This document shows positions 1 to 64,000 of a stretch of 64,000 nt of DNA, in pieces. Origin of the DNA: Sphingobacteriales bacterium 46-32 (lineage in GTDB: Bacteria > Bacteroidota > Bacteroidia > Chitinophagales > Chitinophagaceae); assembly GCA_001898485.1 (NCBI GenBank), contig MKTY01000019.1, positions 62,001-126,000 on the forward strand. The letters run 5' to 3'. Within the stretch, counting starts at the first letter, position 1, and each line of letters begins with the position of its first letter. A model generated the notes under the pieces. The model made no database searches, had not been told where the DNA came from, and saw nothing but the letters and a program-made list of their open reading frames with translations. The translations under genes and the position numbers were made by a program.

Positions 1-1102
1 CAAAAGGAACGAATGCTACAAAAAATCCCTGTTGCATTTCAGGTGCTCGGTTCCACGAACCATGAAAAGCTATGAATGCACCGTTGCGGTATTTTTCCGG
101 AAACTGATTGCCGGTGTAGAATAACAGACCATTCGGTGCCAGGTGGGCAGGGAATGCGACCACCGGATCAATTGCTTTTTCACCACCGGTTTTTTTACCA
201 TCGCCCCCATACTCGGGTGCGAGTATTTTTTTGCCCTGGTTCTGGTCGTAATAAATATAAGGCCAACCCGCGTCGTCACCTTTGTTGAGTGCATACATCG
301 TTTCGGCAGGCAGGTCGGCGCTTTGCTGCTCGGTAAAGAGTTTGGGAAACATCGAATTCAACTGGTCGCGGCCATGCTGCATAACAAAGAGTTGATTGGC
401 CTGCTGATTCCAGTCGAGCCCTACTACATTGCGCAGACCGGTGGCATAGCGGACGCCGTCTGCAAAATGCTGATCAAGCCTGTCGGCTCTGAATTGCCAG
501 ATGCCGCCAGCCGAATCCAGGATCGGACAGGGTCGCATACCAGGTGATCCTGCCGTGCGGTCCTGCTGCTGACAGGCATTGCTGTAAGCGCCAATATTTA
601 CATAGATATTCCCCTGTTTGTCGAGTACAATTGATTTGCTGTTGTGCTGGTCGCGGTCAATCAAGCCACTTACTATTGTGGCAGGATTGTTCGGATCCAC
701 TACTTTTCCCTGTGCATCGAGCCGGTAACGATACACTCCTTCGTTGGATGATGCATACAAAAAACTATCGGCCAGGTAAATGCCGGTCCCGCCATAGTTG
801 CCAAAACCGGTTTTCTGATCAAACAGACCATCGCCATTGCTGTCGTGCAGATATACTATGCCGTTGCCTTTTTTGGTATCTCCCATTTTTACATAAAGAT
901 CACCAGCGGATGTAATGGCCAGGTGACGGGCGGAGCCCAGGCTATCGGCTACAATGGTAGCCGTAAATCCTTCCGGAAGGGTTAGCAGGGTGTCTTTGCC
1001 GGCTATTGATTTGTCTGTGGCAGGCTCATTGGCGCAGGAAGCCAGGTAAACTACCGCAGTACTTAGCAGCAACATGCGCGTGGCGGAAAAGAAATTTTTC
1101 AT
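1..1102 (-). CDS. PQQ-dependent sugar dehydrogenase-like lipoprotein (partial, runs off the left edge)
   Basis: The minus strand is open from the ATG at 1102 to the window edge, giving 367 residues without the C-terminus. The N-terminus is a lipoprotein signal with lipobox LASC (Cys23), so the protein is probably anchored in the periplasm or outer membrane. The body reads like a six-bladed soluble glucose/sorbosone dehydrogenase propeller: LPEGFTATIVADSL opening, ATGLRNVVGLDW in the middle, HLAPNGLLFYTG and AFIAFHGSWNRAP near the cut end. Members of this family oxidise sugars or act on unknown substrates with PQQ; no substrate can be named here. A strong promoter lies directly upstream (1160-1190), and the gene is divergent from the ArsR regulator. 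Family assignment is confident, catalytic activity is not shown. Confidence 0.85.
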   Translation of the reverse strand, partial: MKNFFSATRMLLLSTAVVYLASCANEPATDKSIAGKDTLLTLPEGFTATIVADSLGSARHLAITSAGDLYVKMGDTKKGNGIVYLHDSNGDGLFDQKTGFGNYGGTGIYLADSFLYASSNEGVYRYRLDAQGKVVDPNNPATIVSGLIDRDQHNSKSIVLDKQGNIYVNIGAYSNACQQQDRTAGSPGMRPCPILDSAGGIWQFRADRLDQHFADGVRYATGLRNVVGLDWNQQANQLFVMQHGRDQLNSMFPKLFTEQQSADLPAETMYALNKGDDAGWPYIYYDQNQGKKILAPEYGGDGKKTGGEKAIDPVVAFPAHLAPNGLLFYTGNQFPEKYRNGAFIAFHGSWNRAPEMQQGFFVAFVPF

Positions 1103-1159
1103 ATATAGTATGTTAGGTTGTGAACAGAAATCAAAGACCGCGCCGGGATGACGCAATAA

Positions 1160-1190
1160 CAAATTTACCCATACACACTTCGGGAGCAAA
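1160..1190 (-). promoter_or_regulatory. Bacteroidota-type promoter for the sugar dehydrogenase
   Basis: Read on the minus strand, TTTG (1190-1187) is followed by 19 bases and then TAAATTTG (1167-1160), a perfect match to the Bacteroidota -33 TTTG / -7 TAnnTTTG consensus with normal spacing. Transcription would start near 1155, giving a leader of about 50 bases before the ATG at 1102. Confidence 0.7.
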
Positions 1191-1228
1191 AGAAAATTTT
1201 CGTAGGCGAATGCTTACGTTTATATTCG

Positions 1229-1246
1229 TGTAAGTATTTACTTACA
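1229..1246. promoter_or_regulatory. Palindromic operator upstream of the ArsR gene
   Basis: TGTAAGT-ATTT-ACTTACA is a perfect 7-bp inverted repeat ending four bases before the ArsR start codon; another half site CTTAC lies at 1213-1217. A near-consensus -7 box, TATATTCG, lies at 1221-1228, so a bound dimer would cover the transcription start. Position and symmetry fit autorepression by the ArsR protein encoded next to it; binding itself is inferred. Confidence 0.6.
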
Positions 1247-1250
1247 TAAT

Positions 1251-1592
1251 ATGACCCAGGCTGCGCGCAGAGATGTTTTTCAGGCAATAGCCGATCCCAC
1301 GAGGCGGCATATAATAGGTTTACTCGCCCATGAGCAACGCAATCTTAATGCCATTGCGGCGCATTTTGATATAAGCCGGCCCGCCATTTCTCAGCATATT
1401 AAAATACTGCGCGAATGTGGCCTGGTGACAGTACGCAGGCAGGGCAGGGAGCGTATCTGCGAAGCACGCCTCAGCCAATTGAAGGAAGTGGCCGCCTGGA
1501 TTGAACAATACCGCCTGTTCTGGAACAGCAAACTGGACGCACTGGAATTGTTCCTGGAGAAAAATCAGAAAAGCAAAAAACGCAAACGCTGA
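1251..1592 (+). CDS. ArsR/SmtB-family winged-helix repressor
   Basis: A 113-residue protein with the classic ArsR opening (VFQAIADPTRRHIIGLLAHE), a recognition helix region (ISRPAISQHIKILRECGLVTVRRQGRERIC, about residues 42-71) and a basic tail. The metal-binding ELCVCDL-type box of true metal sensors is absent, so it is probably not a metal sensor. It belongs to the subgroup that is paired with SRPBCC/AHSA1 proteins, and such a gene follows 36 bases downstream. A palindrome sits directly before its start. It very likely represses its own two-gene operon; the inducer is unknown. Confidence 0.9.
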   Translation: MTQAARRDVFQAIADPTRRHIIGLLAHEQRNLNAIAAHFDISRPAISQHIKILRECGLVTVRRQGRERICEARLSQLKEVAAWIEQYRLFWNSKLDALELFLEKNQKSKKRKR

Positions 1593-1628
1593 ATAACAGA
1601 ACGATTATTGTCATTAAAAACAACAGAT

Positions 1629-2060
1629 ATGAATACTACGCCATTTACGATTGAACGGCTTATCAACGCACCTGTGCAAAAAGTATGGGATGCGCTTACC
1701 GATAAAACGCAGATGAAAGAATGGTATTTTGACCTGAGCGAATTCAGGGCCGAGCCGGGTTTTGAATTCAGTTTTTATGGACAGGGGCATAAAGGCGAAC
1801 AATACCTGCATCTGTGCAAAGTACTGACAGCAGAGCCGCTGAAGAAACTTAGTTACAGCTGGCAATACAAAGATATTCCCGGATATTCGGTAGTTACGTT
1901 TGAGTTGCAGCCGGAAGGTGACCGCACGCGGGTGAAACTCACGCATCAAGGTCTTGACAGCTTCCCTGCCGGCAATCCGGATTTTGCACCCGGCAGCTTT
2001 GCTCAGGGATGGACGGAACTTATTGGTACTTATCTGCCGCGTTTTGTAGAAAAGGTCTGA
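1629..2060 (+). CDS. SRPBCC-domain protein (AHSA1-like)
   Basis: A 143-residue START-like protein. The N-terminus (FTIERLINAPVQKVWDALTDKTQMKEWYF) and the C-terminal helix (FAQGWTELIGTYLPRFVE) are typical of the activator-of-Hsp90-homology family, which forms a hydrophobic ligand cavity. The in-frame TTG at 1608 is a possible earlier start, but the ATG at 1629 places the conserved FxIER motif at the usual distance from the N-terminus. It is the second gene of the ArsR operon. Ligand and function are unknown. Confidence 0.85.
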   Translation: MNTTPFTIERLINAPVQKVWDALTDKTQMKEWYFDLSEFRAEPGFEFSFYGQGHKGEQYLHLCKVLTAEPLKKLSYSWQYKDIPGYSVVTFELQPEGDRTRVKLTHQGLDSFPAGNPDFAPGSFAQGWTELIGTYLPRFVEKV

Positions 2061-2233
2061 TGGCGGTTTGCCTGAGATTATATAAAAGTTAAAGCAGGTG
2101 AATTCGTAGCTGTCAATCCTGCAAATACGCCATTTGTCAATAGTTAAGTACATTCATCCCGGCGGTGAGCATCGTTTAACGCTTATAGCCTTATTATTGC
2201 CGGAACTATTGAACCATTTATACAACTGCTGCA

Positions 2234-4483
2234 ATGCGACTTTTTTGTCTGACATTATTCTTTCTTGCGATTTCTCTTAATTCGCTGATAGCCCAGAACA
2301 GTACCCGCCTTTACCTGATTAATAAATTGTCTGGGGTGCCGGTTGCCGATGCAAGTGTAGCTACCCCCACATACAGTTTTATGGCATTGAGCGATGAGAC
2401 GGGAGTGGTGAGACTTGATGGGCTACCGACTGGCGAAACTATGCTGATTATATCCTGTATCGGATTTGCACGCCAGGAAATTAAACTGGCAGCAATACCT
2501 GCAGATGGCCGGATAAGACTGGAACCGCAGATCAGCTCGCTCAGTGAAGTAATGGTAAGCGGCCTGTCGCGCAAAGGCATTTTTCATACGATCAGCGATC
2601 TGGATATTCATGTGCGGCCTATTGCCAACTCGCAGGAAGTACTGCGTATGGTACCCGGCTTATTTATCGGGCAGCACGCAGGAGGTGGCAAGGCGGAGCA
2701 GATATTTCTGCGGGGCTTTGATATAGATCATGGCACCGATATCAATATTACAGTAGACGGGTTACCGGTCAACATGGTGAGTCATGCGCATGGACAGGGT
2801 TATGCCGATCTGCATTTTGTGATACCGGAACTGATAGATAAAGTCAATTTTAATAAAGGGCCTTATTTTGCTGATAAGGGAAATTTTGCCACAGCCGGAT
2901 ATGTAGATTTTCGTACAAAGGATTTTCTGGATCAGAATTTTGTGAAAGCTGAAGCGGGGCAGTTCAATACATTCAGAACCGTAATGGGTATAAATCTTTT
3001 ACCCGTAGCAAAGAATAAACCCCGTTCAAAAAGCCTCTATGCTGCCGGTGAATTGTCGTACACAGATGGCTACTTTGACAGTCCGCAGGCCTTCAACCGC
3101 ATTAATGGTGTGGTGAAATATCATGCGCCTGCTGGCAATCGTTCGGTGCTTACGAGCTATATATCTGCTTTTACCAGTAAATGGAATGCAAGCGGGCAGG
3201 TGCCGGATCGGGCGGTGAAGTCGGGAAGTATTGGCTGGTATGGCGCTATTGATGATAAAGAAGGTGGTCGCACCAGCCGTTACAATGCCACAGCCGAATT
3301 GCTCACGCGGCTGGATAATGGCGCACAATGGCGCAACCAGTTTTATTATTCCCGTTATCTTTTTACGCTTTATTCCAATTTTACTTTTTTTCTTAATGAT
3401 CCCGTCAATGGTGATCAGATACGGCAGCAGGAAAAGCGAAACCTGGCCGGTTATCTTTCTGAGTACAGTCTCGATCATACAATCGGGAAATATAAAGCAC
3501 AGTTTAAAACAGGTCTGCAATTGCGCTATGACGCTACCGATAATTCTGAGCTCAGCCGTACCAAAGACCGCAACACAGTTACAGATGCCCTCATGTATGG
3601 CGATATCAATGAGCTGAATGCCGGCGTGTACCTGCAGGAGCAACTTACCCTGCGCTCCGATCTTAATATCACAGCAGGACTAAGGGGGGATTATTTTCAT
3701 AACCGCTACCGCGATGAACTGGCTGCTACCGACCTGCGTGCCAGTTCTGCTATAATAAGTCCCAAACTGAACATCAACTGGAAGGCCAGCCGCAGCGTGC
3801 AGCTTTACTGGTACAATGGGCAGGGACTGCATAGCAATGATACCCGGGTAGCGGTACAACAAAATGGACGGGAGGTGGTAACGCCAGCCTGGGGTTCTGA
3901 CCTGGGAGCTATTGTAAAACTGGGACGAAGAGCGATCCTGCAATCAGCAATCTGGTATCTCTGGCTCAGGCAGGAGTTTGTATATGTAGGCGACGAAGGC
4001 GTGGTGGAAGCAGGCGGTCGTACGGAGCGGATGGGTGTGGATGTGTCATTGCGATATGAACTGCTGAAAGGATTATTTGCCGATGCCGACCTGGCTATTG
4101 CCCGTCCGCGTGCGCTGGGTGTAGCCAAAGCAGAAAGTTATCTGCCACTGGCGCCCCGTATTACCAGTTCAGGAGGCATCACTTACCGCAAACTGCAGGG
4201 ACTGAATGGAAGTCTGCGTTATCGTTATATGGGAAGCCGTCCCGCCAATGAAGATAAGAGTGTATTGGCGGCAGGTTATTTTATCTGCGATGCCGCACTC
4301 AACTATACACGGCCTAAATGGGAATGCGGTATTGCTGTACAAAACATCTTTAACCGCAAATGGAAGGAGACCCAGTTTGATACCGAAAGCCGTCTTCAAA
4401 ACGAACCACAGCCGGTGAGCGAAATCCATTTTACACCCGGCACCCCGTTTTTTGCCAGGGTGAGTGTGGCGGTGTTTTTTTAG
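2234..4483 (+). CDS. TonB-dependent outer-membrane receptor with carboxypeptidase-regulatory-like domain
   Basis: 749 residues. A signal peptide (about residues 1-20) is followed by a carboxypeptidase-D-regulatory-like beta-sandwich (about 23-95), a plug domain (about 115-225, containing QIFLRGFDIDHGTDINITVDGLPVNMVSH split over two motifs) and a long beta-barrel with alternating aromatic strands. The chain ends in an aromatic residue (VAVFF), as expected for BAM insertion. Such receptors import siderophores, cobalamin, metals or glycans with TonB energy. There is no SusD partner next to it, so it is more like a metal or siderophore receptor than a glycan-utilisation SusC, but the substrate cannot be read from sequence. 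The gene stands alone and converges with the ECF operon. Confidence 0.88.
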   Translation: MRLFCLTLFFLAISLNSLIAQNSTRLYLINKLSGVPVADASVATPTYSFMALSDETGVVRLDGLPTGETMLIISCIGFARQEIKLAAIPADGRIRLEPQISSLSEVMVSGLSRKGIFHTISDLDIHVRPIANSQEVLRMVPGLFIGQHAGGGKAEQIFLRGFDIDHGTDINITVDGLPVNMVSHAHGQGYADLHFVIPELIDKVNFNKGPYFADKGNFATAGYVDFRTKDFLDQNFVKAEAGQFNTFRTVMGINLLPVAKNKPRSKSLYAAGELSYTDGYFDSPQAFNRINGVVKYHAPAGNRSVLTSYISAFTSKWNASGQVPDRAVKSGSIGWYGAIDDKEGGRTSRYNATAELLTRLDNGAQWRNQFYYSRYLFTLYSNFTFFLNDPVNGDQIRQQEKRNLAGYLSEYSLDHTIGKYKAQFKTGLQLRYDATDNSELSRTKDRNTVTDALMYGDINELNAGVYLQEQLTLRSDLNITAGLRGDYFHNRYRDELAATDLRASSAIISPKLNINWKASRSVQLYWYNGQGLHSNDTRVAVQQNGREVVTPAWGSDLGAIVKLGRRAILQSAIWYLWLRQEFVYVGDEGVVEAGGRTERMGVDVSLRYELLKGLFADADLAIARPRALGVAKAESYLPLAPRITSSGGITYRKLQGLNGSLRYRYMGSRPANEDKSVLAAGYFICDAALNYTRPKWECGIAVQNIFNRKWKETQFDTESRLQNEPQPVSEIHFTPGTPFFARVSVAVFF

Positions 4484-4603
4484 GTATAAGAAGTTTAAAG
4501 AGTATAAGGGGTATAAAGAGTTTATAACAAGAGGGCATTTAATCTTTTACACTGGTCCGTATAACTCTTTATACTTTTTAAACCCATTATACACTTTAAA
4601 CTT
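4484..4603. repeat. Intergenic inverted repeat of TTTAAAG/TATAAAG words (copy 1)
   Basis: The spacer between two convergent genes consists of a left arm (about 4484-4528) made of AGTTTAAAG, AGTATAAGG and GTATAAAGAG words, a 30-base loop, and a right arm (about 4560-4603) that is close to the reverse complement. It could fold into a long AU-rich hairpin and may act as a bidirectional terminator. Related elements lie at 37552-37635 and 53303-53436. Confidence 0.6.
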
Positions 4604-5032
4604 TCATTTCTCCGACTGCTTCAAAAAAAAGTAATACCCCAGAAAGCTGATAGAAATAGAAAATGCCATAATCGCCAGCGAGTGATAACCTACAGGTTGT
4701 GTGTAGTTGATAACAGTAAACCCTGCGCCGACACCTGCCAGCAATGCAAACCATTTAATCACCTGCTGGCGACTGTCTTCTCCCTTTGTCTGTAATAAAG
4801 AACTGGCCATTTCTTCGCCGATGCCCCTGTCGACAATACGGTTTTTGAGCCGGTTGTCAAGGATCAGCTTCAGCATACTGAAGATAAAGACCATAAAGAT
4901 CACTAACGTGACAATGATGGCAATTGCACGGAAAACCTCCATATTCAATTGCTGCGTAAATCCGGCATCTCCCTGGGCACTGGCTGCTAAGCACAGCAGG
5001 AAAGCACTGATTGATAAAACTGTTTTTTTCAT
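4604..5032 (-). CDS. Small exported membrane protein in the ECF sigma operon
   Basis: 142 residues. A signal peptide (MKKTVLSISAFLLCLAASAQ) is followed by a hydrophobic helix (about 34-55), a charged stretch (LDNRLKNRIVDRGIGEEMASSLLQ) and two further hydrophobic segments (about 92-108 and 115-137). It resembles the small DUF6249-type membrane proteins often found behind ECF sigma/anti-sigma pairs in Bacteroidota, but this is only a resemblance. It follows the anti-sigma gene by 41 bases on the same strand and is probably the third gene of that operon. Function unknown. Confidence 0.7.
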   Translation of the reverse strand: MKKTVLSISAFLLCLAASAQGDAGFTQQLNMEVFRAIAIIVTLVIFMVFIFSMLKLILDNRLKNRIVDRGIGEEMASSLLQTKGEDSRQQVIKWFALLAGVGAGFTVINYTQPVGYHSLAIMAFSISISFLGYYFFLKQSEK

Positions 5033-5073
5033 ATTCTGTAATAATTATAATGTATAGGACGATGAACTGTTGT

Positions 5074-5535
5074 TCATGTTGCAGATGGAAAATTGTTTTC
5101 TATGTTTTTTAAACGCTGATTATAATTACGCACAAGGTCATATGCGCCCAGCATCAGCAGGCATACGCTGGCCGTGATGCCAAGAGCCATTTCGAGGCCG
5201 GGCAATCCGGAAAACAGCTCGTTTAGCTGGCTACGGAAAACATAACCCATGGTGGCACCAGCAGGTGCAATGACCAGCAAAGGCAGCCAAAGCCACCATT
5301 TGTCGGTACGATGCTCTTTTACAACCGGTATTTTTTCCATTACCAGCGCCTCCACATCGAATGAAAAATGCGGTTCAGGTAATAACTTCAGTTCTCCAAA
5401 CAATGTGGTGTAGGCGGTCACCTGAGCAGCGCATTGTGCGCAGCTTTTCAGATGGGCTTCTTCTTCCGGCAGCAACTGTACTGACTGGCTGGCCAGCAGT
5501 TGCAATGTCTGATCGGAAAGATGTAGCTGATTCAT
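5074..5535 (-). CDS. Anti-sigma factor with zinc-binding (ZAS-like) motif
   Basis: 153 residues. Near the N-terminus it carries H28-x3-C32-x2-C35, the zinc-binding anti-sigma motif that grips region 2 of ECF sigma factors. Two hydrophobic segments follow (about 82-101 and 114-136), so it is an inner-membrane anti-sigma factor. Its start codon overlaps the sigma gene stop in the arrangement ATGA, a sign of translational coupling and fixed stoichiometry. It presumably holds the partner sigma factor at the membrane until a signal arrives. Confidence 0.85.
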   Translation of the reverse strand: MNQLHLSDQTLQLLASQSVQLLPEEEAHLKSCAQCAAQVTAYTTLFGELKLLPEPHFSFDVEALVMEKIPVVKEHRTDKWWLWLPLLVIAPAGATMGYVFRSQLNELFSGLPGLEMALGITASVCLLMLGAYDLVRNYNQRLKNIENNFPSAT

Positions 5536-6128
5536 AAATCCCCTTTTTTATGCAGGTGAAGTAATCGGGTTTGTAATTGCCGGCGGGCACGAAACAGGTA
5601 ATTTTTTACCGTGCCTTCCGGCAAATTGGTAATGGTACAGATCTCTGCATAACTCAGCTCCTGCTGATGGTAAAGGCTTACGAGGGTACGCTGTACAGGT
5701 GGTAATTCCTGCATACAGCTTTCCAGTAAAGCCGCTCTGTCTTTCTGCACCATCATTTTTTCAATACTGCCTTCATCGGCTGCACTGGGCAATAGAGGAT
5801 GTTCTTCTTCCTGGTTTTCCAGCAGGTCGCCGGCCAGTACCAGTTTTTTCTTACGCAGGTAATCAAAACAGGTGTTGTAGCTTATCTGAGCGATCCATGT
5901 TGAAAGGCGTGCCTGAAAGCGGAATCCCCCCAGGCTACGATAGGCTTTCAGATAAATTTCCTGCGCCAGGTCAGGATGATCCTCTTTGCGGGTGATCATT
6001 TTGCCTACAATTTGTGCCACCAGTCTTTCTGTGCGTTGCACAACGAGCCGAAAAGCCTGGGAGTCGCCGCCCAGAATCCTGTCAACCAGTTGTAAATCAG
6101 AAAGTAAATGGAGGTCGCTTGGTTTCAC
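5532..6128 (-). CDS. ECF RNA polymerase sigma factor (sigma-70 family)
   Basis: 198 residues. Region 2 (about 25-95) includes the core-binding and -10 helix LAQEIYLKAYRSLGGFR and STWIAQISYNTCFDYLRKKK. Region 4 (about 140-190) has the helix-turn-helix LPPVQRTLVSLYHQQELSYAEI and NLPEGTVKNYLFRARRQL. Sigma-70 domains 1.1 and 3 are absent, which defines the ECF group. It is the first gene of a three-gene operon with the anti-sigma factor and a small membrane protein. Its regulon cannot be told from this window. Confidence 0.93.
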   Translation of the reverse strand: MKPSDLHLLSDLQLVDRILGGDSQAFRLVVQRTERLVAQIVGKMITRKEDHPDLAQEIYLKAYRSLGGFRFQARLSTWIAQISYNTCFDYLRKKKLVLAGDLLENQEEEHPLLPSAADEGSIEKMMVQKDRAALLESCMQELPPVQRTLVSLYHQQELSYAEICTITNLPEGTVKNYLFRARRQLQTRLLHLHKKGDL

Positions 6129-6263
6129 TGCATAATTTGACGTGACGGCGGCTATAATGTTGCACTAAACTACAGATTCCTGCCGGCTATTTGTTTTAGA
6201 AGACAGGAGGCATAATTGGTAAAACCCTGATTGCAAAAAAAGGGCTATTATTGACCTTCTTAT

Positions 6264-7133
6264 ATGACTGCCACAGCCCCTTTACTGGAACTGCCGCATG
6301 CACCGGTGCAGGTACCGTTTGAGATCCATAGTATGGACTGGATTGATCAGAACCGCCGCGGGCAGAATGAGCTGCCGCACCGGCATAATTATTTTGTCAT
6401 TATCTGGTTCAAAAAAGGTCAGGGTACACACCTGATCGACCTTGATGCCATACCGCTCGAAGAGCAGACCGTTTACTGCATTACACCCGGTCAGATACAC
6501 CTGCTCACCCAGGAAGGCAGTGCAGAGGGCTATGTAATCTCTTTTACGGCCGATTTTCTGGGTAGTGCGCAGGGCGATTTTGATCTGCTGTTTAACACAG
6601 GTCTTTTTTATGCGTTTGCAGAAAAACCCTATTTGCATTTACCGCCGGAGTTGCAGGAAGAGCTGGAAGAAATGGCCGTTAAAATGATGAAAGAATATGC
6701 CAACTTCTATTTGCTGCGGGCAGAAATATTGCGGGGCTTTCTGCGCATTTTCCTGATTTATCTGACCCGGGGCTTTGAGCGACCGGCCGTTACAGAAGCC
6801 CAGAGCAAAGGAGTAGACCTGGTAAAACGCTTCCTGGCGCTGGTAGAAAAGAATTATATCAGCAAACGTATGGTAGCCGACTATGCGGCTGAGCTGGCTG
6901 TAACGCCCAATTATCTGAATGAGGTTGTAAAAAAAGTATCCGGTTTTCCGGCCAGCCATCACATACAGCAGCGAATCATACTGGAAGCCAAGCGGCAGGC
7001 CACTTACAGCAGCGCCAGCCTCAAAGAAATTGCTTATAGCCTCGGATTCGATGACCTGGCACATTTCAGTAAATTCTTCAAAAACGTATCGGGCCAGAGC
7101 TTTACCGACTTCCGGAAAACACAGGCCAGCTGA
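6264..7133 (+). CDS. AraC-family transcriptional regulator
   Basis: 289 residues. The N-terminal half is a cupin-like sensing domain (LPHRHNYFVIIWFKKGQGTHLIDLD and ITPGQIHLL). The C-terminal 95 residues form the double helix-turn-helix of AraC/XylS proteins, with AELAVTPNYLNEVVKKVSGFPASHHI as the first and LKEIAYSLGFDDLAHFSKFFKNVSGQSFTDFR as the second. The gene lies directly upstream of, and in the same direction as, the hydrolase-transporter cluster beginning at 7258. It is a natural candidate regulator of that cluster; the co-inducer is unknown. AraC proteins usually bind direct repeats, so the perfect palindrome downstream might belong to another regulator. Confidence 0.92.
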   Translation: MTATAPLLELPHAPVQVPFEIHSMDWIDQNRRGQNELPHRHNYFVIIWFKKGQGTHLIDLDAIPLEEQTVYCITPGQIHLLTQEGSAEGYVISFTADFLGSAQGDFDLLFNTGLFYAFAEKPYLHLPPELQEELEEMAVKMMKEYANFYLLRAEILRGFLRIFLIYLTRGFERPAVTEAQSKGVDLVKRFLALVEKNYISKRMVADYAAELAVTPNYLNEVVKKVSGFPASHHIQQRIILEAKRQATYSSASLKEIAYSLGFDDLAHFSKFFKNVSGQSFTDFRKTQAS

Positions 7134-7178
7134 TCTCTCTTTTTACAGATTCCATGATATGTACTACACTAACCTGAA

Positions 7179-7217
7179 TCCGTCAATTGACGGAGGGTAG
7201 CTGTGTGAATAGTTTTG
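7179..7217 (+). promoter_or_regulatory. Promoter with a perfect palindrome over the -33 element, upstream of the hydrolase cluster
   Basis: TCCGTCAATTGACGGA (7179-7194) is a 16-bp perfect palindrome. Its central TTG (7187-7189) is followed by 20 bases and then TAGTTTTG (7210-7217), a perfect TAnnTTTG -7 box. Transcription would begin near 7223, 35 bases before the ATG at 7258. The palindrome therefore covers the -33 contact, the normal place for a repressor operator. A second, weaker inverted repeat (TTGTCCTG at 7215-7222, CAGGACAA at 7251-7258) brackets the leader. Confidence 0.65.
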
Positions 7218-7257
7218 TCCTGTCAAATTAATCAACTAACAATAAAACTTCAGGACA

Positions 7258-7959
7258 ATGAAAACACTCACTCAAAAAATGATGGCGCTGCTTGTTGCCA
7301 CCCTTACTGTATTTGCTGTAAATGCACAGAAACCTTCACCGGAATTGCTGAGTCCAACCAATCATGCACTGGTACTGATCGACCATGAAAGCCAGATGGC
7401 CTTTGCTGTAAAAAATATTGAAACAAATGAGCTGCGCAACAATACAGCTATAGTTGCAGGCGCTTCTAAAATATTCAAAGTGCCCACGGTGGTAACAACA
7501 GTAGCTGAAAAATCTTTCAGTGGGCCTGTTTTTGCCGAGATTTCAGAATTCTATCCGCAAAGCACCAGCAATTATATCGACCGCACTACGATGAATACCT
7601 GGGAAGATGTAAATGCGCATAAGGCTATTGTAGATAAAGGCAAAAAGAAAATCGTATTTGCCGGACTCTGGACAGGTGTATGTATTGTAGGCCCCGCGCT
7701 GAGTGCGATTGCAGAAGGTTATGAAGTGTATGTAATTACTGATGCAAGCGGTGATGTAAGCAAGGAAGCGCATGAGATGGCTGTTGCCCGTATGATACAG
7801 GCTGGTGTAAAACCCATGACGTCTATCCAGTACCTGCTTGAACTGCAGCGTGACTGGGCGCGCAGCGAAACCTACAAACCCGTTACAGATCTCGTTAAAA
7901 AATATGGCGGTGCTTATGGTATCGGTATCCAGTATGCCCATGAAATGCTGAAACACTAA
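7258..7959 (+). CDS. Exported isochorismatase-family hydrolase (YcaC-like)
   Basis: 233 residues with a signal peptide cleaved near residue 24 (FAVNAQ). The mature part is the isochorismatase-like Rossmann fold: catalytic Asp42 (LVLIDHESQMAF), nucleophile Cys142 (GLWTGVCIVGPALSAI) and the strand EVYVITDASG. At the place of the usual catalytic Lys there is Arg109, as in YcaC-like members. Family members hydrolyse amides, nicotinamide, isochorismate or similar small molecules; E. coli YcaC has no known substrate. A signal peptide is unusual, as most relatives are cytoplasmic. First gene of a run of seven, behind the palindromic promoter. Confidence 0.88.
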   Translation: MKTLTQKMMALLVATLTVFAVNAQKPSPELLSPTNHALVLIDHESQMAFAVKNIETNELRNNTAIVAGASKIFKVPTVVTTVAEKSFSGPVFAEISEFYPQSTSNYIDRTTMNTWEDVNAHKAIVDKGKKKIVFAGLWTGVCIVGPALSAIAEGYEVYVITDASGDVSKEAHEMAVARMIQAGVKPMTSIQYLLELQRDWARSETYKPVTDLVKKYGGAYGIGIQYAHEMLKH

Positions 7960-8022
7960 ATCATAATTCTCCTTTTCTCATACTGGGGCAGGCAAGCCTG
8001 CCCCTTTTTTAAATGATGCACG

Positions 8023-9789
8023 ATGAAAACGCTCAGATCAATAATGCTGATGCTGACAATGCTGCTGGTGACTATGATACAGGCGCAGACGAGGTCTGAT
8101 CTTATTATTGTCAATGCAAAGGTGCTTACTATGGATCCGGCCAATCCCCGGGCCGAAGCTGTGGTGGTAAGCAATCAGCAGATTGTATTTACAGGCAGTG
8201 TGCAGGCTGCCCTCAGACTGAAAAAGAAGCACACAAAAGTGATAGATGCCGGAGGGCGTACGCTGATCCCCGGTTTGTTTGATACACACCTGCATGTAAT
8301 ACGCGGTGGTCGTTTTTACAATACGGAACTTCGCTGGGATGGTGTACCTACACTTGCCCGCGCACTGACGATGCTGCGCGAGCAGGCGCAACGCACACCC
8401 AAAGGCCAATGGGTACGTGTGGTAGGAGGCTGGAATGAATACCAGTTTGCCGAGCGGCGTCTGCCTACCCTGCAGGAGATCAATGAGGCTACGGGTGATG
8501 TACCCACATTTATCCTGTATTTATATGGTAAAGCCTGGCTCAACAAAGCCGGACTGGCCCTGCTGGGCATTGATGGAAATTCTCCTAACCCACCCGGGGG
8601 ACTGATAGAGAAAGATGATGCCGGTAATGCAACCGGTCTGCTGGTAGCCGAGCCCAACGCATTTATCCTTTACAGCACACTGGCCAAACTGCCTGAACTG
8701 ACTACTGCAGAAAAGATCAACAGCACACTGCAGTATATGACAGAATTAAACAGGCTTGGAGTAACAGCTGTTATGGATGCCGGTGGCGGATTTCAGAATT
8801 TTCCCGACGATTATGCCATCACCGATTCGCTGAATAAACTGGGACAGATTACGGTGCGTCTTCCTTATTTTCTTTTTGCCCAGAAAAAAGGTACTGAACT
8901 AAGCGACTATCAGCGTTGGACAGGCATGGTTGACATAGAACATCACAGTACGCATGGTGTGGATTATGCCGTAGCAGGTGGCGGAGAAAACCTGGTGGCA
9001 GATGCGGCAGACTTTGAAAACTTCCTGTTTCCCCGTCCGGAGTTGCCTGCAAGCATGGAAAACAATCTTAAAGCGGTGATCTCTTTGCTGGTCCGGAAAC
9101 GCTGGCCTTTTCGTCTACACGCCACTTATAACGAAAGTATATCGCGCGATCTGGATGTGATTGAAGCAGTGAATCGCGAAACGCCCCTGAATGGATTGCT
9201 GTGGATTATTGATCATGCTGAAACGATAAGTGAAGAAAATATGAAACGGGTAAAAGCCCTGGGAGGAGCTATTGCCATTCAGCATCGTATGGCTTACCAG
9301 GGAGAAAGTTTTATACATCGCTATGGTAAAAAGGCTGCTGAGAATGCTCCACCTGTAAAAAGAATGATGGAGCTGGGAATACCTGTAGCACTTGGTACGG
9401 ATGGTACACGCGTAGCAAGTTATAATCCATGGGTGGCGTTTTACTGGTTCACTACCGGTAAAACAACCGGAGGCGCACAGGTGATGGCGGCAAACAATAC
9501 AATAGACCGGCTCACCGCATTGCGTTTGTTCACGACCGGCGGCTACGAATTGCTGCGCGAAAAAAATAAAGGAATGATACGGGCAGGTTACCTGGCAGAC
9601 CTCGTATTGCTCAACCAGGACCTGGAAACGATACCCGATGAGGCATTGCTGAAAATGCAGTCTGTGCTCACCCTCGTAGATGGGAAAATCGTATTCGGAC
9701 AGGCACCCTTTACCAAATGGGCACCGGCACCGCTGCCTGTAATACCTGCCTGGAGCCCGGTGGCGGTCTATGGCGGTTACCAGTACTGA
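8023..9789 (+). CDS. Exported amidohydrolase, YtcJ/amidohydrolase-3 type
   Basis: 588 residues with an N-terminal signal peptide ending near MIQAQ. The N-terminal beta-sandwich part (LIIVNAKVLTMDP) leads into the TIM barrel with the metal ligands HLH in LIPGLFDTHLHVI, further barrel motifs LHATYNE, WIIDHAETIS and LGTDGTRVASYNPW, and the closing ITVDGKIV-like strand (LTLVDGKIVFG). The family hydrolyses amide or imide bonds with one or two metal ions; N-substituted formamide deformylase is one characterised relative. The substrate here is unknown. Export puts the reaction in the periplasm together with the upstream hydrolase. Confidence 0.88.
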   Translation: MKTLRSIMLMLTMLLVTMIQAQTRSDLIIVNAKVLTMDPANPRAEAVVVSNQQIVFTGSVQAALRLKKKHTKVIDAGGRTLIPGLFDTHLHVIRGGRFYNTELRWDGVPTLARALTMLREQAQRTPKGQWVRVVGGWNEYQFAERRLPTLQEINEATGDVPTFILYLYGKAWLNKAGLALLGIDGNSPNPPGGLIEKDDAGNATGLLVAEPNAFILYSTLAKLPELTTAEKINSTLQYMTELNRLGVTAVMDAGGGFQNFPDDYAITDSLNKLGQITVRLPYFLFAQKKGTELSDYQRWTGMVDIEHHSTHGVDYAVAGGGENLVADAADFENFLFPRPELPASMENNLKAVISLLVRKRWPFRLHATYNESISRDLDVIEAVNRETPLNGLLWIIDHAETISEENMKRVKALGGAIAIQHRMAYQGESFIHRYGKKAAENAPPVKRMMELGIPVALGTDGTRVASYNPWVAFYWFTTGKTTGGAQVMAANNTIDRLTALRLFTTGGYELLREKNKGMIRAGYLADLVLLNQDLETIPDEALLKMQSVLTLVDGKIVFGQAPFTKWAPAPLPVIPAWSPVAVYGGYQY

Positions 9790-9821
9790 AACAATGATTA
9801 CATACAAGCGAATAAGTGTTT

Positions 9822-10256
9822 ATGAAAAAATATCTTAACCTGCTAAGTACTCCTTATCCAGCAGCATGGGTATATCATGTTTCGTTGCTGTTTTTCAGAG
9901 TGCTTGTGTCGCTTCAACTGATGATAGTACACGGTTTAAAAAAGATAGGGATAGGTGTGGCGGAAGCAGAGCAGGTACCCAATCCACTACATCTGCCAGA
10001 AGGTTTCAATCACCTGTTTGCTATAGCCGGCAACCTGGTATTCCCTGTTTTTATCATCATCGGGTTTTTGACCAGACTGGCCGTATGGCCGGTACTCGCC
10101 ATTACCCTCACCGGATATTTTGTATTACATTGGCATGACCCGCTACTGGTAAGCGACACACCATTTATCTACAGTGTGGTCTTTTTACTGATAGCTGTGC
10201 TGGGAGCGGGTAAGTATTCAATAGATTACTGGTTATATCAAAAAACACGCTTATGA
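9822..10256 (+). CDS. DoxX-family membrane protein
   Basis: 144 residues from the ATG at 9822; an in-frame GTG six bases earlier is a weaker choice. It has four hydrophobic helices and the DoxX pattern (FFRVLVSLQLMIVHGLKKIG, GNLVFPVFIIIGFLTRLA, HWHDPLL). DoxX proteins are four-helix membrane proteins linked to quinone or redox functions in some bacteria, but most members have no known role. It sits 32 bases after the amidohydrolase and overlaps the next gene by four bases (ATGA), so it is part of the same operon. Confidence 0.82.
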   Translation: MKKYLNLLSTPYPAAWVYHVSLLFFRVLVSLQLMIVHGLKKIGIGVAEAEQVPNPLHLPEGFNHLFAIAGNLVFPVFIIIGFLTRLAVWPVLAITLTGYFVLHWHDPLLVSDTPFIYSVVFLLIAVLGAGKYSIDYWLYQKTRL

Positions 10257-10693
10257 AACTGACCTGGATCATTGTAGCCCTTGTATCGGGAGCGGTATTG
10301 CCGCTGCAGGCCGGATTGAATGCACGCCTTGGTCGTGCAGCTGCCAATCCCATTTATGCTTCACTCATTTCTTTTGTAATCGGCACACTGGCATTGTTGC
10401 TGTATGTAATCTTTTCGCGGCAATCTGTGTCCTGGCAGGGACTGCGTGAAGCTCCTGCATATGTATGGCTGGGTGGATTACTGGGCGCATTTTATGTAAC
10501 GGCTATCGTACTTGCATTTCCGCAAATTGGTCCTGCACTTACGTTTGGTCTTGTAGTGGCCGGCCAGATGCTCATTGCGCTGCTGCTGGACCATTTCAGT
10601 ATACTGGTAGCAAACCCGCATCCGGTCAATATATGGCGTGTGCTGGGCGTGCTCATGATTGTGGGAGGCGTGGTGCTGATCCGCAAATTCTGA
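10253..10693 (+). CDS. YdcZ/DUF606-type DMT-superfamily transporter
   Basis: 146 residues, almost entirely hydrophobic, with five predicted helices. The opening LVSGAVLPLQAGLNARLGRAAANPIYASLISFVIG is split here as LPLQAGLNARLGRAA and PIYASLISFVIGTLAL, the signature of the YdcZ (DUF606) family. These are half-size drug/metabolite transporters thought to dimerise, with unknown cargo. The start overlaps the DoxX stop by four bases. In this cluster it could move the product of the periplasmic hydrolases across the inner membrane; that is inference. Confidence 0.85.
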   Translation: MKLTWIIVALVSGAVLPLQAGLNARLGRAAANPIYASLISFVIGTLALLLYVIFSRQSVSWQGLREAPAYVWLGGLLGAFYVTAIVLAFPQIGPALTFGLVVAGQMLIALLLDHFSILVANPHPVNIWRVLGVLMIVGGVVLIRKF

Positions 10694-10696
10694 TGT

Positions 10697-12061
10697 ATGA
10701 GAAAAGTCTTCTTCATAATATTTCTTCAATGCCTGTGTTTTTTAGCGCAGACACAACCGGCTGTTACTTTCCGTCCGTTGCGCTATGAAGAAGATTATTC
10801 TTCACTGAGCAATGACAGTATCCGGAAAAAGTACCCCGCATTCAAGTACATAACTCTTTCTCGGCAGAAACCGGCCTATATGAGTGTAGGTGGAGATCTC
10901 CGGGCGCAGTATTTCTATAGCAAACATGAAAACTGGGGACTTGAGTCAAATCATGCATATCAGTATGGATTGACAAGGGCATTGCTGCATGCAGACATTC
11001 ATAATGGCGCATGGCGTGCATTTGTGCAACTGCAAAGTAGTGTGGCTATTGACCGGCCTGACCCGTCGCCGGTAGATCAAAACCCACTCGATGTGCACCA
11101 GGTATTTGCGGAGTATCGTTGGGGCGATCATAAAGCATGGATGATAAGGGCTGGTCGGCAGGAGCTGATGCTGGGCTCGCAACGATTGGTGAGTGTGCGT
11201 GAAGGTCCTAACAACCGGCAGGCTTTTGATGGAATGCGATTGCAGTGGCGTGACCAACGCCACCTGGTCGATTTTTTATATACACATTGGGTCGCTTCTA
11301 AAAAAGGATGGTTTGATGATGCTCCGGGAAATAATGCCAGGCTTTGGGGAGTGTATGCTGTTTTTAATCAGTTTCCGCTGATAGCGAATGCTGACTTTTA
11401 TTATCTCGGATTATGGAAAAAGAAAGCCGTATTTGAAGATGCAGCCGGAGAGGAGCTACGCCATTCCTGGGGTACGCGTGTCTGGAAAAAAACGGGTAGC
11501 TGGCAATATGATTTTGAAGCCGTGTATCAACTGGGTAGTATAAATGGTAAGCAAATAAATGCATGGACCGGTTCCCTGCACCTGTTGCATCAATGGCTGC
11601 ACTGGAAGGGGAAACCAGAACTGGCATTGAAGACGGAATGGATCAGTGGCGATCGCCATAACGGAGATGACAGGTTGCAGACGTTTAATCCACTTTTTCC
11701 CCGCGGTGCTTATTTTGGACTGGCAGCCCTTATTGGTCCGGCCAACCTGGTAGACCTGCATCCGTCCATTTCCTATCATCTGCATCCGCACTGGGAGCTT
11801 AATGCAGATTACGATTTGTTTTGGCGGTACAGCCGCCGCGATGGATTATATGGTCCCAATGGAGCTTTATTTTATGAAGGCAAACAATATTTCAATAAAT
11901 TTATCGGCGGGCAGCTTGCAGGAAGCCTGGTCTTTACTCCTTACCCTGCTTTTTCCCTGCAGGGCGAGTTTACCTGGTTTTATGCCGGCAGCTTTCTGAA
12001 AGAATCGGGTGCAGACAAAAACCTGATCTTTACAGGTCTCACCACTCAGTTCAGATTTTAA
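10697..12061 (+). CDS. Alginate-export-type outer-membrane beta-barrel
   Basis: 454 residues with a signal peptide ending near FLAQTQ. The chain shows the alginate-export (AlgE/porin) family pattern: FKYITLSRQKPAYMSVGGDLR, a QVFAEYRW and RAGRQELMLGSQRLVS strand pair, FDGMRLQWR, and a C-terminal strand ending in FRF. The family forms a monomeric 18-strand barrel; most Bacteroidota members are not linked to alginate and serve as general or substrate-selective pores. It starts four bases after the transporter gene, so the cluster encodes an outer-membrane pore, exported hydrolases and an inner-membrane carrier together. Confidence 0.85.
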   Translation: MRKVFFIIFLQCLCFLAQTQPAVTFRPLRYEEDYSSLSNDSIRKKYPAFKYITLSRQKPAYMSVGGDLRAQYFYSKHENWGLESNHAYQYGLTRALLHADIHNGAWRAFVQLQSSVAIDRPDPSPVDQNPLDVHQVFAEYRWGDHKAWMIRAGRQELMLGSQRLVSVREGPNNRQAFDGMRLQWRDQRHLVDFLYTHWVASKKGWFDDAPGNNARLWGVYAVFNQFPLIANADFYYLGLWKKKAVFEDAAGEELRHSWGTRVWKKTGSWQYDFEAVYQLGSINGKQINAWTGSLHLLHQWLHWKGKPELALKTEWISGDRHNGDDRLQTFNPLFPRGAYFGLAALIGPANLVDLHPSISYHLHPHWELNADYDLFWRYSRRDGLYGPNGALFYEGKQYFNKFIGGQLAGSLVFTPYPAFSLQGEFTWFYAGSFLKESGADKNLIFTGLTTQFRF

Positions 12062-12079
12062 ACCATTAAATAGTTTAAT

Positions 12080-12553
12080 ATGGAACCACGTATTGGCATC
12101 AAAGCAGAAAACCTCAAACAGGTAGCGCATATTCTCAATGGTGTGCTGGCAGATGAGTTTGTACTTTACACTAAAACCCGCAATGCGCACTGGAATGTGG
12201 AAGGGCCCGACTTTCACGACAAGCATAAATTTTTTGAAGGGCAGTATGAGCAACTTGACGATATGATGGACGATGTGGCGGAGCGTATCCGTGTGCTGGG
12301 ACATTATGCGCCAGCAACATTGAAAGCCTATCTCGAACTGACTCATTTATCGGAGCAGTCTGGCTCACCTAATACCAGTATGGGTTTTATTAAAGAACTC
12401 CTGGGTGATCATGAAAGTATTATTGAAAGGCTGCGGGAGCATATCAACCAGTTTGCTAACGAGTACCAGGACCTCGGTACCAGCGATTTTATAACCGGGC
12501 TGATGGAGGCGCATGAAAAAATGGCCTGGATGCTGCGGGCGCATCTGCGCTAG
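12080..12553 (+). CDS. dps: Dps-family ferritin-like DNA-protection protein
   Basis: 157 residues. The Dps signature is complete: NAHWNVEGPDFHDKHKFFE and LDDMMDDVAERIRVLG, providing the inter-subunit ferroxidase ligands His37, His49, Glu53, Asp64 and Glu68 by comparison with known Dps proteins. Dps assembles as a 12-mer that oxidises Fe(II) with hydrogen peroxide and stores the iron. The N-terminal lysine tail of E. coli Dps is missing, so DNA binding is uncertain. It follows the porin gene by 18 bases and may be co-transcribed with the cluster. Confidence 0.92.
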   Translation: MEPRIGIKAENLKQVAHILNGVLADEFVLYTKTRNAHWNVEGPDFHDKHKFFEGQYEQLDDMMDDVAERIRVLGHYAPATLKAYLELTHLSEQSGSPNTSMGFIKELLGDHESIIERLREHINQFANEYQDLGTSDFITGLMEAHEKMAWMLRAHLR

Positions 12554-12586
12554 AAAGCCACTGTATATTTAGTTGTATATATTAAT

Positions 12587-13147
12587 ATGGAAAAAAAAGG
12601 CGAACAAAGCAGTTGGGTAATTGATCCTGTACATACCCGCATCCGGTTTGAAGCAAAATATCTTCTTATCACATCGGTTTCGGGCTGGTTTCGTGAGCTG
12701 GAAGGTACGGTAAGCACAGAGCATGACAATTTTGACGGTTGTCAGATAGCGCTTACTATCTATACCAGCTCACTGTATACCGGTATCGAGGAGCGGGACA
12801 ATCATCTGCGCTCACCTGATTTTTTTGATACGCTGAAGTACCCCACTATCGAGTTTCGGTCTGCTTCGGTAAAGGTGCAGAACGACGGTATTGAGGTAGC
12901 CGGACGGCTGAGTATCAAGGATGCCAGCCAGGATATCCGTTTTCTGGCCAGGTACCTGGGTACTGTACAGGATCCTATGGGCAATACCAAAGCAGGGTTT
13001 GAAATGAATACCGTTTTTGATCGTAAAGCCTTTAATATCAACTGGAACCAGTATTTTGACAAACAGGGTGTGCTGCTGTCTGACGAAGTAGCTATCCATT
13101 GCGACCTGCAGTTGCTAAAACTGGAGCCGGTTGCAGCTGGTAATTAA
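12587..13147 (+). CDS. YceI-family lipid-binding protein
   Basis: 186 residues. The N-terminus WVIDPVHTRIRFEAKYLLITSVSGWF, read in two parts as WVIDPVHTRIRFEAKY and LLITSVSGWF, is the hallmark of YceI, followed by LRSPDFFDTLKYPTIEF and AGRLSIKDASQDI. YceI proteins form a lipocalin-like barrel that holds polyisoprenoids. Unlike E. coli YceI this protein has no signal peptide, so it is probably cytoplasmic. It lies 33 bases after dps and ends the co-directional run. Confidence 0.9.
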   Translation: MEKKGEQSSWVIDPVHTRIRFEAKYLLITSVSGWFRELEGTVSTEHDNFDGCQIALTIYTSSLYTGIEERDNHLRSPDFFDTLKYPTIEFRSASVKVQNDGIEVAGRLSIKDASQDIRFLARYLGTVQDPMGNTKAGFEMNTVFDRKAFNINWNQYFDKQGVLLSDEVAIHCDLQLLKLEPVAAGN

Positions 13148-13306
13148 TGGTGGGTGATATCGATTGAATGCATATAATCGACTAAATTACAATTGTTTAA
13201 TAATTCATAACCGGTACTGCCTGGCAGACCGGTTTTTTGTACCTGATCCTCCGCAAATAAAGCAAAGCTTTTTCTCTGTTTATACTTTTTTGTATAAATC
13301 CCTCCG

Positions 13307-13314
13307 TACCTTTG
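13307..13314 (+). promoter_or_regulatory. -7 box of the suf operon, very close to the sufB start
   Basis: TACCTTTG matches the Bacteroidota -7 consensus TAnnTTTG exactly and ends only four bases before the sufB ATG at 13319. The transcription start would fall at or next to the start codon. No convincing -33 TTTG at normal spacing is visible. Confidence 0.55.
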
Positions 13315-13318
13315 CGGG

Positions 13319-14800
13319 ATGAAAACAGAGATATACCAACCGGAGAAGACCGACAGGAAGGAGGATCTCGACATCCTGGAGCAAACGGTGCTAAATGAGT
13401 ACAAGTATGGGTTTGTCACCGATATAGAAGCCGATGAGGCCCCCAAAGGACTGAGTGAAGATATTGTTCGCTTTATTTCTGCCAAAAAAAATGAACCGGA
13501 ATGGATGCTTGACTGGCGCCTGAAAGCCTTTCGCCAGTGGCAAAAAATGACTGAACCCAACTGGGCCAATGTCACATTTCCTCCGGTAAATTATCAGGAC
13601 ATTATTTATTATTCTGCTCCCAAGCAAAAGATAAAACCGAATAGTCTCGATGAGATCGATCCCGAGTTGCGCCGCACTTTCGAAAAACTGGGTATTTCGC
13701 TCGAAGAGCAAAAACGGTTGACAGGAGTGGCTGTGGATGCGGTTATTGACAGCGTATCTATCGGCACCACGTTTAAGAAACAACTGGCTGAGCTGGGTAT
13801 TATTTTCTGCTCCATGAGCGAAGCGATCCAGGAGCATCCTGAGCTGATCCGTCAGTACCTGGGCTCGGTAGTGCCTGTAACAGACAATTATTTCGTAGCG
13901 CTCAACTCTGCTGTATTCAGCGATGGTTCTTTCTGTTTCATTCCAAAGGGTGTTCGCTGCCCCATGGAGCTTTCTACCTATTTCCGCATCAATGCCGAGA
14001 ATACCGGTCAGTTTGAGCGTACCCTTATTGTTGCGGAAGATAACAGCTATGTGAGTTACCTCGAGGGTTGTACAGCTCCCATGCGCGACGAGAATCAGCT
14101 GCATGCAGCGGTAGTTGAACTGGTGGCGCTGGAGCATGCAGAGATCAAATACAGTACTGTGCAGAACTGGTATCCCGGTGATAAGGACGGTAAAGGCGGT
14201 ATCTACAATTTTGTAACCAAGCGTGGTATCTGCAAAGGCGATCACTCCAAAATATCCTGGACACAGGTAGAAACCGGTTCAGCGATCACCTGGAAATATC
14301 CCAGTGTGATCCTGAAAGGTGATCACTCGGTAGGTGAATTTTATTCAGTGGCAGTGACCAATCACCATCAGCAGGCCGATACCGGTACCAAGATGATGCA
14401 TGTGGGTAAAAATACCCGCAGCCGTATTGTATCGAAAGGTATTTCTGCTGGCCGCAGCAACAATAGTTACCGTGGTCTTGTGCAGGTAGGCCGTAATGCT
14501 GACAAGGCGCGCAATTTCTCTCAATGCGATTCATTGCTGCTGGGCGATAAATGCGGTGCACATACTTTCCCTTATATAGAAGTAAAAAACAATACCGCTG
14601 TAGTAGAGCATGAAGCCACCACGTCCAAAATTGGCGAAGACCAGATATTCTACTGCAACCAGCGTGGTATCGATACGGAAACAGCCGTAGCACTTATCAT
14701 CAACGGTTTTGCCAAAGAGGTGATGAACCAGTTGCCGATGGAGTTTGCCGTAGAAGCACAGAAACTGCTTGCCATCAGCCTGGAAGGAAGCGTGGGCTAA
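13319..14800 (+). CDS. sufB: Fe-S cluster scaffold protein SufB
   Basis: 493 residues, the usual SufB length. Family landmarks are [25 protein letters not shown] (in two parts, [15 protein letters not shown] and [13 protein letters not shown]), the beta-helix core, and the C-terminal [21 protein letters not shown] region with the conserved Cys and Glu used for cluster assembly. SufB forms the SufBC2D complex in which nascent Fe-S clusters are built. It is the first gene of sufBCDSE; the only in-frame ATG before residue 60 is the one chosen here. Confidence 0.96.
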
Positions 14801-14847
14801 TTCAATCATTATTTGTAAACAGAAGTGACATTAAATAGATAATCATT

Positions 14848-15612
14848 ATGCTGAAGATTCAGAACTTACATGCCGGCATTGAGGAAAAGAAAATCCTGAA
14901 AGGGATCAACCTTGAGGTTAAGCCGGGAGAGGTGCATGCTATCATGGGGCCCAACGGATCGGGAAAAAGCACGCTGGCATCTGTGCTGGCGGGAAGAGAA
15001 AACTTTGAAGTAACAGACGGCTCTGTAGAGTTTTACGGAAAAGATCTGCTGGAGCTGGCACCCGAAGAGCGTGCCGGAGAAGGCCTGTTTCTGGCGTTTC
15101 AATATCCTGTTGAAATTCCAGGTCTGACTACCACCAATTTCATTAAAACCGCCGTTAACGAAGTACGTAAATACCGTGGTCAGGATGCACTGGATGCAGT
15201 AGGTTTCCTGAAGCTGATGAAGGAAAAAATGGGGCTGATGAATATTGATCAGTCACTGCTGAGCCGTCCGCTCAACGAAGGTTTTTCCGGCGGAGAGAAA
15301 AAACGGAATGAGATCTTCCAGATGGCAATGCTGGAACCCCGCCTGGCCATCCTTGACGAAACGGACTCCGGTCTGGATATCGATGCCATCCGCATCGTAT
15401 CAAATGGGGTAAATAAAATCCGTGGCAAAGACAATGCTGTACTGGTGATCACTCACTACCAGCGCCTCCTCGATTATATCGTTCCTGATTTTGTACACGT
15501 GCTGTATAAAGGCCGTATCGTAAAATCGGGTACCAAAGAGCTGGCACTTGAGCTGGAAGAAAGAGGATATGATTTTATTAAAAATGAAGTGAACATCGGC
15601 GAAGAGGCCTGA
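14848..15612 (+). CDS. sufC: Fe-S assembly ATPase SufC
   Basis: 254 residues, an ABC-type ATPase. Walker A is GPNGSGKST (residues 34-42), the signature is FSGGEKKRNE, and Walker B is LAILDETDSGLD. SufC has no membrane partner; it drives conformational change in SufB and SufD. The gene follows sufB by 47 bases and its stop shares one base with the ATG assigned to sufD (TGATG). Confidence 0.97.
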   Translation: MLKIQNLHAGIEEKKILKGINLEVKPGEVHAIMGPNGSGKSTLASVLAGRENFEVTDGSVEFYGKDLLELAPEERAGEGLFLAFQYPVEIPGLTTTNFIKTAVNEVRKYRGQDALDAVGFLKLMKEKMGLMNIDQSLLSRPLNEGFSGGEKKRNEIFQMAMLEPRLAILDETDSGLDIDAIRIVSNGVNKIRGKDNAVLVITHYQRLLDYIVPDFVHVLYKGRIVKSGTKELALELEERGYDFIKNEVNIGEEA

Positions 15613-16943
15613 TGCTCAGTCAAACTTCAATAAACGGAATAATGGATACGATCAGTTATTTTAAAGAACAATTAAATCAGCTGCCGCAAACACAACCAGC
15701 TGCCCTGGCCCGCATAAGGCAGGAAGCTGCAGATGCTTTTGTACAGCAGGGCATACCGGCTACCCGTCACGAAGAATGGAAATACACACGCATCAGCAGT
15801 CTGTTTAATAAAGGATTTGAATGGCCTGTCAATCAGTCTGCCACTGCCGTAGGTGAAGATCAGATGCAGGCACTGCGCCTGCCCGGATCCGAAAAAGCCA
15901 ATGAACTGGTATTTGTAAATGGCCGTTTCTCCAAAGAGCTTTCCGTGATCCGCTCCAAAGACCTGACCGTGCTGTCGCTCGAAGAAGCTGCCGCCGGTGA
16001 GTTTGAGCCACTTATTGCCGCCCACCTGGGGCATAGCAGCGATTATCTCAAAGACGGTATCCATGCTATGAATACCGCATTTATGCAGGGGGCTGTTTTT
16101 GTGCATGTGGCAAAGAATAAAATCATTGCTGAGCCGGTATATGCCTATCATATTACCGATGCACGTGCAGCCAACTCACTGTCACTTCCCCGCAGCCTGG
16201 TCTATATAAGCCAGGCAGCCGAACTGCATTGGGTAGAAACCTTCCATACGCTGGGTATGCAGGAGAGCTTTACCAACCAGGTGGTGGAAATGGTAGCAGA
16301 AAAAGATGCACGACTGTTTTATTACAAGATTCAGCACGATGCGCCTCATACCAACCTGGTAAGTACCACGCATATACGCCAGATAGGTCAGTGCTACACC
16401 TATGCCGTTACGATCTCTCTCGATGGTCATATTGTACGAAACAACACCCATGTGGTGATGGAGGCCGAGCATGGCGAAGCACATCTGTATGGCCTTTATT
16501 TTCTTAACGGAAACACTCATGTTGACAATCATACGATTGTTGACAATGCCAAACCGCATTGCTATAGCAATGAACTGTATAAGGGTGTGGTTGGGGATAG
16601 CGCTACGGGCGTGTTTAACGGGAAAATATTTGTACGCCAGGATGCCCAAAAGATCAATGCCTATCAGTCAAATAAGAACATTATCCTGTCTGATGCGGCA
16701 AGTGTGAATACAAAACCGCAGCTGGAGATTTTTGCTGATGATGTAAAATGCTCGCATGGTTGTACTATCGGCCGGCTCGATGAAGAAGGGCTGTTCTATC
16801 TGCAGTCGCGCGGCATACCTGCAAAACTGGCGCAATCGCTGTTGCTGCACGGCTTCACCAGCGATATTCTGGAAAAGATAAAACTGGATGTGATCCGCGA
16901 TTATGCAGATCAACTGATTTCTCAGCGTTTAGAATTGTTGTGA
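15612..16943 (+). CDS. sufD: Fe-S cluster assembly protein SufD
   Basis: 443 residues. The chain matches SufD: the N-terminal helical part with RHEEWKYTRISSLF, the beta-helix core, and the C-terminal HGCTIGRLDEEGLFYLQSRGI with the conserved His. The in-frame ATG at 15642 (MDTISYF) is a second possible start and fits the family N-terminus slightly better; the first ATG would give translational coupling to sufC. SufD binds SufB and SufC and is needed for iron entry. Confidence 0.95.
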   Translation: MLSQTSINGIMDTISYFKEQLNQLPQTQPAALARIRQEAADAFVQQGIPATRHEEWKYTRISSLFNKGFEWPVNQSATAVGEDQMQALRLPGSEKANELVFVNGRFSKELSVIRSKDLTVLSLEEAAAGEFEPLIAAHLGHSSDYLKDGIHAMNTAFMQGAVFVHVAKNKIIAEPVYAYHITDARAANSLSLPRSLVYISQAAELHWVETFHTLGMQESFTNQVVEMVAEKDARLFYYKIQHDAPHTNLVSTTHIRQIGQCYTYAVTISLDGHIVRNNTHVVMEAEHGEAHLYGLYFLNGNTHVDNHTIVDNAKPHCYSNELYKGVVGDSATGVFNGKIFVRQDAQKINAYQSNKNIILSDAASVNTKPQLEIFADDVKCSHGCTIGRLDEEGLFYLQSRGIPAKLAQSLLLHGFTSDILEKIKLDVIRDYADQLISQRLELL

Positions 16944-16944
16944 T

Positions 16945-18189
16945 ATGGAAGTAACAACAGGCATACCGGTAACATATGATGTGCAGGCAGTGCGGAAACA
17001 ATTTCCCATACTGAGCCGCGAGGTAAAGGGACACCCGCTTATTTATCTGGATAATGCAGCTACTACACAAAAGCCGCAGGCTGTAGTGGATTCCCTGTTG
17101 CATTATTACACGTATTATAATGCCAACATCCACCGTGGTATCCATACCCTGGCCGAAGAGGCTACCGCAGCTTATGAAGCCACGCGCGATGCGGTGAAGG
17201 CTTTTATCAATGCAGCGGTCCGCGAGGAGATCATTTTCACCCGCGGCACTACCGAAAGCATCAACCTGGTGGCCTACACCTGGGGTATGGCCAATGTGAA
17301 AGCCGGCGATGAGATTATCGTCTCCGGAATGGAACATCACTCCAATACCGTGCCCTGGCAACTGGTATGCGAACGGAATGGTGCCAGACTGCGTGTAATA
17401 CCTGTCAACGAACAGGGTGAACTGGACATGGAGGTATTTCACAGCCTGCTCAGCGAAAAAACCAAACTCGTGTCGCTGGTACATGTGTCGAATGCACTTG
17501 GTACTATCAACCCCGTGAGCGAAGTAATAGCTGCCGCCCATAAAGCCGGTGCCCTCGTGATGCTCGATGGTGCCCAGTCAACCGTACACATGGATATAGA
17601 TGTGCAGGCACTGGATTGTGATTTTTTTGCCTGCTCTTCGCATAAGGTATATGGTCCTACCGGAGTGGGTGTACTCTATGGAAAGAAAGCCCTGCTCGAA
17701 GCAATGCCCGTTTTTCAGGGTGGAGGAGAAATGATTCGTGAAGTGACTTTCGAAAAGACAACTTACAATGAACTGCCGTATAAGTTTGAAGCGGGCACTC
17801 CCAATATTGCAGACACCATCGCTTTTAAAGCAGCGATTGATTATGTGACAGAACTGGGCCGTGCACGTATACGCCGGCATGAGGATGACCTGCTGCAATA
17901 TGCCACCGGATTAATCAGCGACCTGGATGGCGTGCAGATAATTGGCCAGGCAAAAGAAAAAACAAGCGTATTGTCATTTATTGTCAAAAATGCACACCCG
18001 CAGGATCTGGGTATTCTGCTCGACAATAAAGGCATCGCCGTACGTACCGGACATCATTGTGCTCAGCCGCTGATGGACCGTTTTTGTATTCCCGGTACGG
18101 TACGTGCTTCTTTTGCACTGTATAATACCCGTGAGGAAGTGGATCAACTGGCAAAGGCTTTGAAAAAAGCTATTAGCCTATTAAGCTGA
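16945..18189 (+). CDS. sufS: Cysteine desulfurase SufS (class V aminotransferase fold)
   Basis: 414 residues. The PLP-binding lysine is Lys234 in CSSHKVYGPTG, and the catalytic cysteine is Cys372 in RTGHHCAQPLM, which is the short-loop type II arrangement of SufS. It takes sulfur from cysteine as a persulfide and passes it to SufE. It begins one base after the sufD stop, and sufE follows after four bases. Confidence 0.96.
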   Translation: MEVTTGIPVTYDVQAVRKQFPILSREVKGHPLIYLDNAATTQKPQAVVDSLLHYYTYYNANIHRGIHTLAEEATAAYEATRDAVKAFINAAVREEIIFTRGTTESINLVAYTWGMANVKAGDEIIVSGMEHHSNTVPWQLVCERNGARLRVIPVNEQGELDMEVFHSLLSEKTKLVSLVHVSNALGTINPVSEVIAAAHKAGALVMLDGAQSTVHMDIDVQALDCDFFACSSHKVYGPTGVGVLYGKKALLEAMPVFQGGGEMIREVTFEKTTYNELPYKFEAGTPNIADTIAFKAAIDYVTELGRARIRRHEDDLLQYATGLISDLDGVQIIGQAKEKTSVLSFIVKNAHPQDLGILLDNKGIAVRTGHHCAQPLMDRFCIPGTVRASFALYNTREEVDQLAKALKKAISLLS

Positions 18190-18193
18190 AATT

Positions 18194-18628
18194 ATGAGTA
18201 ACGAGAAAAGTATCCGCGAAACAGAACTGGAAATCATTGATGAATTTGCCCTTTTTGATTCGTGGGATGATAAATATGAATACATCATTGACCTTGGCAA
18301 AAAACTGCCTCCTTTGGCAGCAGTGCATAAGACAGATGATAACAAAGTGCGGGGATGCCAGTCTACCGTATGGCTGGCGGCCAGCTATCGCGATGGACGG
18401 GTATATTTTGAAGCAGACAGCGATGCGGTGATTGTAAAAGGTCTGATCAGTATGCTTATCCGCGTGTTGTCTGGCCGTACACCCGATGAAATTCTGGAAG
18501 CACCGCTTGATTTTATAAAGGAAATAGGCATGACAACACACCTGGCACAAACCCGTTCAAACGGATTGCTGTCGATGGTGAAACAGATGAAAAATTATGC
18601 ACTGGCCTTTAAAATTAAAACACCATAG
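18194..18628 (+). CDS. sufE: Sulfur-acceptor protein SufE
   Basis: 144 residues. The conserved sulfur-accepting cysteine is Cys55 in NKVRGCQSTVWL. SufE takes the persulfide from SufS and delivers sulfur to SufB. The gene sits between sufS (4-base gap) and the DUF59 gene (2-base gap), so all are surely co-transcribed. Confidence 0.95.
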   Translation: MSNEKSIRETELEIIDEFALFDSWDDKYEYIIDLGKKLPPLAAVHKTDDNKVRGCQSTVWLAASYRDGRVYFEADSDAVIVKGLISMLIRVLSGRTPDEILEAPLDFIKEIGMTTHLAQTRSNGLLSMVKQMKNYALAFKIKTP

Positions 18629-18630
18629 CC

Positions 18631-18948
18631 ATGATAGTAGATACAGAAGAACTGAAACAGCGGGTGATCACGGTATTGCAGGGTATTTATGATCCTGAAA
18701 TACCTGTAAACATTTATGAGCTTGGTTTGATCTATGAAGTTTCCATTCTGCCGCTCAACAACGTGCAGATTGTGATGACCCTTACTTCACCTGCCTGCCC
18801 GGCTGCGCAGTCACTGCCTGTAGAAGTAGATCAGAAGGTACGTGAACTGGAAGGTATCAATGATGTGCATGTAGCTGTGACCTGGACACCGCCATGGGAT
18901 AAAAGCCGGATGTCGGAAGCTGCACAGCTGGAATTAGGAATGCTCTGA
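18631..18948 (+). CDS. DUF59/MIP18-family Fe-S assembly protein
   Basis: 105 residues with the DUF59 signature YDPEIPVNIYELGLIYEV and a conserved cysteine (Cys56 in TSPACPAAQ). The family (SufT, PaaD, MIP18) helps mature or deliver Fe-S clusters. The position inside the suf operon supports that role. No A-type carrier (sufA) is seen in this operon, so this protein may help with transfer to targets; this is inference. Confidence 0.92.
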   Translation: MIVDTEELKQRVITVLQGIYDPEIPVNIYELGLIYEVSILPLNNVQIVMTLTSPACPAAQSLPVEVDQKVRELEGINDVHVAVTWTPPWDKSRMSEAAQLELGML

Positions 18949-18968
18949 AATTATCAATATCAAGCAAC

Positions 18969-19445
18969 ATGAAAATAACCGCACAGGAAGAATATGGCCT
19001 TCGCATTTTGATCCGCATTGCCGGATGCAAGGATAAGGAAGGGATGAGTATTCCCCGGTTAAGCGAAGCCGAGGGACTGAGCAGCCATTACGTGGCCAAG
19101 CTTACCCGCGTCTTGCGAATGGCTAAACTTATTAATAGTACACCTGGTTACAAAGGTGGTTATATACTGGCGCGTCCCGCGCAGGAGATCGTGATCAATG
19201 ATGTGCTGAAAGCACTGGGCGGAGTGATGTTTGATAAACGTTTCTGTGGCCTGCATGCCGGCTCCATGCGTCTTTGTACCAATTCAGTAGACTGCTCGGC
19301 CCGCTCTCTCTGGCAAATGATACAGGTAACGGTAGATCAGTTGCTCAACCAGGTCACACTGCACGATCTGGTCAATACAGAAAAAGAATCGTCCGAAAAG
19401 CTGCGCCTGCTGATTGGCAGTGGACAGTTGACCTTAAACGGTTAA
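18969..19445 (+). CDS. Rrf2-family regulator, possible Fe-S sensor of the suf operon
   Basis: 158 residues. The N-terminus is the Rrf2 winged helix (TAQEEYGLRILIRIA, then LSSHYVAKLTRVLRMAKLINSTPGYKGGYILAR). Three cysteines, Cys93, Cys103 and Cys109, have spacing C-x9-C-x5-C, close to the C-x5-C-x5-C cluster ligands of IscR. It lies 20 bases behind the DUF59 gene at the operon end. IscR/SufR-like feedback control of Suf by cluster status is the likely job; no operator could be picked out with confidence. Confidence 0.9.
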   Translation: MKITAQEEYGLRILIRIAGCKDKEGMSIPRLSEAEGLSSHYVAKLTRVLRMAKLINSTPGYKGGYILARPAQEIVINDVLKALGGVMFDKRFCGLHAGSMRLCTNSVDCSARSLWQMIQVTVDQLLNQVTLHDLVNTEKESSEKLRLLIGSGQLTLNG

Positions 19446-19457
19446 CTGTAAAACAGC

Positions 19458-19490
19458 TTTCATCAGCTCATCAGCACATTAGCATATTGA
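19458..19490 (+). repeat. CATCAGC/AGCACAT word repeat, left copy
   Basis: The stretch contains CATCAGCTCATCAGCACATT followed by AGCATATTG. The same words occur in inverted orientation at 19956-19990 and, shorter, near 20054-20075, so they flank the small membrane-protein gene at 19491-19853. Confidence 0.5.
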
Positions 19491-19853
19491 CTATAGCAGA
19501 TGCATCGCAAATGCAATGGTCAATCCTACGTTTACCAGTATGCTGGCTGCGATTACAGCTATTACCCAACGCATAGGTGCCTGTGCCAGTACGAGGCTAT
19601 CGGCCATAAAAGCAAAGAGTATACCTGTTCCAAATGCGATTGGTGAACCTCCGGTAGCACCAGCAACACCAATCATAATTGCCGCAACTGTAACCTGGAT
19701 AAAAATACCGGTAGCCGTAATTCCAATGCGATTTTCTTCCCATACAGGTCCATTTCTTTTGATCCAGGCACGGAAATTTTCAAATACGGATGTTTTGTGT
19801 ACAGTTGGTAAAGAAAGACCATGCTGGCGGGGATGTATTGCAGTATGTTTCAT
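19491..19853 (-). CDS. Small hypothetical membrane protein
   Basis: 120 residues. A polar N-terminus (MKHTAIHPRQHGLSLPTVHK) is followed by three hydrophobic segments (about 45-66, 70-88 and 94-117) rich in Ala, Ile and Gly. No family is recognised. The hydrophobic pattern supports this frame over the plus-strand frame of nearly the same length, which has no recognisable structure. It is a lone gene flanked by repeat words, converging with the suf operon. Function unknown. Confidence 0.6.
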   Translation of the reverse strand: MKHTAIHPRQHGLSLPTVHKTSVFENFRAWIKRNGPVWEENRIGITATGIFIQVTVAAIMIGVAGATGGSPIAFGTGILFAFMADSLVLAQAPMRWVIAVIAASILVNVGLTIAFAMHLL

Positions 19854-20341
19854 AACTGACAGATTTTATTGATAACACAAAGCTAGTGCCAGTACACTGC
19901 TGTCGGGATGATGGCAGTCAGCCGGGAAATTGATTTTGGACACGAAGGATAGAGGAGTGATGTGCTGATGTGATGAATACGCTGATGAGTAAAATGAAAT
20001 CTTTGTATGCTTAATCTGCTTTGCGTCCTCTGCGATTTGAAGATGAGGAAGGGCAATGTGCTAATATGCGGATAGAGTAATGAACTCTTTGCGTTCTTAA
20101 TCTGCTTTGCGTACTTCGTGATTTGAAGATGAAGGAGGGAGATTCATCCCGTGCGGGCAAATTGGAAATGATTGAATGGTTTACTACCCCCCCCTTGTAT
20201 CTGCTTTTAATTATATCTTTTGGCCTCCACGGCCGGTGAACTACAAGAAAAGTGAATATGGCAGGGTAATAGTATAAAGAATTCTCACACCCTTTGTTTG
20301 CCTTCTGTCATCTGTTAACTGTCCGTGAAAGCGGGGTAAGA
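19854..20341. repeat. Gene-free spacer with direct and inverted word repeats
   Basis: No convincing gene is seen in these 488 bases. Two imperfect direct repeats of about 58 bases lie at 19996-20053 and 20081-20139, sharing CTTAATCTGCTTTGCGT and GATTTGAAGATGA. Inverted copies of the GTGCTGATG/GTGCTAATATG words lie at 19956-19990 and 20054-20075. A run of eight C follows near 20187-20194. The stretch looks like accumulated intergenic repeat elements. Confidence 0.6.
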
Positions 20342-21484
20342 TTATTCACGTTTGCCATTGTCGTGCCTGGCCTGTACGGATGATGCCCTCACGAGCGGAT
20401 TGCGATGGGGTAATATGCTTCTCAGTTTGCGGAGTACCAGGCTCACTGCAATCATGAAGAGTATAAGGAACAATAACAGCCATTCCTGGCGTAAACCATT
20501 TAACAGGTAAGACTCCAGCAATACGAAGGCATGAACGCTGCAGATGATCCTTGTTGTAAATGCATGTCCGAATCCCTGGTTGGTAAGCAGGTGATGCAGA
20601 TGGGTGCGGTCTGCTACAAAGGGTGATCGCCCACGCCAGATACGCATGGCAAAAACCCTGATCGTATCAAAAACAGGGATGAGTACGATACCCAGCACAA
20701 ATAAGGGGGCATGCCTGATGACCGGTGTGTTTTGTGTTACATTCAACTGCAATAAACGAATTGACAGGACTGCTATCACAAAACCGAGTACCAGCGAACC
20801 TGTGTCGCCCATAAAAATGCGGGCAGGGTTAAAATTGAAATATAAGAAAGCAAAGAGACCGCCCGCAAGAGCGAAAGCGATAAGCGCAGTATGATTGTCG
20901 CCACTCAGAATTAAGAATAAGCCGAGTGTGATCAGGCTCATAAAACCCAGCCCTCCGGCCAGTCCGTCAATACCGTCGATCAGGTTAAATGCATTTACAA
21001 TACCAACGATTGCCAGGATGGTAAAGGTATATTGCGAAAAGAGGGGTAATTCATAAATGCCGAATAATCCATCAAATGAAGTCACCCGTATGCCCGAAAG
21101 GGCAATGATAATGGCCAGTGCAATCTGGATGATGAATTTGTATTTGGCCGACAGGTCGCGCAAATCGTCCATGATGCCCAGGCCAAGCAGCATGATAACC
21201 GAAAAGAAAAAGGCTACCTGTGCTGGTTCATAGCTAAAGGGGAGCCAGAGTAATAAGGCCATCAGCATGCCGCCAACAATAGAAGCGCCTCCCATAGTGG
21301 GGATGGGCAGTTGATGCTCTTTCCGGGCAGTGGGCACATCCAGTAAATGAAAACGGCGCATAAGGCCTATTTGCGGGGGAATGCTGATGAGTGTTACCAC
21401 AAAAGCAGTGGCAAAACAAAGCAGGGCATACTTATATAGATGAAAGGGCAAATCTATCTGAAGCAGGTAGAGGTGGTTTTCCAT
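20342..21484 (-). CDS. Undecaprenyl-phosphate GlcNAc-1-phosphate transferase-like enzyme (MraY/WecA/TagO family)
   Basis: 380 residues with about ten or eleven membrane helices. Conserved family loops are LDVPTARKEHQLPIPTMGG, NAFNLIDGIDGLAGGLG with the catalytic Asp pair, FMGDTGSLVLGF, and a histidine-rich loop ADRTHLHHLL. The HLHHLL loop is typical of WecA/TagO/WbpL rather than MraY. It transfers a sugar-1-phosphate onto the lipid carrier to begin surface polysaccharide synthesis. No glycosyltransferase neighbours are present, as for many stand-alone wecA-like genes of Bacteroidota. Confidence 0.92.
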   Translation of the reverse strand: MENHLYLLQIDLPFHLYKYALLCFATAFVVTLISIPPQIGLMRRFHLLDVPTARKEHQLPIPTMGGASIVGGMLMALLLWLPFSYEPAQVAFFFSVIMLLGLGIMDDLRDLSAKYKFIIQIALAIIIALSGIRVTSFDGLFGIYELPLFSQYTFTILAIVGIVNAFNLIDGIDGLAGGLGFMSLITLGLFLILSGDNHTALIAFALAGGLFAFLYFNFNPARIFMGDTGSLVLGFVIAVLSIRLLQLNVTQNTPVIRHAPLFVLGIVLIPVFDTIRVFAMRIWRGRSPFVADRTHLHHLLTNQGFGHAFTTRIICSVHAFVLLESYLLNGLRQEWLLLFLILFMIAVSLVLRKLRSILPHRNPLVRASSVQARHDNGKRE

Positions 21485-21700
21485 TCCGAATTCCCGGTTT
21501 CTAGGTTATTGGTTTTTTCAAGCTGGCCAGTGGCCTACACTAAAACCATATATAACTGTTTTTTATTGTGTAATATGCCCGATTTCAACCAAAGATAATA
21601 GAGCAGAGAGGAGGACAGAGCCGGCCATGAAATGGATTATTGATTCTCAACATGCAGGCTATCAGATAGATATCCTGTGCCATCAGATCATTCATTCCTG

Positions 21701-21708
21701 TATTTTTG
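21701..21708 (+). promoter_or_regulatory. -7 box upstream of recG
   Basis: TATTTTTG fits TAnnTTTG exactly. Transcription would start near 21714, shortly before the conserved recG coding part. No -33 TTTG with normal spacing is evident. Confidence 0.45.
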
Positions 21709-21742
21709 CGGATAAAATACGCCTATTTCTTTCACCTCTTCC

Positions 21743-23836
21743 ATACTGAGCCAACCGATTGAGTACCTCAAAGGGGTAGGACCACAACGGGCCGACCTGC
21801 TGAAGAAAGAGTTGGGGATCTATGTGTTTGGAGACCTGCTGGAGCTTTATCCTTACCGTCATGTCGATAAAACCAGGGTGGAAATGGTTAGCAGTATTAC
21901 GCCGGAAAGTGATATGGTGCAGGTAGCTGTGAGGCTGCTGCATACGGAGGTAATCGGGGAGAAAAGAGGGCGGCGTCTGGTAGCCCAGGCACGTGACCAG
22001 ACGGGATTTCTTGAACTGGTTTGGTTTCAGGGAATCACCTGGGTGCAGAAGATGCTGCAGCCAGGGCAGACTTACCTGGTATATGGACGGCCAGGTTTTT
22101 TCCAGGGGAAACCGCAGATCGTACACCCGGAAATTGAAGTGTGGACGCCGGAAAAAAAATCGGGACGCGCGTTCCTCGAACCCGTTTATCCAAGTACAGA
22201 AAAATTAAAGGCACGCAGCCTGGGAGGCAGACAGCTTGCGAAGCTTACAGAAACCCTGCTGGCCCAGGTGCATGAACGGGATCTTCCCGAAAACCTGCCC
22301 GAAGAGCTACTTAACCGCTTAAAGCTGCCGGGCCGTTATACCGCCTTCCGGCAAATACATTTTCCCGCTACACTGGAGCAGTACCAGGCAGCGGTGAGGC
22401 GGCTGAAATTTGAAGAGATATTTTTTGCGCAGCTGCGCATGAATCTTTTGCGTACAGCCCGGCACCGGTTTTCGCGGGGCGTCATTTTTGATAAGGTGGG
22501 TGAACTTTTTCATTCCTTTTACCGCGATCATATGCCTTTTGAGCTCACCAATGCCCAAAAGCGGGTGATCCGTGAAATAAGAGCCGATATGGGCAGCGGC
22601 CGGCAAATGAACCGCCTGTTGCAGGGAGATGTCGGTAGTGGTAAAACAATGGTGGCCCTGCTGATCATGCTGCTGGCGGCCGATAATGGTTACCAGGCCT
22701 GCCTCATGGCACCCACCGAGATACTCACGCGCCAGCATTATGAAACGATCAGCAGGCAACTGGAGCATTTGCCTGTGCAAGTAGCTATTCTTACCGGAAC
22801 AACGCGTGCGGGTGAGCGAAAAAAAATATTACAAAGGCTGATAGCCGGTGAAATACAAATCCTGATTGGTACACATGCGGTGATAGAAGAGGTTGTGCAA
22901 TTTCAGAAATTAGGCATCGTGATCATTGATGAGCAACACCGGTTTGGCGTGGCGCAGCGGGCACGGTTGTGGGGGAAGGCCGAAGTGCCACCCCATGTGC
23001 TGGTTATGACGGCAACGCCCATACCCCGTACACTTGCCATGACAGCTTATGGCGATCTCGATTACAGTGTAATTGACGAATTACCGCCGGGCAGGCAACC
23101 CGTGACCACCGTTCATCGCTATGAATCACAGCGGAGTCGTGTCATGGACTTCATCAGGGCAGAAATAGAAAAAGGAAGGCAGGCATATATTATTTTCCCG
23201 CTTATTGAAGAAAGCGATAAGCTGGATTATGAAAATCTGATGCGGGGTTATGAAACCGTGAAGGGGTATTTTCCAGAGCCAAAGTACTGGATCAGCATGG
23301 TGCACGGGCGTCAGCCGGCCGAACAGAAAGAACAAAATATGCGCCGGTTTGTTGAAGGTGATACGCAGATCATGGTTTCTACCACGGTCATTGAGGTTGG
23401 TGTAAACGTACCCAATGCCAGTGTGATGGTTATTGAAAGTGCAGAAAAATTCGGATTGGCCCAGTTGCATCAGTTGAGAGGACGGGTGGGCCGGGGCGCA
23501 GAAAAAAGTTACTGCATTCTGCTGTCTTCGACCAAGCTGGGTAAGGATGCGCGGGAGCGGCTGCAGATTATGACACAGACGGGCAATGGATTTGAAATAG
23601 CCGAGAAAGATCTGGAGTTGAGGGGACCAGGTGATATTGCCGGTACCAGGCAAAGCGGTATGCTTGATTTCAAACTGGCAGATATTGTGCGGGACCGACC
23701 TCTCGTAGATGCTGCCAAAACATTGGTAATGGATATTTTGGAAAAAGATCCGGATCTGGATTCGGCAGAAAATTTGCGGTTAAAAAATTTCCTGCAGGCA
23801 CAGAAAAGACAAACCGGCTGGAGCAAAATATCTTAA
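21743..23836 (+). CDS. recG: ATP-dependent DNA helicase RecG (non-standard start)
   Basis: About 697 residues if started at the ATA at 21743. RecG rescues stalled replication forks. The wedge/OB domain is followed by the helicase core with Walker A GDVGSGKT, the DEAD-box variant DEQHRFG, and TATPIPRTLAMTAYGD, then domain 6 motifs LRGRVGRG and GNGFEIAEKDLELRGPGDIAGTRQSG (two parts). The conserved N-terminus IEYLKGVGPQRADLLKKEL lies upstream of the first TTG (21812), and the frame is closed by TAA at 21713-21715. No ATG, GTG or TTG exists in between: only ATT 21725, ATA 21743 and CTG 21746. The ATA stands where relatives begin with ML-S-x-P. Confidence 0.9.
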   Translation: MLSQPIEYLKGVGPQRADLLKKELGIYVFGDLLELYPYRHVDKTRVEMVSSITPESDMVQVAVRLLHTEVIGEKRGRRLVAQARDQTGFLELVWFQGITWVQKMLQPGQTYLVYGRPGFFQGKPQIVHPEIEVWTPEKKSGRAFLEPVYPSTEKLKARSLGGRQLAKLTETLLAQVHERDLPENLPEELLNRLKLPGRYTAFRQIHFPATLEQYQAAVRRLKFEEIFFAQLRMNLLRTARHRFSRGVIFDKVGELFHSFYRDHMPFELTNAQKRVIREIRADMGSGRQMNRLLQGDVGSGKTMVALLIMLLAADNGYQACLMAPTEILTRQHYETISRQLEHLPVQVAILTGTTRAGERKKILQRLIAGEIQILIGTHAVIEEVVQFQKLGIVIIDEQHRFGVAQRARLWGKAEVPPHVLVMTATPIPRTLAMTAYGDLDYSVIDELPPGRQPVTTVHRYESQRSRVMDFIRAEIEKGRQAYIIFPLIEESDKLDYENLMRGYETVKGYFPEPKYWISMVHGRQPAEQKEQNMRRFVEGDTQIMVSTTVIEVGVNVPNASVMVIESAEKFGLAQLHQLRGRVGRGAEKSYCILLSSTKLGKDARERLQIMTQTGNGFEIAEKDLELRGPGDIAGTRQSGMLDFKLADIVRDRPLVDAAKTLVMDILEKDPDLDSAENLRLKNFLQAQKRQTGWSKIS

Positions 23837-23885
23837 CATAAGTTTTCGCATCCCTTCCAGGATTATTTACGTATTTTAATAAATA

Positions 23886-26800
23886 ATGGCTACCCTGAAA
23901 TCTTCCATATTTTCCGTGGTTCTGCTCGCTTTTTCATTTGCTGCAGAAGCCCAGGATTACAGCAATATTGAATTTATTGAAAACAAAGGTCAGTGGGACA
24001 GTCGCGTGCGGTATATGGGAGAAATTAATTCGGGTGCTATCTTTATCCGCAACACCGGATTTACCGTATTACAGCATCAGCCTGATGAATATGCGCAGGT
24101 TCAACGAATGGCCCAGCATCCTGACTCTGCGGGCTTGAATGCGCTGCGCAGGTCAGACGGGAAGCTTACGGTAAATTCACATGCCTGGAATGTAGACTTT
24201 GTTGGCGCTTCTCCTCAAATGCGTTTGGTTCCCGATAAATCACTCCCGACTTACAATAATTATTTTTTGGGCAATGATCCTTCCAAATGGGCTTCTGAGT
24301 GTAAGATATACCAGGCTATGACGCTCGAAAATGTATATCCTAACGTGGATGTGCGGTATTATACCTACAATGGTATGCTGAAGTATGATATTGTGGCCAG
24401 ACCCGGCTCAGATATCAGTAAGATTGCTCTGCGCTATGAAGGAATTGATAAAATTGAAGTAAAGAATAAGGAGTTGGTGTTGAAGACCTCATTGGGTGAG
24501 CGTAAGGAATCATCACCGTATACCTATCAGGCAGATGGTAAAGAGCGCAGGGAGGTAAGTTGTAAATATGTCATAAAAGGTGATCAGGTTACATTTGACG
24601 TAAAGGGATATGATCGTAACAGTACAGTTGTGATTGATCCTACATTGATTTTCTGTTCGCTTTCCAACAGTAGTGCTACCAATTGGGGTTTTACGGCCAC
24701 TTATGGTCCGGATGGAAGCTTTTATGGCGGAGCCATCGTATTTAGGGCTAATTCATTTCCCGTATCGCCTGGTGCTTTTCAGACGGTCTACCAGGGTGGG
24801 GTAGGGAGCCTGGCCGTAGATATCGGTATTATCAGGCTTTCGGCTAATGGAAGCAACCGGCTTTTTGCTACCTATATTGGCGGCGGCGGTAATGAGCAAC
24901 CCCATAGTCTGATCGTAGATCCATCGGGCAATGTGATTATAGCCGGTCGCACTAATTCCACTTCGACGACGTTTGGTTCCCTTTTTCCTACCACGGGCCC
25001 TACGATAGGCCCTGGAGGTGGTTATGATATTGCAATTGTTAAGCTGAGTGCCAATGGCAGCACTTTACTGGGTTCGCGCCTGATTGGTGGTAGTGGAGAT
25101 GATGGTGTAAATATCCAGGAAACACGAGCCGGAACTATTTCTCTACAGCAGAATTATGGAGATGATGGCCGTAGTGAAGTAATCCTTGATGGAGCCAATA
25201 ATATTTATGTCGCCTCCTGTACACGCTCAGTTAATTTTCCGGTGAATAATGGCTTTCAGGCAAGTTCAGGTGGTGGTCAGGATGCTGTGCTCATCAAAAT
25301 GGATCCAAACCTGGCCGGTGCAGCCGCTTTGTTTAGCAGTTATCTGGGAGGAGATGAGGCCGATGCTGCTTATGTATTATCACTCGCCCCGAATGGTGAC
25401 ATTTTTGTGGCTGGCGGTACGGAAAGTGACAATTTTCCCGGAAGTCATGCAGGCACAATCGGTACGGCATCCAATGGTGGCATCGATGGTTTTATTGCCC
25501 AGGTTTCCAATAATGGATCTACACTGATCCGATCTACCTATGTGGGTACATCCGGGATTGATCAGATATATGGGATACAGTTTGACCTCAAAGGATTTGT
25601 GTATATCATGGGACAGACTACCGGTGATATGCCCCTGATAAATTCAGGGTACAATTCCCAAACCGTGGGCAAACAGTTTATAGGCAAATTACAACCGGAT
25701 CTTTCGGCATATGTATATCGTACACGATTTGGTACCAACGGGCCCAGACCCAATATTTCGCCGACGGCATTCCTTGTTGATCGCTGTGAGAATGTATATG
25801 TGTCCGGCTGGGGAGGATCTATATCAGGCTCAACCAATCAATACCTGAGTGGCGGTACCATGGGTATGGAAACTACTGCAGATGCTCTTCAGCGAACAAC
25901 TGATGGCCGGGATTTTTATTTCTTTGTTTTAAGAAAAGATGCTGTAGGATTACTCTATGCCAGCTTTTTTGGTCAATCAGATGGTTTTACCGATCACGTA
26001 GATGGAGGCACGAGCCGTTTTGACAGGAATGGGGTCATTTACCAGGGAGTATGTGCCAATTGTAATGGGGGAGCCATTTTTCCCACAACGCCCGGGGTCT
26101 GGGGGCCGGTAAAACCTGCTTCTGCGGCTTGTAATCTGGGCATGATAAAGATTGCATTTAACCTTGCGGGTGTGGGAGCCAACGTGCGGGCAGAAATAGG
26201 GGGCGTGGTTAACGATACGGCAGGCTGTGTACCACTGGATGTCACTTTTAACGATCTGGTACGCAGTGCCCGGGAATATATCTGGGATTTTGGTGATGGT
26301 ACGCCGCAGGTTGGTCCTATTGCAGCTACTGCAGGCGGCTATCAGCAGACGCATACTTTTACCTCCACCGGCACCTTCCGGGTTATGCTGATTGCCATTG
26401 ACCCGACCAGTTGTAATGAACGGGATACCGTATACACGAATATCCGTGTGGGTGATCTTGAAGCTTATTTAAGGGCCAATGTGGTAAAACTCGATCCCTG
26501 CGATGCTTTCAACTACCGGTTCGACAATCTTTCAACAACAGATCCTCTGCGCCCATTCACCGACACTTCCTTCACATGGAATTTTGGAGATGGCTCTCCA
26601 CGCATACGGGGTGGTTTGGCATCGGTTACGCATGCTTACGCAGCGCCTGGCACCTATAATGCATGGCTTGTTTTGAACGACACCAATTATTGTAATAATC
26701 CAGATTCTATTCAGATTGTTGTGCGTGTATCGGCCAATGTAGACGCCAGCTTTGATGCGCCTCCTATTGGTTGTGCACCGGACTACGTACCATTTATTTA

Positions 26801-27521
26801 TACTGGGGCTGGTGGACAGACCTTTGAATGGGATTTTGGTGATCCTGCATCAGGCTCCTCCAATACGTCTGCACTGGCTAATCCCACACATCTTTATCAG
26901 ACACCAGGCGTCTATACTATACGCCTGATCGTAATCGATCCGAATACCTGTAACGTGAGAGACACCGTGTTTGGAACAATCAATGTGTATGAAAAACCAA
27001 CGGCCAACTTTACATACAGCCCGATGACGCCTGTTGTAAATACGCCACACCTGTTTTCCAACAACTCTTCGGCTAATGCGGTTCGGTTTAAATGGGATTT
27101 CGGCGATGGCACCATTCTGGAAACTACCAGCCGCAATAACATTACACACCAGTTCAATGCAACAGGAAAATTTAACGTTTGTCTTATCGCTTTTACAGAA
27201 AGCGGATGCAGCGATACACTCTGTGAGCCGGTCAGTGCAATAGTAGTACCTAAACTGGATGTGCCCAACGCATTTACACCCAATAGCGGTGATATCAACA
27301 GCACCATTATGGTAAAGGGTTTTGGTATTGCCAAAATGAGGTTTATTATCTGGAATCGTTGGGGGCAGAAGGTATTTGAAACAAATAATCCGTTGCAGGG
27401 CTGGGATGGAAGGGTGAAAGGTGTGGTGCAGCCTATGGATGTATATGCCTATACACTCGATGTTGAATTTTTTGACGGAACAAAGGCAACGAAGAAAGGA
27501 GATATTACCTTGATCAGGTAA
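23886..27521 (+). CDS. Large secreted PKD-domain protein with type IX (gliding-motility type) C-terminal domain
   Basis: 1211 residues. After a signal peptide (about 1-22) comes a region typical of Bacteroidota surface proteins (FIENKGQWDSRVRYMGEI, about 28-250), then SBBP-like beta-propeller repeats (FATYIGGGGNE, SSYLGGDEAD, STYVGTSGIDQ; about 260-720). Four PKD-like domains follow, with IWDFGDG, TWNFGDG, EWDFGDP and KWDFGDG, and the chain ends in the type B sorting domain (VPNAFTPNSGD, FIIWNRWGQKVFET, GDITLIR). It should be exported by Sec and then the type IX system and left on the cell surface. The PorP/SprF gene after it is the usual partner. Confidence 0.9.
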   Translation: MATLKSSIFSVVLLAFSFAAEAQDYSNIEFIENKGQWDSRVRYMGEINSGAIFIRNTGFTVLQHQPDEYAQVQRMAQHPDSAGLNALRRSDGKLTVNSHAWNVDFVGASPQMRLVPDKSLPTYNNYFLGNDPSKWASECKIYQAMTLENVYPNVDVRYYTYNGMLKYDIVARPGSDISKIALRYEGIDKIEVKNKELVLKTSLGERKESSPYTYQADGKERREVSCKYVIKGDQVTFDVKGYDRNSTVVIDPTLIFCSLSNSSATNWGFTATYGPDGSFYGGAIVFRANSFPVSPGAFQTVYQGGVGSLAVDIGIIRLSANGSNRLFATYIGGGGNEQPHSLIVDPSGNVIIAGRTNSTSTTFGSLFPTTGPTIGPGGGYDIAIVKLSANGSTLLGSRLIGGSGDDGVNIQETRAGTISLQQNYGDDGRSEVILDGANNIYVASCTRSVNFPVNNGFQASSGGGQDAVLIKMDPNLAGAAALFSSYLGGDEADAAYVLSLAPNGDIFVAGGTESDNFPGSHAGTIGTASNGGIDGFIAQVSNNGSTLIRSTYVGTSGIDQIYGIQFDLKGFVYIMGQTTGDMPLINSGYNSQTVGKQFIGKLQPDLSAYVYRTRFGTNGPRPNISPTAFLVDRCENVYVSGWGGSISGSTNQYLSGGTMGMETTADALQRTTDGRDFYFFVLRKDAVGLLYASFFGQSDGFTDHVDGGTSRFDRNGVIYQGVCANCNGGAIFPTTPGVWGPVKPASAACNLGMIKIAFNLAGVGANVRAEIGGVVNDTAGCVPLDVTFNDLVRSAREYIWDFGDGTPQVGPIAATAGGYQQTHTFTSTGTFRVMLIAIDPTSCNERDTVYTNIRVGDLEAYLRANVVKLDPCDAFNYRFDNLSTTDPLRPFTDTSFTWNFGDGSPRIRGGLASVTHAYAAPGTYNAWLVLNDTNYCNNPDSIQIVVRVSANVDASFDAPPIGCAPDYVPFIYTGAGGQTFEWDFGDPASGSSNTSALANPTHLYQTPGVYTIRLIVIDPNTCNVRDTVFGTINVYEKPTANFTYSPMTPVVNTPHLFSNNSSANAVRFKWDFGDGTILETTSRNNITHQFNATGKFNVCLIAFTESGCSDTLCEPVSAIVVPKLDVPNAFTPNSGDINSTIMVKGFGIAKMRFIIWNRWGQKVFETNNPLQGWDGRVKGVVQPMDVYAYTLDVEFFDGTKATKKGDITLIR

Positions 27522-27554
27522 TCTACCGGTGTCTAAAAGTGAAAAGGAGGACTT

Positions 27555-28592
27555 ATGAAACAGCTTAGAGAGATCGTTATACTGACCGCAATAATGTGGG
27601 TGGGCATGCCTGTGGCTTTTTCACAAGATCTTCATTTTTCCCAGTTCATGAATTCACCTCTGTTGACCAATCCGGCCAATACAGGGTTTATGCCCGAAGG
27701 CGATTACAGGATTGGTGTAAATTACCGCAATCAATGGTCCTCTGTAATGCAGGTGCCCTATAAAACCATGAGCGCTTATGGCGATGTGCAGGTGGCGCAA
27801 CGCGACAATAGCTGGTTGGGTGTGGGAGGAGTACTGTTGCGCGATGTAGCAGGTAGTGGCAACCTTACTTCAACCAAGGTATATGGATCAGTAGCCTACC
27901 ACCAGATGCTGGGCCTTGGCAGTCTTGTTACACTTGGCTTTAATGCCGGATGGGCCAACAAACGGATCAATACGACGAATCTCACTTTTCCCAGTCAGTG
28001 GAATGGTGAGTTCTTTGACTCACATAATATCGGTCAGGCCCCTCAGCTTGATCGTACCAATATCAGCTATCTCGATCTTCAGGCCGGACTCAACTACGCT
28101 TATTTTCCGGATGAGAATACCTATTTCAATGCAGGCTTTTCGACTATGCATATCAATCGGCCGCGTGAATCTTTTTTTAATGAGAAGAGCGGGATTGACA
28201 ACCGTATTCCCGCACGTCATACGGCTTTTATTAACGGAAGCTTCAAACTCAATGATCAGGTGATCATTAATCCCAATTCTTATTTCAGCCTGCAGGCTAA
28301 ATCATATGAATGGCTCATTGGTACCAATGTGCATTATAATTTGTCCGGCGATGGACAGAATGTACTCATTGCGGGATTGTATTACCGTAGTTCCGATGCG
28401 GTGATTCCCATGGTGGGGCTTGGGCTGAAAGATTATGTATTTACTTTTACCTATGATGCCACCGTGTCTACACTGCGTAATTATAATAACTCGCGCGGCG
28501 CACTGGAATTTTCACTGGTAAAAACGGGTGTTATAGATGCATACAGAGGCACCCCACGTGAGGCCCGTTGTCCTACTTTTAAATTGTACTGA
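27555..28592 (+). CDS. PorP/SprF-family type IX secretion membrane protein
   Basis: 345 residues with a signal peptide ending near FSQD. The family start DLHFSQFMNSPLLTNPANTGFM and the repeated beta strands identify PorP/SprF, an outer-membrane beta-barrel which holds a type B cargo protein at the surface. It follows the PKD cargo gene by 33 bases, and such pairing of a cargo with its own SprF copy is normal in Bacteroidota. A purine-rich GGAGG lies at 27547-27551, one of the few Shine-Dalgarno-like sequences in the window. Confidence 0.92.
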   Translation: MKQLREIVILTAIMWVGMPVAFSQDLHFSQFMNSPLLTNPANTGFMPEGDYRIGVNYRNQWSSVMQVPYKTMSAYGDVQVAQRDNSWLGVGGVLLRDVAGSGNLTSTKVYGSVAYHQMLGLGSLVTLGFNAGWANKRINTTNLTFPSQWNGEFFDSHNIGQAPQLDRTNISYLDLQAGLNYAYFPDENTYFNAGFSTMHINRPRESFFNEKSGIDNRIPARHTAFINGSFKLNDQVIINPNSYFSLQAKSYEWLIGTNVHYNLSGDGQNVLIAGLYYRSSDAVIPMVGLGLKDYVFTFTYDATVSTLRNYNNSRGALEFSLVKTGVIDAYRGTPREARCPTFKLY

Positions 28593-28714
28593 CGCCAGCT
28601 GGTTTTACTCCGCATTTTCTTAGGGAACGTTAAAGTGAGCATTATTAAAAAGGTAATGGAGAAATAACTCTTTTTTTTACCGATTTTTACCTTCATAAAC
28701 CAACCAAAACTGAT

Positions 28715-29206
28715 ATGCGAGAAGCGCAAAATTCTGCCCGGCCAAAGGATATCTGGAAAGGAGCCAAAGTGCTGGCTATCGCTATTGTAGCAGGGGCTGC
28801 AATATTTATACTGGTAGCCCTGGTGATCAACCAGGTATATGGCCCGTTTAAACCCGAATGGAAAGAATACCGTACCTGGCTTGGTATTGTTTTTTTTCTG
28901 CTTTGCGGCGGAGCTTTGATCATAGGCAAAAAGAGGATGTTGCAGAAAACAAACAGAGCTGTCAGCGAAGGAGGAAGCCTGGTATCGAGATTACAGCTGT
29001 ATGTACAGGGATTGACAAAATACCTTGCTGCCTGTGAGCTGCCCGTAGCACTCGGATGCATTTTGTTTTTGCTCACTGGTGAGTTCGTCTTTATGGCATT
29101 CTCAGCTGTTATGACCGGCAATATGCTGGCACAACTGCCACTGAAACGGCGCATTGCAGAGATGCTGCAACTAAATGAAGGAGAATTAATGGAAATCGAA
29201 AAATAG
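28715..29206 (+). CDS. Hypothetical four-helix membrane protein
   Basis: 163 residues. A charged N-terminus is followed by hydrophobic segments at about 20-43, 52-69, 107-122 and 124-138, and a charged tail (NEGELMEIEK). The pattern suggests two hairpins in the inner membrane with a cytoplasmic loop (KKRMLQKTNRAVSEGGSLVSRLQ) between them. No family is recognised. It ends four bases before the next gene, so the two are probably co-transcribed. Confidence 0.72.
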   Translation: MREAQNSARPKDIWKGAKVLAIAIVAGAAIFILVALVINQVYGPFKPEWKEYRTWLGIVFFLLCGGALIIGKKRMLQKTNRAVSEGGSLVSRLQLYVQGLTKYLAACELPVALGCILFLLTGEFVFMAFSAVMTGNMLAQLPLKRRIAEMLQLNEGELMEIEK

Positions 29207-29210
29207 CATC

Positions 29211-29825
29211 ATGACAAACAGAATGACTCGTTTTGCGGCAATGATCCTGATTGGTTGTCTGGGACTGACACAACAGTTACAGGCGCAGGATGAAAATGGC
29301 GGAGGTGGTTTCAGCAAGGACCGGTTGTTTTCCGGTGGTAGCATCTCTCTGGGTTTTTCCAATAACACTTTTCAGATGGGGGCCAATCCAGTGCTGGGTT
29401 ACAGCATTGCCGACTGGATTGATGCAGGCATAGTTGTTAATTATATCTATACGTCTTACCGCGATGTTTATGAGTTTAATGACCGGCTGCGCCAGTCCTT
29501 GTATGGGGGTGGTGCTTTTACACGTCTGTACCCCATACGGTTTCTGTTTGCGCAGGCACAGATAGAACATAACTTTATTAAGCAGAAATATATTCCTAAC
29601 GGCGGCGGATCATCTGCATCTGCTACCCAGGGAGCCAACAGCCTGCTGTTGGGGGCAGGTTATTCTACCAATCGTTATCCCGGTAGCGGCCAGCCATTTT
29701 TCTACCTCGCTGTTTTGTTTGATGTGCTCAATCAGCAGTATTCACCATATACAGATGCGTATGGCCGTTCGATTCCTGTAATACGGGCAGGCATACAGGT
29801 ACCGCTGTTTCAGGGAGGGCGCTGA
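29211..29825 (+). CDS. Hypothetical outer-membrane beta-barrel protein
   Basis: 204 residues with a signal peptide (about 1-25, ending LQAQ). The mature part has alternating strands rich in aromatic residues (GSISLGFSNNTFQMGANPVLGY in two strands, FFYLAVLFDVLNQQYSPY, PVIRAGIQVPLF), as in small porin-like barrels. Function unknown. It is co-directional with the four-helix protein and converges with the LOG-family gene, whose stop is one base away. Confidence 0.72.
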   Translation: MTNRMTRFAAMILIGCLGLTQQLQAQDENGGGGFSKDRLFSGGSISLGFSNNTFQMGANPVLGYSIADWIDAGIVVNYIYTSYRDVYEFNDRLRQSLYGGGAFTRLYPIRFLFAQAQIEHNFIKQKYIPNGGGSSASATQGANSLLLGAGYSTNRYPGSGQPFFYLAVLFDVLNQQYSPYTDAYGRSIPVIRAGIQVPLFQGGR

Positions 29826-29826
29826 T

Positions 29827-30372
29827 CTACAATGTTGCCAGGTGGGGAAGCAGTTCGGCTGGTGCATTGAGAATAATCAGCCGCTTATAGGCGCTTTCAT
29901 AAAGGAAACCAGCAGCATGCATTTGCTCTATGTGTGCGAGCAGATGGTTATAAAACCCATCTGAGTTAAGAATAAAAATCTTTTTATCGTGTATGGAGAG
30001 CTGATTCCAGGTTACCATTTCAAATAATTCATCGAGTGTGCCAAACCCGCCGGGCAGTATGATAGCGGCATCGCTGAGTTCATACATTTTCTTTTTGCGT
30101 GTGTGCATATTGTCTACTACCAGCAGTTCGGAAATGGCGTTGTGCTGCCGCTCCCAGTCTACGAGCACCTGTGGTATAACGCCGATCACTTTTCCGCCAT
30201 GATGCATCACTTCGTCGGCAATTTTTCCCATGATGCCTACACTGCCGCCGCCGTATATGACGGTGATGCCGGCATTGGCCAACAGCTGACCCAGTGCAAG
30301 TGTATGCTGAATATAGATAGGGTTATTACCGTCTTTGGACCCGCAAAAAACCGCAAGCGATTGTATAGCCAT
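29827..30372 (-). CDS. LOG-family nucleotide ribohydrolase (TIGR00730 type)
   Basis: 181 residues. The family motif PGGFGTLDELFEMVTWNQL contains the PGGxGTxxE signature, and the N-terminus reads LAVFCGSKDGNNPIY. LOG proteins cleave nucleoside 5'-monophosphates, including cytokinin nucleotides in plants, into base and ribose 5-phosphate; in bacteria the natural substrate is often unknown. It is divergent from the symporter gene. Confidence 0.9.
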   Translation of the reverse strand: MAIQSLAVFCGSKDGNNPIYIQHTLALGQLLANAGITVIYGGGSVGIMGKIADEVMHHGGKVIGVIPQVLVDWERQHNAISELLVVDNMHTRKKKMYELSDAAIILPGGFGTLDELFEMVTWNQLSIHDKKIFILNSDGFYNHLLAHIEQMHAAGFLYESAYKRLIILNAPAELLPHLATL

Positions 30373-30378
30373 AGCGTG

Positions 30379-30386
30379 TATTTTTG
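30379..30386 (+). promoter_or_regulatory. -7 box upstream of the symporter
   Basis: TATTTTTG fits the Bacteroidota -7 consensus and would start transcription near 30392, about 70 bases before the ATG at 30462. No clear -33 partner was found. Confidence 0.4.
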
Positions 30387-30461
30387 CTGCAAAGGGAATA
30401 TAAAATTGGCTACCTTCAAAAAAATGCTGTAGCCCTTTTATTTCTTTATAAAAAAATAATT

Positions 30462-32000
30462 ATGTCTGCAGGCCTCCTGGTTTCTTTTGTAGTAGGTTAC
30501 TTTTTACTGTTACTTGTTGTAGCCTGGTATACCTCGCGCAACTCCAATAACGATTCTTTCTTTATCGGCAACCGAAACAGCAACTGGATGCTGGTAGCAT
30601 TTGGCATGATCGGTACCTCCCTGTCTGGCGTCACCTTTGTAAGTGTGCCCGGTGGTGTTGGGCGCGAGGGGTTTGCCTATTTTCAGATCACACTGGGCTA
30701 TCTTATAGGTTACCTGGTCATTGCTTTTGTATTACTACCGCTTTATTACCGGCTCAATCTCACCTCTATTTACAATTATCTGAGCACCCGTTTTGGGTTT
30801 CGTTCCTATAAGACAGGCGCATCGTTTTTTATCCTGTCGCGCACCCTGGGCGCTACCGCGCGGTTATACCTCGTGGTGAAGATTTTGCAGGACAGTATTT
30901 TCTCGTCATTCAGTTTCGTTATCCCCTTTTGGGTCACCACGCTGATCATTCTTATTATGATACTGGTGTATACCTACGAGGGCGGGGTAAAAACGATTGT
31001 GTTTACAGATACCTTACAGACCACTTTTATGCTTACAGGACTGGTGGTATGTGTCGTGTATATTCTCAACCAGATGGATATGAGTCTGGGTTCGGCATTG
31101 TCTAATATGGGTGAAAAGGGCTATTCGCAGATATTCTTTTCCGATCCTAACAGTAAAATGTTTTTTCTAAAGCAGATACTGGCAGGTGCATTTATTACCA
31201 TCACGATGACGGGTATGGATCAGGAGATGATGCAGAAAAATATTTCGGTTCGTACGCTGAAGGATTCACAGAAAAATGTGATTACTCTCAGTGTGATCAT
31301 GCTTTTTGTGATCCTGCTGTTTCTCGTGCTGGGCGGATTGTTGTATATGTACAGCGAAAGCCTGGGAGCGCATTATACCACTGTTGTGGAAAATGGAAAA
31401 GAAGTAACAAAGTGGATGCTGGGGGGCAATGATGCCACTGCAGACAGGCTGTTTCCGGTGGTGGCACTGAAATATATGCCCCCGATCGTTTCTGTAATTT
31501 TTATCATAGCACTGATCTCTGCGCTGTTTCCCAGTGCCGATGGTGCTATCACAGCACTCACGTCCTCGTTTTGTATCGATATACTGGGTATTCAGCGCCG
31601 GCCCGAATGGACAGATGAAAAGAAGAAACGCATTCGTCAGCGGGTGCACCTCGGGTTTGCAGCGATATTCCTGCTGTTTGTGATGATATTTAAATGGGTA
31701 AATGATCCCAGCATGATTGGTGTGATTTTAAAAGTGGCTGCCTATACCTATGGTCCTCTGCTGGGATTGTTCAGTTTTGGAATCCTTACCCGCCGGGCGA
31801 TACTCGATAAATGGGTGCCGGTGGTATGTGTGCTGGCACCGATCATCTGCTTCGAACTGGAAAAATATCAGAAGATGCTGCTGGGATCCTTCGAAATCGG
31901 ACTTGAACTCCTCATCATTAACGGGTTACTTACGTTCCTTGGCCTGTTGCTGATATCACGCAAAGCCGATAAACCGGTAGCGGCCAATCAGAAGTCGTAG
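30462..32000 (+). CDS. Sodium:solute symporter family transporter
   Basis: 512 residues from the ATG at 30462 (MSAGLLVSFVVGYFL). Upstream in-frame codons add only charged residues and are unlikely to be translated. About 13 hydrophobic helices are present. Family marks are RNSNNDSFFIGNRNSNW, the sodium-site helix region GMIGTSLSGVTFVSVPG, and ALISALFPSADGAITALTSSF. The solute (sugar, amino acid, carboxylate) cannot be assigned. The protein sits in the inner membrane and uses the sodium gradient. Confidence 0.9.
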   Translation: MSAGLLVSFVVGYFLLLLVVAWYTSRNSNNDSFFIGNRNSNWMLVAFGMIGTSLSGVTFVSVPGGVGREGFAYFQITLGYLIGYLVIAFVLLPLYYRLNLTSIYNYLSTRFGFRSYKTGASFFILSRTLGATARLYLVVKILQDSIFSSFSFVIPFWVTTLIILIMILVYTYEGGVKTIVFTDTLQTTFMLTGLVVCVVYILNQMDMSLGSALSNMGEKGYSQIFFSDPNSKMFFLKQILAGAFITITMTGMDQEMMQKNISVRTLKDSQKNVITLSVIMLFVILLFLVLGGLLYMYSESLGAHYTTVVENGKEVTKWMLGGNDATADRLFPVVALKYMPPIVSVIFIIALISALFPSADGAITALTSSFCIDILGIQRRPEWTDEKKKRIRQRVHLGFAAIFLLFVMIFKWVNDPSMIGVILKVAAYTYGPLLGLFSFGILTRRAILDKWVPVVCVLAPIICFELEKYQKMLLGSFEIGLELLIINGLLTFLGLLLISRKADKPVAANQKS

Positions 32001-32008
32001 TACCTTTG
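32001..32008 (+). promoter_or_regulatory. -7 box upstream of the O-methyltransferase
   Basis: TACCTTTG matches TAnnTTTG and begins immediately after the symporter stop codon. Transcription would start near 32013, leaving a short leader before the ATG at 32027 and excluding the in-frame TTG at 32006 as start. Confidence 0.5.
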
Positions 32009-32026
32009 CATTTTAAAGCAAATGGT

Positions 32027-32665
32027 ATGGATCTGATACATCCCCTGGTAGAAGCGTATGCAGAAAGGTATACCAGCTCCGAAGATGAATTGATTGCCGA
32101 AGTAGGGGCTTTTACCCGGGCGCATCATCCGGAGCAGCATATGCTGAGTGGTCACCTGCAGGGCAAACTGCTCGAAATGATCAGCCGCATGGTAGCTCCC
32201 CGGCGTATCCTCGAAATCGGCACGTTTACCGGTTACAGCGCTCTTTGCCTGGCAAAAGGCTTAACAGCCGATGGTCAGCTGCACACCATCGAATTGCGGG
32301 AGGCCGATGCTGCTACAGCCCGTGGATTTTTTGCCCGCTCCGGCCAGGCAGGCCAGATAATTTTACATACCGGAAATGCGTTAGAGATTATCCCCAGCCT
32401 TGGCGAGACCTGGGATCTGGTATTTATTGACGCTGATAAACCCGCGTATATTGAATATTTTAAGTTGATTTTGCCTCAATTGCGCACAAACGGGTTTATC
32501 TTAGCGGATAATATTTTTTTCCACGGCCAGGTCCTGGAACAGGAGGTTAAAGGCAAGAGTGCCAGGGGTATACAGGCGTTTAATGATTTTATCCGGGAAC
32601 AAAATGATATTGACAAAATGATCATAACCATCAGAGATGGCTTGTTCCTGATCCGTAAAAAGTAA
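32027..32665 (+). CDS. SAM-dependent O-methyltransferase (class I, COMT-like)
   Basis: 212 residues. The SAM-binding motif I is RILEIGTFTGYSALCLAKGL, the acidic loop is LHTIELRE, and the metal-binding part is WDLVFIDADKPAYIEYFKLILPQL with FILADNIFFHG. This is the bacterial O-methyltransferase family 3, related to catechol and caffeoyl-CoA methyltransferases; the acceptor is unknown. ATG 32027 is preferred because a -7 promoter box overlaps the earlier TTG. Confidence 0.92.
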   Translation: MDLIHPLVEAYAERYTSSEDELIAEVGAFTRAHHPEQHMLSGHLQGKLLEMISRMVAPRRILEIGTFTGYSALCLAKGLTADGQLHTIELREADAATARGFFARSGQAGQIILHTGNALEIIPSLGETWDLVFIDADKPAYIEYFKLILPQLRTNGFILADNIFFHGQVLEQEVKGKSARGIQAFNDFIREQNDIDKMIITIRDGLFLIRKK

Positions 32666-32679
32666 TAAGACAGCTGCAG

Positions 32680-33729
32680 ATGCGCGTATCATTTATCTTA
32701 CTTGTCCTCATACTGGCCACAGCCCGCAGTGCCAGTGCACAGGGAAAAGAAACCATAGAAGCATACATAGCTACCTACAAAGAACTGGCTATTGAAGAAA
32801 TGCAACGGACCGGCGTGCCGGCTTCCATCAAACTGGCCCAGGGCATCCACGAAACTTCGGCCGGAACCAGCGATCTGGTAAAAAAATCGAATAATCATTT
32901 TGGGATAAAATGTAAGTCGAACTGGACGGGTGAGTCTGTTTCGCATACCGACGATGCGCCCAATGAATGTTTCCGTAAATATCCTGAAGCATCGCAGTCG
33001 TACCGCGACCATTCCGACTTTCTTAAAAACAGTCCGCGCTATGCAGGCCTGTTTAAACTGGATCCTGAAGATTATAAAGCATGGGCCAACGGACTGAAGA
33101 AAGCAGGGTATGCAACCAATCCCCGTTACCCGCAGGTTATTATTAAACTTATAGAAGATTATCATTTGCAGGATTATACGCTTATCGCTCTTGGTAAAAT
33201 GCAAAAACCCGGAAATGATGAAATAGCAGCAGTAGCCATAGTATCGGGTACGGAAACAATAGCGACTCCTGCCATTGTAACACCAGTCGTGGAAAAAGTA
33301 GCGTTTGACTATCCCAGTGGTATATTCCAGATAAATGAAACGCGTGTAACACATTTGCCGGCCGGCACCTCATTGCTGGCTATTGCACAGCAGCATGATA
33401 TTCCCCTTAAAAGATTGCTCGAGTTTAATGAATTGAATGAGCTGGAAAGCCTGGAGCGTGATCAGCTGATTTTTTTGCAGCGCAAACGTAAGACAGGAGC
33501 ACACGATTTCCATTTCGTAAAAACCGGCGAGACGCTGTATGATATTGCACAGGCAGAGGGTATTCGTATGGATGCATTGCTTGAACTGAATCAGCTGATC
33601 GCAGGTATGCAACCAGCTACAGGCGAGCAGTTATACCTGAAACGTAAAGCACCTTCCCGTCCCCGGCTGGCCGCAGGCGATGTTACTTCTATACAACCGG
33701 CTGTACACAAGAGATCAGCCACCAACTAA
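32680..33729 (+). CDS. Exported peptidoglycan hydrolase: glucosaminidase domain plus two LysM repeats
   Basis: 349 residues with a signal peptide ending near SASAQG. The glucosaminidase domain (about 25-165) has IKLAQGIHETSAGTSDLVKKSNNHFGIKC in two parts, with the catalytic Glu at residue 58. Two LysM repeats follow (about 225-270, HLPAGTSLLAIAQQHDIPL; and 280-325, FVKTGETLYDIAQAEGIRM), which bind peptidoglycan. It cuts the glycan strands and is probably used in wall growth or division. It lies 14 bases behind the methyltransferase stop and directly before hpt. Confidence 0.92.
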   Translation: MRVSFILLVLILATARSASAQGKETIEAYIATYKELAIEEMQRTGVPASIKLAQGIHETSAGTSDLVKKSNNHFGIKCKSNWTGESVSHTDDAPNECFRKYPEASQSYRDHSDFLKNSPRYAGLFKLDPEDYKAWANGLKKAGYATNPRYPQVIIKLIEDYHLQDYTLIALGKMQKPGNDEIAAVAIVSGTETIATPAIVTPVVEKVAFDYPSGIFQINETRVTHLPAGTSLLAIAQQHDIPLKRLLEFNELNELESLERDQLIFLQRKRKTGAHDFHFVKTGETLYDIAQAEGIRMDALLELNQLIAGMQPATGEQLYLKRKAPSRPRLAAGDVTSIQPAVHKRSATN

Positions 33730-33736
33730 ATCTGCT

Positions 33737-34273
33737 ATGGCGCTTATAACGGTTCACGACAAAACATTTGAAACTTATCTGGCCGAAGAAACGATTCAAC
33801 ACCGGGTAAAGGAACTGGCCCGGCAGATAGATGAAGATTATGCAGGGAAGCGCCCACTCTTTATTGCCATTCTCAACGGCTCATTCATGTTTGCTGCCGA
33901 CCTCTTTAAATACTTGCAAATAGAAGCCGAGATCAGCTTTATTAAAATTTCTTCTTACAAGGGTATGCAGTCGACCGGTCGCGTTGTGACTACCATCGGG
34001 CTGGATGATGATCTCTTTGGCCGCGATGTGGTACTGCTGGAAGATATCGTGGATACAGGCAAAACATTGCACAACTTTCTCCCCCGGCTTGAGCATCAGC
34101 AGCCACGCAGCCTTCGGTTGGCTACCCTGCTGCACAAACCGGATGCCACCGAATACCCCCTGCAGCTTGACTATGTAGGCTTTTCCATTCCCAACAAATT
34201 TGTACTTGGTTACGGGCTCGATTACGATGGCCTTGGGCGTAACCTGAAAGAGATATATCAGTTGGTGCAGTAG
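33737..34273 (+). CDS. hpt: Hypoxanthine phosphoribosyltransferase
   Basis: 178 residues from the ATG at 33737; an earlier in-frame start would overlap the preceding gene with residues foreign to the family. The PRPP-binding signature VVLLEDIVDTGKTL and the loop SSYKGMQSTGRV identify hypoxanthine/guanine phosphoribosyltransferase, which salvages purine bases to IMP or GMP. The gene begins seven bases after the LysM protein stop. Confidence 0.94.
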   Translation: MALITVHDKTFETYLAEETIQHRVKELARQIDEDYAGKRPLFIAILNGSFMFAADLFKYLQIEAEISFIKISSYKGMQSTGRVVTTIGLDDDLFGRDVVLLEDIVDTGKTLHNFLPRLEHQQPRSLRLATLLHKPDATEYPLQLDYVGFSIPNKFVLGYGLDYDGLGRNLKEIYQLVQ

Positions 34274-34326
34274 GGGTATTATGCGGTCTCAGGCTTTTTT
34301 ACCAATTTTGTCTATTATATATCCGA

Positions 34327-36096
34327 TTGAAGACCATTTGCCAAATATTGCTTTGCCTGTTTTTGTCCACCTCGCTTCCGGCTCAGCAGTTTTATCTGCG
34401 TGGAGAAGTAAAGGATGAGTCAGGAAATCCGCTTCAGAACGTCAGCATCCTGAGCCTGCGCACAGGCTACTTATACCGTTCGGGAGGAGGAGGCGCCTTT
34501 GGTATCATCAGCACTCAGAAAACGGATACATTCAGTTTCTCGCTCGATGGCTATCGTAAAGAAATATTAAGCGTTACTGCCGATAACTATCTCAGTGTTC
34601 GCCTCAAATTGCAGCCACTCGCAAATGGCAACCTGCATAAAGCCAACAGGCTGCTATCGCTAACACGCGGACTGGTGCGTGAAGAAAAGCGCAAATGGTT
34701 CGCCGGCGATGAGACTTATTCTTCTATTGTAGAGAACAAATTCATTCAAACCCGGAGTTTTCCACTCACCGGGCTTTCATTAAATGTAGACCGTGCCTCT
34801 TACAGCAATATCCGCCGTTTCCTGAATATGAATTCTATGGTGCCTCCCGATGCGGTGCGTGTAGAGGAGATGCTCAACTATTTTAATCTGAACTACATTT
34901 CGCCCAAACCGGGTGATTGTTTTGGAATGCAGACGCAGGTCAGCAGTTGCCCCTGGAATCCGCAGAACCGTTTATTTTATATTAATCTTTCTGCGCGTAA
35001 ACTTGATCTGGAGGCACTGCCTCCCAGTAACCTCGTATTCCTGGTAGATGTATCGGGGTCTATGGATATGACCAACCGGCTGCCTCTGTTACAGTCGGCT
35101 TTCCGCCTGCTGGTTAATAACCTCCGGGCAAAGGACTCCGTATCTATTGTGGTATATGGCGGTGTAACGGGTGTGATGCTGCATACAACAAGCGGAGCTG
35201 AAAAGGATTCCATATTCAGAGCCATAGATGCGTTGACGCCAGGTGGCAGTACACCCGGTGAGTCGGGTATTAAACTGGCTTATACCATGGCCCGTAATCA
35301 TTTTATAAAAGGCGGTAATAACCGTGTAATACTTGCAACCGATGGGGATTTTAATGTGGGCCTGCGAACAGAAGAGGAACTGGATGAGCTCATCACACGT
35401 CATCGCGAATCGGGTATATATCTTACCTGTCTGGGTGTAGGCATGGGTAATTACAAAGACTCCAAGATACAGACACTGGCCAGGAAAGGTAATGGCAACT
35501 TTGCTTATCTCGACAATTATAATGAGGCCGAAAAAGTATTGTTGAAAGAATTTACTCAAACACTCTATGCCGTAGCTGATGATGCCTACCTCAACGTAAA
35601 CTTCAATCCACAGTATGTAAAACAGTACCGTCTGCTGGGATTTGATAACAAGATGGGTGCGCTTATTGACAGTACGGCAGAAGTGGAAGGCGGCGAAATA
35701 GGATCGGGATATTCAATGACCGGTATATTTGAAATAGAGCCGGCAATGGGCGATACTGTAGTGCTGGAAAAGTTTGCTGATCTGAGCTTACGGTATAAGC
35801 ATCCCGGGGATACAACTGTCCGGTATTTTACCCATAACAGTTTTTATAATTTTCAACCGCTGAGCAAGCTCGATTCTTCCTTTAGTTTTTCTGCCACCGT
35901 AGCCTTATTCGGGTCTATGCTGAAAGAGTCTGTTTTTACAAAACACATAAGCTGGAATGAATTGCTGGCGATGGCCATTTCCAGTGCCAGGGGAGGTGAT
36001 AAACTGGAGCAGGAGTTTATTGCCATGGTGCAGCAGGCGCGCACCATCTATACCAGGGCCAAAGGGAAGAAGAAAAAGCGGAATACCAATGAATGA
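34327..36096 (+). CDS. von Willebrand factor A protein with carboxypeptidase-regulatory-like domain (YfbK type)
   Basis: 589 residues. The start is TTG at 34327, supported by a complete signal peptide (KTICQILLCLFLSTSLPAQ) with no ATG in front of it. Domains in order: carboxypeptidase-D-regulatory-like (about 22-95), the YfbK-type N-terminal domain (FSLTGLSLNVDRASYSNIRR-like, about 135-215), the vWA domain (about 230-400) with an intact MIDAS start DVSGSM, and a C-terminal DUF3520-type part. Such proteins bind partners through a metal ion; the pathway is unknown. It ends at a bidirectional terminator shared with tig. Confidence 0.88.
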   Translation: MKTICQILLCLFLSTSLPAQQFYLRGEVKDESGNPLQNVSILSLRTGYLYRSGGGGAFGIISTQKTDTFSFSLDGYRKEILSVTADNYLSVRLKLQPLANGNLHKANRLLSLTRGLVREEKRKWFAGDETYSSIVENKFIQTRSFPLTGLSLNVDRASYSNIRRFLNMNSMVPPDAVRVEEMLNYFNLNYISPKPGDCFGMQTQVSSCPWNPQNRLFYINLSARKLDLEALPPSNLVFLVDVSGSMDMTNRLPLLQSAFRLLVNNLRAKDSVSIVVYGGVTGVMLHTTSGAEKDSIFRAIDALTPGGSTPGESGIKLAYTMARNHFIKGGNNRVILATDGDFNVGLRTEEELDELITRHRESGIYLTCLGVGMGNYKDSKIQTLARKGNGNFAYLDNYNEAEKVLLKEFTQTLYAVADDAYLNVNFNPQYVKQYRLLGFDNKMGALIDSTAEVEGGEIGSGYSMTGIFEIEPAMGDTVVLEKFADLSLRYKHPGDTTVRYFTHNSFYNFQPLSKLDSSFSFSATVALFGSMLKESVFTKHISWNELLAMAISSARGGDKLEQEFIAMVQQARTIYTRAKGKKKKRNTNE

Positions 36097-36099
36097 AAA

Positions 36100-36119
36100 A
36101 AGCCGGCATTAGCCGGCTT
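36100..36119. terminator. Bidirectional terminator between the vWA gene and tig
   Basis: AAGCCGGC-ATTA-GCCGGCTT is a perfect 8-bp stem, with A6 on its left for the minus-strand transcript and an AT-rich tail on its right. It lies 4 bases after the vWA stop and 29 bases before the tig stop, so it can serve both convergent genes. Confidence 0.8.
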
Positions 36120-36147
36120 GATTATTATTTCATTCGATGATTTTCGA

Positions 36148-37551
36148 TCAATGGTGATGATGCTGATGCTCTTCCACCATTTTGGTGAAATCTTCGGCAG
36201 TAATCGGGGTCTCTACAGGTTTCACCTGCGTTTCTGACCATTCAAATACTTTCTGTGTCTGAATGCGGTTGTATGCATCTTCTACATATTTGCGGTCTTT
36301 CATCATCTTTTCTACATAATCATTTACCCAGGGCTGGTCGCTGGCAGCAGCGCCCATATTGCTCATGTATCCAAACAACTGCTGTTTGGCAAATTCGCGG
36401 ATTTCATCAGGATTTACCTGGATGGCATTTTCCTGTACGATTTTGTCGGTAATGAGTGTCCATTTCAGCTGACTGATAAAGCCGGGAAACTCCTGCTCTA
36501 CCTGCTCATCTGATTTGGCAACGGGCTGCTCGCCATTCTGCGCTTGCTCTCCCTGTGTTTTTATCCAGCGCTTGAGGAAGGTTTCGGGGAAATCGATCTT
36601 TGTTTTATCAACCAGCAGGTGAAATACCTGGTCGTGAATCTGGTTGCGGGCCTGGCTGTTCCAGTAGGCCTGAATCTCTTCTTTTATTTTGTTGCGGAAG
36701 TCGGCTTCCGTTTTTATTTCACCACCGGGATAAAGCTGATTGAAAAACTCTTCATTCAGTTCTTTTTTCTCCAGCAGGCCAACCTTGGTAATTTCTATGT
36801 TGAAGAATTTCTGGGCAGCAGCTTTATCTTCTTTGTTGAGGCCCAGATCGCTCATGATAAACTCCAGTTCTTTTTCGTCAAAAGCCCCGTTAAGTTGTAC
36901 AAGTACAGTATCACCTACCTTTTTGCCAATAAGCTGACCGCGTACGGCATCGGCAAAGTATTTAACCAGCAGCGAATTGTCTTTGGTGATGCCGCCTTCT
37001 ATTGCTTCACCGGCTTCGTTGGTTTCGGTAAACAGGACGTTTATCACGTATTCTTCATTTTCTACCGCCTCTTTATCCTGCATATTGCCGTAGCGGTTTT
37101 GCAGGCGGGTGATCTCGTTGTCTACCATTTCATCGGTTACAGTCACTACGTAACGGGTGGTAGGGCCTTTGGCCAGATCTGCCAGGTCAAACTCGGGTTT
37201 CATGCCGATTTCGAAATGGAAAGAATAATCTGTAGGATTGTTTACATCCAACTGGCGAAAATCAGCCTCAAGGGGAAGGGGCTGGGCAAAAATTTCCAGT
37301 TTATCATTTTGCAGATAGCTGATGAGTTCGCGGTCTACTGAGCGAAGTACTTCGTCGGTAAACAGTGAGGGGCCATACATCTTTTTGATAAGACCAGCCG
37401 GTACCATTCCTTTACGGAAGCCGGGTATATTGGCTTTTTTGCTATATTCTTTCAGTGCTTTTTCGAAAGAGGGGAGATAATCCTGTTTTTCCAGCTTCAC
37501 CGTCAGCTTCTCATGAAGTAAGCCGATGTTTTCTTTGGTAACTGTAGCCAT
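36148..37551 (-). CDS. tig: Trigger factor chaperone, divergent Bacteroidota type with histidine-rich tail
   Basis: 467 residues. The ribosome-binding signature is GFRKGMVP (residues 44-51). The order fits trigger factor: ribosome-binding domain, a divergent PPIase region (about 155-250), then the long helical C-terminal arms. The chain ends in HQHHHH, a short histidine-rich tail. The protein binds nascent chains at the exit tunnel. It is followed upstream on the same strand by a word-repeat element and the tRNA-Leu gene. Confidence 0.9.
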   Translation of the reverse strand: MATVTKENIGLLHEKLTVKLEKQDYLPSFEKALKEYSKKANIPGFRKGMVPAGLIKKMYGPSLFTDEVLRSVDRELISYLQNDKLEIFAQPLPLEADFRQLDVNNPTDYSFHFEIGMKPEFDLADLAKGPTTRYVVTVTDEMVDNEITRLQNRYGNMQDKEAVENEEYVINVLFTETNEAGEAIEGGITKDNSLLVKYFADAVRGQLIGKKVGDTVLVQLNGAFDEKELEFIMSDLGLNKEDKAAAQKFFNIEITKVGLLEKKELNEEFFNQLYPGGEIKTEADFRNKIKEEIQAYWNSQARNQIHDQVFHLLVDKTKIDFPETFLKRWIKTQGEQAQNGEQPVAKSDEQVEQEFPGFISQLKWTLITDKIVQENAIQVNPDEIREFAKQQLFGYMSNMGAAASDQPWVNDYVEKMMKDRKYVEDAYNRIQTQKVFEWSETQVKPVETPITAEDFTKMVEEHQHHHH

Positions 37552-37635
37552 AATCGTGGTTTAAAAAGTTTAAAAGTTTAAGAGCTTAAAAGTTTGAAAC
37601 ATTAAACCTTTAAACTTTTAAACCTTTAAACGTTG
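37552..37635. repeat. Intergenic inverted repeat of TTTAAA words (copy 2)
   Basis: The spacer between tig and tRNA-Leu holds repeated AAAGTTTAAAAG/TTAAGAG words on the left and the inverse set TTAAACCTTTAAACTTTTAA on the right, giving a long AT-rich stem. It lies between co-directional genes, so it is not only a convergent-terminator element. Similar copies are at 4484-4603 and 53303-53436. Confidence 0.55.
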
Positions 37636-37636
37636 T

Positions 37637-37721
37637 TGGTCCGGATGGAGGGACTCGAACCCCCACACCTTGCGGCATCAGATCCTAAGTCTGACGTGTC
37701 TACCAATTTCACCACATCCGG
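37637..37721 (-). tRNA. tRNA-Leu (anticodon TAG)
   Basis: 85 bases on the minus strand. The acceptor stem CCGGATG pairs with CATCCGG, the D arm carries AATTGGTAGAC, the anticodon stem TCAGA/TCTGA encloses the loop CTTAGGA with anticodon TAG, a long variable arm (TGCCGCAAGGTG) marks it as a class II leucine tRNA, and the T arm is GGGGGTTCGAGTCCCTC. The 3' CCA is encoded. Confidence 0.95.
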
Positions 37722-37884
37722 GAATCCAAATCTCCCTCATTTTCAGGCATCTGGCCTATTTTGGCCAGTACACCCGCCGAGGGATCATTATTATCAGGGA
37801 ATTTGGATTTGGGCTGCAAATGTAGCGCATTTGAATGAAAAAGGAGGCTGGTTTTTTTGTAAATTCGTAGTCATTTCATTATAC

Positions 37885-40137
37885 ATGGAGACAATCGCGC
37901 AAACGCCTAAATATAATCTCAACGAAGAACAGGAGAGGAAATTGATTCTCAGGGAATACCGTTCACTGTTAAGATCACTTAAAACGAAGCTCAAACCCGG
38001 CGATAAGGACCTGCTGCGTACGGCTTTTGAAATGGCTGCCGATGCTCACAAGACCATGCGCCGCAAGAGCGGGGAGCCCTATATCCTCCATCCCCTGGCT
38101 GTGGCCAAGATATGTGTGGAGGAAATAGGCCTGGGCGTGCGTTCCAGCATCTGTGCCCTGCTGCACGACACTGTTGAGGATACAGATATTACGCTCGAAG
38201 ATGTAGAGCGGGAGTTTGGCCAGGAAATAACCCGTATTGTAGACGGCCTTACCAAAATATCGAATGTAATAGACATCAATGCCTCGCAGCAGGCTGAGAA
38301 TTTCAAAAAGATTCTGCTGACGCTTACGGACGATCCCCGTGTAATCCTTATTAAACTGGCCGACCGCCTGCATAATATGCGGACGCTCGAAAGTATGAAA
38401 CGGGAAAAGCAGCTGAAGATCGCCTCAGAAACCGTCTATGTATACGCTCCCCTGGCCCATCGCATGGGGCTTTATAATATTAAAACGGAAATGGAAGATC
38501 TGGCCATGAAATACATGGAACCGGATGTATACAGAGATATTGCGCAGAAACTGGCCGAGACCAAACGCGAACGGTCTAAATATATTAATGAATTTATCCG
38601 CCCTATCAGGGAGAAGCTCGAAAAAGGCAATTTTCAGTTTGAAATATATGGCCGGCCTAAAAGCATTCATTCCATCAGCAATAAGATGAAGAAAAAAGGA
38701 GTGAGCTTTGAAGAGGTATACGACCTGTTTGCCATCCGCGTTATCCTCGACTCGCCACCCGAGCGGGAGAAGGAAGATTGCTGGAAAGTATATTCCATGA
38801 TCACAGATGAATATACCCCATCGCCGGAACGGCTGCGCGACTGGCTCAGCAATCCCAAATCGAATGGGTACGAAGCCCTGCACACTACGGTAATGGGTCC
38901 GCAGGGTAAATGGGTGGAAGTGCAGATACGTACCAAACGAATGAATGAGATTGCGGAAAAAGGTCTCGCCGCCCACTGGAAATACAAAGAAGGCGCATCT
39001 GACGAAAGCCGGTTCGACAAATGGTTTCAGCAGATACGCGAAGTGATCAGCGGACAGGATACGGATAGTATCGATTTTCTGCAGGATTTCAAAACCAGCT
39101 TCCTGGCAGAAGAAATATATGTGTACACGCCCAAAGGCGATGTGAAAATGCTGCCCGTGGGCTCTACTGCACTCGATTTTGCCTTTGCTATCCATAGTGC
39201 CGTAGGCAGCAAGACGATTGGGGCCAAAGTAAATCACAAACTGGTTCCCATCAGTCACAAACTGCGCAGCGGCGACCAGGTTGAGATCATTACCAGCAAT
39301 AAGCAGAAACCCAGCGAAGACTGGCTTTCCTTTGTTGTTACAGCCAAGGCCCGTGGCCGCATCAAAGACGCACTCAAGGAAGAAAAGCGTAAAATAGCCG
39401 ATGAAGGAAAGTATACCGTGCAGCGCAAGCTGGAAGGCATGGGCGCCCAGTTGAATCAGCACAATATTGAGCAACTGGTACAATGGTATAAGCTGCCCTC
39501 TCAACTGGATCTTTTTTACCAGGTTGCTGTAAAGAACATTGACCTGAAAGACCTGAAGGATTTCAAAACCCTAGGTGAGAACATCGAGCCGCCGCGACCC
39601 GTAAAGACCGTTCAGGAATTTAAACAGGAGTTCAGCCCGGCACATAATCATGGCGGAGCCAAAAAGGATGCAGAACTTATCATCTTTGGTGAAAGCAGCG
39701 ATAAAATAGTATACACGCTGGCCAATTGCTGCAAACCCATTCCCGGCGATGACGTATTTGGTTTTGTAACTACGGGTAAGGGCCTGACTATTCATCGTAC
39801 CAACTGTCCCAATGCAGCCAAGTTGCTGGCCAACTACGGACACCGTGTGGTAAAAACCAAGTGGGCCAAAAACAAAGAGATATCCTTCCTTACGGGTCTT
39901 AAGATTGTAGGTATGGATGATGTGGGCGTAATACACAAGATTACCAACCTTATATCTGGTGAGATGCGCATCAATATCAGTGCGTTAAGTGTAGAGGCGA
40001 AGGAAGGGTTATTTGAAGGCAATATCAAGGTCTTCGTGCATGACCGGGAAGAACTGGATGAACTGGTACAGCGGCTGAAATCGCTGTCGGGTATTGAATC
40101 GGTAGAACGTTTTGATACGGAAGATACCACTGTCTGA
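37885..40137 (+). CDS. rsh: Bifunctional (p)ppGpp synthetase/hydrolase (RelA/SpoT homologue)
   Basis: 750 residues from the ATG at 37885. The HD hydrolase domain has YILHPLAVAKI and LLHDTVEDTD with the metal ligands intact. The synthetase domain follows (IYGRPKSIHSISNKMKKKG in two parts, FAIRVI, GYEALHTTV), then TGS (EIYVYTPKGDVKMLPVGST), a helical/zinc-finger-like region (LANCCKPIPGDDVFGF), and a C-terminal ACT domain. It controls the stringent response. Longer in-frame extensions run through the tRNA-Leu gene and are not real. Confidence 0.95.
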   Translation: METIAQTPKYNLNEEQERKLILREYRSLLRSLKTKLKPGDKDLLRTAFEMAADAHKTMRRKSGEPYILHPLAVAKICVEEIGLGVRSSICALLHDTVEDTDITLEDVEREFGQEITRIVDGLTKISNVIDINASQQAENFKKILLTLTDDPRVILIKLADRLHNMRTLESMKREKQLKIASETVYVYAPLAHRMGLYNIKTEMEDLAMKYMEPDVYRDIAQKLAETKRERSKYINEFIRPIREKLEKGNFQFEIYGRPKSIHSISNKMKKKGVSFEEVYDLFAIRVILDSPPEREKEDCWKVYSMITDEYTPSPERLRDWLSNPKSNGYEALHTTVMGPQGKWVEVQIRTKRMNEIAEKGLAAHWKYKEGASDESRFDKWFQQIREVISGQDTDSIDFLQDFKTSFLAEEIYVYTPKGDVKMLPVGSTALDFAFAIHSAVGSKTIGAKVNHKLVPISHKLRSGDQVEIITSNKQKPSEDWLSFVVTAKARGRIKDALKEEKRKIADEGKYTVQRKLEGMGAQLNQHNIEQLVQWYKLPSQLDLFYQVAVKNIDLKDLKDFKTLGENIEPPRPVKTVQEFKQEFSPAHNHGGAKKDAELIIFGESSDKIVYTLANCCKPIPGDDVFGFVTTGKGLTIHRTNCPNAAKLLANYGHRVVKTKWAKNKEISFLTGLKIVGMDDVGVIHKITNLISGEMRINISALSVEAKEGLFEGNIKVFVHDREELDELVQRLKSLSGIESVERFDTEDTTV

Positions 40138-40239
40138 CAGTTGTCCTGAAACCCAATGGTGATGCCCTTTTTGTAAGATTATTTTGCTTAACTTCAGCAG
40201 GTCCCGCTGACACACATCGTATCTCAACCTGACTCTGCT

Positions 40240-43200
40240 ATGAAGTTGCACCTGGAAAACACAAGGGGTATACTGTTTCTGTTATTGTTCGTACTTCTTG
40301 GCAGTATTGCCAGTGCACAGAATTTTTCCTTCAATTGTACCAGGGATACGATCATTCCGGGCTGCACTCCCAATCCCTGCTTTACGCTGCGAAGTGTTGT
40401 TCCCGATATTTTTTCGTCTTCTGCTGCTTATACTGTCACCAAAGCATCACCCGGCTCCGCTTCATCCTGCACACCGGTTTATTTTTCTCCGGAGTCTCCC
40501 GGTACGGCAACCGACCTGGTGGATGATGATATTTATAGTGGGGTAATACCGATAGGGTTCAACTTTCCATTTTTCGGCAACATGTATTCCTCTCTTGTTA
40601 TCAGCACCAACGGGTTGATTTCATTTGATCTTTCACGGGCCAATCAGACAGCGCATTATGGCCTGCTTAACAATGGAGGCGCACTGGCCACACAGGTAGG
40701 CACGCCGGAGAATCTGCCCAGCATGTTGTACGATCCGCTTACGATCATGGGTGTCTATCAGGATATTGATGTTACGATCAACAGTTCGCCAAACCGGCGC
40801 ATAGAATATACCACGGTGGGGGCAGCCCCCAACCGTAAATGGATTCTTACTTTTTATCGTATTCCGCTCTATAACTGTCCTTCGAGTTTTAGAAATACAA
40901 GTCAGATCATATTGAATGAGGGCACGGGTATTATTGAAGTAAGTGTATTTGAGAAGGAGGATTGTGCTGCCTGGAATTTTGGCAGGGCAATGATTGGTAT
41001 TCAGGATGATACCCGTACCAATGCCTATATGCCTGCGGGCCGCCGCGCTTCCGATGCACCCTGGGGAGCAACACCTCTCAACGAGACCTGGCGTTTTGTG
41101 CCAGCCTCGGGTGCTTCTCTTTTCAAACGCGTGGAGTTACTTGATTTGTCCGGCAATCCCATTGCAGGTGCAACCCCCGTTGTGAATGCGCTTGCCAATG
41201 GAACGCGTGAAGTTTCCTTTGCCAATATTTGCCCGCCTGCCGGAGCAACTACATCCTATATTATTAAGTCAGTGTATCAGAAATTTGATAATGCTGCTGT
41301 TGAAATTGCCGGTTTTGATACGGTTCGTGTAGTAAGAGGTCCACTCACAGATCTGGGCGCTACCGCTACTTCCACTCCTTCGGCCTGTGGCAGTGTAGGT
41401 ACAGGCAGCATTACGATGCAGATACCGGCTGGCAGTGGCAGTGGAAACTTTGAATATTCACTTACGGGTGCTGCCGGCTCCTGGCAAACCAGCAACCAGT
41501 TTCAGAACCTGGCTGGCGGCAACTATACGGTATATGTACGGGATGATGCAGGCTGCTCCAGCACGGTACCCGTAAACGTGAGTGCTTCCGGCGCATGGCC
41601 TGTTACTTTCAGCACCGTTCAGGCAAGTTGCCAGGGGGCTTACAATGGAAGTATTACTGTAAATGCCAACGGCACGGCAAATACGCAATATCAGATCAAC
41701 CTTGGGCCCTGGCAGAGCAGTAATGTATTTACCAGTTTGCCGGCAGGCACATTTTTTATAAATGTTCGTGACCAGGTGTCGGGTTGTACTGCCAATGGTC
41801 TTACAGCTACAGTCACTGCCGGTACAAGTACGGTTACCGGAACTGCTGTAGCCACGCCCACTTCCTGTGCAGGGCTTAATAATGGCAGTATCACCGTAAC
41901 GGCTACCGGTACAGGACCTTTTCAGTATGCTATCAATGGCGGTGCCTGGCAAACGAGCAATATATTTCCCAACCTGGCACCTGGCAATTATAATATGACC
42001 ATTCGCGAGGCAGGTTTGTGCGTGTCTGCACAAATACCTGTTACAGTAGCGACCGGTAGTGGTCTTACACCCACTATCACCCCAACCGCCACTTCGTGTC
42101 AGGGGGTAAATGACGGACAACTTAATATAACCATACCGGCAGGCACCGCTGCGCCATACACTATTGTTGTAGACGGCACTACCTACACATCGGGCGTATC
42201 TCCGGCGATCATTACCGGACTGGCGGCCGGATCACATTCAGTAACGGTGACAGATAATACAGGATGCAGCACTGCATCTCCCGTATCTGTTTCCATTACT
42301 GCCGGTACCGGCTTTACGGCCACTGCTTCGGTCACGGCCACTTCCTGCAACGGTTTATCTGATGGGTCTATTACAGTAAGTCCCGCTGCTCCCGCTGTTG
42401 CTCCGTTTACCTATGTATTAATGCCCGGATCGGTTACGCAAACCCTGTCTGCACAGGCTACCTTTGGCTCGCTGGCACCCGGTACATACAGCGTACAGAT
42501 TACGGATGCCAATGGTTGCCGGTATACTGTCGCTAACCAGGTAGTAAATGCCGGCGCTGGCCTGGCCGCCACACTTACGGCCACACCTGCGTCCTGCACG
42601 GGTGTGAACAATGGACAAATTGTTGTAAACACCAATGGCACCGCACCATTTACGTTCTTGCTCAATGGCAGCATTACACAGAACAGTGTTACCAATACCA
42701 CCACCTTTAACAACCTGCCTCCGGGCAATTATACTGTTATGGTAACAGATGCCAATGGTTGTACTACGCCAGTGGCGGTTACCACTACCATCGGAACTGC
42801 AGCAGGCATAACAGCTACCGCCAGCGCTACAGCCGTGACCTGTGCAGGTGGCAACAACGGAAGTATAGCTGTGAATATCGGCAATGCCGGTGTGGCCCCT
42901 TACACATTTGTATTGAATGGTACAGTTACCCAAACCGGAGCTACCGGTACGGTATTCAATGGTCTTGCAGCAGGCGCTGCCTATAGTGTGGTGGTGACTG
43001 ATGGGGTGGGGTGTTCCTATACACTCAATGCGATTACGGTGAGCGAACCAGCTGCCCTGCAGGGTACGACAGCCGTTGTTGATGTGCGTTGCAATGGCGG
43101 TGCAGATGGTCAGATCAGCATCACAGCTTCCGGAGGTACAGGCGCATATAGTTACTCGCTTAATAATGGCGCCTATCAATCCGGCAATAGTTTTACTGTA

Positions 43201-44508
43201 GCTGCAGGCACTCATCGTGTAACTGTGCAGGATGCCAGCGGTTGTTTGTTTACAATAAATAATATTGTTGTAAATGAGCCTGCGGTATTACAGGCTTCTA
43301 TTGCATCATCCGGCAATGCTACCTGCGATGGTGGCAATGACGGGCAGATAGTAATTAATGCGAGCGGTGGTGCCGGTGCTTATACATATTCACTCGATGG
43401 AAATAATTTTCAAAGCAGTAATATCCTGCTGGCTGGTACGGGCACGTATACTGTAACTGTTCGTGATGCGAACGGATGTAGCGTGTCTGCCGGAACGGCT
43501 GTAGTGGGGCTGACGAATAACCTCACGCTGACACCCATGACTGATCCGGCAGCTATTTGTGAAGGCCAGTCTGTTCAGTTGCAGGTACAGACCAATGCCA
43601 CCGTATTTGCATGGACACCTGCAGCTTCTCTCAGCAATGCGGGCATCGCTAATCCCCTGGCTTCACCGGGTAGTACCACACTCTATACGGTTCAGGCTAC
43701 GCTGGGCCGCTGTTCGGTTACTGATGATGTGCAGGTGACTGTAATGCCGGCACCAATTGCAGACGCAGGGGCCGATGTGACGATATGTTTTGGGCAGAGT
43801 ACCCGGCTACAGGGATCAGGTGGTGTAACCTACACCTGGGCTCCGGCCTCCTGGCTCAGTAGTACCTCCGTGAGTGATCCTGTAGTGCAAAGCCCCACGC
43901 AAACCAGCACATATCAGTTATCGGTTACGGATGCCAATAATTGTGTTTCGCTTAGGCCCGATGAAGTGATGGTAACAGTGACCCCGCCTATTAAAATAAA
44001 TGTATCGCCTGCCGATACCATTGTATATGCCGGTGCCCGGGTACCACTGCTGGCCAGTAGTGTGGCCACACAGTATACCTGGAGTCCTGCGGCCGGACTC
44101 AATAATCCCAATGTGGCCAACCCGGTACTGACTGCCCCATCGGTCGGACAAACGCTTACCCTGCAGGTTGAGGGCAGAACGGCGGCTGACTGCCGTGGGC
44201 AGGCTTATGTGACTATACGGGTCTATCAGGGGCCTGATATCTATATTCCTACCGCCTTTACGCCCAATGGCGACGGTCTCAATGACCGTTTTATGGTACA
44301 GCCGGTAGGGGTTCGTCAGTTAAAATATTTCCGGATATATAACCGTGCCGGCCGGCTTATTTATAACAGCAGCCAGCTGGGGGCAGGCTGGGATGGCCGT
44401 TTTCAGGGGCAGGATCAGCCTGCCGGGGTCTATGTATGGCAATGCCAGGGGGTTACAGATGATGGTAAATTGGTAAGCCGGCAGGGGACTGTCACGCTCA
44501 TACGTTGA
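40240..44508 (+). CDS. Giant secreted SprB-repeat protein with type IX C-terminal domain
   Basis: 1422 residues. After a signal peptide (about 1-27) and a unique N-terminal globular part (about 28-365), nine SprB-like repeats of 70-90 residues follow (about 370-1100). Each has a cysteine near its start (TSCxGxxNGSI) and a second near its end (VTDANGC), with the core pattern Y.....W.....F..L..G.Y.V.V.D. A short PKD/Ig-like part comes next, then the type B sorting domain (IPTAFTPNGDGLNDRF, YFRIYNRAGRLIY, GTVTLIR). SprB itself is the mobile gliding adhesin of Flavobacterium; this protein may be an adhesin of that kind. No SprF copy is adjacent. Confidence 0.9.
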   Translation: MKLHLENTRGILFLLLFVLLGSIASAQNFSFNCTRDTIIPGCTPNPCFTLRSVVPDIFSSSAAYTVTKASPGSASSCTPVYFSPESPGTATDLVDDDIYSGVIPIGFNFPFFGNMYSSLVISTNGLISFDLSRANQTAHYGLLNNGGALATQVGTPENLPSMLYDPLTIMGVYQDIDVTINSSPNRRIEYTTVGAAPNRKWILTFYRIPLYNCPSSFRNTSQIILNEGTGIIEVSVFEKEDCAAWNFGRAMIGIQDDTRTNAYMPAGRRASDAPWGATPLNETWRFVPASGASLFKRVELLDLSGNPIAGATPVVNALANGTREVSFANICPPAGATTSYIIKSVYQKFDNAAVEIAGFDTVRVVRGPLTDLGATATSTPSACGSVGTGSITMQIPAGSGSGNFEYSLTGAAGSWQTSNQFQNLAGGNYTVYVRDDAGCSSTVPVNVSASGAWPVTFSTVQASCQGAYNGSITVNANGTANTQYQINLGPWQSSNVFTSLPAGTFFINVRDQVSGCTANGLTATVTAGTSTVTGTAVATPTSCAGLNNGSITVTATGTGPFQYAINGGAWQTSNIFPNLAPGNYNMTIREAGLCVSAQIPVTVATGSGLTPTITPTATSCQGVNDGQLNITIPAGTAAPYTIVVDGTTYTSGVSPAIITGLAAGSHSVTVTDNTGCSTASPVSVSITAGTGFTATASVTATSCNGLSDGSITVSPAAPAVAPFTYVLMPGSVTQTLSAQATFGSLAPGTYSVQITDANGCRYTVANQVVNAGAGLAATLTATPASCTGVNNGQIVVNTNGTAPFTFLLNGSITQNSVTNTTTFNNLPPGNYTVMVTDANGCTTPVAVTTTIGTAAGITATASATAVTCAGGNNGSIAVNIGNAGVAPYTFVLNGTVTQTGATGTVFNGLAAGAAYSVVVTDGVGCSYTLNAITVSEPAALQGTTAVVDVRCNGGADGQISITASGGTGAYSYSLNNGAYQSGNSFTVAAGTHRVTVQDASGCLFTINNIVVNEPAVLQASIASSGNATCDGGNDGQIVINASGGAGAYTYSLDGNNFQSSNILLAGTGTYTVTVRDANGCSVSAGTAVVGLTNNLTLTPMTDPAAICEGQSVQLQVQTNATVFAWTPAASLSNAGIANPLASPGSTTLYTVQATLGRCSVTDDVQVTVMPAPIADAGADVTICFGQSTRLQGSGGVTYTWAPASWLSSTSVSDPVVQSPTQTSTYQLSVTDANNCVSLRPDEVMVTVTPPIKINVSPADTIVYAGARVPLLASSVATQYTWSPAAGLNNPNVANPVLTAPSVGQTLTLQVEGRTAADCRGQAYVTIRVYQGPDIYIPTAFTPNGDGLNDRFMVQPVGVRQLKYFRIYNRAGRLIYNSSQLGAGWDGRFQGQDQPAGVYVWQCQGVTDDGKLVSRQGTVTLIR

Positions 44509-44538
44509 TAAATTGTTTTTAATTAAATAAATATTAAT

Positions 44539-44568
44539 AAAGCCGCCGGAATTATTCGGTGGCTTTTT
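44539..44568 (+). terminator. Rho-independent terminator after the SprB-repeat gene
   Basis: AAAGCCGCCG pairs with CGGTGGCTTT (one G-U pair) around an 8-base loop, followed by further T. It lies 30 bases after the stop and before the purA promoter. Confidence 0.8.
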
Positions 44569-44578
44569 GTTGGGGGCG

Positions 44579-44586
44579 TATTTTTG
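44579..44586 (+). promoter_or_regulatory. -7 box of purA
   Basis: TATTTTTG is an exact TAnnTTTG match; transcription would start near 44592, giving a leader of about 38 bases before the purA ATG at 44630. Confidence 0.5.
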
Positions 44587-44629
44587 CGGCCTTGAACCGC
44601 CAAAAGCAAAAAAATAACTCAACCCGATT

Positions 44630-45895
44630 ATGGTAGATGTATTACTTGGCCTCCAGTGGGGCGATGAAGGAAAAGGAAAGATTGTAGACTATTTCGCAAA
44701 GGACTATGACCTCGTAGCCCGTTTTCAGGGAGGCCCCAATGCCGGCCATACCCTTTATATCGGCGACAAAAAAGTGGTACTTCACCAGATCCCTTCCGGA
44801 GTATTTCACCCCAACAAGTTAAACCTGATCGGTAATGGCGTAGTACTGGATCCGGTAACTCTCAAGCGCGAGTGCGATACCGTAGCAGGCTTTGGAGTTG
44901 ATCTGAAAAAGAACCTGTTTATTTCAGAGCGTACTCACCTTATATTACCTACACACCGGGCACTTGATAAGGCGTCTGAATCATCGAAAGGAAATCAGAA
45001 GATTGGTTCTACCCTGAAAGGAATCGGACCAACTTATATGGACAAAACAGGCCGCAATGGCCTGCGGGTGGGTGATCTGCTGGATAAGAATTTTACTACT
45101 GCTTATATCAAATTGCGCCTGAAACACCAGCGCCTGCTCGACAACTATGCTTTTGCCGAAGATATTTCGCAGTGGGAAGAAGAGTTTTTTGAAGCAGTGG
45201 AGTTTTTGCGGGAGCTTAATATTGTAAATGGTGAATATTTCATCAATCAGCAATTGTCTGCCGGCAAGCGCGTACTGGCCGAAGGTGCACAGGGCAGCAT
45301 GCTGGATATCGATTTTGGTACATTTCCTTTTGTGACGTCTTCCAATACCGTGTCGGCTGGCGTATGCAGCGGTCTGGGTGTAGCTCCGCAAAAAATCAGG
45401 GATGTAATTGGTGTTACAAAGGCTTACTGTACCCGTGTGGGCGGTGGTCCGTTCCCTACAGAACTCGATAATGCTACCGGCGAAGAGTTGCGCAAGATCG
45501 GAAATGAATTTGGTGCTACTACCGGCCGACCCCGCCGTTGCGGATGGATTGACCTTGTAGCCCTCCGCTTTGCCTGTATGATCAATGGTGTTACCAAGGT
45601 GGTGATGACCAAGGCAGATGTACTGGACGCATTTAAAGAACTGGACGTTTGTACGGCTTATAAGATAAATGGCGTGGAAACACAGGAAATCCCGTTCAGA
45701 CTGGATAAAGTAGCCGTAGAACCGGTATATCGCAGTTTCCCCGGCTGGAGCACTCCCAGCAGCCAGGCAAAATCAAGCGCAGAACTGCCTGCTACTATGA
45801 ATAGTTACGTCGATTTCATCAATGAATATCTGGGTGTAAAAGTCCATTATATTTCCAATGGACCGGGCCGGGATCAGATCATTCATGTTGACTGA
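44630..45895 (+). CDS. purA: Adenylosuccinate synthase
   Basis: 421 residues. The P-loop LGLQWGDEGKGKIVDYF with the catalytic Asp, NAGHTLY, GPTYMDKTGRNGLRVGD, EGAQGSMLDIDFGTFPFVTSSN (two parts) and RCGWIDLVALRFA are all present. It joins IMP and aspartate with GTP, the first step from IMP to AMP. A terminator and promoter separate it from the upstream cargo gene. Confidence 0.97.
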   Translation: MVDVLLGLQWGDEGKGKIVDYFAKDYDLVARFQGGPNAGHTLYIGDKKVVLHQIPSGVFHPNKLNLIGNGVVLDPVTLKRECDTVAGFGVDLKKNLFISERTHLILPTHRALDKASESSKGNQKIGSTLKGIGPTYMDKTGRNGLRVGDLLDKNFTTAYIKLRLKHQRLLDNYAFAEDISQWEEEFFEAVEFLRELNIVNGEYFINQQLSAGKRVLAEGAQGSMLDIDFGTFPFVTSSNTVSAGVCSGLGVAPQKIRDVIGVTKAYCTRVGGGPFPTELDNATGEELRKIGNEFGATTGRPRRCGWIDLVALRFACMINGVTKVVMTKADVLDAFKELDVCTAYKINGVETQEIPFRLDKVAVEPVYRSFPGWSTPSSQAKSSAELPATMNSYVDFINEYLGVKVHYISNGPGRDQIIHVD

Positions 45896-45977
45896 AACCA
45901 TGACTAAAAAAAGATTTTAAAAAATTTGGTCAATTAAAAACTTCGCTGAAATTTTACAGCTATAACCCTATCAGACC

Positions 45978-46424
45978 ATGGCATCAAAATCCGATAAGGA
46001 CAAAAAAGTTACCGGCAAAACCAATCCTGCTGCCGACAGGGATTCATCCAAGAAAGCCTCTTCCAAAGCTAAGAAGTCACAGGAAGAAGATGAGACTGAT
46101 GAAGACGAGCTGGATGAGGATATGGATGACGCACCTGCTGCCAAAAAAGGCGGTAAGGCTGGCGCTGCCAAAAAAAGCAGTGATGATGACGATGACGACG
46201 AAGATCTGGACGAAGATGAAGTAGATGACTGGGATAAAGTAGAGGAGGAAGATAACTGGGATCCCGATTTTGACGAATTCGACATTCCCAAATCAAAAGG
46301 TAAAAAAGCTACCGGCGGAACCAAAAAAACCGGTGGTGATGATGATGATGATTTCAAAATGGATGACGAGTTCAAGGATATGTTTAATGACAGTGATGAT
46401 TTTGAAGAAGAAGATGATTATTAA
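45978..46424 (+). CDS. Highly acidic low-complexity protein of unknown function
   Basis: 148 residues, without hydrophobic segments or signal peptide. The first 70 residues mix Lys/Ser/Ala (KVTGKTNPAADRDSSKKASSKAKK) with acidic runs; the rest has long D/E stretches (SDDDDDDEDLDEDEVDDWDKVEEEDNWD in two parts) broken by KKATGGTKKTGG. A conserved-looking core DWDKVEEEDNWDPDFDEFDIP contains two Trp among acids. It is predicted to be disordered and strongly negative. Coding is supported by codon structure and by the position 82 bases after purA. Function unknown; a histone-like chaperone or DNA-mimic role is speculation. Confidence 0.75.
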   Translation: MASKSDKDKKVTGKTNPAADRDSSKKASSKAKKSQEEDETDEDELDEDMDDAPAAKKGGKAGAAKKSSDDDDDDEDLDEDEVDDWDKVEEEDNWDPDFDEFDIPKSKGKKATGGTKKTGGDDDDDFKMDDEFKDMFNDSDDFEEEDDY

Positions 46425-46523
46425 ACAGGCCTGTGCCTGATCACCTCCGGATTTTCGTTAAAACACATCGAGCAACATACTTCAATATTCCCCGTTACTG
46501 ACTTCAAAGAAGTAAAAGCAAAG

Positions 46524-47747
46524 GTGTTGAGCTGGGTACAACAGTTCAACACCTTTTGTTTTCTGGACAATCACCAGTATCAGTTGCACCCGCATACACA
46601 GGAATGTATGCTGGCAGCTGGCATACGCCGTCAGGTACAGGCCAGTGCCGGCACCGCCCTGCAGCAACTGCAGGCGGCACTTGATGAGCAACCGGGCTGG
46701 TTTTTTGGTCACCTCGGCTACGATCTTCATAGCGAAACCGAAGGCACAGCCAGTCGTCTGCCTGACGGGATAGGGTTTCCGGACCTTTATTTCTTTGAGC
46801 CGCAGATACTGATTCGCCTTCTGCCCAACGAGCTTATCATTACAGCCGAATCGCCTTCGGCGGTATGGCAGCAGATAGAACAAATGCCCGTTGGCCAGAC
46901 TTCCGCATTGCAGCCGGTAAATTTCGAAAGCCGCATGAGCCGGCAACAGTATCTTGATACGATCGAAAGCCTGCAGCAGCATATTCTGCGGGGTGATTGT
47001 TATGAGATTAATTTTTGCCAGGAGTTTTTTGCCACTGATGCTTTTATTGATCCATTGCAGGTTTATCAGCAACTGAGCCGCATATCACCTAATCCTTTTT
47101 CGGCACTTTACCGGCTCGAAAATAAATGGCTGATATGTGCAAGTCCCGAACGTTTTTTGAAGAAACAGGGCAACCGATTGCTGTCGCAACCCATTAAAGG
47201 CACTTCGCCTCGTGTACAAAGCAACCAGGAGCTGGATAATAAGAGCAAAGGAGATCTTTATCATAGCGCCAAGGATCGTTCAGAAAATGTGATGGTGGTA
47301 GACCTGGTAAGAAATGATATGTCGAAAGTATGCAGCGAAGGCAGTGTACATGTTGACGAGTTGTATGGCATTTATTCTTTTCCGCAGGTACATCAAATGA
47401 TTTCAACAATTAGTGGCGAAGTGGCAGACGGACAAAATTTCAGTACTATCATACGTGCCACTTTTCCTATGGGATCGATGACCGGAGCACCCAAAAAAAG
47501 AGTTATACAATTAATTGAGCAGTACGAAACACAGCGACGGGGATTGTTTTCCGGAGCTGTTGGCTATATAACACCGGAAGGGGACTTTGATTTTAATGTA
47601 GTGATCAGAAGCATTCTATATAATGATAGCACTCATTATGTATCATTTCCTACAGGATCAGGAATAACCTATTACAGCCAGCCTCAGGCAGAATGGGAAG
47701 AGTGCCAGCTTAAAGCAGCAGCTATTAAGCAAATTTTTAGCCGCTAA
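46524..47747 (+). CDS. pabB: Aminodeoxychorismate synthase component I (chorismate-binding)
   Basis: 407 residues from the GTG at 46524. The chorismate-binding core is complete: LRGDCYEINFCQEFFA, ISPNPFSALYRL, PIKGTSPR, VMVVDLVRNDMSKVC, MGSMTGAPKKRVIQLIEQYE and GLFSGAVGYI. The PIKGT motif is the form found in aminodeoxychorismate synthase. It makes 4-amino-4-deoxychorismate for folate. The frame stays open upstream to the stop at 46422 and encodes FPVTDFKEVKAKVLSW, which looks like the true family N-terminus; the only start-like codon before it is ATA at 46485. The glutamine amidotransferase subunit is not in the window. Confidence 0.9.
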   Translation: MLSWVQQFNTFCFLDNHQYQLHPHTQECMLAAGIRRQVQASAGTALQQLQAALDEQPGWFFGHLGYDLHSETEGTASRLPDGIGFPDLYFFEPQILIRLLPNELIITAESPSAVWQQIEQMPVGQTSALQPVNFESRMSRQQYLDTIESLQQHILRGDCYEINFCQEFFATDAFIDPLQVYQQLSRISPNPFSALYRLENKWLICASPERFLKKQGNRLLSQPIKGTSPRVQSNQELDNKSKGDLYHSAKDRSENVMVVDLVRNDMSKVCSEGSVHVDELYGIYSFPQVHQMISTISGEVADGQNFSTIIRATFPMGSMTGAPKKRVIQLIEQYETQRRGLFSGAVGYITPEGDFDFNVVIRSILYNDSTHYVSFPTGSGITYYSQPQAEWEECQLKAAAIKQIFSR

Positions 47748-47889
47748 CAACCTTTTTTATCCACTGCCAAACAAGGTATGTGAAATAGTTTCGATGAATA
47801 TATTTCATTGACCTGCAACTAATAATAGCAAGAGTTGTAGTTATGGTATGATGTTTGACTGGGTGGTGCTGAAGCTAAAATATCAACGT

Positions 47890-48561
47890 ATGAGACAAAT
47901 GAAATTTACCCTTGTGGGGCTAATTGCTTTTTCTGTTCTGGCCAGTAGTTGTAAAAACATGAATCGCTCGCAGAAAGGCGCTGTTATAGGTGCTACGGGC
48001 GGCGGTGCCATAGGTGCAGTAATCGGAAAAGCTACAGGTAATACGGCACTGGGAGCTATCCTTGGCGCTACTGTTGGTGGTGTAACCGGCGCAGTAATCG
48101 GCCGTAAAATGGACAAACAGGCAGAAGAAATTAAAAACGAAGTGCCGGGAGCCAAAGTAGAACGCGTGGGTGAAGGCATTGTAGTGGAGTTCAACAATAA
48201 GATTCTTTTCGGCTTCGATAAGTCTGACCTGGGCGATAATGCGAAAGCCAGCCTGAATGAACTCGTAACTATTCTCAATAAATATCCCGACACCGATATT
48301 GAAGTGCAGGGACATACAGACGATACCGGTACCGACTCCTACAATCAGGGATTATCTGAACGCAGGGCCAGTGCTGTATCGGCTTATCTGCGTACAAAAG
48401 GTATCAGCTCCGGACGTATTACGACCAAAGGTTTTGGTGAGTCGGCTCCCAAGTATGCCAATGACTCTGAAGAAAACCGCTCGCTTAACCGCCGTGTCGA
48501 CTTTCTGATCACTGCCAATGAAAAGATGAAAGCCGATGCTAAAAAAGAGGCAGGCCAATAG
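47890..48561 (+). CDS. OmpA-family peptidoglycan-binding lipoprotein with glycine-zipper segment
   Basis: 223 residues from the ATG at 47890 (MRQMKFTLVGLIAF). The lipobox LASSC gives a lipid anchor. A glycine-zipper region follows (GAVIGATGGGAIGAVIGKATG, then ALGAILGATVGGVTGAVIG), and the C-terminal OmpA domain has VQGHTDDTGTDSYNQGLSERRA and LNRRVDF. It ties the outer membrane to peptidoglycan. It lies 142 bases after pabB and has its own spacer, so it is probably transcribed alone or with the next barrel gene. Confidence 0.9.
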   Translation: MRQMKFTLVGLIAFSVLASSCKNMNRSQKGAVIGATGGGAIGAVIGKATGNTALGAILGATVGGVTGAVIGRKMDKQAEEIKNEVPGAKVERVGEGIVVEFNNKILFGFDKSDLGDNAKASLNELVTILNKYPDTDIEVQGHTDDTGTDSYNQGLSERRASAVSAYLRTKGISSGRITTKGFGESAPKYANDSEENRSLNRRVDFLITANEKMKADAKKEAGQ

Positions 48562-48603
48562 TTGTTAAGTGATAAGTTATAAGTAGTAAGTTATAAGTTA
48601 AAT
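48562..48603 (+). repeat. Short GTAAGTTATAA word repeat
   Basis: The spacer after the OmpA lipoprotein consists of repeated words GTGATAAGTTATAAGTAGTAAGTTATAAG (shown in parts: AAGTTATAAGTAGT, AAGTTATAAGTT). It resembles half of the TTTAAAG/TATAAAG elements found elsewhere in the window but lacks an inverted arm. Confidence 0.4.
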
Positions 48604-48611
48604 CGACTGAT

Positions 48612-49226
48612 ATGAAAACAAGAATTATTATGATTGCAGTGCTGGCACTTATCTGTGGCCAGGCTGCTATGGCACAAACCAAAACCACTTTCGGAATCAG
48701 GGGTGGTGTGAATTTTCAGAACCTGAATGGTAAAGATCAGAATGGTGACCGGATAGACGGAAAACTGCGTACCGGTTTTCATGTCGGCGCCAATGCAGAA
48801 ATACCCGTAGGAATTGATTTTTACCTGCAGCCTGGCGTATTATTCAGTACTAAAGGCGCCAAAGCAAAGGACATAGCAGAAACATCACTTTCCTACATCG
48901 AAGTACCTGTAAACTTCGTCTATAAGCCCGATCTGGGTACAGGCCGTGTATTGCTCGGCTTTGGTCCTTACCTCGGCATAGGGGTGGGTGGTCAGTACAA
49001 AGTTGGTAATATGGAAGCCGATGTTGAATTTGGTAATGAGCCCGGTGAAGTGAAACGCCTTGATGCCGGTGCCAGTATGCTGGCCGGCTATGAATGGTCA
49101 AATAAAGTATCGGTGCAGCTGAATGCAGCGCTGGGCCTTGTGAATCTTCATAACCGTGTCGCCAACGACAATAAATCTTCGCTGAAAAATACCGGATTTG
49201 GCCTTTCAGTGGGCTATAGGTTCTGA
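48612..49226 (+). CDS. Outer-membrane beta-barrel protein (OprF/porin-like family)
   Basis: 204 residues with a signal peptide ending near AAMAQ. The mature part starts TTFGIRGGVNFQNLNGKDQNG and contains VGANAEIPVGIDFYLQPGVLFSTKGAK (two strands) and a C-terminal strand GFGLSVGYRF with terminal Phe for BAM recognition. This is the common eight-strand Bacteroidota outer-membrane barrel (PF13568-like). Specific role unknown. Confidence 0.85.
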   Translation: MKTRIIMIAVLALICGQAAMAQTKTTFGIRGGVNFQNLNGKDQNGDRIDGKLRTGFHVGANAEIPVGIDFYLQPGVLFSTKGAKAKDIAETSLSYIEVPVNFVYKPDLGTGRVLLGFGPYLGIGVGGQYKVGNMEADVEFGNEPGEVKRLDAGASMLAGYEWSNKVSVQLNAALGLVNLHNRVANDNKSSLKNTGFGLSVGYRF

Positions 49227-49250
49227 CGAAGAAGTAAACATTCTCAACTT

Positions 49251-49289
49251 AAAAGGGTGCTGCAGTGAATAACCGCAGCACCCTTTTTT
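49251..49289 (+). terminator. Rho-independent terminator after the barrel gene
   Basis: AAAAGGGTGCTGC (49251-49263) pairs perfectly with GCAGCACCCTTTT (49275-49287), followed by more T. It separates two convergent genes and its AAAA start allows use from the other strand too. Confidence 0.9.
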
Positions 49290-49306
49290 AATAGGTTTAT
49301 ATTTTG

Positions 49307-49831
49307 TTATTTACCCGCCTTGCTAAACGAGTAGTTGATACGGATGGGGTTGCCCTGGTAGCTAATTTCTGACTGCAGGGTCATTGCTGCATCGCTTGCA
49401 GCCAGGATACGGAACTTATATCCATCAGCTACATCTTTGGGTTTTACACCACTGGTCACACGCTTGTATTGAAATACCGGTTGTTTGTTTTCTTCGCGGT
49501 AAGACCATACTATATTCTTCTGCCCCGGAGCGCATGCCGATGCATTGCTGTTGATCGTATAATAGCCATTTCCATTATTGGGCAAATGCCAGGTACTGCC
49601 TTTAAGGCAATCTTCAGTGCCTTCATCGAGGAGCGTAAAGCGAAGTTTTTCGCCCGCACTCAGTCCGTCATAACTGATCTGGTCTAATACCCAGTCACCT
49701 TTGAGATCACTGCGCTCAGGTGCTTTTGTTGTTTCACTTGCTTTTTTGCCGGAGCTGCAGCTGGCCAGCAATACGGCAGTTGCACAGGCAATACCTGCCA
49801 TACGAATCGTGTGTTTAGTCATAAGCTTCAT
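49307..49831 (-). CDS. Hypothetical lipoprotein (lipocalin-like)
   Basis: 174 residues from the ATG at 49831 (MKLMTKHTIRMAG). The lipobox LLASC marks a lipoprotein. The mature part begins RSDLKGDWVLDQISYDGL and continues with beta strands containing two cysteines (TEDCLKGSTWHLPNNGNGYYTI, NASACAPGQKNIVWSY), as in small lipocalin-like META/DUF4488-type lipoproteins of Bacteroidota. The longer upstream frame would place a charged stretch before the signal peptide and is not favoured. Function unknown. Confidence 0.8.
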   Translation of the reverse strand: MKLMTKHTIRMAGIACATAVLLASCSSGKKASETTKAPERSDLKGDWVLDQISYDGLSAGEKLRFTLLDEGTEDCLKGSTWHLPNNGNGYYTINSNASACAPGQKNIVWSYREENKQPVFQYKRVTSGVKPKDVADGYKFRILAASDAAMTLQSEISYQGNPIRINYSFSKAGK

Positions 49832-49853
49832 TTTTCTAATATCAGATATAACG

Positions 49854-49890
49854 AAAAAGCATGCCTGATTTTTGTTATCCGGCATGCCTT
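49854..49890 (-). terminator. Terminator after the lytic transglycosylase gene (minus strand)
   Basis: On the minus strand AAGGCATGCC pairs with GGCATGCTTT (one G-U pair) around a 15-base loop and is followed by T residues. It lies just behind the stop of the transglycosylase gene. Confidence 0.7.
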
Positions 49891-49911
49891 GTAAAATAGT
49901 TATCAGTGCGG

Positions 49912-50973
49912 TTATTTCCCTTCGCTTCCTGCCGGCAGTGGCATACCCGGATTAAGGATATACTGCAGGGAGGTGGCCAGAATTTCTGGTTTGCGTGATT
50001 GAAACAATTCCATTTTATCGGCAGGCAATCGCAGATCGTATTTGCCATTTACTGCTACAAGCTTGTCAAAATCGGGATTTAGCTGATTGAAGTCTGTTAC
50101 AGGCATCACCAGAAAGCTGGCAATTACGGCAGCCTGGTAACGGCCACTTATGGGGCGCATAATCTGGCCATCGGGTACATCTGCTGCCGGAGTGGGGCCA
50201 CTGGTCATCCAGTAGGCTACCTCGTCTTTGGTAAGCGTGGTAATGCCGCCTTCACCCTCCATGATATAATGTGTAGCAATGAATTTCTTAACATGATTGC
50301 GCGATTCGGCAGGCAGGTATTTCTGCAGTGTCCAGAAATCACGTGAGCCGCTTTTACGGATTGCATTATTGACAGCTCCGGGGCCGCCATTATAAGCTGC
50401 AATTACCAGCAGCCAGTCTTCATAAAGCGTGTACAGACTCCTGAGATATTTGGAAGCGGCATGGGTACTCTTTGACAGATCGCGGCGGTCATCGCGTTTG
50501 CGGTTGACAGTAAGGCCCATGGTGCGGGCAGTGGTGGGCATAAACTGCCAGGGGCCTACTGCGCCCGCCCAGGAGCGGGCATTGCTTTGCAGTTTGGACT
50601 CAATAACTGCCAGGTATTTAAGCTCCCGGGGCAGGTTGTGCTGCGTCAGGATGCCATCGATCATATCAAAATAGGGGCGTGCCCAGTCTTTCATTTCCTC
50701 CAGGCTCGTACTGTTCTTTTCCATATAATCCTTCACGAAACCTACGGCCAGGGGATTCAGCTGTTCCACACGCATACCATTACTCAATTCGGCAGGAACA
50801 AAGAGTTCTTTAAAGCCGGCTTTGGGATCGGCAGGTAAGGGGCGGGTTGCGGGAACAGAATCTTTTTTGAGCAGATCAGTTGTGTCGGTTGCCGGATAAT
50901 CTGAAGCTGCCCGGGCAAAGCCCAGACATGAACAGAAAATTGCACCCGAAACCACGATTTTTTTAATCATCAC
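49912..50973 (-). CDS. Lytic transglycosylase (MltD/SLT-like)
   Basis: 353 residues with a signal peptide (about 1-23). The SLT domain (about 100-240) has the catalytic Glu125 in LKYLAVIESKLQSNA, AGAVGPWQFMPTTARTMGL and IAAYNGGPGAVNNAI. It cleaves peptidoglycan with formation of 1,6-anhydro ends. The LysM repeats common in MltD are not present; the C-terminal 100 residues are a separate region found in Bacteroidota MltD-like proteins. It lies on the minus strand 62 bases behind gatA. Confidence 0.92.
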   Translation of the reverse strand: MMIKKIVVSGAIFCSCLGFARAASDYPATDTTDLLKKDSVPATRPLPADPKAGFKELFVPAELSNGMRVEQLNPLAVGFVKDYMEKNSTSLEEMKDWARPYFDMIDGILTQHNLPRELKYLAVIESKLQSNARSWAGAVGPWQFMPTTARTMGLTVNRKRDDRRDLSKSTHAASKYLRSLYTLYEDWLLVIAAYNGGPGAVNNAIRKSGSRDFWTLQKYLPAESRNHVKKFIATHYIMEGEGGITTLTKDEVAYWMTSGPTPAADVPDGQIMRPISGRYQAAVIASFLVMPVTDFNQLNPDFDKLVAVNGKYDLRLPADKMELFQSRKPEILATSLQYILNPGMPLPAGSEGK

Positions 50974-51035
50974 AGCAAAATTTAGAGACGTTGTCCTGCA
51001 CAGGTCAGGAACAGGATCCGGTTGTTAAGCAGCGA

Positions 51036-52481
51036 TCAGGGTTTTAGCTGGCGGTCTATCAAGAGATCTGAAATGCGCAGCAAAGATAACTCCTCAAACC
51101 GGTTTGACATCACCTGCAAGCCAAAAGGCATGCCATTACTGTGACGGAACAGGGGAAGGGAAATGGCCGGAATGCCCACGAGATTGGCCATAACAGTATA
51201 AATATCAGCCAGATACATGGCTATTGGGTCGGTTGTCTTTTCGCCGATGCGGAAGGCGGTAGAAGGGGTTGTGGGCAGGAAAATGTGATCAAACTCTTTG
51301 AAAATCAGTTGAGTTTGATCAAATAACAATTTTCTAACTTTTTGTGCCCGGGTATAATAAGCATCGTAGTAGCCGGCACTCAATACAAAAGTGCCCAGCA
51401 TAATGCGGCGTTTAACTTCGGTACCAAAGGCTTCTGAGCGGGTAGTTTCGTACAGCTCATTGATGTCAAGCCCTTCTTTGGAGGTGCGGTAACCATATCG
51501 CACACCATCGTACCGCGACAGGTTGGATGAAGCCTCGGCAGTAGTGAGTACATAATATGCCGGTACGATATGATCCAGGAGTGAGAAAGAAACCGGGCTT
51601 ACCTGGTGTCCTTCTGCCTGCAGGTTTTTGAGAAGATTATGGATAGCCTGGCTTATTTCAGGATCAAGGCTGGGGTGATCGAGGGCTTCGGGGAAATAGG
51701 CAATCCGTAATGGTTTATCCTGTTTTTCCTTTAAACCATGAGTGTAATCGGGAACAGGGCGGGTAGAAACCGTGCTGTCAAAGTCATCGGCACCGGCCAT
51801 TACCTGTAGGGTAAGGGCTACATCGGCAATGGTACTGCCGAAAATGCCAATCTGGTCAAATGAAGAAGCATAGGCAATGAGCCCGTAGCGCGAAATACGG
51901 CCATAAGTAGGTTTGAGCCCAATGATGCCACAGAGATCAGCAGGTTGCCGTACAGAACCTCCTGTATCGCTTCCCAGACTCACCATACAAAGGCCCGCCT
52001 GTACGGCCACAGCCGATCCACCGGATGAACCTCCGGGAATACGGGTTTCGTCCAATGCATTCAGCACCTTGCCGTACGCCGAGTTTTCGTTGGTCGACCC
52101 CATGGCAAACTCATCGCAGTTGAGTGAGCCGATGATGATGGCGCCGGCTTCGAGCAGGCGCTCAACGGCAGTAGCTGAATAAATGGAATGGAATCCCTCG
52201 AGGATGCGTGAAGCGGCTGTAAGCTTATGACCGTTGTAGGCAATGACATCTTTGATGCCAATGACCACGCCATGCAGCACTTCCATTGGCCGGCCGCTTT
52301 GGCGTTGCAGATCCAAAGCAGCGGCCCTTGTACGTGCCTCATCGGCATATATATCCACAAAAGCATTAAGATGCATTTGTGCATTTATCCGTTGTAGATA
52401 ATGCTCAACTGCCTGCAAACAGGTAGCCGTTCCATCCTGTAAGGAAGAATGGTATTGATCAATGGAAGAGAAAGAAAACAA
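51036..52481 (-). CDS. gatA: Asp-tRNA(Asn)/Glu-tRNA(Gln) amidotransferase subunit A
   Basis: 481 residues. The amidase-signature catalytic set is complete: Lys77 (VIGIKDVI), the Gly/Ser-rich IPGGSSGGSAVAVQAG, and the nucleophile Ser176 in SLGSDTGGSVRQP. GatA releases ammonia from glutamine for amidation of misacylated Glu-tRNA(Gln) or Asp-tRNA(Asn). gatB and gatC are not in this window. It is preceded by tatA on the same strand after a 67-base gap. Confidence 0.95.
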   Translation of the reverse strand: MFSFSSIDQYHSSLQDGTATCLQAVEHYLQRINAQMHLNAFVDIYADEARTRAAALDLQRQSGRPMEVLHGVVIGIKDVIAYNGHKLTAASRILEGFHSIYSATAVERLLEAGAIIIGSLNCDEFAMGSTNENSAYGKVLNALDETRIPGGSSGGSAVAVQAGLCMVSLGSDTGGSVRQPADLCGIIGLKPTYGRISRYGLIAYASSFDQIGIFGSTIADVALTLQVMAGADDFDSTVSTRPVPDYTHGLKEKQDKPLRIAYFPEALDHPSLDPEISQAIHNLLKNLQAEGHQVSPVSFSLLDHIVPAYYVLTTAEASSNLSRYDGVRYGYRTSKEGLDINELYETTRSEAFGTEVKRRIMLGTFVLSAGYYDAYYTRAQKVRKLLFDQTQLIFKEFDHIFLPTTPSTAFRIGEKTTDPIAMYLADIYTVMANLVGIPAISLPLFRHSNGMPFGLQVMSNRFEELSLLRISDLLIDRQLKP

Positions 52482-52548
52482 AAGCAGGTATGCTTTAATC
52501 GATGAAAAAAACGCAGGCAGATATACCCGGATTCAGAGCCCGTATTTC

Positions 52549-52749
52549 TTAAGCGTTCTTAATGTCTGATGCGTTCTCTTCAATTTCTTTCTTCACGTTG
52601 TTCTTGGCGTCATTGAACTCACGCACACCTTTACCCAGACCGCGCATCAGCTCAGGAATTTTGCGGCCACCAAACAGCAACAGCACAATTACCAGGATGA
52701 TGATGATCTCATTGGTGCCCAGCACGCCTAATAGATTTGTTTGTAACAT
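52549..52749 (-). CDS. tatA: Twin-arginine translocase subunit TatA/E
   Basis: 66 residues. One membrane helix ([16 protein letters not shown]) is followed by the hinge [25 protein letters not shown], an amphipathic helix and a short acidic/basic tail, the normal TatA layout. TatA forms the pore-like oligomer of the Tat export system. No tatC is nearby. Confidence 0.94.
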
Positions 52750-52829
52750 GGTAATAGAAAATTAGACTACAAAGATAATAAGAACTCCTTCATTACAAGG
52801 GTATAAAAATAACAGTAAAACAGTTAATA

Positions 52830-52855
52830 AAAAACCCCGCTATTGCGGGGTTTTT
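52830..52855. terminator. Terminator after rplS
   Basis: AAAAACCCCGC-TATT-GCGGGGTTTTT is a perfect 11-bp stem with a four-base loop, 23 bases behind the rplS stop. Its symmetry makes it usable from both strands. Confidence 0.93.
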
Positions 52856-52877
52856 ATATATAAGATAAATTATCAGC

Positions 52878-53249
52878 TTATTGTGCAGCTTCAGTAGTGG
52901 TATTAACACGTTTTTCGCGGATACGTGCACTTTTACCGCTGCGTTTGCGCTGGTAAAACAGCTTGGCACGACGTACCTGACCGGTTTTGTTCAGCACTAC
53001 AGAGTCAATGTTGGGAGAAGCGTAAGGGAATACGCGCTCAACACCCACACCGTCAGAGATTTTACGAACGGTAAAGCTGGCTGTAAAGCCGGAACCCTGA
53101 GTCTTGATTACATCGCCTTTGAACGACTGGATACGCTCCTTGTTTCCTTCAATGATCTTATAATTCACAGTGATGTTGTCACCGGGTTTGAAAGCAGGGA
53201 ACTCTTTCTTCTTAGTCAGCTGCTCATGTACATATGCGATCGCGTTCAT
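52878..53249 (-). CDS. rplS: Large ribosomal subunit protein bL19
   Basis: 123 residues from the ATG at 53249 (MNAIAYVHEQLTKKKEFPAFKPGD). Family landmarks are GDNITVNYKIIEGNKERIQSFKGDVI (two parts), RKISDGVGVERVFPYASPNID and VRRAKLFYQRKRSGKSARIRE. A longer in-frame start at 53273 would begin inside the promoter -7 box and is rejected. The gene has its own promoter and a strong terminator. Confidence 0.96.
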   Translation of the reverse strand: MNAIAYVHEQLTKKKEFPAFKPGDNITVNYKIIEGNKERIQSFKGDVIKTQGSGFTASFTVRKISDGVGVERVFPYASPNIDSVVLNKTGQVRRAKLFYQRKRSGKSARIREKRVNTTTEAAQ

Positions 53250-53270
53250 GACTCGTATTTTTAAGGAGGG

Positions 53271-53278
53271 CAAAGGTA
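53271..53278 (-). promoter_or_regulatory. -7 box of rplS
   Basis: On the minus strand the sequence is TACCTTTG, an exact TAnnTTTG match. Transcription would start near 53265, giving a leader of about 16 bases before the ATG at 53249. Confidence 0.6.
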
Positions 53279-53302
53279 ATGCCCTAATTGAGAATATCCA
53301 AA

Positions 53303-53436
53303 ACTATTTAACTGTTTAAAAGGTTTAAAGGGTATAAAGTGTTTAAAGGATATTATATAAGCAGAGTTAACAGATTGATTTTTAAATAATAACCCTTTAT
53401 ACTCGTTAAACTTTTTATACTCTTTATATCGGTCTT
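53303..53436. repeat. Intergenic inverted repeat of TTTAAAG/TATAAAG words (copy 3)
   Basis: Left arm words AGGTTTAAAGGGTATAAAG and GTGTTTAAAGG face right arm words CCCTTTATACTCGTTAAAC and TTTTTATACTCTTTATA, with about 45 bases between. It lies behind the rny stop and upstream of the rplS promoter, both on the minus strand. Confidence 0.6.
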
Positions 53437-55002
53437 TTATCTCGCCACATTCACCGTCCTCTTCTCCCTGATCACGGTTACTTTGATCTGTCCGGGGAAA
53501 GTCATTTCGGTTTGAATTTTCTGGGCTATTTCAAACGACAGCTTTTCAGAGTCGCCATCGGTTACTTTATCGGCTTCTACAATTACCCGCAGCTCGCGGC
53601 CGGCCTGGATGGCATAGGCTTTTTCAACCCCAGTATAACTCATAGCCAGATTTTCGAGATCCTTGATGCGCTGCAGGTATTGCTGCATGATCTCGCGGCG
53701 GGCGCCGGGACGTGCACCGCTGATGGCATCGCAGGCCTGTACAATGGGAGAAATCACATACTGCATCTCCACCTCATCGTGGTGGGCGGCAATGGCATTG
53801 ACTACGGCAGGGTTTTCACCATATTTTTCAGCCAGCTTGGCACCCAGCAGGGCGTGGCTCAGTTCACTTTCTTCGTCAGGTACTTTGCCAATATCGTGCA
53901 GCAGACCGGCACGTTTGGCGAGTTTGGGATTAAGTCCCAGCTCAGCTGCCATCGTAGCACAAAGGTTGGCTGTTTCGCGGCTGTGCATCAGCAGGTTTTG
54001 TCCATATGAGCTGCGGAAACGCATACGTCCTACCATACGTACCAGTTCTTTGTGCAGACCATGTATGCCCAGTTCAATAACAGTACGTTCGCCAATTTCC
54101 ATTACCTGCTCTTCGATCTGTTTGCGCGTTTTCTCTACCACTTCTTCGATCCGGGCCGGGTGAATACGGCCATCGGCTACGAGGCGTTGCAGGCTCAGGC
54201 GGGCTATTTCGCGGCGCAGCGGGTCAAAACTCGATAACAGAATAGCTTCCGGGGTGTCGTCTACAATCAGGTCAACACCTGTGGCTGCTTCGATAGCACG
54301 GATATTACGGCCTTCGCGACCAATGATCTGACCTTTGATCTCATCACTTTCAAGGTTGAAGACAGTGATGGAATTTTCAATGGCCTGCTCGGCAGCAGTC
54401 CGTTGAATGGTTTGAATAATGATCTTGCGGGCTTCTTTATTGGCTTTTTGCTTGGCGTCGTCAATAATTTCCTGCTGCAGGGCAAGCGCCTGGGTTTGAG
54501 CCTCATTTTTCAGGCTCTCTACCAGTTGCGATTTGGCTTCGTCAGCAGAAAGACCGGCAATTTTCTCCAGCCGGCGGATATGCTCCTCCTGGTGTTTTTC
54601 CAGTTCGGTACGTTTGATATTAACCAGATCAATCTGCCGGTTAAGGTTGTCCTTAATAGCGTCGTTTTCCTTGATCTGTTTTTCCAGATTAGTTTCTTTC
54701 TGATTGATACTCTGCTCTTTCTGACGAATGCGATTTTCCGCATCGTTGATCTTGCGGTTGCGCTCGTTCACTTCCTTATCATGAGCCGATTTGAGCTGTA
54801 CAAATTTCTCTTTAGCCTCCAGTTCTTTTTCCTTACGGATAGTTTCTGCTCTGAGTTCGGCTTCCTTGATAATGTTTTGAGATTGGAGTTCGGCTTCTTC
54901 TACTTTTCGTTGGGTGTTTTTGGAGAAAATGAATTTACCCGCTATAAGGCCCAGGATCAGGGCCGCAGCTCCGGTTACCAACAGTAATATATTCGAGTCC
55001 AT
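53437..55002 (-). CDS. rny: Ribonuclease Y
   Basis: 521 residues. An N-terminal membrane helix (about 5-25) is followed by a long coiled coil (about 30-200), a KH domain ([20 protein letters not shown], about 215-270) and an HD domain with [18 protein letters not shown] and [15 protein letters not shown]. This endonuclease starts mRNA decay at the membrane. In many Bacteroidota rny lies directly behind zapA; here a toxin-antitoxin pair stands between them. Confidence 0.96.
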
Positions 55003-55299
55003 GAATTTGTTGTTTAATGTGTTCCAAAATGATATGGTTCTTGTATAGCAGCATTTGAATAGCTGATTCCCCGTTTTTTAGGGAGAATAGGCGAAGATAC
55101 AAAACGGGCGTGAAACTCGTGAAACAACCCGCGGGCAACTAAAAACCTGGTACGCAAATGGGATCGATTAAAGAAGAAACCTAACACTTAAATTGCTTAT
55201 AGAGAAATAGAATTGGAAAAACTGTGATCAAATTCAGCTAATTTATTTAGTAACTCTGTTGCTTTTTTATTTAGTATCTTCACTTAACCAAATGTAGTT
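55003..55299. other. Spacer between rny and the DUF4065 gene
   Basis: No gene is seen in these 297 bases. The rny side carries a GTGAAACTCGTGAAAC direct repeat (about 55109-55124) and, on the minus strand, a near-consensus -7 box TATCTTCG (55101-55094). From about 55140 onward the base composition becomes visibly richer in A and T and stays so through the toxin gene. Confidence 0.5.
55242..55276 (+). promoter_or_regulatory. Direct repeats in the promoter of the DUF4065 toxin-antitoxin pair
   Basis: TTTATTTAGTA occurs perfectly at 55242-55252 and again at 55266-55276, 24 bases apart. The second copy runs into TATCTTCA (55275-55282), a weak -7 box. Repeats at this place are good candidates for an autoregulatory operator; binding is not shown. 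Confidence 0.5.
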
Positions 55300-55746
55300 A
55301 TGATCTACAACGTTCAAGATATCGCCAACAAAATCATTTTACAGACCGATACTGAAAAAGGGGACATTATATCAAACCTTAAGCTTCAGAAAATGCTGTA
55401 TTATATGCAAGGTTATCACCTGGCTTTTTTTGGTGAAAAACTCTTTGACAGTGATTTAGTAGCATGGACGTATGGGCCTGTCGTTCCTGAAGTTTATCAC
55501 CGGTTTAAGGAACATCGGTCATATGGCATTGCATTTAAGCCGGAAGAGTACAGCGAGATTCAATTAACGGCTGAGCAAGAAGATGTATTTCATCAGGTTA
55601 TGACCGAATATGGGAAATTTAGTGCTATTAAACTCATGGAAATGACTCATAGTGAAGCGCCCTGGAAAGAGGCAAATGATACACCTGATAAGATCATTAA
55701 CCCTGAGACAATGAGAACCTTCTTTTCTAAGTTGATTGATGAATAA
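55300..55746 (+). CDS. Panacea/DUF4065-family antitoxin (PanA/SocA-like)
   Basis: 148 residues. Typical DUF4065 landmarks are present in order: VQDIANKIILQ, LKLQKMLYYMQGYHLAFFGEKLF, LVAWTYGPVVPEVYHRF and LMEMTHSEAPWKEA. The Panacea domain is an antitoxin domain that neutralises many unrelated toxins; SocA of Caulobacter is another member, acting as a proteolytic adaptor. The gene overlaps the next one by eight bases. DNA here is AT-rich compared with its neighbours, and the pair sits between zapA and rny. It may be a chaperone-like or adaptor antitoxin; the mechanism cannot be read from sequence. Confidence 0.88.
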   Translation: MIYNVQDIANKIILQTDTEKGDIISNLKLQKMLYYMQGYHLAFFGEKLFDSDLVAWTYGPVVPEVYHRFKEHRSYGIAFKPEEYSEIQLTAEQEDVFHQVMTEYGKFSAIKLMEMTHSEAPWKEANDTPDKIINPETMRTFFSKLIDE

Positions 55747-56140
55747 GAAAAAGATTAAAAGACAGGAGGAGCAACCTGTAATAAAGAAAAAGCCGGAAGA
55801 TAGATATCCGGTTTTTTGTTTCAAACATTTACAACAATATTCTTATCATAAGTGTTCTGACCCATTATTTTTTATCTCATTTCTTGAAAGGTTGAAAAAA
55901 TTGGGGGAATTGGGATGGCAGGGTATTCAAGGTTCTCATCGCCATGCTTTCGGAACAGAAAAAATTCCGATCAATAACCTCAGGGTAAACAGCTTTCCCT
56001 CTATTGTCACTCCAGAAGTAACCGAATTAACTGTTTTCAGGGCAAATGGAAACAACCTACCTTTTTTGGGTATTAGACTTGATGATACCTTTCAGGTAAT
56101 TTTTATCGAAACAAACTTCGGGGATATTTATACACATTAA
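55739..56140 (+). CDS. Putative toxin partner of the DUF4065 antitoxin
   Basis: 133 residues from the ATG at 55739. A Lys/Arg/Glu-rich start (MNKKKIKRQEEQPVIKKKPED) is followed by a compact domain: FLERLKKLGELGWQGIQGSHRHAFGTEKI (in two parts, FLERLKKLGELGWQGI and GSHRHAFGTEKIP), VTELTVFRANGNNLPFLGIR and DDTFQVIFIETNFGDIYTH. The Trp, the RH pair, the FR and GIR motifs and the final Y-x-H are the likely functional residues. I recall proteins with this layout beside DUF4065 genes but cannot name the family. The C-terminal beta strands resemble small RelE-like toxins only loosely. Eight-base overlap with the antitoxin supports a shared role. Confidence 0.72.
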   Translation: MNKKKIKRQEEQPVIKKKPEDRYPVFCFKHLQQYSYHKCSDPLFFISFLERLKKLGELGWQGIQGSHRHAFGTEKIPINNLRVNSFPSIVTPEVTELTVFRANGNNLPFLGIRLDDTFQVIFIETNFGDIYTH

Positions 56141-56163
56141 ACTTCGAACGGAGGCATTTCTGG

Positions 56164-56460
56164 TTATTTTTCAGTCGTATTTAATTGACTATCAATTATT
56201 TTTTCAATCGCTGTCAGTTTTTCGGCCCAGTCGGGTTGCTGTGATGCTTCATTTTTGACCGTTTGCTCAGTTGCCAGCCATATCAGTACCATGGCGATAT
56301 AGTCCTGCATGTCTTTGCCGGCAAAACTGGTTTTATACTCTACAATCTTTTCGTTGATGGTTTTTACCGTACGCCGGACCACTTCCTCGTCTTTCGCATT
56401 CATTTTGATCCGGTAGCTGCGGTCACCGATCACGATTGTTGCTGCAATTAACTCATCCAT
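56164..56460 (-). CDS. zapA: Cell division protein ZapA
   Basis: 98 residues. The start VIGDRSYRIKMNAKDEEVVRRTVKTINEKI (two parts) and the helix IAMVLIWLATEQTV match ZapA, which bundles FtsZ filaments. The gene lies on the minus strand between the toxin gene and a small plus-strand gene. Confidence 0.88.
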   Translation of the reverse strand: MDELIAATIVIGDRSYRIKMNAKDEEVVRRTVKTINEKIVEYKTSFAGKDMQDYIAMVLIWLATEQTVKNEASQQPDWAEKLTAIEKIIDSQLNTTEK

Positions 56461-56586
56461 AACTTGCTGATTTGAAAAATGCTTCCTAATTTAGGCATCC
56501 CTGTTTTAAAATGGCTCTGATCCGGACAGCGCTAGCTGTCATATACTCTGTTGAAAGCGCTTTTAACCAAAACTAAACGCCTCATC

Positions 56587-56841
56587 ATGTTCGCCAAAAT
56601 TAAGCCATCAATTTTTATTGATGCTCTGCAGTTTGAACTTACATCGCACAAGGGAGACCGGCTCAAAGGTATTTTGCGCGATGAAAAAGGAAGCGTATGC
56701 AGTACGCTGGAAAAAACTGTGCTGACAGAGCGGGAAAACTTTACCTGGTCGGGATTGAATGATCTCCCTTACGGACGCTATACACTTGAGCTGTCGCGTG
56801 GAGAAGAGCAAATGGAAATGCGGCTTGTAAAAAGAATCTGA
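56587..56841 (+). CDS. Small hypothetical protein
   Basis: 84 residues from the ATG at 56587; a TTG 36 bases upstream is less likely. It has a beta-rich pattern (PSIFIDALQFELTSHKGDRLKGIL, LNDLPYGRYTLELSRGEEQMEMRLVKRI in parts) that could be one small beta-sandwich. The LPYGRYTLELS segment resembles the ends of carboxypeptidase-regulatory or secretion-domain strands, but there is no signal peptide. It is inserted, in opposite direction, between zapA and the coiled-coil gene. Function unknown. Confidence 0.6.
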   Translation: MFAKIKPSIFIDALQFELTSHKGDRLKGILRDEKGSVCSTLEKTVLTERENFTWSGLNDLPYGRYTLELSRGEEQMEMRLVKRI

Positions 56842-56856
56842 TCCGTTGTTTCGGTC

Positions 56857-57138
56857 TTACTCACTCAATAATGCGATACAACGATCAATCTCTTTCAGGT
56901 AAGCATTGATTCTCTTCTCAAACTGCGCTTTTTCCGCGTCGCTCATTGCTGTATTGCTGAATTTAAGAATATCCAGTTGCTGTTTCAGTTTTTCTGTCTG
57001 CTCCTCATACTGTGCATTGCTTTTTTGCAAAAGCGACAACTCTTCTCTCAACAGCTGATTGTCTTTCTGCAACTGTTGCTGCTGCCTGAGCAGTAATTGA
57101 AGTTTGTCCTGTATGCGTTTAAGTTGAGTTTCATCCAT
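56857..57138 (-). CDS. Small coiled-coil protein next to pheT
   Basis: 93 residues, nearly all coiled coil (LKRIQDKLQLLLRQQQQLQKDNQLLREELSLLQKSNAQYEEQ, in heptads) with a short C-terminal helical part (EKRINAYLKEIDRCIALLSE). A gene of this kind between pheT and zapA is common in Bacteroidota, which suggests a division or envelope role like that of ZapB; that is inference from context. The stop lies 30 bases from the pheT start side. Confidence 0.8.
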   Translation of the reverse strand: MDETQLKRIQDKLQLLLRQQQQLQKDNQLLREELSLLQKSNAQYEEQTEKLKQQLDILKFSNTAMSDAEKAQFEKRINAYLKEIDRCIALLSE

Positions 57139-57168
57139 AGCCCTGCTGTTTCTTGATGACAGTCGGTA

Positions 57169-59595
57169 TTATTTTCTTATTTCGGCAGACAGTTCCTTTT
57201 CGAGCGTGCTCATGATCTTGTTCATCCAGGTGTCTATTTCCTTATCCGTTAATGTTTTTTCCGTATCAAGGAAAGTGAAGCTGACGGCCATAGATTTTTT
57301 GCCTGCTCCCAGTTTATCGCTTTCAAAGATGTCGAAAAGCTGGATATCTGTCAGATTGCTGAGACGGATTTTTTTCACTGTTTTTTCCAGTTCTTCATAA
57401 GCCAGTTGTACAGGCACCACTACTGCCAGGTCGCGTTGTACTGCCGGGAAGCGGGGTATTTCGGTGAAAGCAGGTTTTTGCGCTGCCGCTGCTGCCGATA
57501 AGGTTTGCCAGTCAAAGTCTGCAAAATAGACGGGTTGTTTGATCTCAAATTGCAGCAGGGCCGCTTTGGCTACCGCGCCTACCTGCACTACCGGCTTGCC
57601 ATTGAGCAAACCCTGCAGGCCACTTTCGTATTTGGGATGCTGCCATGCTTCAAAACTATCGATGGTCACACCCAGCAACTGCAAGATGCGGGCCGCTATT
57701 CCTTTCAACACATAAAAATCGGTATTGGCCGCTTTGATACGCCAGCTGTCTTCCTGCGTTTTGCCGGTGGTATACAGGCAGAGATGTTCTGTTTCTGTAT
57801 ACTGACCCGAACCGGAGGTGCTGTATGTTTTGCCAAACTCGAAGAAACGCAAGTCATTGTTTTTGCGATTGAGGTTATGCGCTACCGAGCGCAAACCGGT
57901 TTCGAGCATGGAAGGACGCATAATATTGAGCTCTGCACTCAGGCTGTTGAGCATCTTTACGGCATGTTCCAGTTCGCCTTCACTGAAAAAAGCCGAATTG
58001 GTGATAGAGTTGGTCATGATCTCATGAAATCCGAGTCCAACCAGGTAGCCGGCAATTTTTTCTTTATAAGCCCATGGTGCATAATCTTCCTCAATAGCAG
58101 GTGTGATAGTGATGGCATGCGGAATGTCTACATTATCGAGACCATCTATGCGCAGCACTTCTTCGACCAGATCCGCGGGCAGGCTGATGTCGGGCTTGTG
58201 GAACGGAACGGCTACACGCAGCTCGTCGATTCCCTCTTTGGCAATTTCAAATCCCAGGCTGGTAAGAATATTCTTAACAGCATCGGGATGATAGTTTTTG
58301 CCACTCAGTTTTTTCAGGTAATGATATTTGATGGCTACCTGTGCTTTCTCGCGCGGGTCAGGATATACATCCGTAACAGGTGAAGCAATTTCTCCGCCTG
58401 CCAGCTCACGAATAAGGCTGGCAGCCCGTTTCAGCACTGTCACTGTAGCTGAAATATCTGTTCCTTTTTCGAAGCGGGTGGCAGCATCGGTTCTTAAGCC
58501 ATGGCGAAAACTTGTTTTGCGGATACTAATTCCGTCAAAGCAGGCGCTTTCGAGAAACAGATTGTTGGTTTCAGCAGTTACACCACTGTTGAGCCCGCCA
58601 AATACCCCTGCTATGCAAAGTCCTCCTTCTTCATCGCAGATCATGAGGTCTTCTGCACTCAGTTTTCTTTCTTTTTCGTCGAGTGTTACGAAGGGTGTGC
58701 CTTCGGGCAGATTTTTAACGATGATCTTTTTACCTTTTATTTTGTCTGCATCAAAGGCATGCAGCGGCTGCCCGGTTTCATGCTGGATATAATTGGTAAT
58801 GTCTACAATATTATTGATGGGGCGAAGGCCAATAGCTTTCAGCTTTTCTTTGAGCCATTTGGGCGATTCACCCACCGTAACACCGGCAAGGCTGACACCT
58901 GAATAGCGGGGGCAGGCTTTTTCATTTTCAATGATCACTTCTATGGCCAGGGTATTCTGCTCTGCCTTAAAGCCGTTGGTATTGGGGAGTTTGGGACGCA
59001 GTTCTTTTTTATCATGATGCGAAAGGTAGGCACATACATCGCGCGCTACTCCCCAGTGGCTCATGGCGTCCATGCGGTTGGGTGTAAGTCCTATCTCGTA
59101 GATGGTATCTTCATACGGCTGAAAATAATCGGCTGCCGGTGTGCCGGGTACGAGGTTATCGGGCAGTACCAGGATGCCGGCATGTGAACTGCCGAGGCCT
59201 ATTTCATCTTCGGCACAGATCATCCCATGACTTTCCACACCCCGGATCTTTGCTACCCGCATGGTCAATGCATCGCCGGTGGATGGATAAATAGTAGCGC
59301 CTACAGGCGCAACCACCACTTTTTGGCCTGCGGCCACGTTAGGGGCTCCGCAAACAATCTGCAATGGCTCTGCACCGCCCACGTCTACGCGGGTAAGTGT
59401 GAGTTTATCGGCATTGGGATGTTTCTCGGTATGAATGACATGGCCGATGACCAGCCCTTTCAGGCCGCCTTTCGCTTCTTCATAGCGGCTCATACTTTCT
59501 ACTTCAAGACCAATGGAGGTAAGGATGCGGCTCAACCGCTCGGGATCTACAACTACAGGCAGGTATTCACTCAGCCATTTATACGATATAGTCAT
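57169..59595 (-). CDS. pheT: Phenylalanyl-tRNA synthetase beta subunit
   Basis: 808 residues, normal for the family. Domains in order: N-terminal tRNA-binding OB fold (VIGHVIHTEKHPNADKLTLTRVDVG in parts, ICGAPNVAAGQKV), B3/B4 editing part (LFLESACFDGISIRKTSFRHGLRTDAATRFEKG in parts), B5, the catalytic-like core, and the C-terminal anticodon-binding FDX-ACB domain (FPAVQRDLAVVVP). It forms the alpha2-beta2 enzyme with PheS, which is not in the window. Confidence 0.96.
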   Translation of the reverse strand: MTISYKWLSEYLPVVVDPERLSRILTSIGLEVESMSRYEEAKGGLKGLVIGHVIHTEKHPNADKLTLTRVDVGGAEPLQIVCGAPNVAAGQKVVVAPVGATIYPSTGDALTMRVAKIRGVESHGMICAEDEIGLGSSHAGILVLPDNLVPGTPAADYFQPYEDTIYEIGLTPNRMDAMSHWGVARDVCAYLSHHDKKELRPKLPNTNGFKAEQNTLAIEVIIENEKACPRYSGVSLAGVTVGESPKWLKEKLKAIGLRPINNIVDITNYIQHETGQPLHAFDADKIKGKKIIVKNLPEGTPFVTLDEKERKLSAEDLMICDEEGGLCIAGVFGGLNSGVTAETNNLFLESACFDGISIRKTSFRHGLRTDAATRFEKGTDISATVTVLKRAASLIRELAGGEIASPVTDVYPDPREKAQVAIKYHYLKKLSGKNYHPDAVKNILTSLGFEIAKEGIDELRVAVPFHKPDISLPADLVEEVLRIDGLDNVDIPHAITITPAIEEDYAPWAYKEKIAGYLVGLGFHEIMTNSITNSAFFSEGELEHAVKMLNSLSAELNIMRPSMLETGLRSVAHNLNRKNNDLRFFEFGKTYSTSGSGQYTETEHLCLYTTGKTQEDSWRIKAANTDFYVLKGIAARILQLLGVTIDSFEAWQHPKYESGLQGLLNGKPVVQVGAVAKAALLQFEIKQPVYFADFDWQTLSAAAAAQKPAFTEIPRFPAVQRDLAVVVPVQLAYEELEKTVKKIRLSNLTDIQLFDIFESDKLGAGKKSMAVSFTFLDTEKTLTDKEIDTWMNKIMSTLEKELSAEIRK

Positions 59596-59661
59596 GTGGT
59601 ATTCGGGTTCTGCCGCAAAGATAGCGGAATCCCCCTGCCCAACGCTCAGGCTTCCTGTACC

Positions 59662-61203
59662 TTATACTGGTTTTTGTGTGGCTGCACTGATTGTGGAGAA
59701 GGGGAATTCCTGCAGGTTGTTGGGGTTTTCAAAATCTTCGGCTGCCTGATGAAAGTTTTCCCAACGGGCAGTTTTGTATTCCTCCCAGTTAAAACCACGT
59801 AGAAAAGCAATAGCCGCTTCAGCCCCTTTGCGAAACAGGGCCAGTTTTTCCCCGTCTTTCATAAAAAAATTAAGCCAGCTGTGGGCACGCACATCAATGG
59901 AGCAGACCGCCTTATTAAAAGCGCGGTTTTTGGCAATAAAGTCGCGGTCGAAATTAAAACGGATGGTGGAGAACAGGGAGAAGATGTATTTGTAGAGATT
60001 GTTATTGCTGCGGCTGGCCGAGTCGAGTACACCGTCTTGCAGGCGGATTCCAAAAGTAGGCATACGCGGTACCGGGTAACGCGGATTATAAAAGATACTG
60101 ATGGGGAAATTGGACAATACGCCACCGTCAATAAACTGGCTGTTGTCTGGTATACGCGACAGCGCATTTTGCCAGTTGAGATGACGGCTCCAGATATCGA
60201 AGCTGCTTTTGCTTCGCAGACCTGTCTGTGCATACGATTCAAAGAAAACCGGTATCGACATGCTGGCTCGTACAAAATCGCCCGGATGCACATCCTCCTG
60301 GTTTTTCCAGTACAGATCCCACATCCGGGGAAACTCTACTTTTACACCTGCCAGTATATCGCAGGTAATGATCGTAAGCATAGGCATGTGCGGCGGCAGA
60401 TTATTTTCCCGCCGCGGGTCGGGTTTTACCTGCAGGGCAGGTACACGCATAAAATGCTGCGAAAAACTGGCCAGGTCGGTGATATTTCCACAAGCCGGAT
60501 CATTGTTGACGGCACATTGATTGATGACAGATTTGATCCAGTCGTGAAAAGCCTGTCCGCAATTGAGGCCATACCCGTTGCGGGCAAATTGTTTAAACCG
60601 GTTAATGGCAAATAACAATAAAGTAGCAAGCACAAGCAGTAAAACACCGGCGCCTAATCCCAGCCAGCGGGCAATACCAGGCCTGAAAAAATTAATAACA
60701 AAACAAGCCAGGCTGGTAACCAGCAGGCCTCCCATTAGTATTACCAGCAAACGAAACAGGCGGCGCATGGCTCCATTGCCCAGTATCAGTTGTTGTACTG
60801 TTTTTTTAATCCAGCGGGTAAAACGACTGTTGCCGGGTTTGCCATCTACAAAGCTGAACATATCGAGCTGAGAGAGATGATGGATGATGACCGGAGATTT
60901 CTCTTCTTCTCTTTTGCCGCAGCAGGCCAGCAGCATGGCATTGATAGAGCCGGCACTGGTACCCGCCATACTGAAAAAACGGATTCCCATTTTTTCGAGC
61001 ACATAGGTGTAACCCACAAGCGCAATCCCCAGTACTCCACCGCCTTCCTGCACCAGATCCACATACTGGTTCCCGTTGTCGTCGGTGACATCAGACACCT
61101 GCAATACCCGGTTTTCTTTTTTTAGTTCGTCTTTAAAATCCTGAATCAGCTGATCAACGCCGCTGGCGGTTATGAAGGCATTGGGTTGGGAAAAGGTGGC
61201 CAT
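59662..61203 (-). CDS. Patatin-like phospholipase with transmembrane helices inside the catalytic domain
   Basis: 513 residues from the ATG at 61203 (MATFSQPNAFITASG); a longer in-frame start at 61353 adds a low-complexity piece and would overlap the divergent gene. The patatin parts are the oxyanion loop EGGGVLGIALVG, the nucleophile in GTSAGSINAM and the catalytic Asp in FIDGGVLSNFPI. Between nucleophile and Asp are two strong hydrophobic helices (RLLVILMGGLLVTSLACFVI and LGLGAGVLLLVLATLLLFAI), so the enzyme is likely membrane-anchored through an insertion in its own fold. A near-consensus -7 box TACCTTTC lies at 61226-61219. Confidence 0.85.
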   Translation of the reverse strand: MATFSQPNAFITASGVDQLIQDFKDELKKENRVLQVSDVTDDNGNQYVDLVQEGGGVLGIALVGYTYVLEKMGIRFFSMAGTSAGSINAMLLACCGKREEEKSPVIIHHLSQLDMFSFVDGKPGNSRFTRWIKKTVQQLILGNGAMRRLFRLLVILMGGLLVTSLACFVINFFRPGIARWLGLGAGVLLLVLATLLLFAINRFKQFARNGYGLNCGQAFHDWIKSVINQCAVNNDPACGNITDLASFSQHFMRVPALQVKPDPRRENNLPPHMPMLTIITCDILAGVKVEFPRMWDLYWKNQEDVHPGDFVRASMSIPVFFESYAQTGLRSKSSFDIWSRHLNWQNALSRIPDNSQFIDGGVLSNFPISIFYNPRYPVPRMPTFGIRLQDGVLDSASRSNNNLYKYIFSLFSTIRFNFDRDFIAKNRAFNKAVCSIDVRAHSWLNFFMKDGEKLALFRKGAEAAIAFLRGFNWEEYKTARWENFHQAAEDFENPNNLQEFPFSTISAATQKPV

Positions 61204-61324
61204 GGAAAAGGTTTGGGCGAAAGGTACAAAATAAGGGCACCGTGAAAAAACGGGCGTCAAAAGGTGTTTTTCTTGCCCTACGCCCATCTTGCTCAGGAGT
61301 ATCTTGTTTGGTAAATAAATTTTC

Positions 61325-61663
61325 ATGGAAAAAATAAAAATAGACTCGCGCAAATTGCAGGAAACTCTTGCAAATGAGTTGACAGGATTTACGGAACTGA
61401 CAGGTCAGGATCTGACCAAAGTGAAGGGACTGGTAGAAACAGCTGTAGAGACCTCCCGTGTAAAACCACTTGAGTCAGATGTGTGGATATACCGTATCGT
61501 AGTGCTTGTACTCGGTCTGGTAGTATTATCAGCCACGCTGGGGCTGATTTTTGTTTTTAACGATGCGACGTCTAAAATTCCTGAAACACTCACGGCGCTG
61601 GGCTCTGGTGCGCTGGGAGCTCTTGCTGGTTTACTGGCGCCCTCACCGCAACGTGAAAACTGA
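61325..61663 (+). CDS. Small hypothetical membrane protein
   Basis: 112 residues. A helical N-terminal half (IDSRKLQETLANELTGFTELTGQDLTKVKGLVETAVE in parts) is followed by one clear membrane helix (IYRIVVLVLGLVVLSATLGLIFVF) and a Gly/Ala-rich hydrophobic end (LTALGSGALGALAGLLAPSP). Divergent from the patatin gene. No family recognised. Confidence 0.6.
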   Translation: MEKIKIDSRKLQETLANELTGFTELTGQDLTKVKGLVETAVETSRVKPLESDVWIYRIVVLVLGLVVLSATLGLIFVFNDATSKIPETLTALGSGALGALAGLLAPSPQREN

Positions 61664-61736
61664 TCTTTAGCTCTAAAATTTGCAATAAGCTGATCATCCA
61701 TCCCCCAGATAGTTGGGGCATGGGATGGGTGAAAAA

Positions 61737-61775
61737 TAAACACCCGATTCTGTAATTATCAGAATCGGGTGTTTA
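61737..61775. terminator. Bidirectional terminator
   Basis: TAAACACCCGATTCTG (61737-61752) pairs perfectly over 16 bases with CAGAATCGGGTGTTTA (61760-61775), with a seven-base loop. It lies between two convergent small genes and has A/T tracts on both sides. Confidence 0.9.
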
Positions 61776-61782
61776 TTAAGAT

Positions 61783-62331
61783 TTATGCCCGCATCTCTAC
61801 TTTAAATGCCAGGCTGAAGAAGGAGTAGTAATGCCCCTGCTGATTGAGCGAGTCGGCACTCCATTCCTGTCCAAAGCCGAAAGGATGTTTATTGTCGCAG
61901 GCGGCTTCGGCCAGAGCAACAAGACCTTGCCGGGCCTGTATCCTGAATCCGTAGCAAAGGCCTTTTTCAAGCGCTATATCCGGCATAGAAAAGGATAACC
62001 AGTTATTGCGGTCATCAGCATTTACCAGGCGGCTTGTCTGGGCAAGAACCGGTCCCCAACTGCGTTGCTTTGTATCAAATGCATGAAGTGTCAGTAACAG
62101 TTCGCCTGCTACCGGTATAGCAGTAGCAAATAGCTGAATATTGTCAAGCCGTCCTTCTGCCGGACAAACGAAAGTCTGTCCGCCATAGTGATCAGCAGGA
62201 TCTGTTTGCAAATGCCCGATCCACAGGGTGGTGTTGCTGGCAGTTTGTGTTAATACGGGTTTGATGGCGGCGCCAGTACGTGGCGATGTTTGTTTCTGCT
62301 GGGGAATACCGCCGGAATTGTCATGTTTCAT
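61783..62331 (-). CDS. Hypothetical protein
   Basis: 182 residues without signal peptide or membrane helix. A polar start (MKHDNSGGIPQQKQTSPRTG) is followed by a beta-rich domain: TTLWIGHLQTDPADHYGGQTFVCP, LDNIQLFATAIPVAGELLLTLHAF, WLSFSMPDIALEKGLCYGFRIQ and GHYYSFFSLAFKVEMRA (given in pieces). The pattern suggests a jelly-roll or carbohydrate-binding-like sandwich, but no family is recognised. Convergent with the small membrane protein, separated by a terminator. Confidence 0.6.
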   Translation of the reverse strand: MKHDNSGGIPQQKQTSPRTGAAIKPVLTQTASNTTLWIGHLQTDPADHYGGQTFVCPAEGRLDNIQLFATAIPVAGELLLTLHAFDTKQRSWGPVLAQTSRLVNADDRNNWLSFSMPDIALEKGLCYGFRIQARQGLVALAEAACDNKHPFGFGQEWSADSLNQQGHYYSFFSLAFKVEMRA

Positions 62332-62831
62332 AGTCCACTTTTTTTAATAATCAAAATAGCAGGCGGATGGTAAGGTGGGTTAGTTAAATCAATAACTGAT
62401 CCAGACCCTCATTTATTGTGCAAAAACCTGTGATTTCCTGATATTAAAATTGTTAACAGGAGGGTATAAAAATATCCGGGAAACCGGTGTATTTTTGCTA
62501 AATTGTTTATCAAAAAAAAGGGTGATGCGGAGGTCCGAAAAGGTCATAATGTGGATAACCCTGCATAACCCGGTAGAAAAATGGTTAACAAAGAAAAAAT
62601 CCGGTAAAGGGAACAGTGATTGGGTACAGACCTTTATTTTCGCCGTCTGACTACAGGAACATTCCGATAACATAGAAGTAATATTTTCTTAATATAAGAC
62701 TGGAATAAGAACCCTGAAGTCGAGGACTGCCGGATACAAATCTTTACCGGAAAGAGCAGCAACGGATAGTACCGGGCTGCGCTGGCAGGCTTTGATGACA
62801 GGTTTTTTATCGCCCTAACCGAACCTCAAAA
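62332..62831. other. Gene-free region upstream of dnaB
   Basis: No convincing gene is seen in these 500 bases. A -7 promoter box TATTTTTG is at 62490-62497, and a transcript from there to dnaB would have a leader of about 330 bases. A short frame (62525-62650, 41 codons, basic) begins soon after the predicted start but shows no family. A perfect DnaA-box sequence TGTGGATAA (reverse complement TTATCCACA) is at 62550-62558. Confidence 0.5.
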
Positions 62832-64000
62832 ATGGATTTGACGAATCTAAATAGTAAAGACCGGAAGCAGAAGAGACGTGGAGCTTCGATGGACCTGAGC
62901 ACAATGGTATATGGTAAAATACCGCCACAGGCCAAGGATCTGGAAGAAGCCGTACTGGGTGCGGTGATGCTGGAGAAGACAGCTTTTGATACGGTCATAG
63001 AAATATTAAAGCCCGAGTGTTTTTATGTGGAGGCGCATCAGCGTATCTTCCGTGCCATGCAGGGACTGGCCAATAAAAGCCAGCCCATCGATATCCTCAC
63101 TGTTGCAGAAGAGTTGCGCAGCCGCGAAGAGCTGGATGTAGTAGGCGGTGCCTATTATGTCACCAAGCTCACCAATGCAGTGGTATCTGCTGCCAACATT
63201 GAAGCACACGCACGTATCATTCTGCAAAAATTCATTCAGCGTGAACTCATACGTATCAGCGGTGAGATCATCAGTGATGCTTACGAAGACTCTACAGACG
63301 TTTTTGATCTGTTGGATGATGCCGAAGGAAAACTCTTTGAGATTACCAACAATCACCTGCGTAAAAACTTCGATACCATCGATTCTGTGCTGGTAAAAAC
63401 CATTCAGCGTATCGAAGATATGCGGCATAAGAACGAAGATGTAACCGGTGTTCCCAGTGGATTTTCCCAACTCGATAAAGTGACCTATGGCTGGCAGAAT
63501 ACGGATCTTATCATCCTGGCTGCGCGGCCTGCCGTGGGTAAAACCGCTTTCGCCCTTAACCTGGCACGCAATGCTGCCATGAACCCCAGCAAGCCAACCG
63601 GTGTGGCCCTGTTCTCGCTGGAGATGAGTGCCGGTCAGCTGGTACAACGTATCCTTTCTGCCGAAAGCGAAATATGGCTCGAAAAAATTGCCCGCGGTAA
63701 ACTCGAAGAGCATGAGATGAAACAACTCTATGCCCGCGGTATTCAGCGCCTGGCACAGGCGCCCCTGTTTATCGACGATACACCTGCGCTCAACATCTTT
63801 GAGCTGCGTGCCAAGTGCCGTCGTCTTAAAAACAAGCACAATATTGGCATGGTGATCATTGACTACCTGCAGCTCATGAGCGGCAGCAATGAGAACCGCC
63901 AGACCAACCGTGAGCAGGAGATCAGTAATATTTCCCGGAACCTCAAAGGCCTGGCCAAAGAATTGAGTATCCCTATCATCGCCCTTTCTCAGTTAAGCCG
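62832..64000 (+). CDS. dnaB: Replicative DNA helicase DnaB (partial, runs off the right edge)
   Basis: 389 codons are visible from the ATG at 62832. The N-terminal helical domain reads IPPQAKDLEEAVLGAVMLE and YVEAHQRIFRAMQGLANK. The RecA-like core has VPSGFSQLDKVTYGWQ, Walker A AARPAVGKTAFALNLA, LFSLEMSAGQLVQRI and Walker B VIIDYLQLMSG, followed by ISRNLKGLAKELSIPIIALSQLS, where the window ends. Bacteroidota DnaB proteins carry such a short basic N-terminal tail. It unwinds the chromosome fork. Confidence 0.96.
   Translation, partial: MDLTNLNSKDRKQKRRGASMDLSTMVYGKIPPQAKDLEEAVLGAVMLEKTAFDTVIEILKPECFYVEAHQRIFRAMQGLANKSQPIDILTVAEELRSREELDVVGGAYYVTKLTNAVVSAANIEAHARIILQKFIQRELIRISGEIISDAYEDSTDVFDLLDDAEGKLFEITNNHLRKNFDTIDSVLVKTIQRIEDMRHKNEDVTGVPSGFSQLDKVTYGWQNTDLIILAARPAVGKTAFALNLARNAAMNPSKPTGVALFSLEMSAGQLVQRILSAESEIWLEKIARGKLEEHEMKQLYARGIQRLAQAPLFIDDTPALNIFELRAKCRRLKNKHNIGMVIIDYLQLMSGSNENRQTNREQEISNISRNLKGLAKELSIPIIALSQLS

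Follow-up and report, generated by a model that had tools for sequence, protein, structure and literature searches.

Why would a bacterium place two exported hydrolases, an inner-membrane carrier, and a porin in tandem next to an AraC-family regulator? The question is raised by a locus of Sphingobacteriales bacterium 46-32, within a 64,000-nucleotide stretch of DNA that we analyzed as a whole (the window). An earlier note, made from the sequence alone, read the cluster as a path for entry, two-step periplasmic hydrolysis of amide-like bonds, and uptake. Profile searches matched all six genes that it named, on the + strand and in the order given. The note knew of no described system with this set; likewise, we found no account of a ycaC-ytcJ module in the literature that we searched.

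Gene order and local control

To judge from sequence, seven genes (ycaC-ytcJ-doxX-ydcZ-porin-dps-yceI, 7258–13147, + strand) are probably co-transcribed as one operon, which is preceded by the AraC gene (6264–7133, + strand); a separate SUF operon begins past its 3′ end. The interval given by the earlier note, 7179–12061, captured the right genes, but its start falls within the ycaC promoter region and excludes AraC, and it overlooks Dps and YceI, which follow on the same strand after gaps of 18 and 33 bp. The spacing, described there as mostly overlaps or gaps of a few bases, is of that kind for doxX/ydcZ (a 4-bp overlap) and ydcZ-porin (3 bp) but not for AraC-ycaC (124 bp), ycaC-ytcJ (63 bp), or ytcJ-doxX (26–32 bp). 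An ECF sigma factor gene at 5532–6128 was rejected as a member of the system, as it is kept alongside only in the closest relative.

How might the operon be controlled? The AraC-family protein (HTH_18 profile, 8e-19) has a cupin-type sensor domain and is a probable activator of the operon. Alignment of eight upstream regions revealed an operator-like AraC-type site, ATGATATGTACTACACT, at 7154–7170 (+ strand), followed by the half-site-like CGTCAATTG. The ATGATATGTACTACACT site is the sole exact match genome-wide, and two other genomes have its core directly 3′ of AraC paralogues. AraC orthologues (62–69%) are present in five of six genomes with an operator-like site at ycaC, compared with 2 of 14 genomes without one (Fisher p = 0.007). 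The predicted ycaC promoter (7181–7217, + strand) is of the Bacteroidota type, with a −33 TTG inside CCGTCAATTGACGG and TAGTTTTG at −7, and its boxes and their spacing are kept in eight loci. The perfect palindrome CCGTCAATTGACGG was itself considered as the main operator and rejected, since relatives keep only the GTCAATTG part, which overlaps the −33 box. A strong hairpin at 7985–8010 (+ strand), in the ycaC-ytcJ gap, is a predicted intrinsic terminator or attenuator. A hairpin with a T-run occurs in 34 of 76 such gaps, against 0.7 expected from shuffles, and a search of these gaps for a consensus promoter found none. Neither the AraC-type site and promoter nor the terminator appears in the earlier note. 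Local regulators differ among loci, with AraC, Crp-type, and two-component regulators all represented.

A recurring pair of hydrolases

YcaC and YtcJ are encoded within one same-strand run in 75 of 80 loci and 28 of 31 groups, and when 247 genomes were sampled without bias, all nine that bore YtcJ also carried YcaC (p = 1e-15), although loci of the same genus are not independent and the linkage is partly inherited. The earlier note had allowed that its genes might never occur together elsewhere; for the pair this is plainly not so, and the comparison that it suggested, of gene order in other Bacteroidota, recovered the pair together with pore and carrier. The pair is also found in Pseudomonadota, with DoxX and an efflux-type MFS carrier, and the Azospirillum version includes a porin of the window porin's family. 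Because the grouping is conserved across phyla, it is not due to chance, and the idea of a conserved unit holds. A class-wide search using cytoplasmic YtcJ added few further genomes.

The structure of YcaC has been available since the late 1990s; to our knowledge, E. coli YcaC has no known activity and no function has been assigned to the family. The window protein (7258–7959, + strand; profile search, 5.8e-25) is a YcaC-like cysteine hydrolase of the isochorismatase type with a predicted Sec signal. It scores 143.3 bits against the NCBIfam YcaC equivalog NF041461, under the cut-off of 310, and thus lies outside the equivalog. By its Asp-Arg-Cys active site (D42, R109, C142), interface motif (ELQRDW, of the form ELxRDW), isochorismatase fold, and best PDB match, which is YcaC, it belongs to the wider subfamily. 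D42, R109, C142, and E195–W200 are invariant or nearly so in aligned YcaC-like proteins, and the top PDB matches of the AlphaFold model (pLDDT 90.7) are 4wgf and 1yac. With YcaC of E. coli (1YAC) and P. aeruginosa (4WGF) the protein shares fold, active site, and interface motif, at ~31–33% identity over the core; it differs in its Sec signal peptide, in having Val82 in place of the P. aeruginosa active-site Ser59, and in that YcaC proteins of its type almost always have a YtcJ partner. Amidases of the isochorismatase superfamily have a catalytic Asp-Lys-Cys triad, of which YcaC proteins lack the Lys (PMC12553813). The window protein also departs from this triad, as found in nicotinamidase, RutB, and γ-lactamase: Asp108 aligns with Ala83 of E. 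coli YcaC, and the YcaC-type Arg109 comes next. The missing Lys argues against the amide hydrolysis by YcaC that was first envisaged. The Cys of P. aeruginosa YcaC reacts with electrophiles (PMC4519933).

The YtcJ-like protein (8023–9789, + strand; profile search, 2.6e-105) is a metal-dependent hydrolase of the Amidohydro_3 family (354 bits; cut-off 29.7), exported by a predicted signal. Its metal-binding residues, H89, H91, E322, H366, H398, and D460, do not vary among 38 sequences drawn from two phyla, and E322 would be the metal bridge. The model (pLDDT 89.2) most closely matches 3igh and 3icj. Fold and metal-ligand pattern (HxH-E-H-H-D) are those of YtcJ-like Amidohydro_3 enzymes (3ICJ, 3IGH, PA2699, and the N-substituted formamide deformylase NfdA), although identity to the solved structures is only ~18%. 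P. aeruginosa PA2699 is likewise exported, but as a Tat exoprotein (PMC4899797), whereas the window protein has a Sec signal.

Where would the two enzymes act? Sec-type signal peptides, called by a hydropathy heuristic and by reading of the sequence, are conserved in relatives on YcaC, YtcJ, and the porin. An exported YcaC is unusual, as the earlier note had it, when set against E. coli and Pseudomonas YcaC, but it is the rule in the window's clade, which Flavobacterium johnsoniae also carries; Flavobacterium and Chryseobacterium have a cytoplasmic version. A chance signal or a wrongly called start was rejected, since the signal is kept in nearly all members of the exported clade. In nearly all Bacteroidota pairs, both proteins are exported or both are cytoplasmic. 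A strict rule of shared compartment was rejected, as in several Alphaproteobacteria and in Cupriavidus only YtcJ bears an export signal. In every genuine mixed case it is YtcJ that is exported and YcaC that is cytoplasmic. Three apparent reverse cases (L007, L030, and L051) are artefacts, arising from a signal without Lys/Arg, a truncated start, and cross-pairing, and L049 has a truncated start. Because mixed cases occur only with exported YtcJ, we place YtcJ first in the pathway. Of the periplasmic path first proposed, the pairing, the export of both enzymes here, and the recurrence of pore and carrier are supported, whereas amide hydrolysis by YcaC and uptake are not.

Companion genes and possible functions

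DoxX-type membrane proteins belong to the MhqR/quinone-stress sets of B. subtilis. The DoxX-family protein of the operon (9822–10256, + strand; profile search, 2.4e-10), for which comparison with L001 favors the ATG at 9822 over a GTG at 9816, has counterparts in 30 loci and 15 groups and is absent from more than half of the 80 loci. A Dps-type ferritin-like protein (12080–12553, + strand) is found within 8 kb of the pair in 8 of 31 genus-level groups (rough p = 2e-11), and a YceI-family lipocalin-like protein, encoded by the final gene (12587–13147, + strand), shares the run of the pair at 12 loci, which represent 11 genus-level groups; both were identified by profile searches, and both are absent from most loci. 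In the E. coli version, a WrbA quinone oxidoreductase follows DoxX. Also within 8 kb of the pair are pirin (10 groups), an MhqO-type dioxygenase (9), and an MhqD-type esterase (4). The dioxygenase matches MhqO (3oaj, 1e-81) and 2,6-dichlorohydroquinone dioxygenase (4huz, 1e-50), and six genomes of the 247-genome sample have a close homologue no more than 12 kb from YcaC/YtcJ.

In S. aureus, methylhydroquinone strongly induces MhqE/MhqD (PMC6798810). The likeness to the Firmicutes mhqRED/mhqPOD sets is that an MhqO-type dioxygenase and MhqD-type esterase stand beside the pair in several genera, including relatives L003, L006, and L079, but these genes are present at only a minority of loci. At 6264–13147 there is neither dioxygenase nor esterase, nor a MarR-type quinone-sensing repressor, the regulator being of the AraC type; conversely, YcaC, YtcJ, the porin, and Dps are not in the mhqRED/mhqPOD sets. 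The organism's own MhqO-MhqD genes are unlinked to the operon; a flavodoxin-fold reductase and a Kef-type antiporter are encoded divergently from them. In another genome, a cupin-MhqO-MhqO-MhqD operon is preceded by an AraC homologue and a ATGATTTATACAAC site, as at ycaC.

Since DoxX, Dps, YceI, pirin, MhqO/MhqD, and WrbA recur as neighbors, detoxification of phenol- or quinone-like electrophiles is suggested. The standing of E. coli YcaC as a stress hub gene (PMC9501238) and the electrophile-reactive Cys of the P. aeruginosa protein (PMC4519933) fit this direction. We propose, as a reading that is plausible if somewhat short of probable, that this conserved operon, under local regulation, serves to detoxify a small toxic molecule at the cell envelope. 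The most likely candidates for this molecule are phenolic or quinone-type electrophiles or N-acylated or N-formylated relatives.

Some observations point the other way. MhqO/MhqD lie outside the organism's own operon, and DoxX, Dps, and YceI are missing from many loci. An extradiol dioxygenase, C-C hydrolase, carrier, and porin would also suit catabolism, and mhqPOD has itself been proposed as catabolic (PMC12673573).

Could the locus instead serve nutrition, with the porin admitting an amide-like compound, YtcJ and YcaC hydrolyzing it in two periplasmic steps, and the carrier importing a carbon or nitrogen source? A porin and an inner-membrane carrier do accompany the pair, Azospirillum included. 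The Alginate_exp-type outer-membrane porin (10697–12061, + strand; 1e-54; 186 bits against a cut-off of 25.2), which has a signal peptide, is within 8 kb of the pair in 70 of 80 loci, and the YdcZ-type (DMT) carrier (10253–10693, + strand; DMT_YdcZ profile, 4.1e-42) recurs in seven genus-level groups. By profile, the porin is of the same family as the AlgE-type alginate export porin (PF13372); a search for solved structures related to it by sequence found none, and no alginate synthesis or export genes were found among those neighbors that were annotated, a part of the total, in the window or mapped loci. Sitting with the hydrolases, it is probably a small-molecule porin. Moreover, the YtcJ superfamily includes aminoacylases and an N-substituted formamide deformylase (PMC13081902), α/β hydrolases close to 3-oxoadipate enol-lactonase neighbor the pair in relatives, and the NCBIfam model nearest to the AraC sensor is HpaA, a regulator for aromatic acids, although the match falls far under its cut-off. 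However, the amidase Lys is absent from YcaC, ligase, deaminase, and central-pathway genes do not recur, and the carriers come from exporter-type families: Pfam lists YdcZ as a putative exporter, and in Pseudomonadota the carrier is of the MFS_3/EntS-like H+ antiporter type, which speaks against the inner-membrane uptake of the earlier note. Dps, YceI, DoxX, and WrbA fit poorly in catabolism, and their recurrence with the pair, like that of pirin and MhqO/MhqD-type genes, leaves a purely nutritional path unlikely.

A general envelope or oxidative stress operon, in which the hydrolases clear damaged cell constituents (oxidized lipid, quinone, or peptide fragments) and no outside compound is involved, would account for Dps, YceI, DoxX, and pirin, for the AhpC/TSA peroxiredoxin and DsbA-like thioredoxin near the pair in one relative (L003), and for the behavior of E. 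coli YcaC, a stress hub gene that is upregulated under several stresses (PMC9501238). We consider this explanation unlikely, as it has no need for a dedicated porin, and the patchy distribution among relatives within the same family and the varied local regulators better suit an accessory trait than a housekeeping one.

Finally, the target may be an antimicrobial from neighbors, such as a natural product of formylated, acylated, or lactam type, that YtcJ/YcaC inactivate and YdcZ or MFS carriers export. The EntS-like and H+-antiporter MFS carriers of Pseudomonadota would fit, as would the RND efflux pair that adjoins the Niveispirillum cluster and the carriage of the pair on plasmids and on an E. 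coli island in some genomes. Nonetheless, profile searches found no resistance family at cut-off, the neighbors are redox-stress genes, and E. coli YcaC has no γ-lactamase activity (PMC12553813), making this possibility very unlikely.

A proposed pathway and what it would mean

If the locus does function in detoxification, several steps can be envisioned. The toxic molecule would be sensed, and AraC, acting from the site at 7154–7190, would then switch on the ycaC promoter. The compound would reach the periplasm, possibly via the porin, where YtcJ would act first and YcaC second, in the order that we infer. DoxX and the YdcZ carrier would deal with membrane redox stress and with presumed export (or import) of the product, and Dps and YceI would curb collateral oxidative damage. 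The terminator past ycaC would cause YcaC to be made in excess of the other products.

More broadly, YcaC and YtcJ may form an unrecognized two-enzyme pathway in at least two phyla, with YcaC, a cysteine hydrolase that lacks the amidase triad, processing the YtcJ product, and with the pathway as a whole shifted to the periplasm in Bacteroidota; we offer this tentatively, as a possibility rather than a likelihood. If true, the pathway would be the first physiological function for the YcaC family. YcaC gains a fixed partner in YtcJ, companions that hint at a chemical class, and a model operon whose promoter is clear. Exported and cytoplasmic versions of the pathway could be compared within one organism, and culturable Flavobacterium or Chryseobacterium would allow direct tests of the functions of YcaC, YtcJ-type hydrolases, and DoxX.

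Composition and conservation of the unit

All genes named in the earlier note were found in the window, but the unit extends beyond the limits first proposed, running from the AraC gene (6264-7133) through ycaC (7258-7959), ytcJ (8023-9789), doxX (9822-10256), ydcZ (10253-10693), the porin gene (10697-12061) and dps (12080-12553) to yceI (12587-13147). The next gene, SufB, begins an Fe-S assembly operon at 13319, beyond a 171-bp gap with its own promoter-like boxes. The region at 5074-6128, divergent from AraC, encodes an ECF sigma factor and, downstream of it, a probable anti-sigma protein; only in the closest relative are these genes conserved with the unit.

The earlier note had suggested searching for this gene order in other Bacteroidota, and the ycaC-ytcJ pair recurs in several phyla. 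Among 80 loci with YtcJ relatives from named genomes, the same-strand run of YtcJ includes YcaC in 75 (28 genus-level groups), the porin in 67 (26 groups), DoxX in 30 (15), YceI in 12 (11), Dps in 7 (7) and YdcZ in 6 (6). In an unbiased draw of 247 Bacteroidota genomes, YtcJ occurs in 9, YcaC in 10 and both in 9 (hypergeometric p 1e-15), and all YcaC copies except one lie within 2.6 kb of YtcJ. The pair is patchily distributed within the family of the window genome, for which a Chitinophagaceae MAG at 95% is the closest named match. The module also crosses phyla, with YcaC adjoining YtcJ in Pantoea, Azospirillum, Sinorhizobium, Niveispirillum, Cupriavidus, Klebsiella and 13 of 5,426 E. coli genomes. 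Outside Bacteroidota, a XapX/DUF1427 protein, DoxX and an MFS_3 carrier often accompany the pair, and in Azospirillum an Alginate_exp-type porin follows the cluster.

In E. coli, the pair sits on an island (L133:8960-13088; 13 of 5,426 genomes) that carries YcaC-XapX-YtcJ-DoxX-WrbA amid insertion-sequence remnants. A Desertivirga locus (L023:13-6409) contains tandem YcaC-porin-YcaC-porin followed by YtcJ-DoxX, which suggests that YcaC and porin also function as a pair. Upstream of the cluster in ~35 loci, mainly of Chryseobacterium and Flavobacterium, a 103-aa receiver-like protein with no Pfam match (L018:7171-7482 and relatives) lies 5′ of a Crp-type regulator. An isolated Peptidase_M17 N-terminal domain adjoins the porin or YtcJ in ~20 loci (L016:13874-14620, predicted to be exported; L107:12689-13405; and relatives).

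The component families are already known. The earlier note knew of no described system of this kind, and our search of the open-access literature likewise turned up none. In the papers covered, there appears to be no account of the pair, its cross-phylum conservation, the two cell locations it occupies or the way it is regulated.

Regulatory sequences

In the window and seven relatives, ATGATATGTACAAC precedes ycaC, followed by GTCAATTG at -33 and TAGTTTTG at -7, with nearly invariant spacing. ATGATATGTACAAC has one exact copy in the window genome. An AraC orthologue (62-69%) is present in 5/6 genomes with this type of site versus 2/14 without it, and the core of the site lies directly 3′ of AraC paralogues in two other genomes. 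One of these two is a Saprospiraceae genome, in which an operon with the same operator type (L144:1188-5224) has AraC and a ATGATTTATACAAC site ahead of a cupin, two MhqO-type dioxygenases and MhqD.

A strong intrinsic terminator (7985-8010) separates ycaC from ytcJ. Hairpins with T-runs are present in 34 of 76 ycaC-ytcJ gaps, versus 0.7 in shuffles and 11% of other same-strand gaps; the structure is kept while the stems differ between loci. None of the 76 gaps contains a consensus promoter, and ycaC and ytcJ share 4 bases at two Dyadobacter loci. From these sequences, a single promoter with partial termination 3′ of ycaC is likely, and the terminator probably fixes the YcaC:YtcJ product ratio.

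The two enzymes and their location

The YcaC-like protein retains the YcaC active site (D42, R109, C142) and interface motif, and its predicted structure best matches 4wgf and 1yac. The lysine that amidases of this superfamily use is absent from it (PMC12553813), so the amide hydrolysis originally proposed for it should not be presumed. In YtcJ-like proteins, H89, H91, E322, H366, H398 and D460 are kept in 38 sequences from two phyla; the closest structures to the prediction, 3igh and 3icj, have no assigned function.

Most Bacteroidota pairs have predicted signal peptides on both proteins. Flavobacterium-like and Chryseobacterium-like genomes contain a second cluster in which both lack signals and begin at the mature core, ordered YcaC-porin-M17N-YtcJ-DoxX-Dps-DUF1275-kinase-NtrC-type regulator. 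These loci (L107, L109, L111, L113, L114, L116 and L117) adjoin a TPR histidine kinase and the NtrC-type regulator, downstream of which several genomes encode GNAT, MhqD, a cupin and a dioxygenase. Because mixed pairs, with artefacts set aside, always combine exported YtcJ with cytoplasmic YcaC (two Bacteroidota, four Pseudomonadota), YtcJ may act first and YcaC second, an order drawn from few lineages.

Detoxification or nutrition?

Genes that recur beside the pair encode DoxX, Dps, YceI, pirin, an MhqD-like esterase and a hydroquinone-type dioxygenase related to MhqO (3oaj, E 1e-81); in E. coli, WrbA joins them. In 6 genomes of the 247-genome draw, this dioxygenase is encoded no more than 12 kb from the pair. 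Away from the cluster, the window genome also has an MhqO-MhqD pair (L142:5480-9855) that diverges from genes for a flavodoxin-fold reductase and for a Kef-type antiporter with a TrkA_N domain, a set typical of electrophile protection (cf. KefC/KefF). One possibility is that the unit serves nutrition, as mhqPOD has been proposed to be a catabolic set in Paenibacillus (PMC12673573). Since methylhydroquinone strongly induces MhqE and MhqD in S. aureus (PMC6798810), and given the recurrent neighbors and the setting of the genome's own MhqO-MhqD pair, we consider it about twice as plausible as nutrition, albeit with low absolute confidence, that the unit detoxifies phenol- or quinone-like electrophiles.
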